Source of the DNA: Flavobacteriales bacterium
GTDB taxonomy: Bacteria; Bacteroidota; Bacteroidia; Flavobacteriales_E; Vicingaceae
Assembly: GCA_002706365.1 (NCBI GenBank)
Contig: PALM01000039.1
Coordinates: 1 to 46,129, forward strand
DNA: 46,129 nucleotides
Direction of reading: 5' to 3'
Shown: in pieces, positions 1 to 46,129 of the stretch
Layout of the letters: the number at the start of each line of letters is the position of its first letter
How positions within the stretch are numbered: the stretch's first letter is position 1
Position numbers and translations under genes: made by a program
The notes under the pieces: model-generated
Databases searched by the model: none
The model's input: the letters and a program-made list of their open reading frames with translations, nothing else
Told to the model about the DNA's origin: nothing

Positions 1-1298
1 CTCAAACCCAATTGAAACTGATGTCTCGAGTTTAGTTTATGATTGAATGTTGTTGCAAATCGAAGACTGTTTCTATCCAATCTGGAATTATTGAACTCTT
101 TCATTGCCTCTGTTCCATATGGTCGGTTCTCCGTGTATTTGCTGCTTGTTGAAGAGTATGAAATGGTACTTTTTAAATAGCTCTTCTCTCCTAATGGAAT
201 AAAGTGATTTAGTCCACCAACTGCCAATTCGCTGTTCTGGACGAATTCTTCCAAGATCACATCTTCATTGTCTTCTTTGGTGTCTTCTCCATTGATCTCG
301 CTCAATCCACCAAGGCCGAAGATGGAGAATACTCCTGCATTTTCTGTGGGCAGAAAGACTTTGAAATTGACATCTTGGTATTTAGGTACACCGCCAAAAT
401 CAACAGCGCCAATGCCATCTAAAAGTGCCAAGGTAGAGTAGCGGTAGTTGATCAAATAACTTCCATTGTAGTTTTCTTTGAATGGACCCTCTGCTGTAAA
501 GTCGGTACCCAAAACCCCAAAAGTGAAGTTGTATTCCGTTTTTTCGTTGTTTCCGTTGCGCAAGCGCATATCAAATATTCCCGAAAGCGCATTTCCATAC
601 TCCGGTGCAAAGGCTCCAGTATAAAAGTCGGAATTGGCCAATAAGTTGCTATTAAGAGCGTTGATTGGCCCTCCTGTTAAACCTTCCAAGGCAAAATGAT
701 TGGGATTGGGAATTTCTATTCCCTCTAGTCTCCATTGAATGAAGCGAGGATTATTACCTCGAACAATGATGTCATTGTTTCCCGTACCTTCATTGATCAC
801 GCCGGCGAATGAGGATACCAAACGCGCAGGATCATTGATCGCGCCAGCGTGGCGCTTTGATTCTTCAACTGAAAGTTGTTTGCTCGACATCAAGGCCATT
901 TCATTAGAAGATTCATTTTTCGCGCTTCCTTCAATTAGCACTTCTTCCAATTGGTGAAAGGACTCTTTTAGCTCTATGGTCAGCACCTTCTCTTTTCCTG
1001 CAATCAATAAGATATTGGGAAGATTTATAGCTTCATAACCAACATAGGAGATCTTAATATGCAATCTGCCTACGGGAACTTCTTCAATCTTGAAATTACC
1101 GTCTATATCCGTGGTAGTGCCCATTAATGGATCTGTATTGCTGATTACCACATTGGCAAAAGGGATTCCTACTTTGGTGTCAGTATCAATAACTTTCCCT
1201 CGCACCGTTTGAGTTGGATTCTGTGCAACTAGACTTATTGGAATTAGAACGGCTAGTACTGCAATGATGATCAATCGTAAATCACTCTTCTTGTTCAT
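1..1298 (-). CDS. TonB-dependent receptor, N-terminal part (runs off left edge)
   Basis: About 432 residues are visible from the ATG at 1298; the C-terminal part lies outside the window. A hydrophobic signal peptide ending near LVAQN is followed by a carboxypeptidase-D-like domain (residues ~24-105, with the GxVxDxxTxxGIPFANV pattern and a YVGYE segment), then a plug-like region (~125-230, with NDIIVRGNNPRFIQWRLEGI) and the first barrel strands. This is the usual order in Bacteroidota outer-membrane receptors that import bulky ligands using the TonB-ExbBD system. No STN domain precedes the carboxypeptidase-like domain; an STN domain is found on the separate upstream protein at 1452-3197. The gene lies downstream of the sigma/FecR genes on the same strand, behind its own copy of the shared promoter module at 1316-1347. 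The ligand cannot be inferred. Confidence 0.88.
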   Translation of the reverse strand, partial: MNKKSDLRLIIIAVLAVLIPISLVAQNPTQTVRGKVIDTDTKVGIPFANVVISNTDPLMGTTTDIDGNFKIEEVPVGRLHIKISYVGYEAINLPNILLIAGKEKVLTIELKESFHQLEEVLIEGSAKNESSNEMALMSSKQLSVEESKRHAGAINDPARLVSSFAGVINEGTGNNDIIVRGNNPRFIQWRLEGIEIPNPNHFALEGLTGGPINALNSNLLANSDFYTGAFAPEYGNALSGIFDMRLRNGNNEKTEYNFTFGVLGTDFTAEGPFKENYNGSYLINYRYSTLALLDGIGAVDFGGVPKYQDVNFKVFLPTENAGVFSIFGLGGLSEINGEDTKEDNEDVILEEFVQNSELAVGGLNHFIPLGEKSYLKSTISYSSTSSKYTENRPYGTEAMKEFNNSRLDRNSLRFATTFNHKLNSRHQFQLGL

Positions 1299-1315
1299 AA
1301 TTAGATTGTTGTTTT

Positions 1316-1347
1316 CTTATATGACAAGAGAGTTTGAGTCTACCCCT
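1316..1347 (-). promoter_or_regulatory. Putative ECF-sigma promoter of the TonB receptor gene
   Basis: On the minus strand AGGGGTA is followed after 13 bases by TTGTCATATAAG, ending 17 bases before the receptor ATG. The same two boxes with the same 13-base spacing occur before fecR (4184-4215). A GTC core in the downstream box fits a -10 element of ECF type. Assignment to the adjacent sigma factor is inference. Confidence 0.65.
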
Positions 1348-1355
1348 AAAAAGAA

Positions 1356-1373
1356 TTCAATTTTTTTATTGAA
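1356..1373. other. Weak inverted repeat between STN protein gene and receptor gene
   Basis: TTCAAT and ATTGAA flank six T residues. It lies in the 153-base gap between the two genes, just upstream of the receptor promoter module. It could be a weak terminator of the sigma/FecR/STN transcript; the stem is short and AT-only, so this is uncertain. Confidence 0.25.
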
Positions 1374-1451
1374 AAATCGCTGATGGTTAAATAATTAGCA
1401 TTGTTTGATGCTATTAAGGATTGAAATAGAGAAGAAATTATCAGCCTAGCT

Positions 1452-3197
1452 CTAAAAGAAGTCTCTGAAGCCAAGGGAAAGACTAAATCCAATCCAGGCT
1501 TGTAATTGAAGATCCTCCACTTTTTCATTGTAGAAAGTGTAGGGGGGAATGTCTTGGTAATCAGACGATTCAGTGTGTTTGTGTTCAAAACCCATGAGGT
1601 TTACCGACGGACCGTAAGAGATTCTCAGTTTGTGTTTAGCCTTGTTTTGAATAAGGAATTGCCATTTGACTAAACCATAATGGTCAAATGAATTGTTTAC
1701 TTCCTTAAATAGCCAGTGGAACTTCAATTCATAGTTCAAGGGACGATCTGCAGCAGTTCTTTTCTCTTTACCCACACCTAAACCATAGTTCCAGAAAAGA
1801 TCATCTTGATGATATCCAAAACCCGCCGAGAAAATGTTGTAAAAGTGCGGAACGCCCATTTTGAGGTTCAAATTACCATATGAGATCTCATCAGCAGAAA
1901 ACTCCAACTGCTGATATCCTCCTTTTCGAACAAAGCTGAACAAGCCAATTGGTGTTCCAGTAGCTGAGTCAGCAACATTTACAATCCCAATTTGCTTGCC
2001 TTTTAAGATTGTAGAATAATTAATGGGTGCAATTTGTAGTCCATGGTTAGTCCCGATAACAGCATTCAATCCACCGCTTAATTGCAGGCCGTCTAGATCC
2101 TTGGCTTGGTTATATCCTCCTGAAATTTGCGCTCCTTCTGTATTTCCCAAGTTCACATTGACTCCACCTGCCATTTGTAATCCTTGCTGGTCGCCATAGA
2201 CGAAGTTTATACCTCCTGAAAGCTGAACACCTTCAATCCTTTCGCCAACAATATTGGCAGCTCCAGACATTTGTACTCCATCTACTTTTCCGCCTACAAA
2301 ATTGAAAGCTCCGGCTAATTGTATGCCCTCAAGATACTTCCTGTCTATATTGAAGACACTACCTAATTCTAGTGCTCCAGTGCCATAGCTGTAGCCGCCA
2401 ATTAGGTTTAAGGAATATTTGTTCTCTACATTCCCACTCATTTTGCTGTTGGTACTCAATCCTGGGAATATAGAAAATTGAAACTCTCTATAGACAATGA
2501 ATGGGGCATCCTCAGTTCTAATTTGAACTTTTTTGGGAACGAGTACCCTTGAAATATGAAAGTCTTTGTAGCCTTTTTTGCTTATGGCATGGGGAGGGCC
2601 TTCAATCTCTTTCGGACTAAGCTTTTCTAGTTTGATCTCTACATTTTGATCTTCCAAAGGAAGGCTAAGCAATGTATCTCTATAGCCTTCTTTGGCAATA
2701 GATAGGCGTATGTCGCTAAACTCCCCAACTTCCACTTCAATTTTGAAATGTCCGTTTTCATCGCTGAGATCAGAAGTCAGCCCGCTAACTTCAAAAACTA
2801 AGACATTTTCTATGGGCATATTTGAAGAAGATACAATACCTTCAATAGAAATAGTGGCCTTCTCTATTATATTGTTTGCCGGTTTTTCCTGCAGAATGAT
2901 ACTGTTCCCCATTTCTCTAACTACAATATTCTTTGGGAGGATCTGCTCAAAAACAACAGCTGCTGTTTTCTGCTTCACATTTATATTAAGAAGGCTGTCG
3001 ACTGCTAGGATGACGGGATTGAAAGATAGATTGAATTTAGCCTCTTCAGCGATCAATAAGAGTGCATCTCCAAGCTTTATTGATGGATTGGAGATGCTGA
3101 TCTTCCTGCTCTGGAAATTGCTTTCAGTTTGTCCGTTTAGCTGGATGTGCACTAGTAGGATAATTAGGAATGGTAGAAGGAACTTTAATCTCGACAC
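1452..3197 (-). CDS. STN-domain outer-membrane protein with 16-residue glycine-rich repeats
   Basis: 581 residues from a GTG start that overlaps the end of fecR by 13 bases. A signal peptide (1-22) is followed by an STN/secretin-TonB short domain (~30-105: a LGDALLLIAEEAKFNLSF segment, then VVFEQILPKNIVVREMGNSIIL). Next comes a carboxypeptidase-D-like beta-sandwich (~113-190) and six to seven repeats of about 16 residues (~289-397) built on the pattern xGxQxSGGxNxVxGx. The C-terminal ~150 residues alternate in beta-barrel fashion and end in Phe-Phe, an outer-membrane insertion signal. The repeats resemble the LA_2272-type surface repeats of Leptospira by eye. In classical Fec systems the STN domain is on the TonB receptor and contacts FecR; here it sits on a protein lacking plug and receptor barrel. 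Expected role: an outer-membrane signal transmitter or partner of the receptor. Confidence 0.75.
   Translation of the reverse strand: MSRLKFLLPFLIILLVHIQLNGQTESNFQSRKISISNPSIKLGDALLLIAEEAKFNLSFNPVILAVDSLLNINVKQKTAAVVFEQILPKNIVVREMGNSIILQEKPANNIIEKATISIEGIVSSSNMPIENVLVFEVSGLTSDLSDENGHFKIEVEVGEFSDIRLSIAKEGYRDTLLSLPLEDQNVEIKLEKLSPKEIEGPPHAISKKGYKDFHISRVLVPKKVQIRTEDAPFIVYREFQFSIFPGLSTNSKMSGNVENKYSLNLIGGYSYGTGALELGSVFNIDRKYLEGIQLAGAFNFVGGKVDGVQMSGAANIVGERIEGVQLSGGINFVYGDQQGLQMAGGVNVNLGNTEGAQISGGYNQAKDLDGLQLSGGLNAVIGTNHGLQIAPINYSTILKGKQIGIVNVADSATGTPIGLFSFVRKGGYQQLEFSADEISYGNLNLKMGVPHFYNIFSAGFGYHQDDLFWNYGLGVGKEKRTAADRPLNYELKFHWLFKEVNNSFDHYGLVKWQFLIQNKAKHKLRISYGPSVNLMGFEHKHTESSDYQDIPPYTFYNEKVEDLQLQAWIGFSLSLGFRDFF
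2007..2333 (-). repeat. Coding tandem repeat, 16-residue GVQLSGGxN units
   Basis: Codons ~289-397 of the STN protein encode near-regular units, e.g. VDGVQMSGAANIVGER and IEGVQLSGGINFVYGD. Gln at position 5, Ser/Ala-Gly at 7-8 and Asn at 11 are nearly invariant; one unit is 15 residues. The nucleotide sequences of the units differ, so this is an old, selected protein repeat and not a recent DNA duplication. Confidence 0.8.
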
Positions 3198-4177
3198 TTG
3201 GGCTTGCCTGTTAATTCGTATCCATTCATACTTCGCTCATAGGCAAAGCCATAGCTCAAACTGATTTGCTCAAGGATCTCTTCAATTTCTTTGGTATTGA
3301 ACCTTCCCGAGAAAGAACAATTTTCAAAATCCTTAAGCTGATAAGTGATCTCCACTTTAAATTGCAATTCAAGATCCTTAAGGACTTCTGTTAATGAAAC
3401 TTGATTGTAGAGTAGGGCGCTATCTTGCCAGAAAAGCTCATTGGTCGCCATTTTTTCGATCTTGAATTCTGAACCATCTACAAAATAGATCAATTTGTCA
3501 CCTTTGGTTAATATGTGTTTTTCCGCAGTTTTCTTGCTTGTTACAGAAACAGAACCACTTTTTACGCCCACTTCAATTTGCTGTGCATTTTCAGGTGAAT
3601 TCACAAAGAAAGAAGTACCCAGTACTTCTACATCTATTTCTTGAGCATCAATAATAAATGGTCGTTCAGCTGCATGTTCCACTTCAAAGAATGCCTCACC
3701 CTTCAGCTTTACCTTTCGTTCTTTAGCATCAAACTCTTTAGGGTATTCAAGACTCGCGCCCTGATTTAAGCTTACATCAGAACCATCTGGAAGCGCTAAT
3801 TCATAAATTTCGGTTTCCGCTTTAACCGCAATTAAAGTTTCATTGTTTCTATTGAATAGATAGTAAATTGCTATTGAGCTGAGACAAATGGCAAGTATTG
3901 CAGCGGCTCTGCTTAACCATGGTCGGAATGAGATGACTTTTGCTTGACTGGAATTGTTTGCTTTGCTTTCCTCAATTTGTGCAGACACCTTTTCCCAAGC
4001 AGCATCTACATTAATTGCTTGAGCATGAAGCCAGATGCTTTTTGTTTCCTTGTAGAGCAATAAGTTTTCATTGCTCTCGGAAAGCCAATCTTCTAAGCTT
4101 TTTTGCTCTTTATCGCTAAGGGAACCATCCAGTTGTTTGGCGATGATCTGTTCAATATGTTCCGGAATTTCTTGCAT
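3185..4177 (-). CDS. FecR-type anti-sigma factor
   Basis: 330 residues. A cytoplasmic N-terminal part (~1-85) able to bind the sigma factor precedes one membrane helix (~92-108, AAAILAICLSSIAIYYLF). Then come the periplasmic FecR domain (~115-205, with LPDGSDVSLNQGASLEYP and VEVLGTSFFVN) and a C-terminal DUF4974-like region (~255-325), the part normally contacted by an STN domain. It is the membrane relay that holds or activates the ECF sigma factor encoded 44 bases upstream. The stop overlaps the GTG start of the STN protein, which fits translational coupling. Its own promoter module (4184-4215) ends six bases before the ATG, so an almost leaderless transcript is likely. Confidence 0.9.
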   Translation of the reverse strand: MQEIPEHIEQIIAKQLDGSLSDKEQKSLEDWLSESNENLLLYKETKSIWLHAQAINVDAAWEKVSAQIEESKANNSSQAKVISFRPWLSRAAAILAICLSSIAIYYLFNRNNETLIAVKAETEIYELALPDGSDVSLNQGASLEYPKEFDAKERKVKLKGEAFFEVEHAAERPFIIDAQEIDVEVLGTSFFVNSPENAQQIEVGVKSGSVSVTSKKTAEKHILTKGDKLIYFVDGSEFKIEKMATNELFWQDSALLYNQVSLTEVLKDLELQFKVEITYQLKDFENCSFSGRFNTKEIEEILEQISLSYGFAYERSMNGYELTGKPKCRD

Positions 4178-4183
4178 GTATTA

Positions 4184-4215
4184 CTTATATGACAACTTGT
4201 TTATCACTTACCCCT
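4184..4215 (-). promoter_or_regulatory. Putative ECF-sigma promoter of fecR
   Basis: Minus strand AGGGGTA, 13 bases, TTGTCATATAAG, then six bases to the fecR ATG. All 19 box positions and the spacer length match the module before the receptor gene at 1316-1347, while the spacers themselves differ. It lies in the 44-base gap after the sigma gene, allowing feedback expression of fecR and the STN protein apart from the sigma gene. Confidence 0.65.
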
Positions 4216-4221
4216 ATTCAC

Positions 4222-4791
4222 TTATAAAATTTCTTTTACCCATTCTAAGAGCACGACCGCTAACAAGATTGCATGCTTTAACTCTTGGCGTAGGTACTTT
4301 AAGGCCAGACTCATTTGTGTTTCTACTGTTTTTACTGAAATATTGAGCTTTTCAGCGATTTCGGCATACTTTAAGCCCTTTTCACGACTCATTAGAAAGA
4401 TCTCTCTCCTTTTTTCGGGTAATTCAGCCAGCTTTTGATTTATCAAATTGGCCAATTCATTTGTCTCTAGATCATGTTCTTCACTAGCCTTTTCTGCATT
4501 AAGTAGTTGGAAGCTTTGGTGATCAGCTTTTACTTTTTCATGTTTTAATACATTGAAACTATGGTTCTTTACGGCTTGAAATAAATACGACTTCAAGGAA
4601 GTTTCGATAGTCAGACTTTCTCTTTTCTCCCAAAGTTTCACGAAAACAGCTTGAACTGTATCTTCAGATTGGGACATATCTTTCAAGTATCCGCATGCAA
4701 AGCGACAAAGGCTAGGGTAGTAGGCTCTAAAAAGCTCTTCAAATGCCTTTTGATCGCCATTCTTGATATACTGAAAATCTAGACGATCCAT
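4222..4791 (-). CDS. ECF RNA polymerase sigma factor (FecI-like, Bacteroidota type)
   Basis: 189 residues, the usual length. Region 2 spans ~10-80 (FRAYYPSLCRFACGYLKD, then SEDTVQAVFVKLWEKRE) and region 4 ~115-175, with the helix-turn-helix YAEIAEKLNISVKTVETQMS. No region 3, as expected for ECF sigmas. It is first in the minus-strand series sigma, FecR, STN protein, TonB receptor, so it should direct core RNA polymerase to the locus's own outer-membrane genes upon a surface signal relayed by FecR. No copy of the GGGGTA/GTCATATAAG module is seen before the sigma gene itself, so its basal expression probably uses another promoter. Confidence 0.92.
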   Translation of the reverse strand: MDRLDFQYIKNGDQKAFEELFRAYYPSLCRFACGYLKDMSQSEDTVQAVFVKLWEKRESLTIETSLKSYLFQAVKNHSFNVLKHEKVKADHQSFQLLNAEKASEEHDLETNELANLINQKLAELPEKRREIFLMSREKGLKYAEIAEKLNISVKTVETQMSLALKYLRQELKHAILLAVVLLEWVKEIL

Positions 4792-4879
4792 AATTGGATT
4801 TTATGAAGAAACTTCTTTATTGAAAGCATTGTGTTTCAAGCGCTTATTTCGCGCTGCAATTTACCAAAAGGCATCTCAC

Positions 4880-4908
4880 AAAAAAACCGCCTTGAGAGAT
4901 CAAGATGG
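4880..4908 (-). terminator. Orphan minus-strand terminator-like hairpin
   Basis: Read on the minus strand, a nine-base-pair stem with one mismatch (CCATCTTGA against TCAAGGCGG, loop TCTC) is followed by seven T. No minus-strand gene now precedes it; hipBA to its right is on the plus strand. The same A-tract plus CCGCCTTGA (16 bases) recurs in the terminator at 12740-12773. Confidence 0.55.
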
Positions 4909-5125
4909 ATTGTCTGTATTCATTTAGACATCACTTCGACACTTCGACGTCGCTCGCTCCTTCGTTTCAACTTCTGCCTCCACTAAAGTTTCAGCAGACA
5001 AGTCGGAAGGACAAGCAGTGCAGCGCAGGCTCCCTTCTCCCTTTCATTTCGGTGGGCAAGCAGGACATCGCGTTCAGTGCGTTGCTTTTGTTCTTTAGTC
5101 AATATATCGTTGAATAAATAACGTG

Positions 5126-5170
5126 TGTAAATATGAACAAAAATAACTATATTTGTATGTAAATACGAAC
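5126..5170 (+). promoter_or_regulatory. hipBA promoter with paired direct repeats (candidate operator)
   Basis: TGTAAATATGAAC (5126-5138) and TGTAAATACGAAC (5158-5170) are 12/13 identical direct repeats, 32 bases apart (three helical turns). Between them lies TATATTTG (5148-5155), a perfect TAnnTTTG -7 element, placing the transcript start near 5161, just before the ATG at 5174. Repeats that bracket the -7 element fit autorepression by the HipB-like protein; this is inference. Confidence 0.55.
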
Positions 5171-5173
5171 ATT

Positions 5174-5494
5174 ATGGCCAATAAGAAGATAGTGCTTCTA
5201 CCTAGGGCTCGCAAGATATTATTAGAAGTAGGAGAGAATATTAGATTAGCGAGATTAAGGCGTAAGTTAAGTAGCGAGCAAATTGCAGAGAGAGCCAATA
5301 TTGGGAGAACAACTCTTTACAAAATTGAAAAGGGAGATCCAGGAGTGAGCATTGGTTCATATTTGCAAGTCCTTATGGTATTGAGCCTTGGTGAAGACTT
5401 CTTGAACTTGGCGAAGGATGATGAACTAGGCAGAAAAATACAAGATGCAGAATTGGAAGTGAAAGAAAGGGCGCCAAAAAGAACTGATAAGTAG
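5174..5494 (+). CDS. hipB: HipB-like XRE antitoxin
   Basis: 106 residues from the ATG at 5174. An in-frame TTG at 5153 is rejected because it sits inside the -7 promoter element. A helix-turn-helix of the Cro/CI (XRE) type spans ~22-75: IRLARLRRKLSSEQIAERAN, then IGRTTLYKIEKGDPGVSIGSY. The charged C-terminal tail (~85-106) could contact the toxin. It precedes the HipA-like gene by nine bases, the standard antitoxin-first order, so it should bind HipA and repress the operon through the repeats at 5126-5170. Unlike some HipB proteins it has an N-terminal lysine-rich extension of about 20 residues. Confidence 0.85.
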   Translation: MANKKIVLLPRARKILLEVGENIRLARLRRKLSSEQIAERANIGRTTLYKIEKGDPGVSIGSYLQVLMVLSLGEDFLNLAKDDELGRKIQDAELEVKERAPKRTDK

Positions 5495-5503
5495 AATACA
5501 CCA

Positions 5504-6781
5504 ATGTCGAAGCAAAGCAATAAAAGGTCTGTCTATGTGTACGCTGATTGGGTTGGAATGAAAGAACCATTCTTTATGGGAGTCTTACATAGCAATCGCT
5601 TGAAAGGAAAAGAAATATTCTCATTTGAATATGATGACAAATGGCTGAAAGATGGTCCTTCTCAATTATTGGACCCTAGTTTAGAACTGTATTCTGGCTT
5701 ACATTATTTAACTGATGAGCAGAACAATTTTGGACTCTTTTTGGATTCATCACCAGATCGATGGGGACGTATTTTAATGAGGAGGAGGGAAGCTGCCCTG
5801 GCTAGAATGGAAGGAAGAACTGAGCAAAAACTATTTGAAACCGATTATCTGCTAGGGGTGTTCGATGGGCATAGGATGGGAGCCTTAAGATTTAAATTGG
5901 AACAGGATGCCCCCTTTCTTAATGATAATAGTGAATTGGCAAGTCCACCCTGGACATCTCTTAGAGAGCTTGAGCGGATTAGTTTGCGATTGGAAGAAGA
6001 GGGAGTGATAGATGATCCTGAATATCTTAAGTGGTTGAGTATGTTAGTTGCTCCAGGTACCTCTTTAGGTGGAGCAAGACCGAAGGCGAGTATTACTGAT
6101 GAAGAGGGAGGATTATGGATCGCAAAATTTCCCAGTAGAAATGACCAAGGAGATATAGGAGGATGGGAAATTGTAACTTATGAGTTGGCAAAAATGGCTG
6201 GCATTAAAATGGCTGAATCCAAAGCTCATAAATTCTCATCAGATCATTACACATTCATGACCAAGCGATTCGACAGGACAAAAGAAGGAGAACGAATTCA
6301 TTTTGCATCAGCAATGACAATGTTAGGATATAGAGATGGACAAGATCATGAAGATGATGCCAGCTATTTAGAATTGGTGGAATTTATACAGTCGAACGGC
6401 GCTAGGGTTGAAGATGACCTAGAAGAATTATGGAGAAGAATAGTGTTTAGTATTTGTGTGAGTAATACAGATGATCATTTAAGAAATCATGGATTTATGC
6501 TCACAGAAAGAGGCTGGTTGCTCTCTCCTGCATATGACATTAATCCTAATGAGTTTGGTACAGGATTGAAGCTCAACATATCGGAAGAGGATAACGCCCT
6601 TGATCTTGAACTTGCCTTAGATGTTTGCGCTTTTTTCAGACTAACTAAAGACCAAGCAAAGAAGATAATTCAAGAAGTGAAGCTTGCAGTATGTAATTGG
6701 AGAGATGTTGCTAAGAAGTACGGTATTTCAAGAACCGAACAAGAGCTAAAAGCAATCGCATTTTCAAAAGCCGAAGGATGA
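5504..6781 (+). CDS. hipA: HipA-like serine/threonine kinase toxin
   Basis: 425 residues, close to the full-length HipA of E. coli. The N-terminal subdomain (~10-130) contains the DSSPDRWGR segment. The kinase core shows a flexible Gly-rich loop GTSLGGARPKA (185-195, Ser187 at the autophosphorylation-type position), an ATP-binding lysine in WIAKFP (Lys208), a catalytic loop SNTDDHLRNHG (320-330, Asp323) and a metal-binding SPAYDINP (341-348, Asp345). All key residues are present, so the toxin looks active. HipA kinases phosphorylate aminoacyl-tRNA synthetases, such as GltX, and induce dormancy; the target here is unknown. A structured repeat (6790-6841) begins eight bases after the stop. Confidence 0.9.
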   Translation: MSKQSNKRSVYVYADWVGMKEPFFMGVLHSNRLKGKEIFSFEYDDKWLKDGPSQLLDPSLELYSGLHYLTDEQNNFGLFLDSSPDRWGRILMRRREAALARMEGRTEQKLFETDYLLGVFDGHRMGALRFKLEQDAPFLNDNSELASPPWTSLRELERISLRLEEEGVIDDPEYLKWLSMLVAPGTSLGGARPKASITDEEGGLWIAKFPSRNDQGDIGGWEIVTYELAKMAGIKMAESKAHKFSSDHYTFMTKRFDRTKEGERIHFASAMTMLGYRDGQDHEDDASYLELVEFIQSNGARVEDDLEELWRRIVFSICVSNTDDHLRNHGFMLTERGWLLSPAYDINPNEFGTGLKLNISEEDNALDLELALDVCAFFRLTKDQAKKIIQEVKLAVCNWRDVAKKYGISRTEQELKAIAFSKAEG

Positions 6782-6789
6782 ATGAGAAT

Positions 6790-6841
6790 AACGGTTTGGC
6801 TATGCGCAGTGTCCCGCAGGGCATTGCGTATAGGTTTTGTT
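6790..6841. repeat. Structured repeat element E1 (attC-like hairpin) after hipA
   Basis: AAC (6790-6792) and GTT (6839-6841) bracket an unpaired spacer and a 15-base-pair stem: CTATGCGCAGTG plus a bulged T plus CCC (6800-6815), loop GCA, and GGGCATTGCGTATAG (6819-6833), with two G-T pairs. Element E2 (10538-10596) has the same AACGGTT lead, the same AAC/GTT bracket and a bulged T three pairs from the loop. The architecture resembles integron attC sites, although strict R-box consensus bases are not met. Confidence 0.55.
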
Positions 6842-6895
6842 GTGTGTAGTTATTTTCTTTTTCTTCTATTTTCAGAGTTTTAGTAGCCAATGAAA

Positions 6896-7807
6896 TTAGT
6901 TCATCTTATATTTTTCTCTGTACTCTGTTGGGCTTATGCCTTCTTTCTTTTTGAATAATCTGGAAAAATATGGAGGGTATTCAAACCCCAATTCGTACGC
7001 TACTTCAGATACTGTCTTTTGAGGATCAAGCAGTATGTTTTTGGCCTCATCTATCAAATATAATTGAAGGTGCTCGGTACTGCTTTTGCCTGTTTCTTTT
7101 TTTAGGGTATCGCTCAAGTAGCGCTGCGAAACTGAAAGCTGATCTGCAATTTGTTCGATGCTGGGGATGCCATTCTCCTGAAAATGTCCAACATCAAAGT
7201 AGTCTTCCAATTGCTTGTTGAACTGCTCTAGCAAGTCGGTGGATAATTCTTTGCGGTTGATAAACTGACGTTCGTAAAATCGGTTGGCGTATTTCAACAA
7301 GGTGGTGAGCAGCGAAATGATTATGTCTTTGCTAAACTCATCCTGATTGCTTTGGTATTCTAGATCTATGTTCTCTACGATAGATTCAATCTGCTTTTCT
7401 TCTTTGGGCGAAAGGTGAAGTGCCTCGTTGGCCGAATAGGAGAAAAAACCAAATTTTTTAATCTGATGCGCCAGCTCGGTGCCTTTTAAAAAATCTTCGT
7501 GAAAGTTGATGGAAAAACCTTTTTGTTCGTACACCAAGCCATTGCCCCATTGTAAAACTTGCCTTGGGGCGATGAAAAAGAGGGCGCCATTGGTAAAATC
7601 ATATTTGGTTCGACCATAGGTCAAATCTCCACTTACTATTTTCTTAAAGCTTATTGTGTAGCAATCGTTAGTGATTGGTGGTGAACTTTCTTTAGGACAG
7701 GGTAAAAAACCATCCCCCATAGCGGTAAATATGCTAATCATTGGGTGCTCTGGGCGAGGAAGCTCCAGATATTCTAAATAAGCCGAAAGTGTTTTAAAGT
7801 GCTGCAT
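6896..7807 (-). CDS. AraC-family transcriptional regulator (module A)
   Basis: 303 residues from the ATG at 7807, one base after the stop of the upstream membrane-protein gene; an ATG 18 bases earlier also exists, but the chosen start matches the paralogue at 10615-11535. The N-terminal ~200 residues form an effector domain carrying LPRPEHPMISI, a phrase shared with the paralogue. The C-terminal ~95 residues hold two helix-turn-helix motifs (IPSIEQIADQLSVSQRYLSD, then VSEVAYELGFEYPPYFSRLF). It closes the operon SDR, MBL hydrolase, membrane protein, AraC, so it probably controls that operon in response to a small lipophilic or carbonyl compound; that ligand class is inference from the SDR partner. 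Confidence 0.88.
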   Translation of the reverse strand: MQHFKTLSAYLEYLELPRPEHPMISIFTAMGDGFLPCPKESSPPITNDCYTISFKKIVSGDLTYGRTKYDFTNGALFFIAPRQVLQWGNGLVYEQKGFSINFHEDFLKGTELAHQIKKFGFFSYSANEALHLSPKEEKQIESIVENIDLEYQSNQDEFSKDIIISLLTTLLKYANRFYERQFINRKELSTDLLEQFNKQLEDYFDVGHFQENGIPSIEQIADQLSVSQRYLSDTLKKETGKSSTEHLQLYLIDEAKNILLDPQKTVSEVAYELGFEYPPYFSRLFKKKEGISPTEYREKYKMN

Positions 7808-7808
7808 T

Positions 7809-8321
7809 TTAATTCTTAATTTCATTTTGAGCTTGAATTAACTGCTTATTGTACTCGGCAATGCGCGCATGTGCTAAACCATCGATGAGCATAATAACTG
7901 CTAGCATGGAAATGCCGGTAATCATGCTGGCGCGCCATACAGCTGCGTTTACTAAGAAAAGCACGGCAGCACATACCGCAATGATTATAGGGATAGCGGT
8001 GAAAACGATGTTTTTGTATTCTTTCAGCGTGACTTCTGCACGCTCTAATTCTGAAGCAATAAATGCCGAGGCATCTGCCTTGTAGGCTATTTCAAACTGA
8101 GTTATTCTCTTTTTATTGGTAAGGAATAGTCCGGATCCAATAATCACCAATAACAGGCCAGCAACCAATGTAGGAATGATGTAGGCTTTGGCTAAGTCTG
8201 TTTTGCCCAGCTGCCAAAAACCAATGCTGATGGCAATGAAAAGCAATCCTGCCAAGGCAAAATATGGTGTAGAAACGACTTCGGCTTTGGCCCAATCGGT
8301 GGCTGCTTTTAGGATGTTCAT
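7809..8321 (-). CDS. Small integral membrane protein (module A)
   Basis: 170 residues from the ATG at 8321; an upstream TTG-type start would run 22 bases into the preceding gene and adds no conserved sequence. Four hydrophobic segments are visible: two near 18-60 (YFALAGLLFIAISIGFW, then IIPTLVAGLLLVIIGSGLFL) and two near 105-155 (VFTAIPIIIAVCAAVLFLV, then ITGISMLAVIMLIDGLAHA), with a charged helix between. No catalytic motif is recognised. Similar proteins occur beside NAPE-PLD-like hydrolases in Bacteroidota, so a membrane partner or ligand-uptake role is possible but unproven. It lies 38 bases after the hydrolase gene and one base before the AraC start. Confidence 0.75.
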   Translation of the reverse strand: MNILKAATDWAKAEVVSTPYFALAGLLFIAISIGFWQLGKTDLAKAYIIPTLVAGLLLVIIGSGLFLTNKKRITQFEIAYKADASAFIASELERAEVTLKEYKNIVFTAIPIIIAVCAAVLFLVNAAVWRASMITGISMLAVIMLIDGLAHARIAEYNKQLIQAQNEIKN

Positions 8322-8359
8322 CTTGTTTGTTTTTGAATGATTAAATGTAGTTGTTATTG

Positions 8360-9475
8360 TTATTTTGCGGTTTCCCACCATTGTTCAAATAACTGGGTGC
8401 TGTCTTTTAAGTGAACGACTTCACCAATTTTAGGGGTAATTACGAGCTTGCCTTGGTCGGCTGCCAGTTCCATTATTTTGCTCAAAGGTTCGTCCCAATT
8501 GTGATTTGCCAGCGTGAACTTTCCGGAGTGAACAGGGAAAATGGCTTGGGCGTTCAAATCGTTGGCCGCATCAAACTGTTCGCCTGGTAGCATGTGGATG
8601 TGCTTCCAGTTTTTATTGTACTGCCCGTTTTCGAGTATGGCCAAATCAAAGGGACCGTACTTTTTTCCGATTTCTTTGAAATGGGTATCGTAGCCACTAT
8701 CTCCTCCAATATAAATTGACGTGGATGGCGTTTGCAATACAAAAGATGCCCACAGCGTTTTGGCACTTGTGAGGCCTCTGCCCGAAAAGTGGCGCGAGGG
8801 CGTAACGCTTATTTTAATGCCATCTTCAAATTCAAAGTTTTGGTACCAATCGCCTTCAGAAATTACTTCGGCTTGAAAACCCCAGCGTTCAAGGTGAGCA
8901 CCGTTGCCTAGCCCAGTAATTATCTGTTTTATTTTAGGTTCCAGGGCTTTCAAGGTATTGAAATCCATGTGATCCCAATGGTCGTGTGATAAGAACAAAA
9001 AGTCTATTTCCGGAATGTCATCCGGAGTATAAATATCCGTGCCTTTGTAGGCTCTTGTGGTAAACGAAACAGGGGATGCATATCCACTCATTACGGGATC
9101 TACTAAGATTCGCTTGCCATCAATTTGCATGAAATAGCTAGAGTGTCTCATCCAAATTAGCACGTTTTCATCAGCACGAATGGCATGTAAATCCGTTTTC
9201 ACCGAAGGTAAATCTTTTGTAGGTTCAATAGGTTTTGAAGCAAAAAAGTACTCGTACAAAACGCCTCCATAACTCGCGCCTTCGGTAAGCATAGGTGTTT
9301 GATGTAAGTTTTTAAAACTGCCCTTTTCGTAATTGGGTGATTGCTTTATTTTTTCCAAACGCTGCCCTGATGGGTGCGCGCCAAATCGTTCAGTTTTTAA
9401 GAAAATGAAAGTCCCGGCGCTAATAACCAGCGTGATAATGAGAGTTACAACCATTGATTTTTTAATAAAAGTCAT
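8360..9475 (-). CDS. Membrane-anchored metallo-beta-lactamase-fold hydrolase (NAPE-PLD/UlaG-like)
   Basis: 371 residues. An N-terminal membrane anchor (~8-27) is followed by an amphipathic linker with HPSGQRLEKIKQSPNY, typical of the NAPE-PLD-like subgroup. The metal ligands are visible: WMRHSSYFMQIDGKRILVDP (~108-127), LSHDHWDHMD (HxHxDH), SRHFSGRG and IYIGGDSGY, with a late HSGKF. Family members cleave phosphodiester bonds in N-acyl phospholipids or open lactones; the true substrate is not evident. It lies five bases after the SDR gene in the same operon, so the two may act in sequence on a lipid-like compound, with the enzyme facing the periplasm. Confidence 0.87.
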   Translation of the reverse strand: MTFIKKSMVVTLIITLVISAGTFIFLKTERFGAHPSGQRLEKIKQSPNYEKGSFKNLHQTPMLTEGASYGGVLYEYFFASKPIEPTKDLPSVKTDLHAIRADENVLIWMRHSSYFMQIDGKRILVDPVMSGYASPVSFTTRAYKGTDIYTPDDIPEIDFLFLSHDHWDHMDFNTLKALEPKIKQIITGLGNGAHLERWGFQAEVISEGDWYQNFEFEDGIKISVTPSRHFSGRGLTSAKTLWASFVLQTPSTSIYIGGDSGYDTHFKEIGKKYGPFDLAILENGQYNKNWKHIHMLPGEQFDAANDLNAQAIFPVHSGKFTLANHNWDEPLSKIMELAADQGKLVITPKIGEVVHLKDSTQLFEQWWETAK

Positions 9476-9480
9476 GTGTC

Positions 9481-10434
9481 TTAAAGGTTCCAGCTAATAC
9501 CTGTTTCCTTTTCAGACAAGTTCCATAATCTTTTCATGACAACTTTGTCTTTTGCATGCTCCTTAATTTCATGAGGACCTACAGGACCTACCCAATTACT
9601 TCTGCCTGTTGGACCGTAAAATGCATTCTCATCTAAGCCTGGCTCAGTTGCACACATCAATTCTGGATATGCGCCATTATCCGCAGGCTGTGTAAGTGGA
9701 GTTAATTTCATGAGGCCAAAAACCACTTTCATCATAAAACTGCCATTGGTATCAATCAATGAAGTTCTGGATGAACCTGGATGGCAGGCATAGGCTTTAA
9801 TATCTGTTTTCCCAGCAGCCTTTAATCTGTTATTTAATTCGTACACCGCCATGATTTGCGCTAGTTTGCTTTGGCTATAGGCGTCATTTGGAGTGTAATC
9901 TTTTTCCCAATTCAAATCGTCAAATTTGATGGTTTTAATACCCATGTCGTAGCCCATGCTGCCTACAGTTACAATGCGCCCTTTTGATTTTTCAATCAAT
10001 GGAAACAATAAAGCTTGCAATGTCCAATGCCCGAAGTAGTTCACACCCATTTGCAATTCCCAATCTTCTTTGGTTAGTTCTCTTGTGGGAGTTTGGGCAA
10101 TAGCACCATTGCAAATCAAGGCGTCAATGCGATCTGCTTTTTCAAGAACTTCAGCTGCAGCTTTTTTAACAGATGCTTGATCACCCAGGTCCATAGTGAT
10201 GTTAATGACATCTATTTTCTCATCTAGTTTTTGTTTTAAAGCCGCAATGGTGTCGGCCGCTTTTTTAGGGTTGCGATTCAGCATCACAACTTTTGCATCT
10301 TTAGATAAAAGGATACGCGCTGTTTCAAAACCTATTCCGCTGGTGGTGCCAGTTATTACAAAGGTTTTTCCCTTTTGTGATTTCATTCTGTCGGGCGTCC
10401 AGCCCTTTTTACCGAAAGGATTTGATGTACTCAT
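9481..10434 (-). CDS. Short-chain dehydrogenase/reductase (module A)
   Basis: 317 residues from the ATG at 10434; the in-frame TTG at 10458 is rejected because it falls inside the promoter box CAAAGGTCAGT. The NAD(P)-binding motif TGTTSGIG is at 28-35, an NGA motif near 105, and the catalytic YSQSK near 173. The length and the C-terminal extension (CATEPGLDENAFYGPTGRSN) match the retinol dehydrogenase/protochlorophyllide-reductase-like branch of SDRs. It oxidises or reduces an alcohol/carbonyl of unknown identity. It is first in a four-gene operon and resembles the SDR at 11541-12509 in both protein family and promoter. Confidence 0.88.
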   Translation of the reverse strand: MSTSNPFGKKGWTPDRMKSQKGKTFVITGTTSGIGFETARILLSKDAKVVMLNRNPKKAADTIAALKQKLDEKIDVINITMDLGDQASVKKAAAEVLEKADRIDALICNGAIAQTPTRELTKEDWELQMGVNYFGHWTLQALLFPLIEKSKGRIVTVGSMGYDMGIKTIKFDDLNWEKDYTPNDAYSQSKLAQIMAVYELNNRLKAAGKTDIKAYACHPGSSRTSLIDTNGSFMMKVVFGLMKLTPLTQPADNGAYPELMCATEPGLDENAFYGPTGRSNWVGPVGPHEIKEHAKDKVVMKRLWNLSEKETGISWNL

Positions 10435-10455
10435 CTCTGTTTTATTTTGTTGATA

Positions 10456-10499
10456 CAAAGGTCAGTACAGAGTGGGGTTTCCGTCTTATACGGATTTTC
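10456..10499 (-). promoter_or_regulatory. Promoter/operator of SDR module A
   Basis: ACTGACCTTTG (minus strand, 10456-10466) contains GACCTTTG, one base off the TAnnTTTG -7 element, and is identical in the promoter of the second SDR. Upstream, TCCGT/ACGGA (10480-10494) forms an inverted repeat with a five-base spacer, and the plus-strand word TACGGATTTTC (10489-10499) matches TACGGATTGTC at 12570-12580. AraC binding is inferred. Confidence 0.5.
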
Positions 10500-10537
10500 G
10501 TTTGGTGTATACTTTTTGGTTGGTTCTAATTACCGCC

Positions 10538-10596
10538 AACGGTTCGTATATGAAGCGTAGCCTGCCGATAGGCGGCTATGATTTATATACAATGTT
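10538..10596. repeat. Structured repeat element E2 (attC-like hairpin) between the two SDR modules
   Basis: AAC (10538-10540) and GTT (10594-10596) bracket a 20-base-pair imperfect stem: arms 10546-10566 and 10571-10590, loop GATA, one mismatch, two G-T pairs and one bulged T (10563) three pairs from the loop. The lead AACGGTTCG differs from that of E1 at one base in nine. E2 lies between the promoter of module A and the end of module B. Confidence 0.55.
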
Positions 10597-10614
10597 CTCT
10601 GCTGGCTTTTTTCA

Positions 10615-11535
10615 TCAATTCATCATTCGGTATTCGTTAGGGCTCTTTCCTGTTTTCTTTTTGAACATACGAGTAAAACTTTGTGGATATTCAAATCCAA
10701 GTCCGTAGGCTATTTCACTTATTGAATTATTTGAATTCAACAATATATTCTTTGCCTTTCTGATAATGTAGCTGTCAATATGTTCCTTAATACTTTTTCC
10801 TGTTTCCTTTTTCAGTAAATCGCTCAAATAATTTGACGACATATTTAACTTGTTTCCAAAATAATTTGCGGTTGGTAGTCCTTTGTCAACAATAAGTTCG
10901 GAATTAAAATAGGCTTTTAGTTTTAACTCAAAATCACTTACAAAATCGCTATTTAAATTGGTTCGAGTATAAAATTGTCGATCATAAAACCGTACACAAT
11001 AATTTAAAAGCAGCTCTAAATTTGACAGTATGAGTTGTTGGCTATGCTTATCAATATTTTGAGAATATTCAGATTTAATCTGTTCAATTACTTGAAAAAT
11101 GAATGCTTCTTCTTTTTTCGAAAGGTGCAATGCTTCTGTAACTTCATAAGAAAAGTAAGTGTAACCGTCCATTTTTTCACTCAGGTTTGATTTGAGCAAT
11201 AAATCAGGGTGAAAAAGCAAAGTCCATCCTTCTTTGCCTTCTAACTCTTCTTTTTTTGGTGAAGTAAAAACTTGACCCGGACTTGCAAAAATTAGTGTTC
11301 CTTCCTGAAAGTCGTAAGAGTTTTTACCATAACCCAAAGAACCACTTACCTTGTCTTTGTACATTATCGTGTACATTTCTGAAGTGAAACGAATTCCGAA
11401 AAGACTTTCGTCCATTTCGGGTTTGTTCATTGCTTCTTTTTCATTTATAAAACTGATCAAAGGGTGTTCTGGGGCAGGTAAACCCAAAATTTCGTGAAAC
11501 TGTGATATGCTTTTTATTTTAAAAATATCATACAT
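10615..11535 (-). CDS. AraC-family transcriptional regulator (module B)
   Basis: 306 residues. Effector domain ~1-200 with LPAPEHPLISFINE, paralogous to the regulator at 6896-7807 (shared EALHLSKKEE and RFYDRQF segments). The C-terminal DNA-binding domain has two helix-turn-helix motifs (ANYFGNKLNMSSNYLSDLLK and ISEIAYGLGFEYPQSFTRMF). It starts five bases after the SDR stop, forming a two-gene operon. The DNA of this pair is visibly richer in A+T than module A. The direct repeats before the SDR gene (12560-12591) are its most likely binding site, giving autoregulation; this is inferred from position. Confidence 0.88.
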   Translation of the reverse strand: MYDIFKIKSISQFHEILGLPAPEHPLISFINEKEAMNKPEMDESLFGIRFTSEMYTIMYKDKVSGSLGYGKNSYDFQEGTLIFASPGQVFTSPKKEELEGKEGWTLLFHPDLLLKSNLSEKMDGYTYFSYEVTEALHLSKKEEAFIFQVIEQIKSEYSQNIDKHSQQLILSNLELLLNYCVRFYDRQFYTRTNLNSDFVSDFELKLKAYFNSELIVDKGLPTANYFGNKLNMSSNYLSDLLKKETGKSIKEHIDSYIIRKAKNILLNSNNSISEIAYGLGFEYPQSFTRMFKKKTGKSPNEYRMMN

Positions 11536-11540
11536 ACTTT

Positions 11541-12509
11541 CTATTTTAAACCTACTAATTCTCTACTCATTTCAACAAGTTTTGTAGCAGTTTCCATATC
11601 GTGAGCATTTGGGTTAGGAGATTTCATTGGCCAACCGCCTTTTCTACATTCTTTATCACGATACAACACACTATGCTGACTGAAATATGCTCCTGAATGA
11701 TTTGGGGCATCATCAGATAATAAACAATGTAGAGAGGTTTGAGCAGACTCCCAACTACTGTCACTAAAGTTTAAAGCTGTAAAAACTGGCTTTAAAATAG
11801 AAAAAGTAGCTTTCATAAAAGCATTTCCACCACTTCCAAAATTTGAGCGAGCCCAACCTGGGTGAATAGAATATGTAGTTATACCTGTTCCTTTTAGTCT
11901 TTCAGCTAATTCTTTTGCGTACAAAATAACTGCTACTTTCGCTTCTCCATAAGCAGCAAAATTGTTGTACTTTCTTTTTTTATAGTTTAAATCTTCTAAA
12001 TGAACTTTTGGTCTGTTTTTCTTACTTCCTGCGTGAACAACAGAAGATACGATAGCCATTCGTGAGTTTGGCGTATTTTTTAAATCATCCAATAATAGTT
12101 CCGTCAATAGAAAATGTCCGAAGTAACTTGCTGACCAAGTATATTCAAATCCGTGCTTGGTATATTTTGGTTTGTTCTCCATATTCACCATACCTGCGTT
12201 ACACATTAATCCATCAAGTTGCTTGTGTTTAGATTTGAACGCTTTAACAAATTCTCGAACTGATTCTAAGTCTGCTAAATCACATTTAATGACTTCACTT
12301 GTTCCTTTTATGTCTTTGAAATTCTTTCGTGCTTCTTCACCTGCATCAGGTCTTCTAACAGCCATCACCACGTGTGCTCCTTGTTTTACAAGTTGTTGAG
12401 CTGTTTCAAATCCAACTCCTGAGTTTGACCCTGTTACAATATAGGTTTTCCCATTTAAGTCTTTTGATAGTGTTTTCTCATCACACCATATTACATTTTT
12501 ATTTGCCAT
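11541..12509 (-). CDS. Short-chain dehydrogenase/reductase (module B)
   Basis: 322 residues. The cofactor motif TGSNSGVG spans 26-33, CNAG lies near 107, and the catalytic pair is in YGEAK near 190. Like its neighbour at 9481-10434 it belongs to the retinol dehydrogenase/WW-domain-oxidoreductase-like SDR branch with a long C-terminal part. The substrate is unknown. It is followed after five bases by an AraC gene and preceded by the promoter/operator at 12531-12591. Because both SDR genes pair with paralogous AraC regulators, the two operons probably arose by duplication or by two acquisitions of the same module type. Confidence 0.88.
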   Translation of the reverse strand: MANKNVIWCDEKTLSKDLNGKTYIVTGSNSGVGFETAQQLVKQGAHVVMAVRRPDAGEEARKNFKDIKGTSEVIKCDLADLESVREFVKAFKSKHKQLDGLMCNAGMVNMENKPKYTKHGFEYTWSASYFGHFLLTELLLDDLKNTPNSRMAIVSSVVHAGSKKNRPKVHLEDLNYKKRKYNNFAAYGEAKVAVILYAKELAERLKGTGITTYSIHPGWARSNFGSGGNAFMKATFSILKPVFTALNFSDSSWESAQTSLHCLLSDDAPNHSGAYFSQHSVLYRDKECRKGGWPMKSPNPNAHDMETATKLVEMSRELVGLK

Positions 12510-12530
12510 AATATTTATATTTTGTTACAG

Positions 12531-12591
12531 CAAAGGTCAGTTCTTTAATATGGACAGATTTAACCATTTTACGGATTGTCTTAACCATTTT
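12531..12591 (-). promoter_or_regulatory. Promoter/operator of SDR module B with 21-bp-spaced direct repeats
   Basis: ACTGACCTTTG on the minus strand (12531-12541) is identical to the module A box. Upstream, TTAACCATTTT occurs at 12560-12570 and 12581-12591, exactly 21 bases apart (two helical turns), the arrangement typical of AraC-family half-sites. TACGGATTGTC (12570-12580) sits between and matches module A at 10 of 11 bases. Confidence 0.55.
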
Positions 12592-12739
12592 CCTGTTGGG
12601 TCGTTTTTTTTGCTTGCAGAGAACGTAGACTAAACAAATATCGGATAACCACTGCTATAATTTCCTAAACGAAGGGGAATGTAGATTATCATACCATATT
12701 TGTTGCTATACCATCATATTGGATAAATGATAACCACAC

Positions 12740-12773
12740 AAAAAAAACCGCCTTGATCTCTCGGGGCGGCTTT
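12740..12773 (-). terminator. Terminator of the marR-fadN-fadA-acyl-CoA dehydrogenase operon
   Basis: On the minus strand a GCCGCC arm, GAGA apical loop and GGCGG arm are followed by eight T. It lies 104 bases after the acyl-CoA dehydrogenase stop, in the right orientation. The A-tract and CCGCCTTGA are shared with the orphan hairpin at 4880-4908. Confidence 0.7.
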
Positions 12774-12810
12774 AGGTATTATGTTCTTAAGTGACTAGTA
12801 AGGTTTTTAA

Positions 12811-12831
12811 CCACGCGACACAGTCGCGCGG
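12811..12831. repeat. GC-rich hairpin
   Basis: CGCGAC (12814-12819), loop ACA, GTCGCG (12823-12828), extended outward by CC/GG across one mismatch. It is strikingly GC-rich in an AT-rich gap and lies between the dehydrogenase stop and the operon's terminator. It may be a REP-like palindrome or mRNA 3-prime stabiliser. Confidence 0.45.
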
Positions 12832-12847
12832 TAACGGAGTTTGTTGT

Positions 12848-12868
12848 CCAGCATCCAGCTTCCGGCTT
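12848..12868. repeat. Three tandem heptanucleotides (CCAGCAT, CCAGCTT, CCGGCTT)
   Basis: Three adjacent seven-base units differing by one or two bases start nine bases before the stop end of the acyl-CoA dehydrogenase gene at 12877. They resemble dispersed CCAGCTT-type simple repeats. No function is evident. Confidence 0.4.
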
Positions 12869-12876
12869 CTAGTCTC

Positions 12877-14649
12877 CTAAAAACAGTATCGATTCTCCTC
12901 AATCATCTTCTGCGCTATTTTCTGACGCGCTTCTTTGGAATTGAAAGGGTCTACCTTAGAGAATCGCTTGATCCCCATTAGCATACCTCTTTGCTCATCG
13001 CCTTCAGCAAAGGCATTGATAGCGTCTTTACCCCATTTGTGAATGCGGTCGGCAGCATCGTAGATGTAGACTCTCATCATGGCTTCTTGCAGCTCTACAT
13101 TCTTATCCATGCTCTTCATTTTTTCCACTCTCAATAGCATAGATTCTGTTACATAGGCTTCCATGGCAATATCGGCGATGTTCATGAGGATCTCCTGTTC
13201 CTTGGCTAGGGAAGTGGTGAGCTTCTTCGCTGCTGCTCCGGCAACTAATAATACAGCCTTTTTGAAATTCTCAATAGTTCGCTTCTCTGCAGCATAATCT
13301 CTACTATCATCCAGATCGAAATCCGGAATTTCCATCAATTCATCTGCTACCTTCTGAGCCGGTCCTAATAGATCCAACTCTCCTTGCATAGCTCTCTTGA
13401 GGATGATATCCACCGTAAGCATGCGGTTGATCTCATTGGTTCCTTCGAAGATCCGGTTGATACGTGCATCGCGATAAGCGCGCTCCATATCGGCCTCAGC
13501 CGAATAACCCATACCTCCATAGATCTGCACTCCTTCATCCACTACATAATCCAACATCTCAGAACCGTGCACCTTCAAAATGGCACATTCAGCGGCAAAC
13601 TCTCGCAAGCCAGCCAGAGTAGCTGCTTGCTTGTCCATACCTTCAGCCTCTTTGCCTTTAATGGTGTCTTCGATATTCTGACTCAGCCTATACAAGGCAG
13701 ATTCTGTAGCAAAAGCTCGGATAGCTTGTTCAGCCAACTTATAGCGGATGGCTCCGTACTTTGAAATGGCTCTGCCAAATTGCTCGCGATCGTTCGCATA
13801 ATTGATCGAACGCGTAATCGCTGCCTTAGATGCACCCAAAGCGGCACCAGCCAATTTTGCTCTACCAATGTTCAAGATATTCAATGCGATCTTGAATCCC
13901 TCGCCGCGCTCGCCCAAGAGATTCTCTTTTGGAACTTTCACATCGTTGAAGAAGATCTGACGGGTAGAAGAGCCTTTGATTCCCATCTTATGCTCCTCCG
14001 GATTCATGGTAATGCCTTCATAGTCTTTTTCTACAATGAAAGCAGATAGATCCTCATCATCTTCGATCTTGGCAAAAACGGTTAGGATCTCAGCGAAACC
14101 ACCATTGGTGATCCACATCTTCTGCCCATTCAGTATATAATGCTTTCCATCTTCAGAAGGAACAGCCTTTGACTTCCCAGAATTGGCATCTGAACCTGAA
14201 CCCGGCTCGGTTAAGCAATAACAGCCTTTCCATTCGCCGCTAGCCAGCTTTGGAATGTATTTCTGCTTTTGCTCTTCATTACCGTAATAAAGTATAGGTA
14301 AGGTTCCAATTCCGGTATGGGCAGAGAGTGCCACAGCAAATGAATGTCCGGCACCGGTTACTTCTGCCGTTAGCATGGAAGTCACGAAGTTCTTTCCAAA
14401 ACCACCAAGATCTTCCGGTACTGAAATTCCGCAAAGTCCCAATTCACCGGCTTTGGTCAATAGACTATACATTAGTCCATCTTCAAGTGCATCAATGCGA
14501 TCAAGGTTTGGAAAGACTTCGGCATCTAGGAAGTCCTGACAGCTCTGTGCGATCATTCTCTGCTCTTCGTCGAACTCCTCCGGGATGAATATATCCTTGG
14601 AGTCGGTCTCTTTAATGAGGTATTCACCTCCTTTGATTGTCTTGCTCAT
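12877..14649 (-). CDS. Acyl-CoA dehydrogenase (VLCAD-like, long form)
   Basis: 590 residues, longer than the ~380-residue short-chain enzymes because of a C-terminal helical extension (~440-590), as in very-long-chain acyl-CoA dehydrogenases. FAD/substrate signatures: CYCLTEPGSGSDANSG (~143-158), MWITNGGFAE, and QIYGGMGYSAEADMERAYRD followed by IFEGTNEINRM, whose Glu is the expected catalytic base. It carries out the first step of beta-oxidation, passing electrons to an electron-transfer flavoprotein. It is last in the operon, 14 bases after the thiolase gene. Confidence 0.92.
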   Translation of the reverse strand: MSKTIKGGEYLIKETDSKDIFIPEEFDEEQRMIAQSCQDFLDAEVFPNLDRIDALEDGLMYSLLTKAGELGLCGISVPEDLGGFGKNFVTSMLTAEVTGAGHSFAVALSAHTGIGTLPILYYGNEEQKQKYIPKLASGEWKGCYCLTEPGSGSDANSGKSKAVPSEDGKHYILNGQKMWITNGGFAEILTVFAKIEDDEDLSAFIVEKDYEGITMNPEEHKMGIKGSSTRQIFFNDVKVPKENLLGERGEGFKIALNILNIGRAKLAGAALGASKAAITRSINYANDREQFGRAISKYGAIRYKLAEQAIRAFATESALYRLSQNIEDTIKGKEAEGMDKQAATLAGLREFAAECAILKVHGSEMLDYVVDEGVQIYGGMGYSAEADMERAYRDARINRIFEGTNEINRMLTVDIILKRAMQGELDLLGPAQKVADELMEIPDFDLDDSRDYAAEKRTIENFKKAVLLVAGAAAKKLTTSLAKEQEILMNIADIAMEAYVTESMLLRVEKMKSMDKNVELQEAMMRVYIYDAADRIHKWGKDAINAFAEGDEQRGMLMGIKRFSKVDPFNSKEARQKIAQKMIEENRYCF

Positions 14650-14663
14650 CTTTATCTATTGTT

Positions 14664-15839
14664 TTATAGTAATTCAAATATTCCTGCGGCTCCTTGTCCG
14701 GTGCCCACACACATGGTCACCATGCCGTACTTGTTCTTTCTTCTGCGCATCTCATTCAACAATTGCACAGTCAATTTGGCTCCTGTACATCCCAAGGGGT
14801 GACCCAAGGCTATTGCGCCTCCATTTACATTCACGATATCAGGATTCAATCCCAATTCCCGAATTACAGCCAACGATTGTGAGGCAAAGGCCTCATTCAA
14901 TTCGATCAGTTCAATATCGGATAGTTTCATTCCGGCCTGCTTAAGCGCTTGTGGAATGGCCTTCACCGGTCCAATTCCCATGATCTGTGGTTCCACACCC
15001 ATGGCTGCATAAGTTACCAATCTGGCAATCGGTGTAAGGTTGTGCTCCTTCACCATCTCTTCAGAGGCTACCATCACAAAGGCGCCTCCATCTGAGGTTT
15101 GAGAAGAGTTTCCTGCGGTAACACTTCCGCCATCGGCGAAGACCGGACGAAGCTTGGCTAGTACTTCTTTGGAAGTATCTGCACGCGGACCTTCATCTGT
15201 GTCAAAGGTGTATGTTTTCTTTTTGGTTTTGCCTTCTGCATCCAAATAGGTCTGTTCCACTTCAATAGGCACGATCTCATCTTTGAAAACACCATTTTCA
15301 ATGGCCTTCAATGCTTTTTGATGTGAATTGTAGGAGAACTTATCTTGATCTTCTCTGCTTACCTTGTATTTATTGGCTACTGCTTCTGCTGTTAAGCCCA
15401 TTCCCCAATACCAAGTTGGATTTTCCTTGGCAACATTGGCGTTGGGCACAATGCGCCATCCTCCCATTGAAATGGGCGACATACTCTCAACTCCTCCGGC
15501 AATGATCATCTTGTTCATGCCATTCTTGATCTTTGAATCGGCAATGGCTATAGTCTCCAATCCGGAAGAGCAATAGCGATTTACCGTCATTCCGGGCACA
15601 TCGATATTGTTCAATCCCATCAAAGAGATCAAGCGCCCCACATTCAGTCCTTGCTCGGCCTCTGGAGTGGCATTACCCACGATCACATCATCTATATGTG
15701 CAGATTCTATCGATGGATTGTCGGCCATCAATTTCTTGATCACCGTGGCGGCAATATCATCCGGACGAGTGAAGCGAAGGCTTCCTCTGGGCGCTTTGCC
15801 CACTGCTGAACGATATCCTGCTACTAAATAAGTTTCCAT
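14664..15839 (-). CDS. fadA: Acetyl-CoA C-acyltransferase (thiolase)
   Basis: 391 residues, normal for the family. The acyl-accepting cysteine is Cys90 in RYCSSGLETI; His347 in LGHPLGCTGAK and Cys377 in MCVGTGQGAAG complete the active site. It cleaves 3-ketoacyl-CoA with CoA to acetyl-CoA and a shortened acyl-CoA, the last step of beta-oxidation. It sits 13 bases after fadN and 14 before the acyl-CoA dehydrogenase. The order fadN-fadA-dehydrogenase matches the beta-oxidation operon layout of Bacillus as well as many Bacteroidota, which supports a degradative and not an acetoacetyl-CoA biosynthetic role. Confidence 0.94.
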   Translation of the reverse strand: METYLVAGYRSAVGKAPRGSLRFTRPDDIAATVIKKLMADNPSIESAHIDDVIVGNATPEAEQGLNVGRLISLMGLNNIDVPGMTVNRYCSSGLETIAIADSKIKNGMNKMIIAGGVESMSPISMGGWRIVPNANVAKENPTWYWGMGLTAEAVANKYKVSREDQDKFSYNSHQKALKAIENGVFKDEIVPIEVEQTYLDAEGKTKKKTYTFDTDEGPRADTSKEVLAKLRPVFADGGSVTAGNSSQTSDGGAFVMVASEEMVKEHNLTPIARLVTYAAMGVEPQIMGIGPVKAIPQALKQAGMKLSDIELIELNEAFASQSLAVIRELGLNPDIVNVNGGAIALGHPLGCTGAKLTVQLLNEMRRRKNKYGMVTMCVGTGQGAAGIFELL

Positions 15840-15852
15840 TTATCTTATGCTT

Positions 15853-18255
15853 TTAATTTCTCAATACTTTTCCTTTGGTCACCATGCTTTGCAGGCGCTC
15901 CAATGTCTTTTTCTTCATACACAGCTCCACGAAAGCCTTGCGTTCAAGCGATAGCAGATAATCCTCACTTACTTCCGTAATTTCAGATAGCTCTCCGCCG
16001 GCTAAAACATATCCCAGTTTTTCCGAGATCAATTGATCGTGTTCTGAAATGTAGTTTCCGGCCTGCATGGAGTTTGCACCCACGTAAACTAAGCCGAGTG
16101 CTTCTTTACCTAGCACTTTAATGTCTTTGCGTTTGATCGGCTGGGTGTAGCCTTTCTCTGCCAGCTCAATGGCAGCGGCTTTGGCTCGTTTCAATTGCAA
16201 TTCGCGACTCACCACCACTTCATCAATTCCTTCTCTCAAATAGCCCAATTCAAAGGCTTCATAAGCTGAGGTAGCAACTTTTGCCTGCCCAATGGTTAGA
16301 AAACGCTCTCTAAATCGATTGGTACGGATGTCGCCTTCGGCCAGACTGTCGGAAAGTCGCAATGCGAATTCTTTGGATCCACCACCTCCGGGGATCACGC
16401 CTACACCAAATTCAACCAAGCCCATATAGGTTTCGGCATGGGCCACCACTTTATCGGCATGCATGCTAAGCTCGCAACCACCTCCTAAGGCCAATTGATG
16501 AGGAGCAACGATCACAGGAATTGAGGAGTAGCGTACTCGCATCATGGTGTTCTGGAATTGTTTGATGGCAAAACTGAGTTCGTCGAACTCTTGCTCTACT
16601 GCCATCATAAAGATCATGCCCACATTAGCTCCGGCAGAGAAATTCTGTCCGTCGTTATAGATTACCAATCCTTTATATTCCTGCTCGGCCAGGTCAATGG
16701 CTTTGTTAATGCCGTTGATCACATCCGGACCAATGGTATTCATCTTGGTATGGAATTCCAGATTCAGAATACCATCGCCAAGGTCAACGATGGTAGCTCC
16801 TTTATTCGACCATACCACATTCTCTTCTCGCAGATTGGCCAATACCAGACTGTTCTCTGAACCAGGAATAGCTTTGTATTCACCAGAAGGGATGTCGTAA
16901 TATAATTTCTGACCTTTTTCGATCTTATAGAATGTCTCATGACCATTGGAAAGCATTTTGTCTACCCAATTTGCATAATCGACCTTCTTTACTTTCATTT
17001 GGGCAACAGCTTCTTTGATGCCTACAGCATCCCAACTTTCGAAAGGGCCCAGCTGCCAGCCGAAACCTGCTTTCACTCCATCATCAATACGGTAGAGTTC
17101 ATCTGAGATCTCTGGAATACGATAAGAGATATAGCTGAAAAGGTCTAGGAAGGTCTTTTGATAGAAATCTCCTGCTTTACCGCTGGCATTGAAAAGTTTT
17201 TTGGTCTTTTTTGGAGGATCATCCAGACCTTTTACTTCGCCAATGATATCAAAGCGCACCTTTTCTTGCTCTACATAATCCAGCTTGTCTAGATCGAGCG
17301 ACAGAATGTTTGAATTCCCTTCTTTGTCCTTTACCTTTTTATAGAATCCTTGTCCGCTCTTTGAACCCAACCAGCCATTCTCCACCATCTTGTTCACATA
17401 GTCGGGAATTTTGAAGGTCTCTTTATGCTCATCATCCGGACAGTTATCCGCTACCCCCTTGGCTACATGAACCAGGGTGTCTAGTCCAACCACATCACAA
17501 GTCCTGAAAGTGGCAGATTTCGGTCGGCCGAGTACTGGCCCCGTCAGTTTATCAACCTCTTCCACTTTTAATCCTAGTTCTTTTACCGTGTGGAAGAGCG
17601 ACATGATCGAGAATACCCCAATACGGTTGGCAATAAAGGCCGGAGTGTCTTTACAAAGCACCGTTTTCTTACCCAAGAAGCGTTTTCCGTAATCCATAAG
17701 GAAGTCGACAATAGCTTGATCTGTATGCTTGGTTGGAATGATTTCCAGAAGCTCCAAATATCTTGGTGGGTTGAAGAAGTGTGTCCCCAAGAAATGTTTT
17801 TTAAAATCATCCGATCTACCTTCCAGCATCGAATTGATCGGAATGCCACTTGTATTCGTCGATATCAGCGTTCCAGACTTTCGGTGTTTTTCCACATTCT
17901 CGAAGACCTGCTGTTTGATATCCAAACGTTCTACCACCACTTCAATGATCCAATCTACTTCGGAGACCTTATGCAAATCATCCTCCATATTTCCCCTCTC
18001 AACTCTGTTTACAAAGCTCTTGCTGTAAAAGGGAGCCGGTTTCATTTTAGTGGCAGCTACAAAAGCTTCTTCCACAATTCGGTTGCGGACTTTCTTATCT
18101 TCCAATGTGAGTCCGGCAGCTTTTTCTTTTTCATTCAGCTCTCTGGGTACAATATCGACTAGAAGTACTTCTACACCAATATTGGCAAAATGGGCGGCAA
18201 TTTGCGAACCCATTACTCCTGATCCCAGGACTGCTACTTTTTTAATTCTTCGCAT
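15853..18255 (-). CDS. fadN: 3-hydroxyacyl-CoA dehydrogenase / enoyl-CoA hydratase fusion (FadN-type)
   Basis: 800 residues with the dehydrogenase first and hydratase last, the reverse of proteobacterial FadB. The NAD-binding VLGSGVMGSQIAAHF is at 9-23, the HAD catalytic segment HFFNPPRYLELLEIIP near 165-180, and a second HAD C-terminal domain follows (~370-450). The crotonase domain spans ~490-700, with an NFSAGANVGMIF oxyanion-type loop and a GGGCELSMHAD segment. It hydrates enoyl-CoA and oxidises the product to 3-ketoacyl-CoA for FadA. It starts one base after the marR stop, so regulator and enzymes are cotranscribed. Confidence 0.92.
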   Translation of the reverse strand: MRRIKKVAVLGSGVMGSQIAAHFANIGVEVLLVDIVPRELNEKEKAAGLTLEDKKVRNRIVEEAFVAATKMKPAPFYSKSFVNRVERGNMEDDLHKVSEVDWIIEVVVERLDIKQQVFENVEKHRKSGTLISTNTSGIPINSMLEGRSDDFKKHFLGTHFFNPPRYLELLEIIPTKHTDQAIVDFLMDYGKRFLGKKTVLCKDTPAFIANRIGVFSIMSLFHTVKELGLKVEEVDKLTGPVLGRPKSATFRTCDVVGLDTLVHVAKGVADNCPDDEHKETFKIPDYVNKMVENGWLGSKSGQGFYKKVKDKEGNSNILSLDLDKLDYVEQEKVRFDIIGEVKGLDDPPKKTKKLFNASGKAGDFYQKTFLDLFSYISYRIPEISDELYRIDDGVKAGFGWQLGPFESWDAVGIKEAVAQMKVKKVDYANWVDKMLSNGHETFYKIEKGQKLYYDIPSGEYKAIPGSENSLVLANLREENVVWSNKGATIVDLGDGILNLEFHTKMNTIGPDVINGINKAIDLAEQEYKGLVIYNDGQNFSAGANVGMIFMMAVEQEFDELSFAIKQFQNTMMRVRYSSIPVIVAPHQLALGGGCELSMHADKVVAHAETYMGLVEFGVGVIPGGGGSKEFALRLSDSLAEGDIRTNRFRERFLTIGQAKVATSAYEAFELGYLREGIDEVVVSRELQLKRAKAAAIELAEKGYTQPIKRKDIKVLGKEALGLVYVGANSMQAGNYISEHDQLISEKLGYVLAGGELSEITEVSEDYLLSLERKAFVELCMKKKTLERLQSMVTKGKVLRN

Positions 18256-18256
18256 C

Positions 18257-18703
18257 TTATTTGGCGATTTTTAAGTTTTTGTATTCTTCAGTTAATTCTC
18301 CAATATCCTGCATCACCGAAAAAAAGGAATTCAGTTTATTCTTATTTAAACGATCGATGATGTATTCGTTAAATTCCTTGACGACTTTCTTCGCCACTAT
18401 TTTCTTTTCTCTTCCTTTATCTGTGAGGTGAATCCGAACTGATCGCTTGTCGTGTGCATCATCCTTTCTGCAGATCAGCTTTTCCTCTTCCATTTTCTTT
18501 AAGATTCTACTTAAGCTAGTAGCTTTCATCCCCATCATGGGAGCGATCTTGGTGGCGGGGGTTCCTTCCTTTTCGTGAATGTTCATCAGCACGAAGCCCG
18601 AGGTCTGACTGAGTTCATGCTGCTCTGCAATCTGAGCGTAAAAATTAGAAATGCATAGCCATGCACACTTGATATGGTAATCTACAGTTTCTTGAGGAGT
18701 CAT
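18257..18703 (-). CDS. MarR-family regulator of the beta-oxidation operon
   Basis: 148 residues with a winged helix-turn-helix (~45-115: TKIAPMMGMKATSLSRILKKM as recognition region and the wing DAHDKRSVRIHLTDKGREK). MarR proteins bind palindromic sites as dimers and release upon ligand binding. As first gene of the operon, this one probably senses acyl-CoA or free fatty acids and represses its own promoter; the ligand is inferred from the cotranscribed enzymes. Candidate operators lie just upstream at 18737-18748 and 18755-18776. Confidence 0.88.
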   Translation of the reverse strand: MTPQETVDYHIKCAWLCISNFYAQIAEQHELSQTSGFVLMNIHEKEGTPATKIAPMMGMKATSLSRILKKMEEEKLICRKDDAHDKRSVRIHLTDKGREKKIVAKKVVKEFNEYIIDRLNKNKLNSFFSVMQDIGELTEEYKNLKIAK

Positions 18704-18710
18704 AGTTTAC

Positions 18711-18718
18711 CAAATATA
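18711..18718 (-). promoter_or_regulatory. -7 element of the marR-fad operon promoter
   Basis: TATATTTG on the minus strand matches TAnnTTTG exactly, seven bases before the marR ATG. It predicts a leaderless or nearly leaderless mRNA. No clear -33 TTTG box was found. Confidence 0.5.
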
Positions 18719-18736
18719 TTAAAATTTCTTAAAAAC

Positions 18737-18776
18737 TATGCATGCATAATAAATTTGTGTGTATATTTGTACACAA
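18737..18776. promoter_or_regulatory. Candidate MarR operators upstream of marR
   Basis: A perfect 12-base palindrome TATGCATGCATA (18737-18748) and an inverted repeat TTGTGT-N10-ACACAA (18755-18776) lie upstream of the -7 element. Dyad symmetry of this size fits a MarR dimer; which one is bound is unknown. Confidence 0.5.
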
Positions 18777-18816
18777 CAAGAGGTAGTAGACTTGTTAATT
18801 GGTTAGTAATTGAAGC

Positions 18817-18844
18817 AAAAAGGGAAGCATCCGCTTCCCTTTTT
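18817..18844. terminator. Bidirectional intrinsic terminator between fadD-like gene and marR operon
   Basis: A perfect 12-base-pair stem (AAAAAGGGAAGC, loop ATCC, GCTTCCCTTTTT) flanked by A and T runs works in both directions. On the minus strand it ends the acyl-CoA synthetase transcript (stop at 18870); on the plus strand it could end a short transcript starting near 18776. Confidence 0.85.
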
Positions 18845-18869
18845 GTGATTCTAGACCTAGGTGTTTTTT

Positions 18870-20627
18870 CTAAGGCCGGTAACAGGCTTCGATCTCAGCT
18901 GCATACCTCTCCATGATCACTCGGCGTTTCACTTTCATGGTAGGAGTCATTTCTCCGGTATCAATTCCCCAAACACTTCCTGCTAGGATAATCTTTTTGA
19001 CCTTTTCATACTGAGCAAATCCCTCATTGAAGGATTCAACATCCTTAAAGATCCTATCGAAAATACGCTGCTCCTTCACCATTTCAGAATCAGTTGTATA
19101 CTCAATGCCTTTGCGTTTACACCATTCCTTAATGAAGTCGAATGCCGGTTGAATGATAGCAGCAGGATGTTTCTCACCCTCGCCAATTACCATGATCTGC
19201 TCGATGAATGAAGATTCTTTCATCTTATTTTCGATAATCTGAGGTGCTATATACTTTCCACCAGAGGTCTTGAAGGTCTCTTTTTTCCTTCCGGTGATCT
19301 TCAAATATTCACCTTCAACCATTTCTCCTAGATCACCAGTTTTAAACCAACCATCTTCGGTAAAGACTTCTTTGGTGGCTTCTTCATTCTTATAATAGCC
19401 CATCATCACATTCGGCCCTTTGACTTCGATCTCTCCATCAGCTGCAATTCTCACTTCTACATCATCCAGCGGACGACCTACTGTTCCAATTCGAACTCCG
19501 TCGTTCTCTTCACAGTTAACCGCAATTACGGGAGATGTCTCTGTTAGACCATAACCTTCCATAACCGGGATCTGAGCTGCCAAGAAAACTCTGGCCAATC
19601 GCGGCTGCAGAGCAGCAGCACCAGAAGCCACAGCCTTACAGTTACCACCCAAGGCCTCTCTCCATTTGCTAAAAATGATCTTATTGGCAATGCCCAATTT
19701 CCATTTATAGAAGCCACTCTTTCCTTTCACATCGTATTCTTGTCCAAGGGATAAAGCCCAGAAGAATAGGGCTCTTTTGATTCCTGTAAGTTCCTGACCT
19801 TTTGCTACGATCTTATCATATACCTTTTCCAACAATCTGGGAACAGCAGTAAATACCTCTGGCTTCACTTCCCTTAAGTTATCACCTATAGTATCCAATG
19901 ACTCGGCAAAATAGATCGAAGTTCCCACATAGATATACATATAACTCACCATTCTTTCATACACATGACAAAGCGGTAAGAAGCTCAAGGATTTGGAGTT
20001 ATTATCTACAGGCAATCTCTTTCGAGAAGAAAGTGAGTTGGAGACAAGATTCTTATGTGAAAGCATCACACCTTTTGGTCGGCCTGTTGTACCTGAAGTA
20101 TAGATCAAAGTAGCTAGATCTTCTTCCTTTACAGAGTCCATGATTTCTTTGATTCGACCTCTATTCTTCTCCTTTCCGCTGGCCTTGAAATCAATCCAAT
20201 GATCAGCGCCAGATAGCTTATCAATGGAATAAACACCTCCTAAAGTGGGAATATTAGCTTCAACCTCTTTTACTTTTTGAAATAGCTCATCATCAGCTAC
20301 AAAGCAGAGCTTGCACTCTGCATCATTCATGATATATTGATAATCTTCTGAAGTAATGGTGGGATAGATTGGGACATTGATCATTCCAGCCATTAAAATT
20401 CCGAGATCGATAATATGCCATTCCGGTCTATTGTTAGAGATCAGTGCTACCTTATCACCTGGCTGTAAGCCCTTCTCAAGTAGTGCTGAGGCAATATCTT
20501 CGGCCTGCTCAATAAAGCTCTGTGTACTGGTTGGAACCCATTCTCCATTGATCTTAGCCGTTAAGGCATCAGCTTTAGGATAGTTATTAAGCTGATGAAA
20601 ATGGAGGTCGAATATTCTTTTAATCAT
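18870..20627 (-). CDS. fadD: Long-chain acyl-CoA synthetase (AMP-forming)
   Basis: 585 residues from the ATG at 20627 (MIKRIFDLHFHQ); a 14-residue hydrophobic upstream extension is not typical of the family. ATP-binding signature LIYTSGTTGRPKGVMLSH, adenylation motif EGYGLTETSP, and GWFKTGDLGE followed by GRKKETFKTSGGKYIAP with the C-terminal-domain lysine region. It activates free fatty acids to acyl-CoA at the inner membrane, feeding the adjacent beta-oxidation operon. The alternative, a role in lipid recycling only, cannot be excluded. It is a single transcription unit ended by the hairpin at 18817-18844 and read away from siaB. Confidence 0.92.
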   Translation of the reverse strand: MIKRIFDLHFHQLNNYPKADALTAKINGEWVPTSTQSFIEQAEDIASALLEKGLQPGDKVALISNNRPEWHIIDLGILMAGMINVPIYPTITSEDYQYIMNDAECKLCFVADDELFQKVKEVEANIPTLGGVYSIDKLSGADHWIDFKASGKEKNRGRIKEIMDSVKEEDLATLIYTSGTTGRPKGVMLSHKNLVSNSLSSRKRLPVDNNSKSLSFLPLCHVYERMVSYMYIYVGTSIYFAESLDTIGDNLREVKPEVFTAVPRLLEKVYDKIVAKGQELTGIKRALFFWALSLGQEYDVKGKSGFYKWKLGIANKIIFSKWREALGGNCKAVASGAAALQPRLARVFLAAQIPVMEGYGLTETSPVIAVNCEENDGVRIGTVGRPLDDVEVRIAADGEIEVKGPNVMMGYYKNEEATKEVFTEDGWFKTGDLGEMVEGEYLKITGRKKETFKTSGGKYIAPQIIENKMKESSFIEQIMVIGEGEKHPAAIIQPAFDFIKEWCKRKGIEYTTDSEMVKEQRIFDRIFKDVESFNEGFAQYEKVKKIILAGSVWGIDTGEMTPTMKVKRRVIMERYAAEIEACYRP

Positions 20628-20833
20628 GTCCCTGAAGTTTGATTTGAGTAAATATATAAAGAAAATCAAGCATATTTCTAGCCAAGAGTGGTGATTGAAA
20701 CTTTGAAATCTCAGATTATGCCTCTAATTTGCATGCTGTAGTCGAATTTAACAATCATGCTTATCTTTCGACTCTATAATCTAGCTCAACAGAGAGTGAA
20801 TTGCTAGATTGAAAGTATTTATATTGTATCAGT

Positions 20834-21373
20834 ATGGCTACTCTTGCTAGTATAGATGAGAAGAAGAAACTCTTTAAGCTTCCCTTCACAGAGGATGAGC
20901 TGGAGTATTGGGGTCCACTGAATCATACTTTTTGCAATTCATTCCTTACCATGGCCAACTCATTCTTCGAGAAATTTCTCGAAGGATTAGATATTAAAAC
21001 GGTCAAAGCCGTATTTTCAGCCTTTGTTGAGCTCGTCCAGAATGTCTCTGAATATAATGAAGACAGACTCTCGCCAAATATTCCCGCTTCATATGTGAAT
21101 GTTGGGATAAAAGATGGTCATGTGATGATCAAGACAGCTAATCAACTATTGGCTGAGGATGTGAAAGAGTTGAAGCTGAGGTTGGAGAATTTGGATGCCT
21201 ACTCAGAGGAAGAATTGAAAGATCAATATAAAACTGCGCTCTTGAACAATAAGAGCCTGGGCTTAATAATGATCAAAAAGATGCAAAACGCCCATTTGAA
21301 CTGGGAAATTCACGAACAAGATAATCAACATTGGCTGTTGGTTGAATTGAAGATAGATTATGGAAAAGCTTGA
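20834..21373 (+). CDS. siaB: SiaB-family protein kinase (DUF6272)
   Basis: 179 residues. The sequence shows an N-box-like helix FVELVQNVSEYNEDR (~60-74), a VNVGIKDGHVMIKTANQL strand pair and NNKSLGLIMIKKM near 137, the features of the small GHKL-like kinases of the SiaB family. In Pseudomonas, SiaB phosphorylates SiaC and the PP2C phosphatase SiaA reverses it, controlling a diguanylate cyclase. The assignment is supported by the following gene, a SiaC homologue, whose start overlaps this one by 14 bases. No SiaD-type cyclase is present here, so the output is unknown; Bacteroidota SiaBC pairs often occur alone. It is read divergently from the acyl-CoA synthetase gene. Confidence 0.78.
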   Translation: MATLASIDEKKKLFKLPFTEDELEYWGPLNHTFCNSFLTMANSFFEKFLEGLDIKTVKAVFSAFVELVQNVSEYNEDRLSPNIPASYVNVGIKDGHVMIKTANQLLAEDVKELKLRLENLDAYSEEELKDQYKTALLNNKSLGLIMIKKMQNAHLNWEIHEQDNQHWLLVELKIDYGKA

Positions 21374-21734
21374 AATCGAACCTTTTCTCCAAACACCTGA
21401 GATCAATTTTGATCCAGACAGTGGTATAATGACCTTGTCAGGTAAATCGTATCCTGCAGATGCTATCGACTTCTATAGGCCAATAGTTGATTGGAGTAAG
21501 AAGTACTCAGAAAAACCCGCTGCAAATACCGAATTGATCTGCGAAATAGAGTATCTAAACTCAGCTTCTCAAAAACAATTGGTAGAGCTGATCCTGGCCT
21601 TCAGGCCGATCCATGAAAATGGTGGAAAATTTGTCGTGATCTGGAAATACGAAGAAGGCGACGATGATATACTTTCCGTTGGTGAGCTCATTGAGCACGA
21701 ATTGGAAATACCTTTCAAATACGAAGAAGTCTAG
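21360..21734 (+). CDS. siaC: SiaC-family regulatory phosphoprotein (DUF1987)
   Basis: 124 residues, matching the family length of ~125. The conserved core is YLNSASQKQLVELI (65-78); the phosphoacceptor at position 68 is Ser where Pseudomonas SiaC has Thr68, and Asn67 is kept. The C-terminal GGKFVVIWKYEEGDDDILSVGE is also typical. Phosphorylation by SiaB is expected to switch its binding to an output protein not encoded nearby. The gene overlaps siaB by 14 bases (coupled translation) and its end overlaps the convergent amidohydrolase gene by four bases. Confidence 0.85.
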   Translation: MEKLEIEPFLQTPEINFDPDSGIMTLSGKSYPADAIDFYRPIVDWSKKYSEKPAANTELICEIEYLNSASQKQLVELILAFRPIHENGGKFVVIWKYEEGDDDILSVGELIEHELEIPFKYEEV

Positions 21735-23380
21735 TCTTCGGCCTCAAATACCATTTCTCCTCCAACGAAAGTGGCTGTAACTTTCGTTTCTAAGACTTTC
21801 TCAGCACTTGCTTGCATGATATCGGTATCCAAGATCACGAAATCTGCAAATTTGCCTTTCTCTAAAGAGCCTTTTTCTTCTTCTTCAAAGTTTGCGATCG
21901 CATTCCAAATGGTCATTCCTTTTAAGGCTTCTTCTCTGCTTAATGCATTTTCCATTTGAAAACCTCCTTCCGGGAATCCTTTCTCATCCATTCTAAAAAC
22001 CGCAGCATAAAAAGTGCGAATAGGATCTATTCCCTCAACTGGGAAGTCGGTACCCAATGCTATTAAACCATTCTGCTCCAATAGATCCTTATAGGCATAA
22101 GCACCTTTGGCTCTTTCTTCTCCCAATCTATCCACCAACCAATACATATCAGAAGTGGCATGTGTAGGCTGAACCGAAGGGATCACATTATAATTTCTGA
22201 ACATATCTAAGTCGCTAGGCTCAATAACTTGCGCATGTTCAATTCTCCAACGTTTATCATTGGAGCCTTCAAGAACTGTTGCGTAAATATTTAGCACCAT
22301 TTCATTTGCCTGATCGCCAATGCAATGAGTGTTCATCTGAAAACCATGAGAATTCATTCTCCTGGCCTCTTCCATTAATTCTGCACTATCGGTAACCATC
22401 AAACCGCGATTCCCATGATCATCGTGATAATGATCTTTTAGATAAGCCCCTCTGGATCCCAATGCGCCATCTGCATAGAATTTGAAAGATCGAATGTTCA
22501 AACGCTCGCTTTTGAAAGGACCATTATTGAAGAATCTCACTTTGTTCTGTCCGGAAGGAGTAAGCATGGCATACACCCTCATCTTCAATTCTCCACTTTT
22601 ATGCATTTCCTTCATAATTTCAACTGTGGCATTAGATGTTCCTGCATCTGATAAAGTGGTAAGGCCTGCTGCAAAGCAATTCTCTTCTGCGATCAACAAT
22701 GCTTCTTTTGCTCTCTCATTGGTGAGCATGGGAAGCGCTGCTGCTACCCTTTCAACACCTCTGTCAATTAGTATACCTGTGAACTCTCCATCTTCTATGA
22801 CCAATCTACCTCCCTCTACAGTGGTTTTTAGGTCGACTTCTGCCGCTTCAAAAGCTTTTGTGTTGGCGATCGCAGCATGTCCGTCGATGCGAGTCAGAAA
22901 GACCGGTCTATCTGGGAATAGACTATCCAAGCTGCGCTTATGCGGATATTCTTTCACTTCCCAATCATTTTGGTCCCAGCCTCTTCCAGTTAACCAGCCA
23001 TCCGGATGTTCTTTTGCAAACTCAACACATCTTTGTAATACTTCATCCCATGACTTCGTTCCTACAAGATCAACTTCAAAAAAGCCCAATCCATAACCAA
23101 GAAAGTGGCAATGTCCATCGATGAAGCCGGGATAGACCGACTTCAATCCAGCATCAATTTTTTCAGCTGCACGATACTTATTGAGGATCTGATGTTCCGG
23201 ACCGACTTCCAATATCTTCCCGTCCTTAACAGCCATGGCTTCTGCCTTAGAAAAGACACTATCAACTGTATAGATATTCGCATTGTGAATGATCAGATCA
23301 GCTTCAATAAGATTCTGACAAGCAGAGAAGGTCAATGCGAGAAGGAGAATGAGTGAGAATTTTAGACTAGTTGACTTCAT
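21731..23380 (-). CDS. Amidohydrolase-family lipoprotein (YtcJ-like)
   Basis: 549 residues. A signal peptide ends in the lipobox TFSAC, so the mature protein is anchored by lipid outside the cytoplasm. The TIM-barrel metal site is visible: GFIDGHCHFLGYG (HxH), an NTHCIGDQANEM histidine, RIEHAQVIEPSDL histidine and LALGTDFPVEG aspartate. Family members hydrolyse amide or cyclic amide bonds of varied substrates, and no specificity can be read here. It follows the membrane protein gene on the same strand with a 14-base overlap, suggesting one operon, and converges with siaC. Confidence 0.9.
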   Translation of the reverse strand: MKSTSLKFSLILLLALTFSACQNLIEADLIIHNANIYTVDSVFSKAEAMAVKDGKILEVGPEHQILNKYRAAEKIDAGLKSVYPGFIDGHCHFLGYGLGFFEVDLVGTKSWDEVLQRCVEFAKEHPDGWLTGRGWDQNDWEVKEYPHKRSLDSLFPDRPVFLTRIDGHAAIANTKAFEAAEVDLKTTVEGGRLVIEDGEFTGILIDRGVERVAAALPMLTNERAKEALLIAEENCFAAGLTTLSDAGTSNATVEIMKEMHKSGELKMRVYAMLTPSGQNKVRFFNNGPFKSERLNIRSFKFYADGALGSRGAYLKDHYHDDHGNRGLMVTDSAELMEEARRMNSHGFQMNTHCIGDQANEMVLNIYATVLEGSNDKRWRIEHAQVIEPSDLDMFRNYNVIPSVQPTHATSDMYWLVDRLGEERAKGAYAYKDLLEQNGLIALGTDFPVEGIDPIRTFYAAVFRMDEKGFPEGGFQMENALSREEALKGMTIWNAIANFEEEEKGSLEKGKFADFVILDTDIMQASAEKVLETKVTATFVGGEMVFEAED

Positions 23381-24644
23381 GGCGAAAGAGTTGATGTTTC
23401 AGTTTATTGGTGTCGACAAAAGTAAATAAGAGAAGGATATAGAAGGGTAAAAGTGGACTTCTATATCTAAGCACTGCACCCATTACCGGAATGCTGCTGC
23501 CAATGATTATCGAGGCAAGAAGAATAAAGGAAATGAGCATGGTAATGAGTAATCGTTTATTGCCATTCGATCTTGCAAAAGGGATCAGAATGAAGGGTAG
23601 AACCAAATAGATGGTACTTTCAATAGCATTTATCAAACTGAAAAGACCAGCATCCCACATCATTATCGGTCTAATCCAAACATTGTAAATTGCTTCGGGC
23701 ACTCCCATAATAAAGCCCCCAAAACCATCTATTGAATCTATAGGGAAGTAGGTGTTTGCCTCAATTTCCAATGCCAATTCAGTAAAGCGCTGCAATTGTT
23801 CATTCAAACTAGCTTCAAATGATGGCCAAAGAATCAGCATCGCGATAAGCAGAGAAAAGAAAGTGAGCAAAAGATTGAATCTGAGCTTCAAGCTATCTTT
23901 TGAGAGGTAGAGTAGAAGGGCAGGAGTAAAGCAGATTAGCAAATAGCTTTTTACCCAAATAGAAAGGCCTAACATCAGAAGAAAAAGAGGAATCAACCAC
24001 CTATCCATAGAGTTTTTGAGTTTATAGATAGTGAACAGAAGCAAGCCAAAGGCAAAGAGAAAGATGCTCTCTTTCAACATTCCCGATGTCCATAATAATG
24101 AAGAAGGGGGTAAGATCAAGATGGCAAGTAGTAATCTAGAACCAAGATTGATCAGGGAACTGAAAAAATGGAATAGGGCAATGGAGCCAATAAAAGATAG
24201 AAAGGCGAAGAATAGTAGATGGAATAGGTAAAACCCCTGAGAGATATAAAGCAAGAAAAGGTTGACAAGGATCATAAGACGATTATCGTTTGGCAAAATA
24301 TGCCATTGCTGATCCCAGTGCTGGGTGTCTTGCAGAATAGATATGGTCTCAGTACTTCTGTCATTCTCTTTTTGAAAAAGATCTCCAAGCTTACTGATCT
24401 GCCAATTCTCATCTTCAAAGATCAAGACTGCATCATCGTAATACTTGAAGATATCTGCCGAAGCACGATCTTGATAATAATAGCTGTAGATCAAGAAAAG
24501 AGCAATGGCACCAGCTAATTTCAGCAGGAAAGCAACACATAAAATAGAAGTGGATAGCTTGCTAGTCTTGAAAAATGGCAGCTTCAGAAAGGCTGTGTAA
24601 ATAAGGGCTAGAAAGCCCAGACAAATGATGATTCCCCAAAGCAT
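23367..24644 (-). CDS. Polytopic membrane protein, glycosyltransferase/polymerase-like
   Basis: 425 residues from the ATG at 24644 (MLWGIIICLGF). Longer in-frame starts, up to 24872, would run over the purL promoter and into purL and add low-complexity sequence, so they are rejected. About ten hydrophobic helices are spread through the chain, with an extracytoplasmic loop near 75-135 (ADIFKYYDDAVLIFEDE). The topology recalls GT-C glycosyltransferases or O-antigen-polymerase-like proteins, but I recognise no diagnostic motif. It overlaps the amidohydrolase start by 14 bases. Confidence 0.7.
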   Translation of the reverse strand: MLWGIIICLGFLALIYTAFLKLPFFKTSKLSTSILCVAFLLKLAGAIALFLIYSYYYQDRASADIFKYYDDAVLIFEDENWQISKLGDLFQKENDRSTETISILQDTQHWDQQWHILPNDNRLMILVNLFLLYISQGFYLFHLLFFAFLSFIGSIALFHFFSSLINLGSRLLLAILILPPSSLLWTSGMLKESIFLFAFGLLLFTIYKLKNSMDRWLIPLFLLMLGLSIWVKSYLLICFTPALLLYLSKDSLKLRFNLLLTFFSLLIAMLILWPSFEASLNEQLQRFTELALEIEANTYFPIDSIDGFGGFIMGVPEAIYNVWIRPIMMWDAGLFSLINAIESTIYLVLPFILIPFARSNGNKRLLITMLISFILLASIIIGSSIPVMGAVLRYRSPLLPFYILLLFTFVDTNKLKHQLFRHEVN

Positions 24645-24699
24645 GTGGGTAAAGGTAAAATAAAGGTCTTTATTCAACTTATTTATTCGCAAATCAGCC

Positions 24700-24729
24700 T
24701 TTGGAGGCAAGGGAAAAGCTGTACTTTTG
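24700..24729 (+). promoter_or_regulatory. purL promoter (Bacteroidota type)
   Basis: TTTG (24700-24703), an 18-base spacer and TACTTTTG (24722-24729, perfect TAnnTTTG) fit the Bacteroidota -33/-7 consensus. The transcript should start near 24735, about 22 bases before the purL ATG. Confidence 0.7.
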
Positions 24730-24756
24730 CAATTCATTTTAAAGACGCATTGACCT

Positions 24757-26994
24757 ATGTCGACCACCACTGAGCAAAGCGCAGCAGACCTAAAAACTGC
24801 CCTTGAACTGGGACTTACAGAAGACGAATTCAATAAGATCAAAGAGATCCTTGGAAGGGATCCGAACTTCACAGAGCTGAGTATCTATTCGGTAATGTGG
24901 TCTGAGCACTGCTCGTACAAGAACTCGATCGTATGGTTGAAGAAACTGCCGAAGGATGGTCCGCATATGCTGGCAGAAGCCGGTGAAGAGAATGCCGGTT
25001 TGGTTGATATTGGAGATGGCTTGGCATGTGCTTTCAAGATCGAATCTCACAACCACCCATCAGCTCTTGAGCCTTATCAAGGTGCTGCAACCGGAGTTGG
25101 AGGTATCAATAGAGATATCTTTACCATGGGCGCTCGTCCGGTTGCTCAATTGAACTCTCTTCGTTTTGGCGATATCAAATCAGACCGTACAAAGTGGTTG
25201 TTGAAAGGAGTAGTAAAAGGAATTGGCGATTACGGAAACTCTTTTGGTATTCCGGTAATTGGCGGAGAGGTATTCTTCGATGAATGCTATAACACCAATC
25301 CATTGGTGAATGCAATGTCGGCCGGTATCATGGATGCCGACAAAATGATCTCTGCCACTTCTCACGGAGTGGGTAATCCAGTCTACATTGTTGGTTCTTC
25401 AACAGGTAAAGACGGAATTCACGGAGCGGCATTTGCCTCAAAAGACATTACTGAAGATTCTATGGACGACCTACCAGCTGTTCAGGTTGGTGATCCATTC
25501 CAAGAAAAATTATTGCTCGAAGCCAGCATGGAATTGGCCGATACTGATATCATCATCGGTATGCAGGATATGGGAGCCGCTGGTATTACTTGTTCATCCT
25601 GTGAGATGTCGGCCAAAGGTGAGCACGGTATGATCATCGATCTAGATAAAGTGCCTACTCGTCAGGATGGTATGTTGCCATTCGAGATCTTACTTTCTGA
25701 GTCACAGGAGCGTATGCTGGTAGTTGTGAAGAAAGGTAAAGAGGCCGAGTTAGAGCGTATTTTCGAAAAATGGGATCTGAATTGTAAGCAGATTGGTGAA
25801 GTTACAGCCGGCGGAATGATCGAGTACCATGCAAATGGAGAATTGGTTGCAAAAGTGCCTGCTGAGTCTTTGGTTCTTGGTGGAGGTGCTCCTGTTTATG
25901 AAAGAGAATACAAAGAAGCTGAATACTATAAACTGAATAAGGCTTTTGATATCAATTCAGTTGATCAGCCAAAAGATTATAAAGCGGTAGCTAAGCATTT
26001 GTACACTCACCCAAATATCGCTTCAAAGAAGTGGGTTTACGAGCAGTACGATAGCATGGTGGGTACGGTGAATATGAGTACCAATTATCCAACAGATGCG
26101 GGTATCGTGAACATCAAAGGAAGCAAAAAGGCGCTTTCATTCACTGTAGACTGCAACGCTCGTTATGTATATGCAGATCCTGAAGAGGGTTGTGCAATAG
26201 CGGTAGCAGAAGCTGCTAGAAATATTGTTTGTTCAGGCGGAGAGCCATCGGCAATTACAAACTGTCTGAACTTTGGTAATCCTTATAATCCTGAAGTTTA
26301 CTGGCAGTTTGTCGGTGCCATCAAAGGGATGAAGAAATCTTGTGAGAAATTCAAGACTCCGGTTACAGGAGGTAATGTGAGTTTCTACAATCAGTCGCAG
26401 CAAGAAGGTAAAGATGTGCCAGTTTTCCCAACGCCAACTATTGGCATGATGGGTATAGTTCCGGATAAGGAGAAGATCTGTACACTAGCTTTCCAGAATG
26501 AAGGTGATGAGATCTATTTGATCGGAAAGTCAGTTAATGATATCTCTTCTTCTGAGTATTTGTACTCTTATTGTGGAGTAAAGAATTCTCCGGCTCCTCA
26601 CTTTGATCTGGATGAAGAATTCAAATTGCAGGAAGCTATTAAGGATTTGATCGCCAAGTCTGTAGTCAATTCAGCTCATGATTGTGCTGATGGTGGATTG
26701 TTCATTGCTTTGCTTGAGGCGGGAATGCCTAACGGATTTGGATTTGAAGTGAAAACTGATGATTCAGTGCGTAAGGATGCCTTCCTATTCGGAGAAGCTC
26801 AGTCTAGAGTAGTAGTTTCTGTTTCTGCAGATAAGAAAGCTGAGATGGAGGCCCTATTGCAGAAGCACGGAGTTGAATTCTTCAATATGGGTAAAGTTGG
26901 CGGAAGTCAGATGCTTATCGATGGGGAGAATTTTGGTGAGCTTGCAGATGCTAAAGCGGCAAATGAGGTAGCTCTAGAGAATTACCTGAAGTAA
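24757..26994 (+). CDS. purL: Phosphoribosylformylglycinamidine synthase subunit PurL (small type)
   Basis: 745 residues, the length of the small PurL that works with PurS and PurQ and not of the 1300-residue fused enzyme. Recognisable are [17 protein letters not shown] (~46-62), [18 protein letters not shown] (~92-109) with metal/ATP contacts, [11 protein letters not shown] and a second AIRS-like half with [10 protein letters not shown]. It makes FGAM from FGAR, ATP and ammonia in de novo purine synthesis. It stands alone with its own promoter and converges with the small XRE gene three bases after its stop. Confidence 0.96.
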
Positions 26995-26997
26995 AAC

Positions 26998-27324
26998 TTA
27001 TAGTCTTTTCTTGATCTCTTTGAGTTCTAGCAATTCTCTTTGTAGGATGCGGATCATTGACTCTATGTCATTGATTCTTTCATTGAGCTTTTGCTTTTTG
27101 CTCTGCTCCTTGATGTTGAGGTAGTCTTCTTTTCCCTCGCTGAAAAACCAAAAAAGATCGATGTTCAAAGCCTTGCAAAGGGATTCTAGGGTCTTGGTGT
27201 GGATATGATCGTGATTTTCAAGATTGTAGACATTCTGTCTGGTCATGCCGATCATATCGCTCAACTGCTGGACAGACATGCCCAACTCTTCTCTTCGCAT
27301 TTTGATCTTGGCCCCAATATTCAT
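26998..27324 (-). CDS. Small XRE regulator with C-terminal coiled coil
   Basis: 108 residues from the ATG at 27324; an in-frame TTG at 27360 overlaps the palindromic operator and is rejected. Helix-turn-helix of Cro/CI type at ~5-60 (MRREELGMSVQQLSDMIGMT, then RQNVYNLENHDHIHTKTLESL). Residues ~75-108 form a heptad-rich helix (LNERINDIESMIRILQRELL) suited to dimerisation. No toxin partner is adjacent, so it is an orphan regulator. The perfect palindrome at 27348-27365, 24 bases before the ATG, is the likely operator, and it may also affect radC on the other side. Confidence 0.82.
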   Translation of the reverse strand: MNIGAKIKMRREELGMSVQQLSDMIGMTRQNVYNLENHDHIHTKTLESLCKALNIDLFWFFSEGKEDYLNIKEQSKKQKLNERINDIESMIRILQRELLELKEIKKRL

Positions 27325-27347
27325 CTCGATCTGGATTGATTTTCTTC

Positions 27348-27365
27348 TGTAATTGCTCAATTACA
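27348..27365. promoter_or_regulatory. Perfect 18-bp palindrome, candidate operator of the XRE regulator
   Basis: TGTAATTG-CT-CAATTACA has perfect eight-base arms. A related half-site CAATTACA lies at 27436-27443, immediately before the radC start and 80-90 bases away, so a dimer pair could cover the whole divergent region. Binding by the neighbouring XRE protein is inferred. Confidence 0.6.
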
Positions 27366-27445
27366 ACATCAATACCGCACTTCTGTTCTCTGCTTCCCAT
27401 TTTGAGTTGAAATGAGTAACTTAAATAGAGCAATTCAATTACAGC

Positions 27446-28135
27446 TTGAAAGCGAAGATCAATATCAAATCCTGGCCTGTAGAAGACCGTCCGCGAGAGA
27501 AATTCCTCAAGAAAGGAAAACAGGAATTAAGTCAGGCAGAACTCATTGCAATCCTAATAGGATCGGGCAATAGAGAGGAGTCGGCAGTGGAGCTTTCAAA
27601 GCGAATATTAGCGGCAGTTGATCATGATCTATCATCCTTGGCAATGATGACACATGAAGAGCTCTGCAGCTTCAATGGAATTGGAGAGGCAAAGGCTATC
27701 AGTATAGCTGCAGCCCTGGAGTTAGGAAAGCGAAGAAGAGAAGTTAGATCCAAAGAAAAGGAGATGATCACTTCATCCCAATCTGCATTCGAATGCATTG
27801 CACCACAACTTTTAGATCTGCCACATGAAGAATTTTGGATCATACTACTCAATCGGGCTAACCGATTCATCGAAATTCACAATGTGAGCAAAGGCGGAGT
27901 AAGCGGAACGGTGGCAGATGCCAAATTGATCTTTAAAGCCGCTCTCAATAAATTGGCGAGCTCCATAATTCTTTGTCATAATCACCCTTCAGGCAACCTT
28001 AAACCTTCACGAGCCGACCTGCAACTCACTGAAAAGTTGGTAAAAGGGGGAAAGAACCTGGATATTGCTGTGCTAGACCACCTTATCCTTGGAAATAACT
28101 CCTATTTTAGCTTTGCCGACGAAGGTTTGATCTAA
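27446..28135 (+). CDS. radC: RadC-family JAB/MPN-domain protein
   Basis: 229 residues. N-terminal helix-hairpin-helix segment (FNGIGEAKA, 76-84) and a C-terminal JAB domain (~108-229) with the zinc site HNHPSGNLKPSRAD (178-191: His178, His180, Asp191). The N-terminal IKSWPVEDRPREKFLKKG is standard for the family, so the start must lie close to TTG 27446; no in-frame ATG or GTG exists between the preceding stop and this point. RadC was named for DNA repair, but its function is unsettled; the metal site suggests a hydrolase. It opens a tightly packed plus-strand operon. Confidence 0.88.
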   Translation: MKAKINIKSWPVEDRPREKFLKKGKQELSQAELIAILIGSGNREESAVELSKRILAAVDHDLSSLAMMTHEELCSFNGIGEAKAISIAAALELGKRRREVRSKEKEMITSSQSAFECIAPQLLDLPHEEFWIILLNRANRFIEIHNVSKGGVSGTVADAKLIFKAALNKLASSIILCHNHPSGNLKPSRADLQLTEKLVKGGKNLDIAVLDHLILGNNSYFSFADEGLI

Positions 28136-29457
28136 TGATCCTGATATACCTAGCCAAAACAAATCCGCGAAATCGCTACATCTTCAAAGTAGTTCTGGGC
28201 CATTATTTTGGACTGGAAGAGTTCAAGCTTGTAGATGATGAGAAAGAATATCTAGCATATGAAGGGCCTAAATTCTCTTATTCTTCAAAGCGAATTGACG
28301 ATGGAATTCATTTTCATGCTTCCGGTCTTCTAGATCAGCGAGGTATTAAAAAGCAGGAGATAGAGTTTGGAGAACATCAAGGAGTTCCTACCCTTTTTCA
28401 TCATAAGGAAGACGCTAGCATACCTTATGATCCCTTCTCAGCTTCTTTCTTCATGTTGACGAGATATGAGGAGTACTTACCCTATTTAAGTGATCAGTAT
28501 GATAGATTCAATGCTGAAGATAGCTTGGCCAAAGAGAGAGGGTTCTTACAAACAGCTGTAGTTGATCGTTGGCTGATCCAGATCAGAGAATTACTGAAAT
28601 CAAAATATCCCAACTTAAGCTTCAAAAAATACCAGTATCGCTATTTGCTTACCCTCGATATTGATAATGCCTATGCCTACAAAGAGAAGGGTTTGGTTAG
28701 AAATATAGGGGCCTTCATTAGAAATCTGATCAATACTGACTTCCAGGAAATAAAACTTCAGATTCAGGTGCTGCTCAGAAAGAAGAACGATCCTTTCGAT
28801 AGCTATAATTATCTGAAGAACATTCAAAAGCGATACAATCTCAGACCTATCTACTTCTTCCTTCTGGCAGATTATGGCTTGAACGATAAGAACATCTTCT
28901 ATCAGAACAGGCACTTTCAATCGCTCATCAAATCAATAGCCGATTATGCAGAAGTAGGTATTCACCCTTCCTTCGGATCCAACTACAAGCACAACAAGCT
29001 AGGGGATGAGATCAATAGGTTAGAAAGGATCACCAAAAGGGATATACATAAGAGTAGACAGCATTTCTTGAAACTTCACCTTCCCGATACTTACAGAAGA
29101 TTGGTAGAAGCGGATATACATGATGATTATACAATGGGTTATGCGTCTGAATTGGGTTTTAGAGCAGGAGCAGCTTTTGCTTATCCGTTCTATGATCTTA
29201 ATGAAGAAGTAGAGTTGAAATTGATGGTTAATCCGTTCATGGTAATGGATGCCACCCTGAAATACTATCTTAAGGTGGAAGGAGAAAAGGCATTTGACCA
29301 GATAAAACCGATTATAGACGAATGCAAGGCTGTAAATGGGATTTTTGCGAGTCTTTGGCACAATGAAAGTCTTGGTGAAAGCAAAGAGTGGGAAGGTTGG
29401 CGCGAATTGTTCGAAAAGATGAATGATTATGCCACTGAGAATGGTCAGTCTATGTGA
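28135..29457 (+). CDS. Polysaccharide deacetylase-like protein
   Basis: 440 residues. The start overlaps the radC stop by one base (TAATG). The N-terminal ~150 residues resemble the DUF7033-type domain found with Bacteroidota deacetylases. The catalytic half starts at YRYLLTLDIDNAYAYKEKG (~177) and shows EVGIHPSFGSNYKHNK and GYASELGFRAGAAFAYPFYD. The usual NodB first motif TFDDG is altered to TLDIDN, so metal binding and activity may differ from classical chitin or peptidoglycan deacetylases. It probably acts on a cell-envelope glycan, but no signal peptide is seen. Confidence 0.75.
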   Translation: MILIYLAKTNPRNRYIFKVVLGHYFGLEEFKLVDDEKEYLAYEGPKFSYSSKRIDDGIHFHASGLLDQRGIKKQEIEFGEHQGVPTLFHHKEDASIPYDPFSASFFMLTRYEEYLPYLSDQYDRFNAEDSLAKERGFLQTAVVDRWLIQIRELLKSKYPNLSFKKYQYRYLLTLDIDNAYAYKEKGLVRNIGAFIRNLINTDFQEIKLQIQVLLRKKNDPFDSYNYLKNIQKRYNLRPIYFFLLADYGLNDKNIFYQNRHFQSLIKSIADYAEVGIHPSFGSNYKHNKLGDEINRLERITKRDIHKSRQHFLKLHLPDTYRRLVEADIHDDYTMGYASELGFRAGAAFAYPFYDLNEEVELKLMVNPFMVMDATLKYYLKVEGEKAFDQIKPIIDECKAVNGIFASLWHNESLGESKEWEGWRELFEKMNDYATENGQSM

Positions 29458-29488
29458 AAAGAATAATTTTACTTTATAATTGACAGCT

Positions 29489-30145
29489 ATGGCGAAGGTT
29501 TGTATTCTTAATGAGGAAAAGCCCTCTGTTTTCAATCATATTATAGCAGAGATCCGCGATGAGAAGATCCAAAAGGATCGCATGCGTTTTCGTAGGAATC
29601 TGGAGAGGTGTGGTGAGATCATGGCCTATGAGATATCTAAGGAATTAAGTTATCAGAAAGTAGAGGTAAAGACTCCTTTGGGGATGTCTGAGGATATGAA
29701 GATCCAACAACAGCCTGTATTAATAACTATCCTTAGAGCCGGATTGCCTTTGCATCAAGGTTTGTTGAATGTCTTGGATCATGCGGAAAATGGCTATATC
29801 TCGGCCTTTCGCAAGCATCATAAGGATGGTAGTTTTGATATAGAGATGGAGTACTTTGCTTGTCCAAGTCTCGAGGGAAAAGACATCATTATATCTGACC
29901 CTATGTTGGCTAGTGGTTCATCTATGATACTTGCTTATAAAGCTCTATTCGCCAAAGGAAAGCCTCGTCATTGTCATATCGTTTCCCTTATTGCCAGCTC
30001 TGAAGGTCTGGAAAATGTGAAAAGCAATGTATCAGAGAACACAAGCATTTGGATAGGTGCCTTGGATCATGAAATGACTGCTCAATCTTATATAGTTCCA
30101 GGTCTTGGAGATGCCGGCGATTTGGCCTTTGGAGCCAAAGAATAG
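29489..30145 (+). CDS. upp: Uracil phosphoribosyltransferase
   Basis: 218 residues from the ATG at 29489; a TTG nine bases earlier is not needed. ILRAGLPLHQGLL (~82-94) forms the PRPP loop region, DPMLASGSSM (~133-142) the 5-phosphoribose binding loop and VPGLGDAGDLAFG (~202-214) the C-terminal uracil-binding signature. It salvages uracil and PRPP to UMP. Its substrate-level partner pyrE is encoded elsewhere in the window (37895-38533). Confidence 0.94.
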   Translation: MAKVCILNEEKPSVFNHIIAEIRDEKIQKDRMRFRRNLERCGEIMAYEISKELSYQKVEVKTPLGMSEDMKIQQQPVLITILRAGLPLHQGLLNVLDHAENGYISAFRKHHKDGSFDIEMEYFACPSLEGKDIIISDPMLASGSSMILAYKALFAKGKPRHCHIVSLIASSEGLENVKSNVSENTSIWIGALDHEMTAQSYIVPGLGDAGDLAFGAKE

Positions 30146-30146
30146 T

Positions 30147-30584
30147 ATGACAGAATTCTTTAAAATTACCGGTCTTCTTCTATTCAGTGCTTTGAAATTC
30201 TTTTTGGCACCTGCAACTGTATTGATCAGTGGTTACGATATCTGGGAAACCATTTTGATCACTTCAATTGGCGGAGTTGGTGGCTTTCTGACATTTTATT
30301 TTTTTGGCTCGCTATTCTATAAGAAGTATCGAGAGTTCTTTCCTCCAAAACGGAAGAGGATATTCACTCCCAGGAAACGAAAGATGGTGAAGTACAAGAA
30401 TAAATATGGATTCTGGGGTTTGGCCATACTCACTCCAGTCTTATTTGGCATACCATTGGGGTCTTTGGTTGCTGCAGCTTTTTTCCCTGAGAAAGGGCGA
30501 ACTATTGGCGTATTCGTGAGTTCCATTATAGTCTGGAGCATATTGATCAGCCTTCAATGTGCGTATCTGAAAAGCATATGGTAA
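30147..30584 (+). CDS. Small integral membrane protein
   Basis: 145 residues from the ATG at 30147, one base after the upp stop; an upstream frame start inside upp is rejected. Two hydrophobic pairs (~6-55 and ~88-140) flank a strongly basic cytoplasmic loop (FFPPKRKRIFTPRKRKMVKY). The second half, GFWGLAILTPVLFGIPLGS followed by a long helix, resembles small multidrug-export-like or DedA-like proteins by eye. The function is unknown. Its stop overlaps the next gene's ATG by seven bases. Confidence 0.75.
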   Translation: MTEFFKITGLLLFSALKFFLAPATVLISGYDIWETILITSIGGVGGFLTFYFFGSLFYKKYREFFPPKRKRIFTPRKRKMVKYKNKYGFWGLAILTPVLFGIPLGSLVAAAFFPEKGRTIGVFVSSIIVWSILISLQCAYLKSIW

Positions 30585-31276
30585 AGTACAATCACATATT
30601 TTTTGATCTGGATCGCACCATTTGGGACTTCGAGAAGAATTCGGAGGAGACCATCTTGGAGTTGCTGGCAGAATTTGGATTGGACAAGAAGGGTAGACTC
30701 ACTGAATCCGACTTTATCAAAACCTATAAAGCTATCAATCACGGTCTGTGGGTGGAGTATCGTTCTGGAAAGATCAGTAAACAGCAATTGAGAGAGGCTA
30801 GATTCTATCGCAGTATGTTAAAGTACAAGATCGATGAGCCGGAATTGGCCCTGCGTTTTAATGATGCTTATGTGAGCCGATGTTCAAGTAAGACTCACTT
30901 ACTTCCCCATTCAAGGGAAATATTGGATTACTTGGCCAAATCCTACATTCTCCATATTATTACTAATGGCTTTAAGGAAGCGCAGCACTTGAAAATTGAG
31001 AAAAGTGGTATTCGTCCGTATTTCAGTGAAGTGATCGTTGGCGATGAGGTGGGCATTAATAAGCCGGATCCGCGTATCTTTCATCATGCATTTGAAAGCT
31101 CAACGGCTGCACCTGAGGAGAGTATAATGATTGGAGATGATTTTGAAGCCGATATAATGGGAGCCAAGGAGGTGGGAATGGATCAGATCTATTTCCAACC
31201 AAATGGCGTAAAAGATCAGAACAAAATAGCTACCTATACGGTATCACATCTGGAAGAATTAAAGGATATCTTGTAA
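30578..31276 (+). CDS. YjjG-family HAD pyrimidine nucleotidase
   Basis: 232 residues from the ATG at 30578 (MVKYNHIFFDLDRTIWDF); an upstream start at 30557 lies inside the previous gene. HAD motif I is FFDLDRTIWDF with Asp10 and Asp12, motif II ITNGF, motif III lysine in NKPDPRIF and motif IV MIGDDFEADIMGA. YjjG-type enzymes dephosphorylate non-canonical pyrimidine nucleotides such as dUMP and 5-fluoro-dUMP (housecleaning). A nearby upp in the same operon fits pyrimidine metabolism. Confidence 0.88.
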   Translation: MVKYNHIFFDLDRTIWDFEKNSEETILELLAEFGLDKKGRLTESDFIKTYKAINHGLWVEYRSGKISKQQLREARFYRSMLKYKIDEPELALRFNDAYVSRCSSKTHLLPHSREILDYLAKSYILHIITNGFKEAQHLKIEKSGIRPYFSEVIVGDEVGINKPDPRIFHHAFESSTAAPEESIMIGDDFEADIMGAKEVGMDQIYFQPNGVKDQNKIATYTVSHLEELKDIL

Positions 31277-32380
31277 ATGGAAATTGAAGAAGGAATAGCA
31301 GAGGAGAAGAATTCTACCAATTGGCTGCCCAAAGAGCGACCTAATTTTATTTTTGGTCCTTGTAGTGCCGAGAGTCCGGAACAGTTGAGAAAAACTGCTA
31401 GTCAGATTGCTGAACACTACCCCAATGCCATATTTAGAGCCGGGGTTTGGAAACCTAGAACTAGACCCAATTCATTTGAAGGGGTAGGGAAGGAAGGACT
31501 AGAATGGTTGAGTGATATTGGAAATGAATTCGGCCTTAAGACGGCCACCGAAGTAGCCCAGCCAGAACACGTAGAAGCCAGTTTGAAGGCGGGAATAGAC
31601 ATACTTTGGATAGGTGCAAGAACTACTGCAAGTCCTTTTTCTGTGCAGGCTTTGGCCGATGCCCTTAAGGGTGTGGATGTGCCTGTTTTTGTGAAGAATC
31701 CTCTTCATCCCGACTTATCCCTTTGGATTGGTGCCATAGAACGTTTGCTTTCTTCGGGCAATGAGAAGGTCGGTGCCATCCACCGTGGTTTTTATCTAGC
31801 TGATAATAAGAATTATAGGAATTATCCACATTGGGATTTGGCAGTGCAGCTAAAAGCCAAGTACCCTTCTATGCCTTTGATCTCAGATATCAGTCATATG
31901 GCTGGTAAACCTTCATTGCTTCCTCAGCTGGCGCAGAAGGCTATGAATTTGGATATGGATGGTTTGTTGATCGAGACCCATTACGATCCAGCTATAGCAT
32001 TAAGCGATGCCGAGCAACAGATCAATCCTGCTCAATTGAAAGAACTCATAGATGGAGTGACTTTCAAGTCGGCCTCATCAGAGAATCAGGAGTTTCGCAA
32101 TAAACTGGATCTTCTTAGAGCTAAGATCGATAAGATCGATGAAGAATTGGTCGATAAACTGGCTGTGAGAATGGGAATTGCAGAGGAGATCGGGATCTAT
32201 AAGAAGCAGAACAAAGTGACCATTCTTCAGCTGGAAAGATGGCAACAGATCATGAAGCAAGTTCAATCTCAAGCGGAACTATTGGGCTTAAGCGAAGGCT
32301 TTATTGAAAAGCTGTACAATGCAATTCATGAAGAGTCGATAAGAATTCAGACCGACAGCAAAGAAGATTCTGCTAGCTAA
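31277..32380 (+). CDS. aroA: Bifunctional DAHP synthase / chorismate mutase type II
   Basis: 367 residues, typical of the Bacteroidota fusion. The DAHP synthase barrel (~20-265) starts with FIFGPCSAESPEQL and contains RAGVWKPRTRPNSFEG, PVFVKNPLHPD and DISHMAGKPSL. The AroQ-type chorismate mutase (~272-360) shows LDLLRAKIDKIDEELVDKL and IGIYKKQNKV. It joins the first committed step of aromatic amino acid synthesis with the branch to prephenate, which in such fusions gives feedback control by prephenate. The ATG directly follows the previous stop, and the end overlaps the convergent psd gene by eight bases. Confidence 0.93.
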   Translation: MEIEEGIAEEKNSTNWLPKERPNFIFGPCSAESPEQLRKTASQIAEHYPNAIFRAGVWKPRTRPNSFEGVGKEGLEWLSDIGNEFGLKTATEVAQPEHVEASLKAGIDILWIGARTTASPFSVQALADALKGVDVPVFVKNPLHPDLSLWIGAIERLLSSGNEKVGAIHRGFYLADNKNYRNYPHWDLAVQLKAKYPSMPLISDISHMAGKPSLLPQLAQKAMNLDMDGLLIETHYDPAIALSDAEQQINPAQLKELIDGVTFKSASSENQEFRNKLDLLRAKIDKIDEELVDKLAVRMGIAEEIGIYKKQNKVTILQLERWQQIMKQVQSQAELLGLSEGFIEKLYNAIHEESIRIQTDSKEDSAS

Positions 32381-33032
32381 ATTTGGCGATCACCGTCTTT
32401 CCACCAACCACTTTTTGATCGATATCCACTTCGATCTTGGCGTCGAGAGGTAACATGAGGTCAACTCTAGAGCCGAACTTGATGAAGCCACACTCAGATC
32501 CCTGCTCTACCTTTTCACCTTCTTTACCATAAAAGACAATTCTTCTGGCTAGTGCGCCGGCTATTTGTCGGAATAGAACAGTGCGCTGCTTATTGTCTTC
32601 TACAACTACAGTTGTTCTTTCGTTATCCGTAGATGACTTTGGATGCCATGCTACCAGGTACTTTCCGGGATGATATTTATAGTATTTTAAATTTCCTCCA
32701 ATAGGGTAGCGGTTGTTGTGCACATTCAAAGGCGACATGAATATGGAGATCTGTCGGCGCTTCTCATTGAGGTACTCAGTCTCTTCAGTCTCTTCGATCA
32801 CTACCACCTTCCCATCACATGGAGAAAGAACTACATTCTCATCCTGACTAATGCTTCTATTTGGAGAGCGAAAGAATTGAATGATCATGATGAGCAAAAA
32901 GGCAGATATGGCAATTGCCAAAGGCATTGCAATGGCATAATCGCTTAACAAATAATGACTTATTGCAATTAGAAGTCCCGAAAATATCGAGATCAGGATC
33001 AATGTGGGATAACCTTCTTTGTGAAATTTCAT
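32373..33032 (-). CDS. psd: Phosphatidylserine decarboxylase (short, Psd/Asd type)
   Basis: 219 residues, the length of the short archaeal/Bacteroidota form. Two membrane helices (~10-55) precede the catalytic part. SPCDGKVV (70-77), FMSPLNVHNNR (98-108, His105) and the self-cleavage site FGSR (186-189, Gly187-Ser188, which yields the pyruvoyl group) are visible; the site is FGSR and not the LGST of E. coli Psd. It converts phosphatidylserine to phosphatidylethanolamine, the main phospholipid. It follows cdsA after a 51-base gap. Confidence 0.92.
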   Translation of the reverse strand: MKFHKEGYPTLILISIFSGLLIAISHYLLSDYAIAMPLAIAISAFLLIMIIQFFRSPNRSISQDENVVLSPCDGKVVVIEETEETEYLNEKRRQISIFMSPLNVHNNRYPIGGNLKYYKYHPGKYLVAWHPKSSTDNERTTVVVEDNKQRTVLFRQIAGALARRIVFYGKEGEKVEQGSECGFIKFGSRVDLMLPLDAKIEVDIDQKVVGGKTVIAKFS

Positions 33033-33083
33033 CTGAATCTTTCGCTTAGCAATTATAAAGATATTTCCTTGCCATTTAGACTC

Positions 33084-33920
33084 TTAGTTATGTAAAAGAC
33101 TTAACAGTCGCAGAAAAAAGTAGACCATTGGTGCTGAAATAAAGATGCCGTCAAAACGATCCAATACTCCGCCATGGCCTGGTAATAGCTTTCCTGAGTC
33201 TTTGATATTCAGACTGCGTTTAAACATCGACTCTACAAGATCACCCCAAGAACCAAAAAGTATAATGATCAGTCCCATGCTCATCCATAACCACCATCCA
33301 TATAGCGGGAATAAAAGAGAGTTTACATATGATACGATCAAGGCCAATACAGCTCCACCTATGCTTCCTTCCCAAGTCTTCTTTGGAGAAATTGAAGGGA
33401 ATAATTTGTTTTTGCCAAGTTTGCTGCCAATAAGATAAGCACCAGTGTCATTCGCCCATAGTACAAAGAAATAGGCCATCAATGGCTCATAGTGATAAGT
33501 CTCTCCGAATTTGTATGGACTAAAATAAGCGAGCTCGTGAAGCAGGGTAATTGGAACTGCTATATAGATCACTCCCAATATGGTTGTGGCAATATTGGGG
33601 ATAGGTAATGGGCGCTTTCGGTATAACTCAATTACGAAGATCAAAAAGATCACCGGAATCAGGAAATAGAAGCTGCTTATCCGTAAATCATCTTGTGTAA
33701 CTAGAGCAGAAATTGTGAAAAATCCCAGTCCGCCTATTATTCCAAATAGCTTTAATGGCTTTACATCACTAGGTTTAAAGAAATTGTAGAATTCACGCTG
33801 ACAAAGCAGGATCATTACAAAAAAGAGAATTGCCGCGGCAAAATTGCTTTGTATGATTGCTCCAAGTAGAACAATTACAAATAATACACTGGTTAGTACT
33901 CTTTCAGAGAAATTGTTCAC
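33084..33920 (-). CDS. cdsA: Phosphatidate cytidylyltransferase
   Basis: 278 residues from a GTG start that overlaps the stop of the DUF2007 gene as GTGA. About eight membrane helices and the C-terminal family signature spanning GSWGDLVESMFKRSLNIKDSG, then LPGHGGVLDRFDG (~225-258). Preceding it is NDTGAYLIGSKLGKNKLFPS with SPKKTWEG. It makes CDP-diacylglycerol, the precursor of phosphatidylserine, so its product feeds the downstream psd step through PssA encoded elsewhere. Confidence 0.94.
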   Translation of the reverse strand: MNNFSERVLTSVLFVIVLLGAIIQSNFAAAILFFVMILLCQREFYNFFKPSDVKPLKLFGIIGGLGFFTISALVTQDDLRISSFYFLIPVIFLIFVIELYRKRPLPIPNIATTILGVIYIAVPITLLHELAYFSPYKFGETYHYEPLMAYFFVLWANDTGAYLIGSKLGKNKLFPSISPKKTWEGSIGGAVLALIVSYVNSLLFPLYGWWLWMSMGLIIILFGSWGDLVESMFKRSLNIKDSGKLLPGHGGVLDRFDGIFISAPMVYFFLRLLSLLHN

Positions 33921-34129
33921 TGCAGTCCTTTCTCGATTAGGTGTTTGGCCTTCATCACCTGCTGGGTTTGCACATAAAGTTCAATTTCCCCATTTGAAAG
34001 GTGTGTATGCATTGAATCTGTTTTATTGATAACGAAGGTCTTTATTGATTCTGATTCCAATAAGTCCCTTACGATCTCAACTAAATGGATCGCCTGAGTG
34101 CCGTAGATTTTTACCCAGTTCTGAGACAT
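33917..34129 (-). CDS. DUF2007 small protein
   Basis: 70 residues with the DUF2007 pattern: WVKIYGTQAIHLVEIVRDLL, a short loop, then GEIELYVQTQQVMKAKHLIE. These proteins have a small ferredoxin-like fold and are called putative signal transducers, without a proven role. It lies between ftsH and cdsA, 20 bases after the former, and its stop overlaps the cdsA GTG by four bases, an order often kept in Bacteroidota. Confidence 0.85.
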   Translation of the reverse strand: MSQNWVKIYGTQAIHLVEIVRDLLESESIKTFVINKTDSMHTHLSNGEIELYVQTQQVMKAKHLIEKGLQ

Positions 34130-34149
34130 GGGCTAAAGTTAGCAGATTT

Positions 34150-36279
34150 CTAGCTTTCTTTATCGTCGGTGGCTTTCGTTTCTTCTTCCTCTTTTTTTGA
34201 ATCTTCTTCCTTTTGCTCAGAACTCACAACTGTTGGCTTCTTAGCACTTCCATTCTTCTTTTCTTGCTTGAGGTTCTCTTCTAGCAATTCATCAGATCTG
34301 CTCTTGTCGTTATAGGCTCTTTTACCAAAGATCTTTTCCAAATCATCTTTAAAAATGACCTCTTTTTCAAGTAGAAGTTCAGCCAATTTGGTGAGTTGTT
34401 CCTTATGATCCTTTAAGATGTTCTTTGTGCGAGTATAGGCTTCTTCAACCATTTTGCTCACCTCTTCATCTATCAATTGGCCAGTTTTCTCACTATATGG
34501 CTTTTGGAAATTATAGTCGCTCTGTCCACTGGAATCATAGAATGAGATGTTTCCAACCTTTTCGTTCAATCCATACATGGAAACCATGGCGTAAGCTTGC
34601 TTGGTGATCTTTTCCAGATCGCTCAATGCACCGGTAGAAACTTTGCCAAAGATGATATCTTCTGCGGCTCTACCACCTAAGGCGGCACACATTTCATCTA
34701 GCATCTGTTCTTTGGTAGTGATCTGACGCTCTTCCGGCAGATACCAGGCTGCTCCTAAAGACCTTCCTCTAGGCACAATGGTTACTTTAACCAAAGGAGA
34801 AGCATAGCGAGTTAACCAACTCACTGCTGCATGACCAGCTTCATGGTAGGCAATTACTTTCTTTTCATCTGCAGTAATGATCTTGTTCTTCTTCTCCAAT
34901 CCGCCAATCACACGATCAACTGCATCTAGGAAATCTTGTTGAGATATTTTCTTCTTCTTTTTACGTGCAGCGATCAATGCAGCTTCGTTACAAATATTGG
35001 CAATATCAGCTCCAGAGAAACCAGGAGTTTGTTTACCCAGAAATTGAATATCAACGCTTGTGTCGACCTTCAGCGGACGAACATGCACTTTGAAGATCTC
35101 AATTCTCTCATTCAAGTCAGGCAAGTCTACTGAGATCTGACGATCGAATCTACCAGGACGAAGCAATGCTCTATCTAGCACTTCAGCACGGTTAGTGGCA
35201 GCCAATAAGATCACACCGCTATTGGTTCCAAAACCATCCATTTCTGTAAGTAATTGGTTTAAGGTATTCTCTCTTTCGTCATTGCCACCTTGAGACATTC
35301 CTTTACCTCTTGCTCTACCAATTGCATCGATCTCATCTATAAAAACTATTGCGGGAGCTTTTTCCTTAGCTTGTTTGAAGAGATCTCTAACTCTGGAAGC
35401 ACCAACACCTACAAACATCTCTACGAAATCGGAACCTGAAAGGCTGAAGAAAGGGACTTGGGCTTCTCCAGCTACTGCTTTAGCCAAAAGGGTCTTACCT
35501 GTACCAGGAGGGCCTACTAAAAGTGCTCCTTTTGGAATCTTTGCGCCCAGTTCCGTATATCGTTTTGGATTCTTGAGGAATTCAACGATCTCTTCAATCT
35601 CTACTTTAGCCTCTTCTAATCCGGCCACATCATCAAAAGAGATATTTACGTTCTTCTCCTTATCGAATAGGGTGGCTTTAGATTTTCCAATATTGAAGAT
35701 CTGTGCTCCCGGTCCGCCTGTTCCACCTGACATTCTTCTCATGATGAAGATCCAGAAACCGATCAATATTGCAATCGGCAATAACCAACCGATCAATTCA
35801 CCTGTCCAGTTACTTCTACTCTCGTATTCAGGATAAATGCGATTATCTTCAGACATGCTTTCCTGTACACGATTCAAATCGGCATTGAATTGATCAATAG
35901 TACCTATTTTCAAATAGTAGTGAGGACCTCTGCTTGAAACTGAGCCAAAGCCTTCTTGTCTTACTTCTTTGTATTTCTCTTGTTGAAGCGCATCTTGTTT
36001 GATGTAGATCTCAGCCATGGCTTCATTTCCGGTAGTCACTACCACAATGCGCTCTACTTCTCCTGCTTTAAGCATCTCATCGGCAAATTTGCTCCAGGTG
36101 ACTTTCTTATCGCCACCGCCGAGAGAAAATAGATTAAGACCTATGAGCAATACACCAATAATGGCGTAGATCCAATAGAAGTTAAAACTTTTCTTAGGAC
36201 CATTCGGTCCCTTGCCTCCTCCCTTAGGAGATGTAGGACCTGTATTTTTATTTTGAGGATTCTTTTTCTTTGTTGCCAT
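34150..36279 (-). CDS. ftsH: ATP-dependent zinc metalloprotease FtsH
   Basis: 709 residues. A basic N-terminal tail (1-30) precedes two membrane helices (~34-52 and ~160-180) that enclose a periplasmic domain. AAA+ motifs: Walker A GPPGTGKT (256-263), Walker B IVFIDEID (311-318) and the second region of homology RPGRFDR. The zinc site is HEAGH (479-483). The C-terminal tail (~665-709) is highly charged with Lys/Glu runs. It degrades membrane and regulatory proteins, in E. coli including LpxC; its neighbourhood with cdsA and psd fits envelope-lipid homeostasis. It lies three bases after rsfS. Confidence 0.97.
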
Positions 36280-36282
36280 TCT

Positions 36283-36660
36283 CTAATAATCTGCTGAAAT
36301 CTCTGTCACTTTCGCATCTGCCCAAAGACCTTCAAGGTCGAAATGAGGACGCGTTTCTCTATTAAAAATGTGGGCTACCACATTCACATAATCCAACAAC
36401 ACCCATTCTGAATTTGTTGTGCCTTCTACATGCCAGGGTTTTTCCCCGCACTCTTTACGAACTACATCTTCTATGGAGTCTTTTATGGCATCGATTTGAG
36501 TAGAAGAATTGGCCTCACAGATCACGAAATAATCCGTAATTGCTCCATCCAATCCCTTAAGGTCTAACTTAACGATCTTCTCTCCCTTCTTTTCTTTGAT
36601 GCCTTCGACGATAATGTCTGTCAAATCGTCGGATTTTAATTGCTTTATTTTTTTCCCCAT
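36283..36660 (-). CDS. rsfS: Ribosomal silencing factor RsfS
   Basis: 125 residues of the Iojap/RsfS family: DLTDIIVEGIKEKKGEKIVK, DYFVICEANSSTQIDAI, the segment KPWHVEGTTNSEWVLLDYVN and VVAHIFNRETRPHFDLEGLW. RsfS binds ribosomal protein L14 and blocks subunit joining during starvation. It is first in the rsfS-ftsH-DUF2007-cdsA-psd run, three bases before ftsH, with the promoter box at 36683-36690. Confidence 0.94.
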   Translation of the reverse strand: MGKKIKQLKSDDLTDIIVEGIKEKKGEKIVKLDLKGLDGAITDYFVICEANSSTQIDAIKDSIEDVVRKECGEKPWHVEGTTNSEWVLLDYVNVVAHIFNRETRPHFDLEGLWADAKVTEISADY

Positions 36661-36682
36661 TACTAATTTAGGCGATATTATA

Positions 36683-36690
36683 CAAAAGTA
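36683..36690 (-). promoter_or_regulatory. -7 element of the rsfS-ftsH operon
   Basis: TACTTTTG on the minus strand, a perfect TAnnTTTG, lies 22 bases before the rsfS ATG. A -33 TTTG box was not found. Confidence 0.55.
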
Positions 36691-36743
36691 CTGAAATCAA
36701 GAGCGATTAAACTCCCAGTTGTCCTAACTTCCATAGAATTTAT

Positions 36744-37487
36744 ATGCACGCCAGCGACATAGATTTTCGTATTCAATTTTTTGATCGATTACCCTCGTCC
36801 AATATTCATGCCCAAGAATTGAATAAAAAGGGAGAAATGAGGCATGGGGATGTGATCTTGACTGATTATCAACTAAAAGGCAAAGGACAGAAGTCGGCCA
36901 GATGGGACTCTAAACCCAAAGAGAACCTGCTTTTTAGCCTTTTTCTCACGCTAGAGATTCCCACAGAAAGTCTTTTTCAATTGAACAAAATGGCATCCCT
37001 TGCCATTGCTGATCTGCTTGACAATTTGGCAGTGGCTGATGTGGCGGTAAAATGGCCCAATGATATTTTGGCAAAGAAGCGCAAGATCTGTGGCATTTTG
37101 ATTGAGAATAGCATTCAAGGCAATACGGCCAATCATAGTGTAATTGGAGTGGGATTGAATGTGAATCAAATTCAATTTCCAGGCTTTGATCGCCAAGCTA
37201 CATCCTTAAAAATGGAGCTGGGTAAAGACATGGATCGGAAAATTCTTCTAGAAGATCTACTTCAATCTTTCAATACGAGAATAAACCAATTAGCAAGAAA
37301 TGCCGATCAATTGAATCGGGATTATCATAATTTGCTATATGGTAGAGGTCGCTTTATGAACTTTGAAAGCGAAGGCAATCAGTTCCAGGGAAAAGTAAAA
37401 GGTGTGGACCACTCAGGTACCCTTATTATTGAAAAGGGCGAAGAGGAGTTGCAGTTCAATGTGAAGGAACTGAAATTCTTGGATTAA
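36744..37487 (+). CDS. birA: Biotin-[acetyl-CoA-carboxylase] ligase (BirA, no DNA-binding domain)
   Basis: 247 residues, so the helix-turn-helix of E. coli BirA is missing and this is a plain ligase. FFDRLPSSNIHAQEL is the start of the catalytic domain; the biotin/ATP loop reads KGKGQKSARWDS in place of the usual GRGRRGR, and VKWPNDILAKKRKICGILIE (~102-121) is well kept. The C-terminal small domain ends in FNVKELKFLD. It attaches biotin to the carboxylase carrier protein needed for fatty-acid synthesis. It is divergent from rsfS and overlaps the convergent SRPBCC gene by four bases. Confidence 0.9.
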   Translation: MHASDIDFRIQFFDRLPSSNIHAQELNKKGEMRHGDVILTDYQLKGKGQKSARWDSKPKENLLFSLFLTLEIPTESLFQLNKMASLAIADLLDNLAVADVAVKWPNDILAKKRKICGILIENSIQGNTANHSVIGVGLNVNQIQFPGFDRQATSLKMELGKDMDRKILLEDLLQSFNTRINQLARNADQLNRDYHNLLYGRGRFMNFESEGNQFQGKVKGVDHSGTLIIEKGEEELQFNVKELKFLD

Positions 37488-37888
37488 AGCTTTAGTTCAG
37501 CCGCTTTATCTACTAACATATTGAAGAAGTTCTTCAAGGGTTTTTCCACCATCATCTTCATGAAAGGGTTGATATCACCTTCAAAATGGATCTGAGCATT
37601 GGTTTCATCTGCCGAAACTTCCTCCAAATTGATCTTTAAGTTGAAGTTGAACGGCACCTTTCCAAATGAGCTCAATTTGATCCAATCAGGATTTTGACTT
37701 TCTTCTCTTTTTAGTCCAATTCTAGCCATTCCCTTAATGGTAAATTCGCATTGGTCTTCGCTAGATTCCCACTTTTCGATCTTGTCGGATGGCATCAATT
37801 TCTCAAAGTTGTTCATATTGAAGAGGAAGTCAAAAAGCTTATTGATCGCATTCTTACTCAGCTTCTTCTCAGTATCGATAATTGTCAT
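37484..37888 (-). CDS. SRPBCC-fold protein
   Basis: 134 residues with an N-terminal helix (KNAINKLFDFLFNMNNFEKLMP), five to six beta strands and a long C-terminal helix (MVEKPLKNFFNMLVDKAAEL), the layout of the START/SRPBCC lipid-binding fold. No catalytic residues are expected. It follows pyrE after six bases, an association common in Bacteroidota; its ligand and reason for linkage with pyrimidine synthesis are unknown. Confidence 0.8.
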   Translation of the reverse strand: MTIIDTEKKLSKNAINKLFDFLFNMNNFEKLMPSDKIEKWESSEDQCEFTIKGMARIGLKREESQNPDWIKLSSFGKVPFNFNLKINLEEVSADETNAQIHFEGDINPFMKMMVEKPLKNFFNMLVDKAAELKL

Positions 37889-37894
37889 AGTCTA

Positions 37895-38533
37895 CTATTT
37901 CCAGTTTGCAGGATCCTTTTTCCAATCCTTCAATGAATTTACGTCTTCTTCGCCAATATATCCTCTTTCAAGAGCCTCTTCGATCAAATGATCGTAATCA
38001 GATAGACAATGAAGTTCGCAATTGTATTCCTCAAAGTTAGCTTTAGCAAGATCAAAACCATAGGTGAAGATCGCTACCATACCCAAGACTTCTAGTCCGG
38101 ATGCTCTCAAGGCTTCAACCGCTTTCAAGCTGCTCATTCCCGTGGAAACTAGGTCTTCAATGACCACTACTTTTTGACCGCTTTCTGCAACTCCTTCAAT
38201 TTGATTTTGAAGTCCGTGTCCTTTGCTACTAGAACGCACATAAATGAATGGCAGATCCAATTCTTGAGCTACCAATGCTCCTTGGGCAATTCCCCCAGTA
38301 GCTACACCGGCAATTACATCTGCATCTGCAAAATGTTTGCGGATCACTTCGGAGTATTGTTTTCGGATATAAGTGCGTATCTCAGGATAGGATAATGTTT
38401 TCCTGTTATCACAATATATTGGTGACTGCCAGCCGGAAGCCCAATTGAAGGGCTGTTGCTTATTCAGTTTTATGGCCTTAATTTGCAGTAGGGATTCGGC
38501 TACTTTTCTAGCCGTTTCAGAGCTTACTTTCAT
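37895..38533 (-). CDS. pyrE: Orotate phosphoribosyltransferase
   Basis: 212 residues. PRPP loop KVVVIEDLVSTGMSS (~120-134), RSSSKGHGLQNQIEG (~101-115) with the mobile catalytic-loop residues, and AIKLNKQQPFNWASGWQSPIY near the N terminus. It forms OMP from orotate in de novo pyrimidine synthesis. Its -7 promoter element lies on the start codon of the divergent NUDIX gene. Confidence 0.94.
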   Translation of the reverse strand: MKVSSETARKVAESLLQIKAIKLNKQQPFNWASGWQSPIYCDNRKTLSYPEIRTYIRKQYSEVIRKHFADADVIAGVATGGIAQGALVAQELDLPFIYVRSSSKGHGLQNQIEGVAESGQKVVVIEDLVSTGMSSLKAVEALRASGLEVLGMVAIFTYGFDLAKANFEEYNCELHCLSDYDHLIEEALERGYIGEEDVNSLKDWKKDPANWK

Positions 38534-38538
38534 CGGCG

Positions 38539-38546
38539 CAAATGTA
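38539..38546 (-). promoter_or_regulatory. -7 element of pyrE, overlapping the NUDIX start codon
   Basis: TACATTTG on the minus strand matches TAnnTTTG five bases before the pyrE ATG (38533). It covers the ATG of the NUDIX gene at 38542, so pyrE mRNA should be leaderless and the two promoters interleave. Confidence 0.5.
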
Positions 38547-39138
38547 TAAAGTTTTTATCAATGAACACTTGCTCAGACTACAGTCTGAAGCCCCGGAATT
38601 TGACCTTGAGAATTCGGAATTCGCAGTTTATGAAGCTGCTGAGAACGAAATTCAACTCATAGTGGAAAGCTTATTCAACGAAAAGGAATCCATTCGGATG
38701 TTTCTGATATACAAGAATCTCAATGCAGGCTGGACTAAGTTTCAGAAGGTATTTAAGATCATTGATGCTGCCGGGGGAGTTGTTAGCAATAAGAATGATG
38801 AACGTTTATTCATTCATCGTTTGGGTAAATGGGATTTACCTAAAGGTAAAATGGAGGCAGGTGAGAGTCCTGAAGAGGCAGCAATAAGGGAAGTGGAAGA
38901 GGAGTGCGGCTTAAAGGATCTAGAAATCACAGCAAGCTTACCTACAACATATCATATGTATAAGTTGGGGTCAGATACTATCTTAAAACGAACCTATTGG
39001 TTTAAGATGAAAGCCAACGGTAAGATTGATATTAAACCTCAAACTGAAGAAGGAATCACCGAAGTGGCCTGGATCTCAGATAATGAGTTAGACAGGGTAA
39101 GAGAAAATACCTATAAGAGCTTAATTGAGCTAGTCTGA
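38542..39138 (+). CDS. NUDIX hydrolase
   Basis: 198 residues. The Nudix box GKMEAGESPEEAAIREVEEECGL spans 102-124 with all catalytic Glu residues. A ~75-residue N-terminal extension precedes the fold, a feature of a Bacteroidota subgroup. It hydrolyses a nucleoside diphosphate linked to another group; the substrate is not readable. It is divergent from pyrE with eight bases between the starts and overlaps the convergent TPR gene by nine bases. Confidence 0.9.
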   Translation: MYKVFINEHLLRLQSEAPEFDLENSEFAVYEAAENEIQLIVESLFNEKESIRMFLIYKNLNAGWTKFQKVFKIIDAAGGVVSNKNDERLFIHRLGKWDLPKGKMEAGESPEEAAIREVEEECGLKDLEITASLPTTYHMYKLGSDTILKRTYWFKMKANGKIDIKPQTEEGITEVAWISDNELDRVRENTYKSLIELV

Positions 39139-39816
39139 TGATTTGCAATTCATTATAGCTTTTCGCAGGCTCTCATTGCTATCATTTCCCGCTACTGCTA
39201 TGTGATAGTTGAAATACTTGGTAGCCGTTTTGCAATCTCCTAGCTTTATATAAGCCCAACTCAACAGTTCTGAAGTCTCGGCATTTTTAGATTCCAACTT
39301 ATATGAGCTTTGAAGTAGTTCAATAGATTTTTCTAAATATTCTTTTAGCTCTTCCTGGGCATAGCGATCTTGAAAATTCTTTCCTAGAGCATTGAGCAAC
39401 ATGGTGTTCTTTTCACTAATAAACAGGCCTTCTCTATAGTACTTTTCCGCTAGATCATAGTCGCCAAACTCACTATATACCCTTCCAAAACCCCAAAATA
39501 CATTTGCATTTGAGCTATCTAATAGGTAGGCATTGTTGAAGTTATTCATCGCTTCTTTTAGATCGGTCTTTAAAAGTTCATAGCCCCTTTTAACCATAGT
39601 GTCTGAGGCCTCTCTTGCAGAAGAGTACTCTTTCATGGTTTTCTTCACATAAGCACGTTCCGATTCAATCTGGTCTATCGATTTGGTTGTAGAACCGAGC
39701 TTTGGCAATAAGCGCTTATTGAATTTGGCTTCTCTCTGAAATAGCTCGTAGTCTTTATTCTGGGCGGAGATAGTACCAAGAAGGAGTATAAGTATGAATG
39801 AAAGCAAGGTTTTCAT
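39130..39816 (-). CDS. Secreted TPR-repeat protein
   Basis: 228 residues from the ATG at 39816; an upstream start at 39885 would add 23 polar residues before the signal peptide and is rejected. Signal peptide MKTLLSFILILLLGTISAQ, then tetratricopeptide-like helices: SSNANVFWGFGRVYSEFGDYD and LAEKYYREGLFIS with another pair at NAETSELLSWAYIKLGDCKT. It is probably a periplasmic scaffold; no partner is obvious. Confidence 0.82.
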   Translation of the reverse strand: MKTLLSFILILLLGTISAQNKDYELFQREAKFNKRLLPKLGSTTKSIDQIESERAYVKKTMKEYSSAREASDTMVKRGYELLKTDLKEAMNNFNNAYLLDSSNANVFWGFGRVYSEFGDYDLAEKYYREGLFISEKNTMLLNALGKNFQDRYAQEELKEYLEKSIELLQSSYKLESKNAETSELLSWAYIKLGDCKTATKYFNYHIAVAGNDSNESLRKAIMNCKSSD

Positions 39817-39897
39817 AATGCTAGGATTAATGGAAATCAAGTGAAAAATAGCAATTTTTATAGAAGTCTGATTATCAGACTTCAAATCTTATAAAAA

Positions 39898-40467
39898 CTA
39901 TTTGGTTGAAATCATCCACTTCGGATTTCTAGATGCAATCTCTTTGTAAATCTGGCAGTTCTCATCATGAGCCCCGGGAAGATATGAGCTGCTCATTAAG
40001 AATTCATTGCAGATCTCACCACCGGTGAAATTAAAATGCTTTTTGAACAGTTTTACCCAGTCGGCAAGCTCATATCCAATATGTTGATCCAAGAATGCCT
40101 CAAAACTCCCATGTTCTTTTTGCAAGTCTAAGATTGCTTTTGCGTTATGGATTGCTGCTCCTACTTTTAGACGGTTTCTAATGATCCCACTATCATTTAG
40201 CAGGCGATCAATGTCTTTTTCAGTGTAATTAGCAACCTTCTCAATTGAGAAATTCGAATATGCATTCTTAAAATTCTCCTGCTTCTTTAGAATGGTAATC
40301 CAGGATAAGCCCGCCTGATTGATCTCTAGTAAGAGCCTCCCGAATAGTTCATCATCCGATCCAATTGGAAAGCCATATTCTTTGTCGTGATAGAGCCTAT
40401 GAGGATGATCTTCCTCTAAACTCATGGATAGCTTACAATATGGATGAGTGATCTGTGACAATGTCAA
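39898..40467 (-). CDS. tag: DNA-3-methyladenine glycosylase I
   Basis: 189 residues from a TTG start whose TTGA overlaps the stop of the preceding gene. The TTG is preferred over the ATG at 40428 because it keeps Cys11, the expected first zinc ligand. LYHDKEYGFP (~25-34) replaces the usual YHDxEWG, and the C-terminal GAHDENC provides the His-x3-Cys ligands. FEAFLDQHIGY and NEFLMSSSYLPGAH fit the family. It excises 3-methyladenine in base-excision repair. It is coupled to the lipocalin-like gene. Confidence 0.88.
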   Translation of the reverse strand: MTLSQITHPYCKLSMSLEEDHPHRLYHDKEYGFPIGSDDELFGRLLLEINQAGLSWITILKKQENFKNAYSNFSIEKVANYTEKDIDRLLNDSGIIRNRLKVGAAIHNAKAILDLQKEHGSFEAFLDQHIGYELADWVKLFKKHFNFTGGEICNEFLMSSSYLPGAHDENCQIYKEIASRNPKWMISTK

Positions 40468-41159
40468 TTTGGGAAATGATCTATTCTTAAGTAATTCACT
40501 TCTATGCCTTTAATGGCATCTGATAGGCCTTTTAGTTTTAATTTCTTAGCATCAACCTCTACTTCCCATTCTAATTCTTCTCCTCCCACAATGGTGAGTA
40601 GTATAGGTCTATGTGCATTTAAATTCCACAATCCTCCACTTCTGCTTCCGTCTTTCCAAGATCGAATATTGCGATCCCAGCGAAAGAAAATGTGATCAGC
40701 AACTTTTGGGCTTTCAATTGAGTCAGTTTGAAGTTCCCACATTCCAACGAGGTAATCTTGAGGCGCCATGGGTATTTCATCAATTCGACTGGCCATTACC
40801 ATTACTATCATTCCTTCTTCTTCTCTTGTCCAGATCATTGAATGTTCACTGATCTCCACATGGAATGCTCCATAATTGTCTGCAATTTTCAAACTATCAT
40901 AGAATGATAAACTGTCTATTTTCTTATTCCATTCATAGGTCCCACTAGAACTTTGCAACCAACCATTTCCAGATCTGAATGTTTCATCATCTTTAAGCTC
41001 AAACCATTTACCTACTGGTGTCATTTCATCATTTCCTGCAACTACTTTATCAACTATCCACATGCCTTCAATATCATGTTGTGCTTGCAAAGGGATAATA
41101 ATAAGTAAGAATACATTTATGATTAAGATCTTGAATATCAATAAGGAATAGGCTCGCAT
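40464..41159 (-). CDS. Lipocalin-like exported protein
   Basis: 231 residues. A signal peptide (LLIFKILIINVFLLIIIPLQAQ) precedes two similar beta-rich halves, each beginning GMWIVDK/VGMWELQ and containing SGTYEWN or SGGLWNLN, like the lipocalin-type domains of Bacteroidota exported proteins. No lipobox Cys is present. Its function is unknown. The end overlaps tag by four bases as TTGA, so both are translated from one mRNA although their roles look unrelated. Confidence 0.72.
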   Translation of the reverse strand: MRAYSLLIFKILIINVFLLIIIPLQAQHDIEGMWIVDKVVAGNDEMTPVGKWFELKDDETFRSGNGWLQSSSGTYEWNKKIDSLSFYDSLKIADNYGAFHVEISEHSMIWTREEEGMIVMVMASRIDEIPMAPQDYLVGMWELQTDSIESPKVADHIFFRWDRNIRSWKDGSRSGGLWNLNAHRPILLTIVGGEELEWEVEVDAKKLKLKGLSDAIKGIEVNYLRIDHFPN

Positions 41160-41188
41160 AGATTTCTTATTTATTTTAGATTTTGAAA

Positions 41189-41814
41189 ATGGGACAAGAC
41201 AATAATAGTAAAAAGTTTGGCAGAAGATATCTGATCTATGCTATTCTAATAGCAAGTGCAGCAGCACTTAGCTTTCTTTATATAGATCTTTTAGATGTTG
41301 AAGAAACCCTTGTAAAAGAGGAGTTTGAATATCATGAGAAGAGGGTTTTAGATGATATGGATGATTTCTTTCGTCCTATCAATCAAGAATTCAATTTTAT
41401 GGTTGAGTTGATGGTCCTAGAGGGTTTTGATCTATCCGATAGTATGGCCTTTATTCCTCGTTTCATACCACTACTTAAGAGTTCTAAGGCAATTTCCTCT
41501 GTAATGCTAGCTGATGAGGAAGGTAATGAGCAAATGCTTTTGAAGATGGAGAGGTGATGGAACAAGCCTTTAATCAGGAAAGTATCAAGCTTCAAAAAGG
41601 CGATTGCCTATATATGTTCAGTGATGGCTATGCAGATCAATTTGGAGGTCCAAAGGGTAAGAAATTCATGTATGGAAAACTCAAAAAGTATCTGCTGGAA
41701 ATCCATCAAAAAGAGATGAACGACCAAAAAGAGCTACTTTATCAGACATTCCAAGACTGGAAAGGGGAGGAGGCTCAAGTTGATGATGTGATCATCATCG
41801 GAATAAGAGTCTAG
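41189..41814 (+). pseudogene. SpoIIE/PP2C-type phosphatase remnant with internal deletion and frameshift
   Basis: The first frame (41189-41557) encodes a short cytoplasmic N terminus, one membrane helix (YLIYAILIASAAALSFLYI) and the start of an extracytoplasmic sensor domain, then stops. The second frame (41554-41814), overlapping as ATGA, encodes only the C-terminal end of a SpoIIE-type phosphatase: GDCLYMFSDGYADQFGGPKG, KKFMYGKLKKYLLEIHQKEM and WKGEEAQVDDVIIIGIRV. The second membrane helix and most of the catalytic domain are missing, so a deletion of several hundred codons has joined the ends out of frame. Such phosphatases are the SiaA partners of SiaB/SiaC in this phylum. An active two-part protein is very unlikely. 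Confidence 0.75.
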
Positions 41815-41820
41815 ACTAGC

Positions 41821-42027
41821 TTAGTCCTTCGTCTTGCAAGTACTCAGTCCGAAAGGGGCGTAAAGCGGACAAAAGCTTATAAAAGAAGTCAGCAAGAAGA
41901 TTGCAGCTAGCACCAGCAATACAATTCCCAAAGTTCCACTAATAGTGCCAGTGAAATACAATGCTGCAATTACTGCTGCTACAATTGCGCGAATGACCCT
42001 GTCGGCCGATCCCATATTCTTTTTCAT
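41821..42027 (-). CDS. DUF2892 small membrane protein
   Basis: 68 residues. After MKKNMGSADRVIRAIVA two membrane helices follow (~12-30 and ~33-52), ending in SFCPLYAPFGLSTCKTKD. This matches the DUF2892/YgaP inner-membrane family (N-terminal MGxxDRxxR and a C-terminal CPLYxxxGxxTC). The function is unknown; the Cys pair may bind metal or sulfur species. It converges with the phosphatase remnant and ends a group of small membrane-protein genes. Confidence 0.88.
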   Translation of the reverse strand: MKKNMGSADRVIRAIVAAVIAALYFTGTISGTLGIVLLVLAAIFLLTSFISFCPLYAPFGLSTCKTKD

Positions 42028-42037
42028 ATTCTACAAA

Positions 42038-42130
42038 TTAAGTTATGCTGCGAACTAAAAGAACCATTAAGCTGATTACTCCTATACATAGCACACAGAC
42101 TCCGATAAATTTAATCACTTTCTTGTTCAT
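42038..42130 (-). CDS. 30-residue single-helix membrane protein
   Basis: An ATG at 42130 opens a 30-codon frame ending in TAA at 42038: a basic start (MNKKVIKF), a hydrophobic helix (IGVCVLCIGVISLMVLLV) and an RSIT tail. It lies ten bases after the end of the gene at 42141-42509 and ten bases before the DUF2892 start, all on the same strand. Composition and position support a real small protein; there is no homology evidence. Confidence 0.5.
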   Translation of the reverse strand: MNKKVIKFIGVCVLCIGVISLMVLLVRSIT

Positions 42131-42140
42131 ACCTATTTGA

Positions 42141-42509
42141 TTAATTAGCATTTGATTGTACTTTTTTCCCTTTATTCCAGAATAGGAATAGTGCTGCAAT
42201 AAAGATGATGAGCAACATCAGGTTTACTCCAGACTCTTTCAACCAAAGCACAAATGACTCTAGATTCGTCCTGGCCCATAAGTAGTAGATTACGCCGATT
42301 ACTACACCAATGATTCCACTAATGGTGTAATTTCTGCCAAGCTTTAGCGATTTGATATTGCGAAGTAATGCCGAGCTAGCAAATGCGAATGTGACCACTA
42401 CTACAAGTGTGCTGATCATACCCAAGCTTGAAGCACTAAGCTCTAGATTGAGTAATAGCAAGATCAATAATTCTGAAATGGCAATTAAAAGTAGGGCGGC
42501 TGTTCTCAT
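42141..42509 (-). CDS. Four-helix membrane protein of unknown family
   Basis: 122 residues from the ATG at 42509 (MRTAALLLIAI); a TTG further upstream is not needed. Four hydrophobic segments (~2-22, ~26-48, ~58-76 and ~90-112) with very short loops and a basic C terminus (WNKGKKVQSNAN). No motif recognised. It is probably cotranscribed with the 30-residue protein and the DUF2892 gene. Confidence 0.7.
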   Translation of the reverse strand: MRTAALLLIAISELLILLLLNLELSASSLGMISTLVVVVTFAFASSALLRNIKSLKLGRNYTISGIIGVVIGVIYYLWARTNLESFVLWLKESGVNLMLLIIFIAALFLFWNKGKKVQSNAN

Positions 42510-42551
42510 ATTGGCGTAAAATTTTACCACCAATCTACAACATTTTTGAAA

Positions 42552-43355
42552 TTAAGCAAGCTGGCTGTAAAGCTGCTCAATGGCAGACTTGCTAAAATCA
42601 TTTATGGCCTCTAATGCTGCTTTTTGATCAAAAGATGATAGCGTGCCAATCTTTTTGATTGCACCTTTCCATTCAGCATTCTTCCATTCCCAATCATCTC
42701 CTGTTCTGAATTTTGAATAATCGAATTCAATGGAATCGGCATATGCAGAAAGGTAGAAGTAGGCGTCATTTGCCATATCGTCTTTCATAGCCAAACCAAA
42801 GCCAATTCCCAGATCATCATTTATCTGAAAATATACTCCGGTGTCAAAATGATGTGGCCAAATGCGGATCTCGGAATCTGCCTGACAGCTGCCTAAGAGA
42901 TCCATACAGGCATAGTTTGCAAGTCCTCTGTACTTTTTCCAAGCCTCTACTTGATCTTCACTAAGACGCTCTATTGGCCCTTTAGTAAGCCCATAGTTCG
43001 GGATTTCATAATGCATTGCTTTGTTCCAGTTCTCATCACTCAGGCCTAAATCCCCTAAAGCCGAACCTATTTGACTTTCTACTTCATGTATGCTCTTTCC
43101 ATTGCTACTCACCAGCCAAAGTGAATTGAAATGCTTGTCAAAAAGCTCAAAACTTTGATCGATGAGGTTCAAACATAGAATGAACGTCCCATTATTACTT
43201 TCAAGCCATCTACCCATGATTCGTTCATGGCTGTGGTCGTAATAGAAGTTTGTATGGCTATCGTCATCCTTTTCATTTACAAAACTTCGGTTGACCTTAG
43301 CCAGTAACTGACAAAGCCAGTGCAGTTGCTGGTCAGCTAAATAGTAGTCTTGCAT
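42552..43355 (-). CDS. Uncharacterised soluble protein with WPHHFD motif
   Basis: 267 residues, acidic, without signal peptide or membrane helix. The most distinctive part is EIRIWPHHFDTGVYFQIN (~164-181), followed by LGIGFGLAMKDDMANDAYFYLSAYAD. This recalls DUF5996-type proteins, in which a WPHHFD segment precedes a GxGxxP-like stretch; the assignment is by eye only. Its function is unknown. It is read divergently from the DUF4421 gene and lies 42 bases before the four-helix protein gene. Confidence 0.65.
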   Translation of the reverse strand: MQDYYLADQQLHWLCQLLAKVNRSFVNEKDDDSHTNFYYDHSHERIMGRWLESNNGTFILCLNLIDQSFELFDKHFNSLWLVSSNGKSIHEVESQIGSALGDLGLSDENWNKAMHYEIPNYGLTKGPIERLSEDQVEAWKKYRGLANYACMDLLGSCQADSEIRIWPHHFDTGVYFQINDDLGIGFGLAMKDDMANDAYFYLSAYADSIEFDYSKFRTGDDWEWKNAEWKGAIKKIGTLSSFDQKAALEAINDFSKSAIEQLYSQLA

Positions 43356-43472
43356 TTTTTGATTTGATCTTTTAATCCTTATTTGTTCAGTTGAATGAAA
43401 TTAACCACAGAAATGGCTATCCTGTTTTTATTTTTATAATTTTCTCATTCATATATCTACCAATTTGCTGGG

Positions 43473-44534
43473 ATGCAGACATTTAAGACTTTATTCGTTA
43501 TCTCTCTTTGTTTTTTATCGAGCATTTCGGTTTCTATTGCTCAATCTGGTGATATCGCATATTCTAAGCCTTCTCAAGAACACGATACAAACTACATTGA
43601 GACTTACCCTGAATACATCTCTGCACGATTGTATCTCTCGAGAAAGTTCACAGGAGTAAGGCTTGAAGAGTCTTCGGAGAGTTTGGATATTGACTATCAA
43701 CCAAACACTACTTTAAATCTCGGAATTGGAGCCACAATAAAAGGCTTTACCCTAAATCTGGCATATGGATTTAAGTTTCTGAATCAAAATGAAGAAAAAG
43801 GGAAAACAAGTTATCTCGACCTACAATCGCATTTGTATGGAAGAAAGTATGCTGCAGATCTTTTCGGACAGTTTTATTTTGGGATGTATATGGATAATTC
43901 TGAAGACCTACTAGGTTTTGCACCAGATTCATTCTTTGTGAGGCCGGATCTATCAATCATACTTTTAGGTGGTAGCTATTTCAGAGTGCATTCTCCAGAG
44001 AAATTCTCATATGCTGCTTCTTTGGTCCAGAATGAATGGCAAAAGAAGTCGGCTGGTTCGTTCCTTTGGGGAGGTAAAATATTACTAATGGGCGCCGTTG
44101 CTGATACCAGTATCATTCCTTCATTTGGAAAAGATACGCTCTTTGATGCTTTCGAAGGAGTAAATCGGTATTCGAGCTTTCAGTTTGGTCCTGGAGTTGG
44201 CTATGCTCACACTTTTGTGATCGACCATCATTGGTTTTTTACCTTTTCTCTTGAGCTAAACTTTATGGTCGGAAGTATACAATACACAATCCCCGAGAAG
44301 CAAACTTATAGAGAATGGCAAGTGAATCCAGCTGCCGACTTCAAATTGGCAATGGGATATAATTCAGCCAAAAGTTATTTTGGAATGCTCTATATCCAAG
44401 ATGCGGCTCAGATCAGAAGCATTGATGAGAGTGTGGCTGCAATCTTCAGTGTGGGGAATGTGAGGATAAATTATGTGAGAAGATTCAGAATGGGTCCAAA
44501 GCTCAAGAAGAGGATCGACAAGCTCCCAATCTAG
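43473..44534 (+). CDS. DUF4421 outer-membrane protein
   Basis: 353 residues. Signal peptide (1-23, ending SVSIAQ), then the DUF4421 opening: YIETYPEYISARLYLSRKFT, DYQPNTTLNLGIGATIKG and FTLNLAYGFKFLNQNEEKG. Alternating strands continue to the C terminus, which suggests a beta-barrel. The family is confined to Bacteroidota and has no assigned function. It stands alone and overlaps the convergent right-edge gene by four bases. Confidence 0.85.
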   Translation: MQTFKTLFVISLCFLSSISVSIAQSGDIAYSKPSQEHDTNYIETYPEYISARLYLSRKFTGVRLEESSESLDIDYQPNTTLNLGIGATIKGFTLNLAYGFKFLNQNEEKGKTSYLDLQSHLYGRKYAADLFGQFYFGMYMDNSEDLLGFAPDSFFVRPDLSIILLGGSYFRVHSPEKFSYAASLVQNEWQKKSAGSFLWGGKILLMGAVADTSIIPSFGKDTLFDAFEGVNRYSSFQFGPGVGYAHTFVIDHHWFFTFSLELNFMVGSIQYTIPEKQTYREWQVNPAADFKLAMGYNSAKSYFGMLYIQDAAQIRSIDESVAAIFSVGNVRINYVRRFRMGPKLKKRIDKLPI

Positions 44535-46129
44535 CGCTCTTCCTTCTCCATTTCATCTAGTCTGAAGATCTTGATGTTATCTATACCCAGTTCCTTGCGG
44601 ACAAGGTCATTGTATGAATCTAAAGCCGATCTGTTCTTGCCTCTTTGAACATTTGAGAAGTAGTCTTTAGAAACTGCTTCAAATTCTTCATTGATCGCAT
44701 TATAAATACTGATTGCCTTTTCTGCATCTTTAATGCCTTTAAGTGCCCGACTGAGCTTTCGATTGTATATTTCTGCCAGGTCGAAATAGATATTCATTAG
44801 CACAACACTGTATTCATCTTGCTCATAATAGTAATAGCTCTGATAAGGGTCGAAAATGGCCGCAGTTGAATAATGAATGCTATCCCCAAGAGGATAAATG
44901 TCCATGAAAAGCTGTATCTCGAAATTGTATTGATCTACAGGTATTTCAAGTTCTGAAGCCACGCAGTTCTCCTTTGCTTTAGGCAATTTGATGCTTTCGT
45001 ATGTCCGTTGCATATTTCTCATGCGTATTCGATTTCCATTCCAGACTACATAGGGATGTTCGAAGAAGGATTTCTTCGTATCTCCATTGCTGTAAACAAT
45101 ATTCCTTGCATGAACAGTAGAGTCGGAATTATAGAAATTTTTTATGTTATCATCTTCGTCTTTGTATTGGAATGGTTTGTTGCGCCAGAAGGTGCGAGAC
45201 AGAGGCAAGGCATTGATCTTTCGATAATCATTGTCAAGCTCTTCCGGGAAGTAGATAAATGGGATATTGAAAAGACTTTCATAATCGAATATATAGAAGA
45301 GCGAATGGGTTTTAATGGATGAAATAGCATTGTCTCGCCTTCTGTACTTCATGCTGTAGTCGAAATCGATCTCTCTGGGATAAGAGAAGCCCTCATATTC
45401 AACAAAGGTCTTTCGAATGAAAAGATCGATCTCTTCTATTTTATCACCTTCATGAAGAGGTAAGAATGGGTGTGATATGCAATCTTTGGCCAATAGTTCT
45501 ATCTTTTGGATATTGGCTGAAAGTGAATCAATCCAAAGTACTCCTTCAAAGTAGTCTCTCTTATCTTCTTTCGACTGAAAAGCAACTTCATAAATGATTC
45601 TCCCACGATCATCTATGAAACGATTTTGATAATCGAGCTTGAACTCCTTTTTCAACTTTCTTTTTGAAAGGCCTATTGGACTTTTTGGAAAATACTCACT
45701 GCTGAATGTCAATTCATGCATCATAATAGCCCTTGAGCTTTGCATATTAATGAAGTACTGATCGTTGAAGTCTTGAAGTCCGATCCTTCCATTCTTCAGT
45801 TCTAACTTCTCAAGATCATAGCCTTTGAAACGTCCATTGTAATAGGCTTCTATCATCTCTGTAGTCTTGCCTTCAATTGAAGATTCAAGAAAGAGATAGC
45901 TTTTTGCCTCTTTGCTGTAGTATGCTTTGGTGTTCTTCGATCTGGATATTAGCTGATAAAGTAGATCACTCTCTTCAGTGATCTCGATAGTAGAAATGTT
46001 GATGCTTAAGGGAGTCAATGCTATATTGAGTTCTTCCTTATCATCTTTCACAAGCACTGTTTCACTTCTGTAGCCAATGAAACTAGTGACCAAGGTGTCT
46101 CCTGCTTGGCATCGAATAATAAAGTATCC
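44531..46129 (-). CDS. Carboxypeptidase-D-like domain protein, C-terminal part (runs off right edge)
   Basis: The open frame runs through the window edge; 532 residues are visible and the N terminus is missing. The first visible residues (IIRCQAGDTLVTSFIGYRSE) are the end of a carboxypeptidase-D-like beta-sandwich, in which GDTLxxSFIGY is typical. The rest (~50-530) is a DUF5686-like or similar Bacteroidota surface domain without TonB plug: LFLESSIEGKTTEMIEAYYN, FEGVLWIDSLSANIQKIELL and a charged C terminus. An ATG/TTG start at 46093 is rejected because the domain continues upstream of it. The protein is probably exported; its function is unknown. Confidence 0.75.
   Translation of the reverse strand, partial: GYFIIRCQAGDTLVTSFIGYRSETVLVKDDKEELNIALTPLSINISTIEITEESDLLYQLISRSKNTKAYYSKEAKSYLFLESSIEGKTTEMIEAYYNGRFKGYDLEKLELKNGRIGLQDFNDQYFINMQSSRAIMMHELTFSSEYFPKSPIGLSKRKLKKEFKLDYQNRFIDDRGRIIYEVAFQSKEDKRDYFEGVLWIDSLSANIQKIELLAKDCISHPFLPLHEGDKIEEIDLFIRKTFVEYEGFSYPREIDFDYSMKYRRRDNAISSIKTHSLFYIFDYESLFNIPFIYFPEELDNDYRKINALPLSRTFWRNKPFQYKDEDDNIKNFYNSDSTVHARNIVYSNGDTKKSFFEHPYVVWNGNRIRMRNMQRTYESIKLPKAKENCVASELEIPVDQYNFEIQLFMDIYPLGDSIHYSTAAIFDPYQSYYYYEQDEYSVVLMNIYFDLAEIYNRKLSRALKGIKDAEKAISIYNAINEEFEAVSKDYFSNVQRGKNRSALDSYNDLVRKELGIDNIKIFRLDEMEKEER

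Follow-up and report, generated by a model that had tools for sequence, protein, structure and literature searches.

The window, meaning the whole 46,129-nucleotide stretch of DNA that was analysed, is the entire contig C39 of a 3.0-Mb assembly in 47 contigs, and the receptor gene at its start is therefore truncated by the contig end. Its nearest named relatives in the searches belong to Flavobacteriales (UBA5081, Acidiluteibacter). Read along the minus strand, a sigma factor gene is followed by fecR, a gene encoding an STN domain and a barrel, and a gene for a TonB receptor that lacks STN:

4222..4791, minus strand: ECF sigma factor gene of the TIGR02985 Bacteroides expansion family (TIGR02985, Sigma70_r2, r4_2)
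3185..4177, minus strand: FecR-type membrane anti-sigma factor (PF04773, 2.4e-16; PF16344, 5.5e-13)
~3233-3415, minus strand: FecR_C, the C-terminal, STN-like domain of the anti-sigma factor and the expected docking site for a partner STN (PF16344, 5.5e-13)
1452..3197, minus strand: STN-CPD-beta-helix-barrel protein of 581 aa, the proposed FecR transducer (ORF, domains, model, linkage)
1..1298, minus strand: TonB-dependent receptor with CarbopepD and Plug, without STN, truncated by the contig end (Pfam); a frequent, non-obligatory neighbour

In a scan with Pfam and NCBIfam models, the sigma factor scored 181.5 bits against TIGR02985 (cut-off, 126.4). As is typical of Fec-type systems, the ECF sigma gene adjoins the gene for a FecR-type anti-sigma factor, and this FecR carries a C-terminal STN-like domain. 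The 1452-3197 ORF is intact, begins with a GTG codon and shares 13 bp with the end of fecR. The first-pass annotation had placed this gene between fecR and a receptor devoid of STN, and both points held, with CarbopepD and Plug, and no STN, found by Pfam and NCBIfam in the truncated receptor. Divergent from the sigma gene, positions 5153-6781 hold an HTH gene and a HipA_C gene that form a HipBA-like pair.

The 581-residue product is composed of the following parts:

3129..3197, minus strand: N-terminal hydrophobic segment, likely a signal peptide, residues 1-23 (MSRLKFLLPFLIILLVHIQLNGQ; helix at residues 4-21 in the model)
2886..3107, minus strand: STN signalling domain, residues 31-104 (Pfam matches of homologues, family profile, fold)
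2616..2858, minus strand: CarbopepD_reg / SusC NTE-like sandwich, residues 114-194 (PF13715 in 30/30 homologues; 9hfj fold)
1920..2501, minus strand: 16-residue repeats, a beta-helix in the model, residues 233-426 (3p4g fold; 16/15 spacings; probably periplasmic)
1455..1919, minus strand: 8-stranded OmpA/OprF-like outer-membrane barrel with an FF end, residues 427-581 (4rlc, 1qjp; eight strands by DSSP)

Domain matches were compared across a family set of 30 full-length proteins, the other 29 being 24-51% identical to the window protein. An STN domain on a stand-alone, non-TonB outer-membrane protein, as originally proposed, was borne out by the family and by fold: PF07660 (STN) gave no match in the window protein in a single-sequence Pfam search and nothing in a profile search of the window genome, even at E 10, but it matched 19 of the 30 full-length homologues (best E 9e-10). 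The protein next to FecR is thus an exported one with an N-terminal STN, another Fec-type feature. The carboxypeptidase-like sandwich was likewise recovered, as CarbopepD_reg_2 (PF13715) in all 30 homologues, with a sub-threshold Pfam match in the window protein itself. The repeats follow the motif G-x-[QE]-x-[AGS]-[GSA]-x-x-[NS] at spacings of 16, 16, 16, 16 and 15 residues in the window; spacings of 15 or 16 residues or their multiples occur in 30/30 homologues, and the number of repeats varies widely. Their likeness to LA_2272 repeats (LA_2272_repeat, NF047436) was seen in 21 of the 30 homologues (best 1.5e-15), and the window copy came close to the threshold, with 22.0 bits (cut-off, 25). 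Neither Plug nor any TonB-barrel family matched a single one of the 30 homologues, and a TonB barrel was accordingly rejected as the final domain. Compared with the PDB, the family profile retrieved the signalling domains of PilQ, PupA and FecA together with SusC NTE domains, several of them weakly. At two loci (L059:9249-11167 and L061:7950-10004) the STN-barrel gene is broken into two neighbouring ORFs, reflecting a frameshift, a stop or a sequencing error.

An AlphaFold model of the whole protein (pLDDT 87.1, pTM 0.66) consists of an N-terminal helix, the STN domain (residues 32-104), the sandwich (residues 115-189), a poorly ordered linker (residues ~200-211), the repeats and the barrel. 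When modelled alone (pLDDT 86.6), the STN domain resembles the signalling domains of PupB (in its PupR complex), FpvA, PupA, FoxA and FecA, with Z scores of 7.4-8.8 and deviations of 2.4-3.6 Å over 73-79 residues; because secretin N0 and phage baseplate domains match it about equally well (Z 7-9), the fold by itself is unspecific. Residues 114-200 resemble the NTE of the SusC protein BT3090 (9hfj; Z 13.7, 1.6 Å over 79 residues), residues 233-426 resemble the beta-helical antifreeze protein 3p4g (Z 17.3, 2.2 Å over 187 residues), and residues 426-580 resemble OprF (4rlc; Z 14.3), OmpA (1qjp; Z 13.7) and NspA (Z 12.8-14.3 across the matches, 2.7 Å). DSSP assigns eight strands to the final barrel. 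These comparisons point to a beta-helix for the repeats and to a small, closed barrel. The repeats and the barrel ending in Phe-Phe reported by the first-pass annotation are therefore both present, but in the model the repeats are a fold of their own; it does not support their being a portion of the barrel, which is made by the last ~155 residues. The C-terminal end of outer-membrane barrels faces inward; since the strands here are even in number and the beta-signal at the C-terminus is inside, we deduce that the beta-helix, CPD and STN would lie in the periplasm.

The STN-barrel family is common in Bacteroidota, and laboratory species that have the locus together with sigma and fecR occur in Pedobacter, Chitinophaga and Dyadobacter (D. 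luteus). A search for homologues was positive in 48 of 199 related genomes, a count that takes in C-terminal-only paralogues and some STN-bearing receptor matches. After removal of four duplicate contigs, identified by their identical lengths (L071, L072, L076 and L079), fecR was found directly upstream at 48 of 52 STN-barrel loci, comprising 34/34 loci of the first set and 14/18 further loci (13/17 with upstream DNA and one later), counts that are weighted toward the window's class and toward MAGs. The same architecture therefore recurs among sigma-FecR neighbours, in keeping with the proposal that a separate outer-membrane protein takes part in the signalling. The four exceptions, which have no adjacent sigma or fecR gene, are three Dyadobacter loci and one locus of a Flavobacteriales MAG:

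L078:10001-11821, L081:10001-11821, L075:978-2867 and L085:9887-11731: STN-barrel genes without neighbouring sigma or fecR genes

One of the fecR-less Dyadobacter loci has a barrel-only paralogue downstream, and the fecR-less Flavobacteriales MAG has a head-GIN-like gene upstream (judged by resemblance to DUF2807 matches elsewhere); the other recurrent neighbours of the family are likewise barrel-only paralogues and DUF2807 (head-GIN) proteins. In a collection scan with a close four-sequence alignment as query, homologues consisting of barrel or repeats only were seen beyond Bacteroidota, in Deltaproteobacteria, Treponema and Kiritimatiellae MAGs (L093:3-1064, L098:9662-11071 and L104:898-1350), with no adjoining FecR match.

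Several observations bear on whether FecR and the STN-barrel protein are partners. In the window genome, a FecR search yielded one FecR among the matches listed, and the family's own profile yielded one STN among the matches listed, so that no alternative STN partner emerged. Of 12 genomes surveyed, 8 have no FecR_C match other than the protein adjoining the barrel gene; further FecRs are present in G169, G059 and G121 of that survey. In 40 further FecR-containing stretches, the gene next to fecR nearly always encodes an STN-bearing protein, mostly a receptor of 840-1240 aa, and the STN carriers found beside FecR in this neighbour survey are SusC-type receptors, shorter receptors or small barrels. 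Since the next gene is almost always STN-bearing, the STN-barrel protein holds the transducer position. In a FecR tree of 82 rows, all 46 barrel-paired FecRs fall into one clade (support 98/98), which also contains five FecRs paired with an STN type of ~460 aa and two that are receptor-paired (short receptors), and all 20 SusC-paired FecRs lie outside it. The tree requires 4 label changes versus 27.2 in shuffles, and barrel-paired FecRs as a single clade were not rejected (p 0.239). Comparison of distance matrices for the domains of FecR and for segments of the barrel protein gave mixed results, with a partial r of 0.065 for STN versus the STN-like domain of FecR and no STN-specific co-variation between the two.

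STN domains were also seen with other cargoes. In one genome, G076, five FecR neighbours encode an STN plus a cargo that is not long enough to be a TonB receptor (~460-480 aa in total):

L128:1810-3261, L129:4599-5990, L130:3581-4957, L150:3599-4987 and L151:3594-4964: short STN genes of G076

The L128 protein has an STN followed by a charged, proline-rich linker, and OMP_b-brl_2 matched weakly in 2 of the 4 short proteins scanned; these proteins are a possible second type of non-transporter transducer, and the FecRs beside them belong to the clade of the barrel-paired ones. A further FecR neighbour, L131:2601-5006 (801 aa), combines STN with an unusual cargo, CarbopepD and ankyrin-like repeats, and its C-terminal part resembles a small barrel by eye. 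This STN-CPD-ankyrin-like protein corresponds to one of the FecR tree rows labelled 'short receptor', a row that lies outside the barrel-paired clade.

Taken together, we consider it likely that the 581-aa protein is the outer-membrane transducer of FecR and replaces the usual TonB-dependent transporter. The support is comparative and predictive throughout: the gene order, the domains, the linkage to sigma and fecR, the single FecR and single STN obtained in the searches of this genome and the one clade of matching FecRs were established computationally. Against it we count that Pfam does not detect STN in the window protein, that the fold is common to secretins and baseplate proteins, that four loci lack an adjacent fecR and that the clade includes two receptor-paired FecRs. 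The STN domain of a transducer binds the STN-like domain of its anti-sigma factor (PMC11637429; the PupB-PupR structure is discussed in PMC9249621), and in the Fox system the STN of FoxA keeps FoxR from proteolysis when the signal is absent (PMC11637429). In the mechanism we propose, the closed eight-strand barrel would hold the protein in the outer membrane, and the beta-helix, with ~12 coils, would serve as a rigid spacer that holds STN within reach of the STN-like domain at the FecR C-terminus; once docked, the STN would shield FecR from proteolysis, on the analogy of FoxA and FoxR. This docking would be released by a change at the level of the barrel, either a surface ligand or a disturbance or mis-assembly at the outer membrane, whereupon FecR would be cleaved and the sigma factor would switch on its targets. 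Among these would probably be its own operon, along with the barrel-only paralogues, the head-GIN protein or the receptor linked to it. As a plug is absent, TonB energy should be dispensable. More broadly, it is an even call whether the locus represents a TonB-independent branch of FecR signalling that is common in Bacteroidota, in which a small closed barrel, a periplasmic rod and STN are combined with interchangeable cargo; the variants would be beta-helix plus barrel and, elsewhere, a linker with an apparent small barrel and an ankyrin-like form.

The first-pass annotation viewed the locus as a split surface-signalling system, with the STN apart from the receptor. An STN-less receptor does lie downstream at ~21 non-duplicate loci, the window included, and these receptors belong to one CarbopepD-Plug family and are well conserved at those loci, with 40-66% identity to the window copy. 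At 10 of 34 well-covered first-set loci, however, there is none in the whole 17-19 kb stretch fetched, and the family occurs in 149 of 199 related genomes, mostly ones without the barrel gene. Because the receptor is not obligatory at the loci and its family is widespread, its linkage is suggestive only, we rejected it as a specific partner, and we favour replacement of the transducer over a split-off receptor STN. The same counts weigh on a related possibility, that the barrel protein acts as an adaptor in complex with the adjoining receptor, which would sense and import while the barrel protein relays to FecR. Barrel-only paralogues likewise often adjoin this receptor, which speaks for an adaptor, yet with the receptor so often missing here and so common elsewhere we regard it as unlikely.

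A version of the transducer reading in which the cell would sense the assembly state of the barrel or beta-helix itself, or outer-membrane stress, and not an external ligand, is possible but doubtful. Failed insertion would then expose FecR to proteolysis, and an OmpA-like closed barrel with no plug would suit such a role, as would the precedent of Dma1 and Dma2, Bacteroides anti-sigma factors with a terminal barrel that control vesiculation (PMC13088901); the wide variation in repeat number, on the other hand, might rather suggest ligand binding. Much less credible is that the protein is a target and not a transducer, namely a sigma-controlled structural or adhesive outer-membrane protein whose STN serves assembly or some other contact. 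Retention of the gene without an adjacent fecR at the four loci listed above and the use of STN folds by secretins are compatible with that, but the FecR-adjacent copy retains STN where further barrel paralogues lack it, and FecR neighbours elsewhere bear STN regardless of cargo.

In current models of cell-surface signalling, sensing is bound to a TonB-energised transporter, and uncoupling signalling from uptake is hard experimentally (PMC9249621). If our interpretation is true, a widespread, transporter-free form would uncouple the two, and Bacteroidota would gain a route from surface or outer-membrane events to transcription; genomes with a single FecR allow the partner question to be tested directly. 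It is plausible, as the first-pass annotation suggested, that the architecture is of an undescribed type: we found no description of it in the literature searched, a body that leaves out most subscription journals. Annotation of the domains alone has precedents, since RefSeq already lists similar proteins under names such as 'STN and carboxypeptidase regulatory-like domain-containing protein'.

The locus shares with the Fec, Fox and Pup systems (FecA-FecR-FecI) an ECF sigma factor, a FecR with an STN-like C-terminus and a neighbouring outer-membrane partner with an N-terminal STN, and it differs from them in that this partner has a beta-helix and a closed eight-strand barrel in place of a plug and a large TonB barrel. 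The LA_2272 surface repeat proteins (NF047436) have a repeat of the type matched in 21 of the 30 homologues and, just below the cut-off, in the window copy; that model spans the repeat alone, without STN. In the PUMA3 system of Pseudomonas aeruginosa (VreA-VreR-VreI), a non-receptor STN protein is also encoded beside a sigma factor and a FecR-type anti-sigma factor (PMC2729926); VreA, however, is ~23 kDa and mostly soluble, with no barrel and a TolA/TonB-like C-terminal domain (PMC2729926), features not seen in the 581-aa protein, whose barrel and beta-helix are an unrelated cargo. Dma resembles the present system in tying sigma/anti-sigma control in Bacteroidota to a C-terminal outer-membrane barrel with no transporter (PMC13088901), but it does so in one polypeptide with a disordered tether and an ECF21 sigma factor, whereas here the anti-sigma factor and the barrel are encoded by separate genes; the text of the Dma paper mentions neither FecR nor STN (PMC13088901). 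The closest precedents are VreA, an STN protein without a barrel, and Dma, an anti-sigma factor fused to one.
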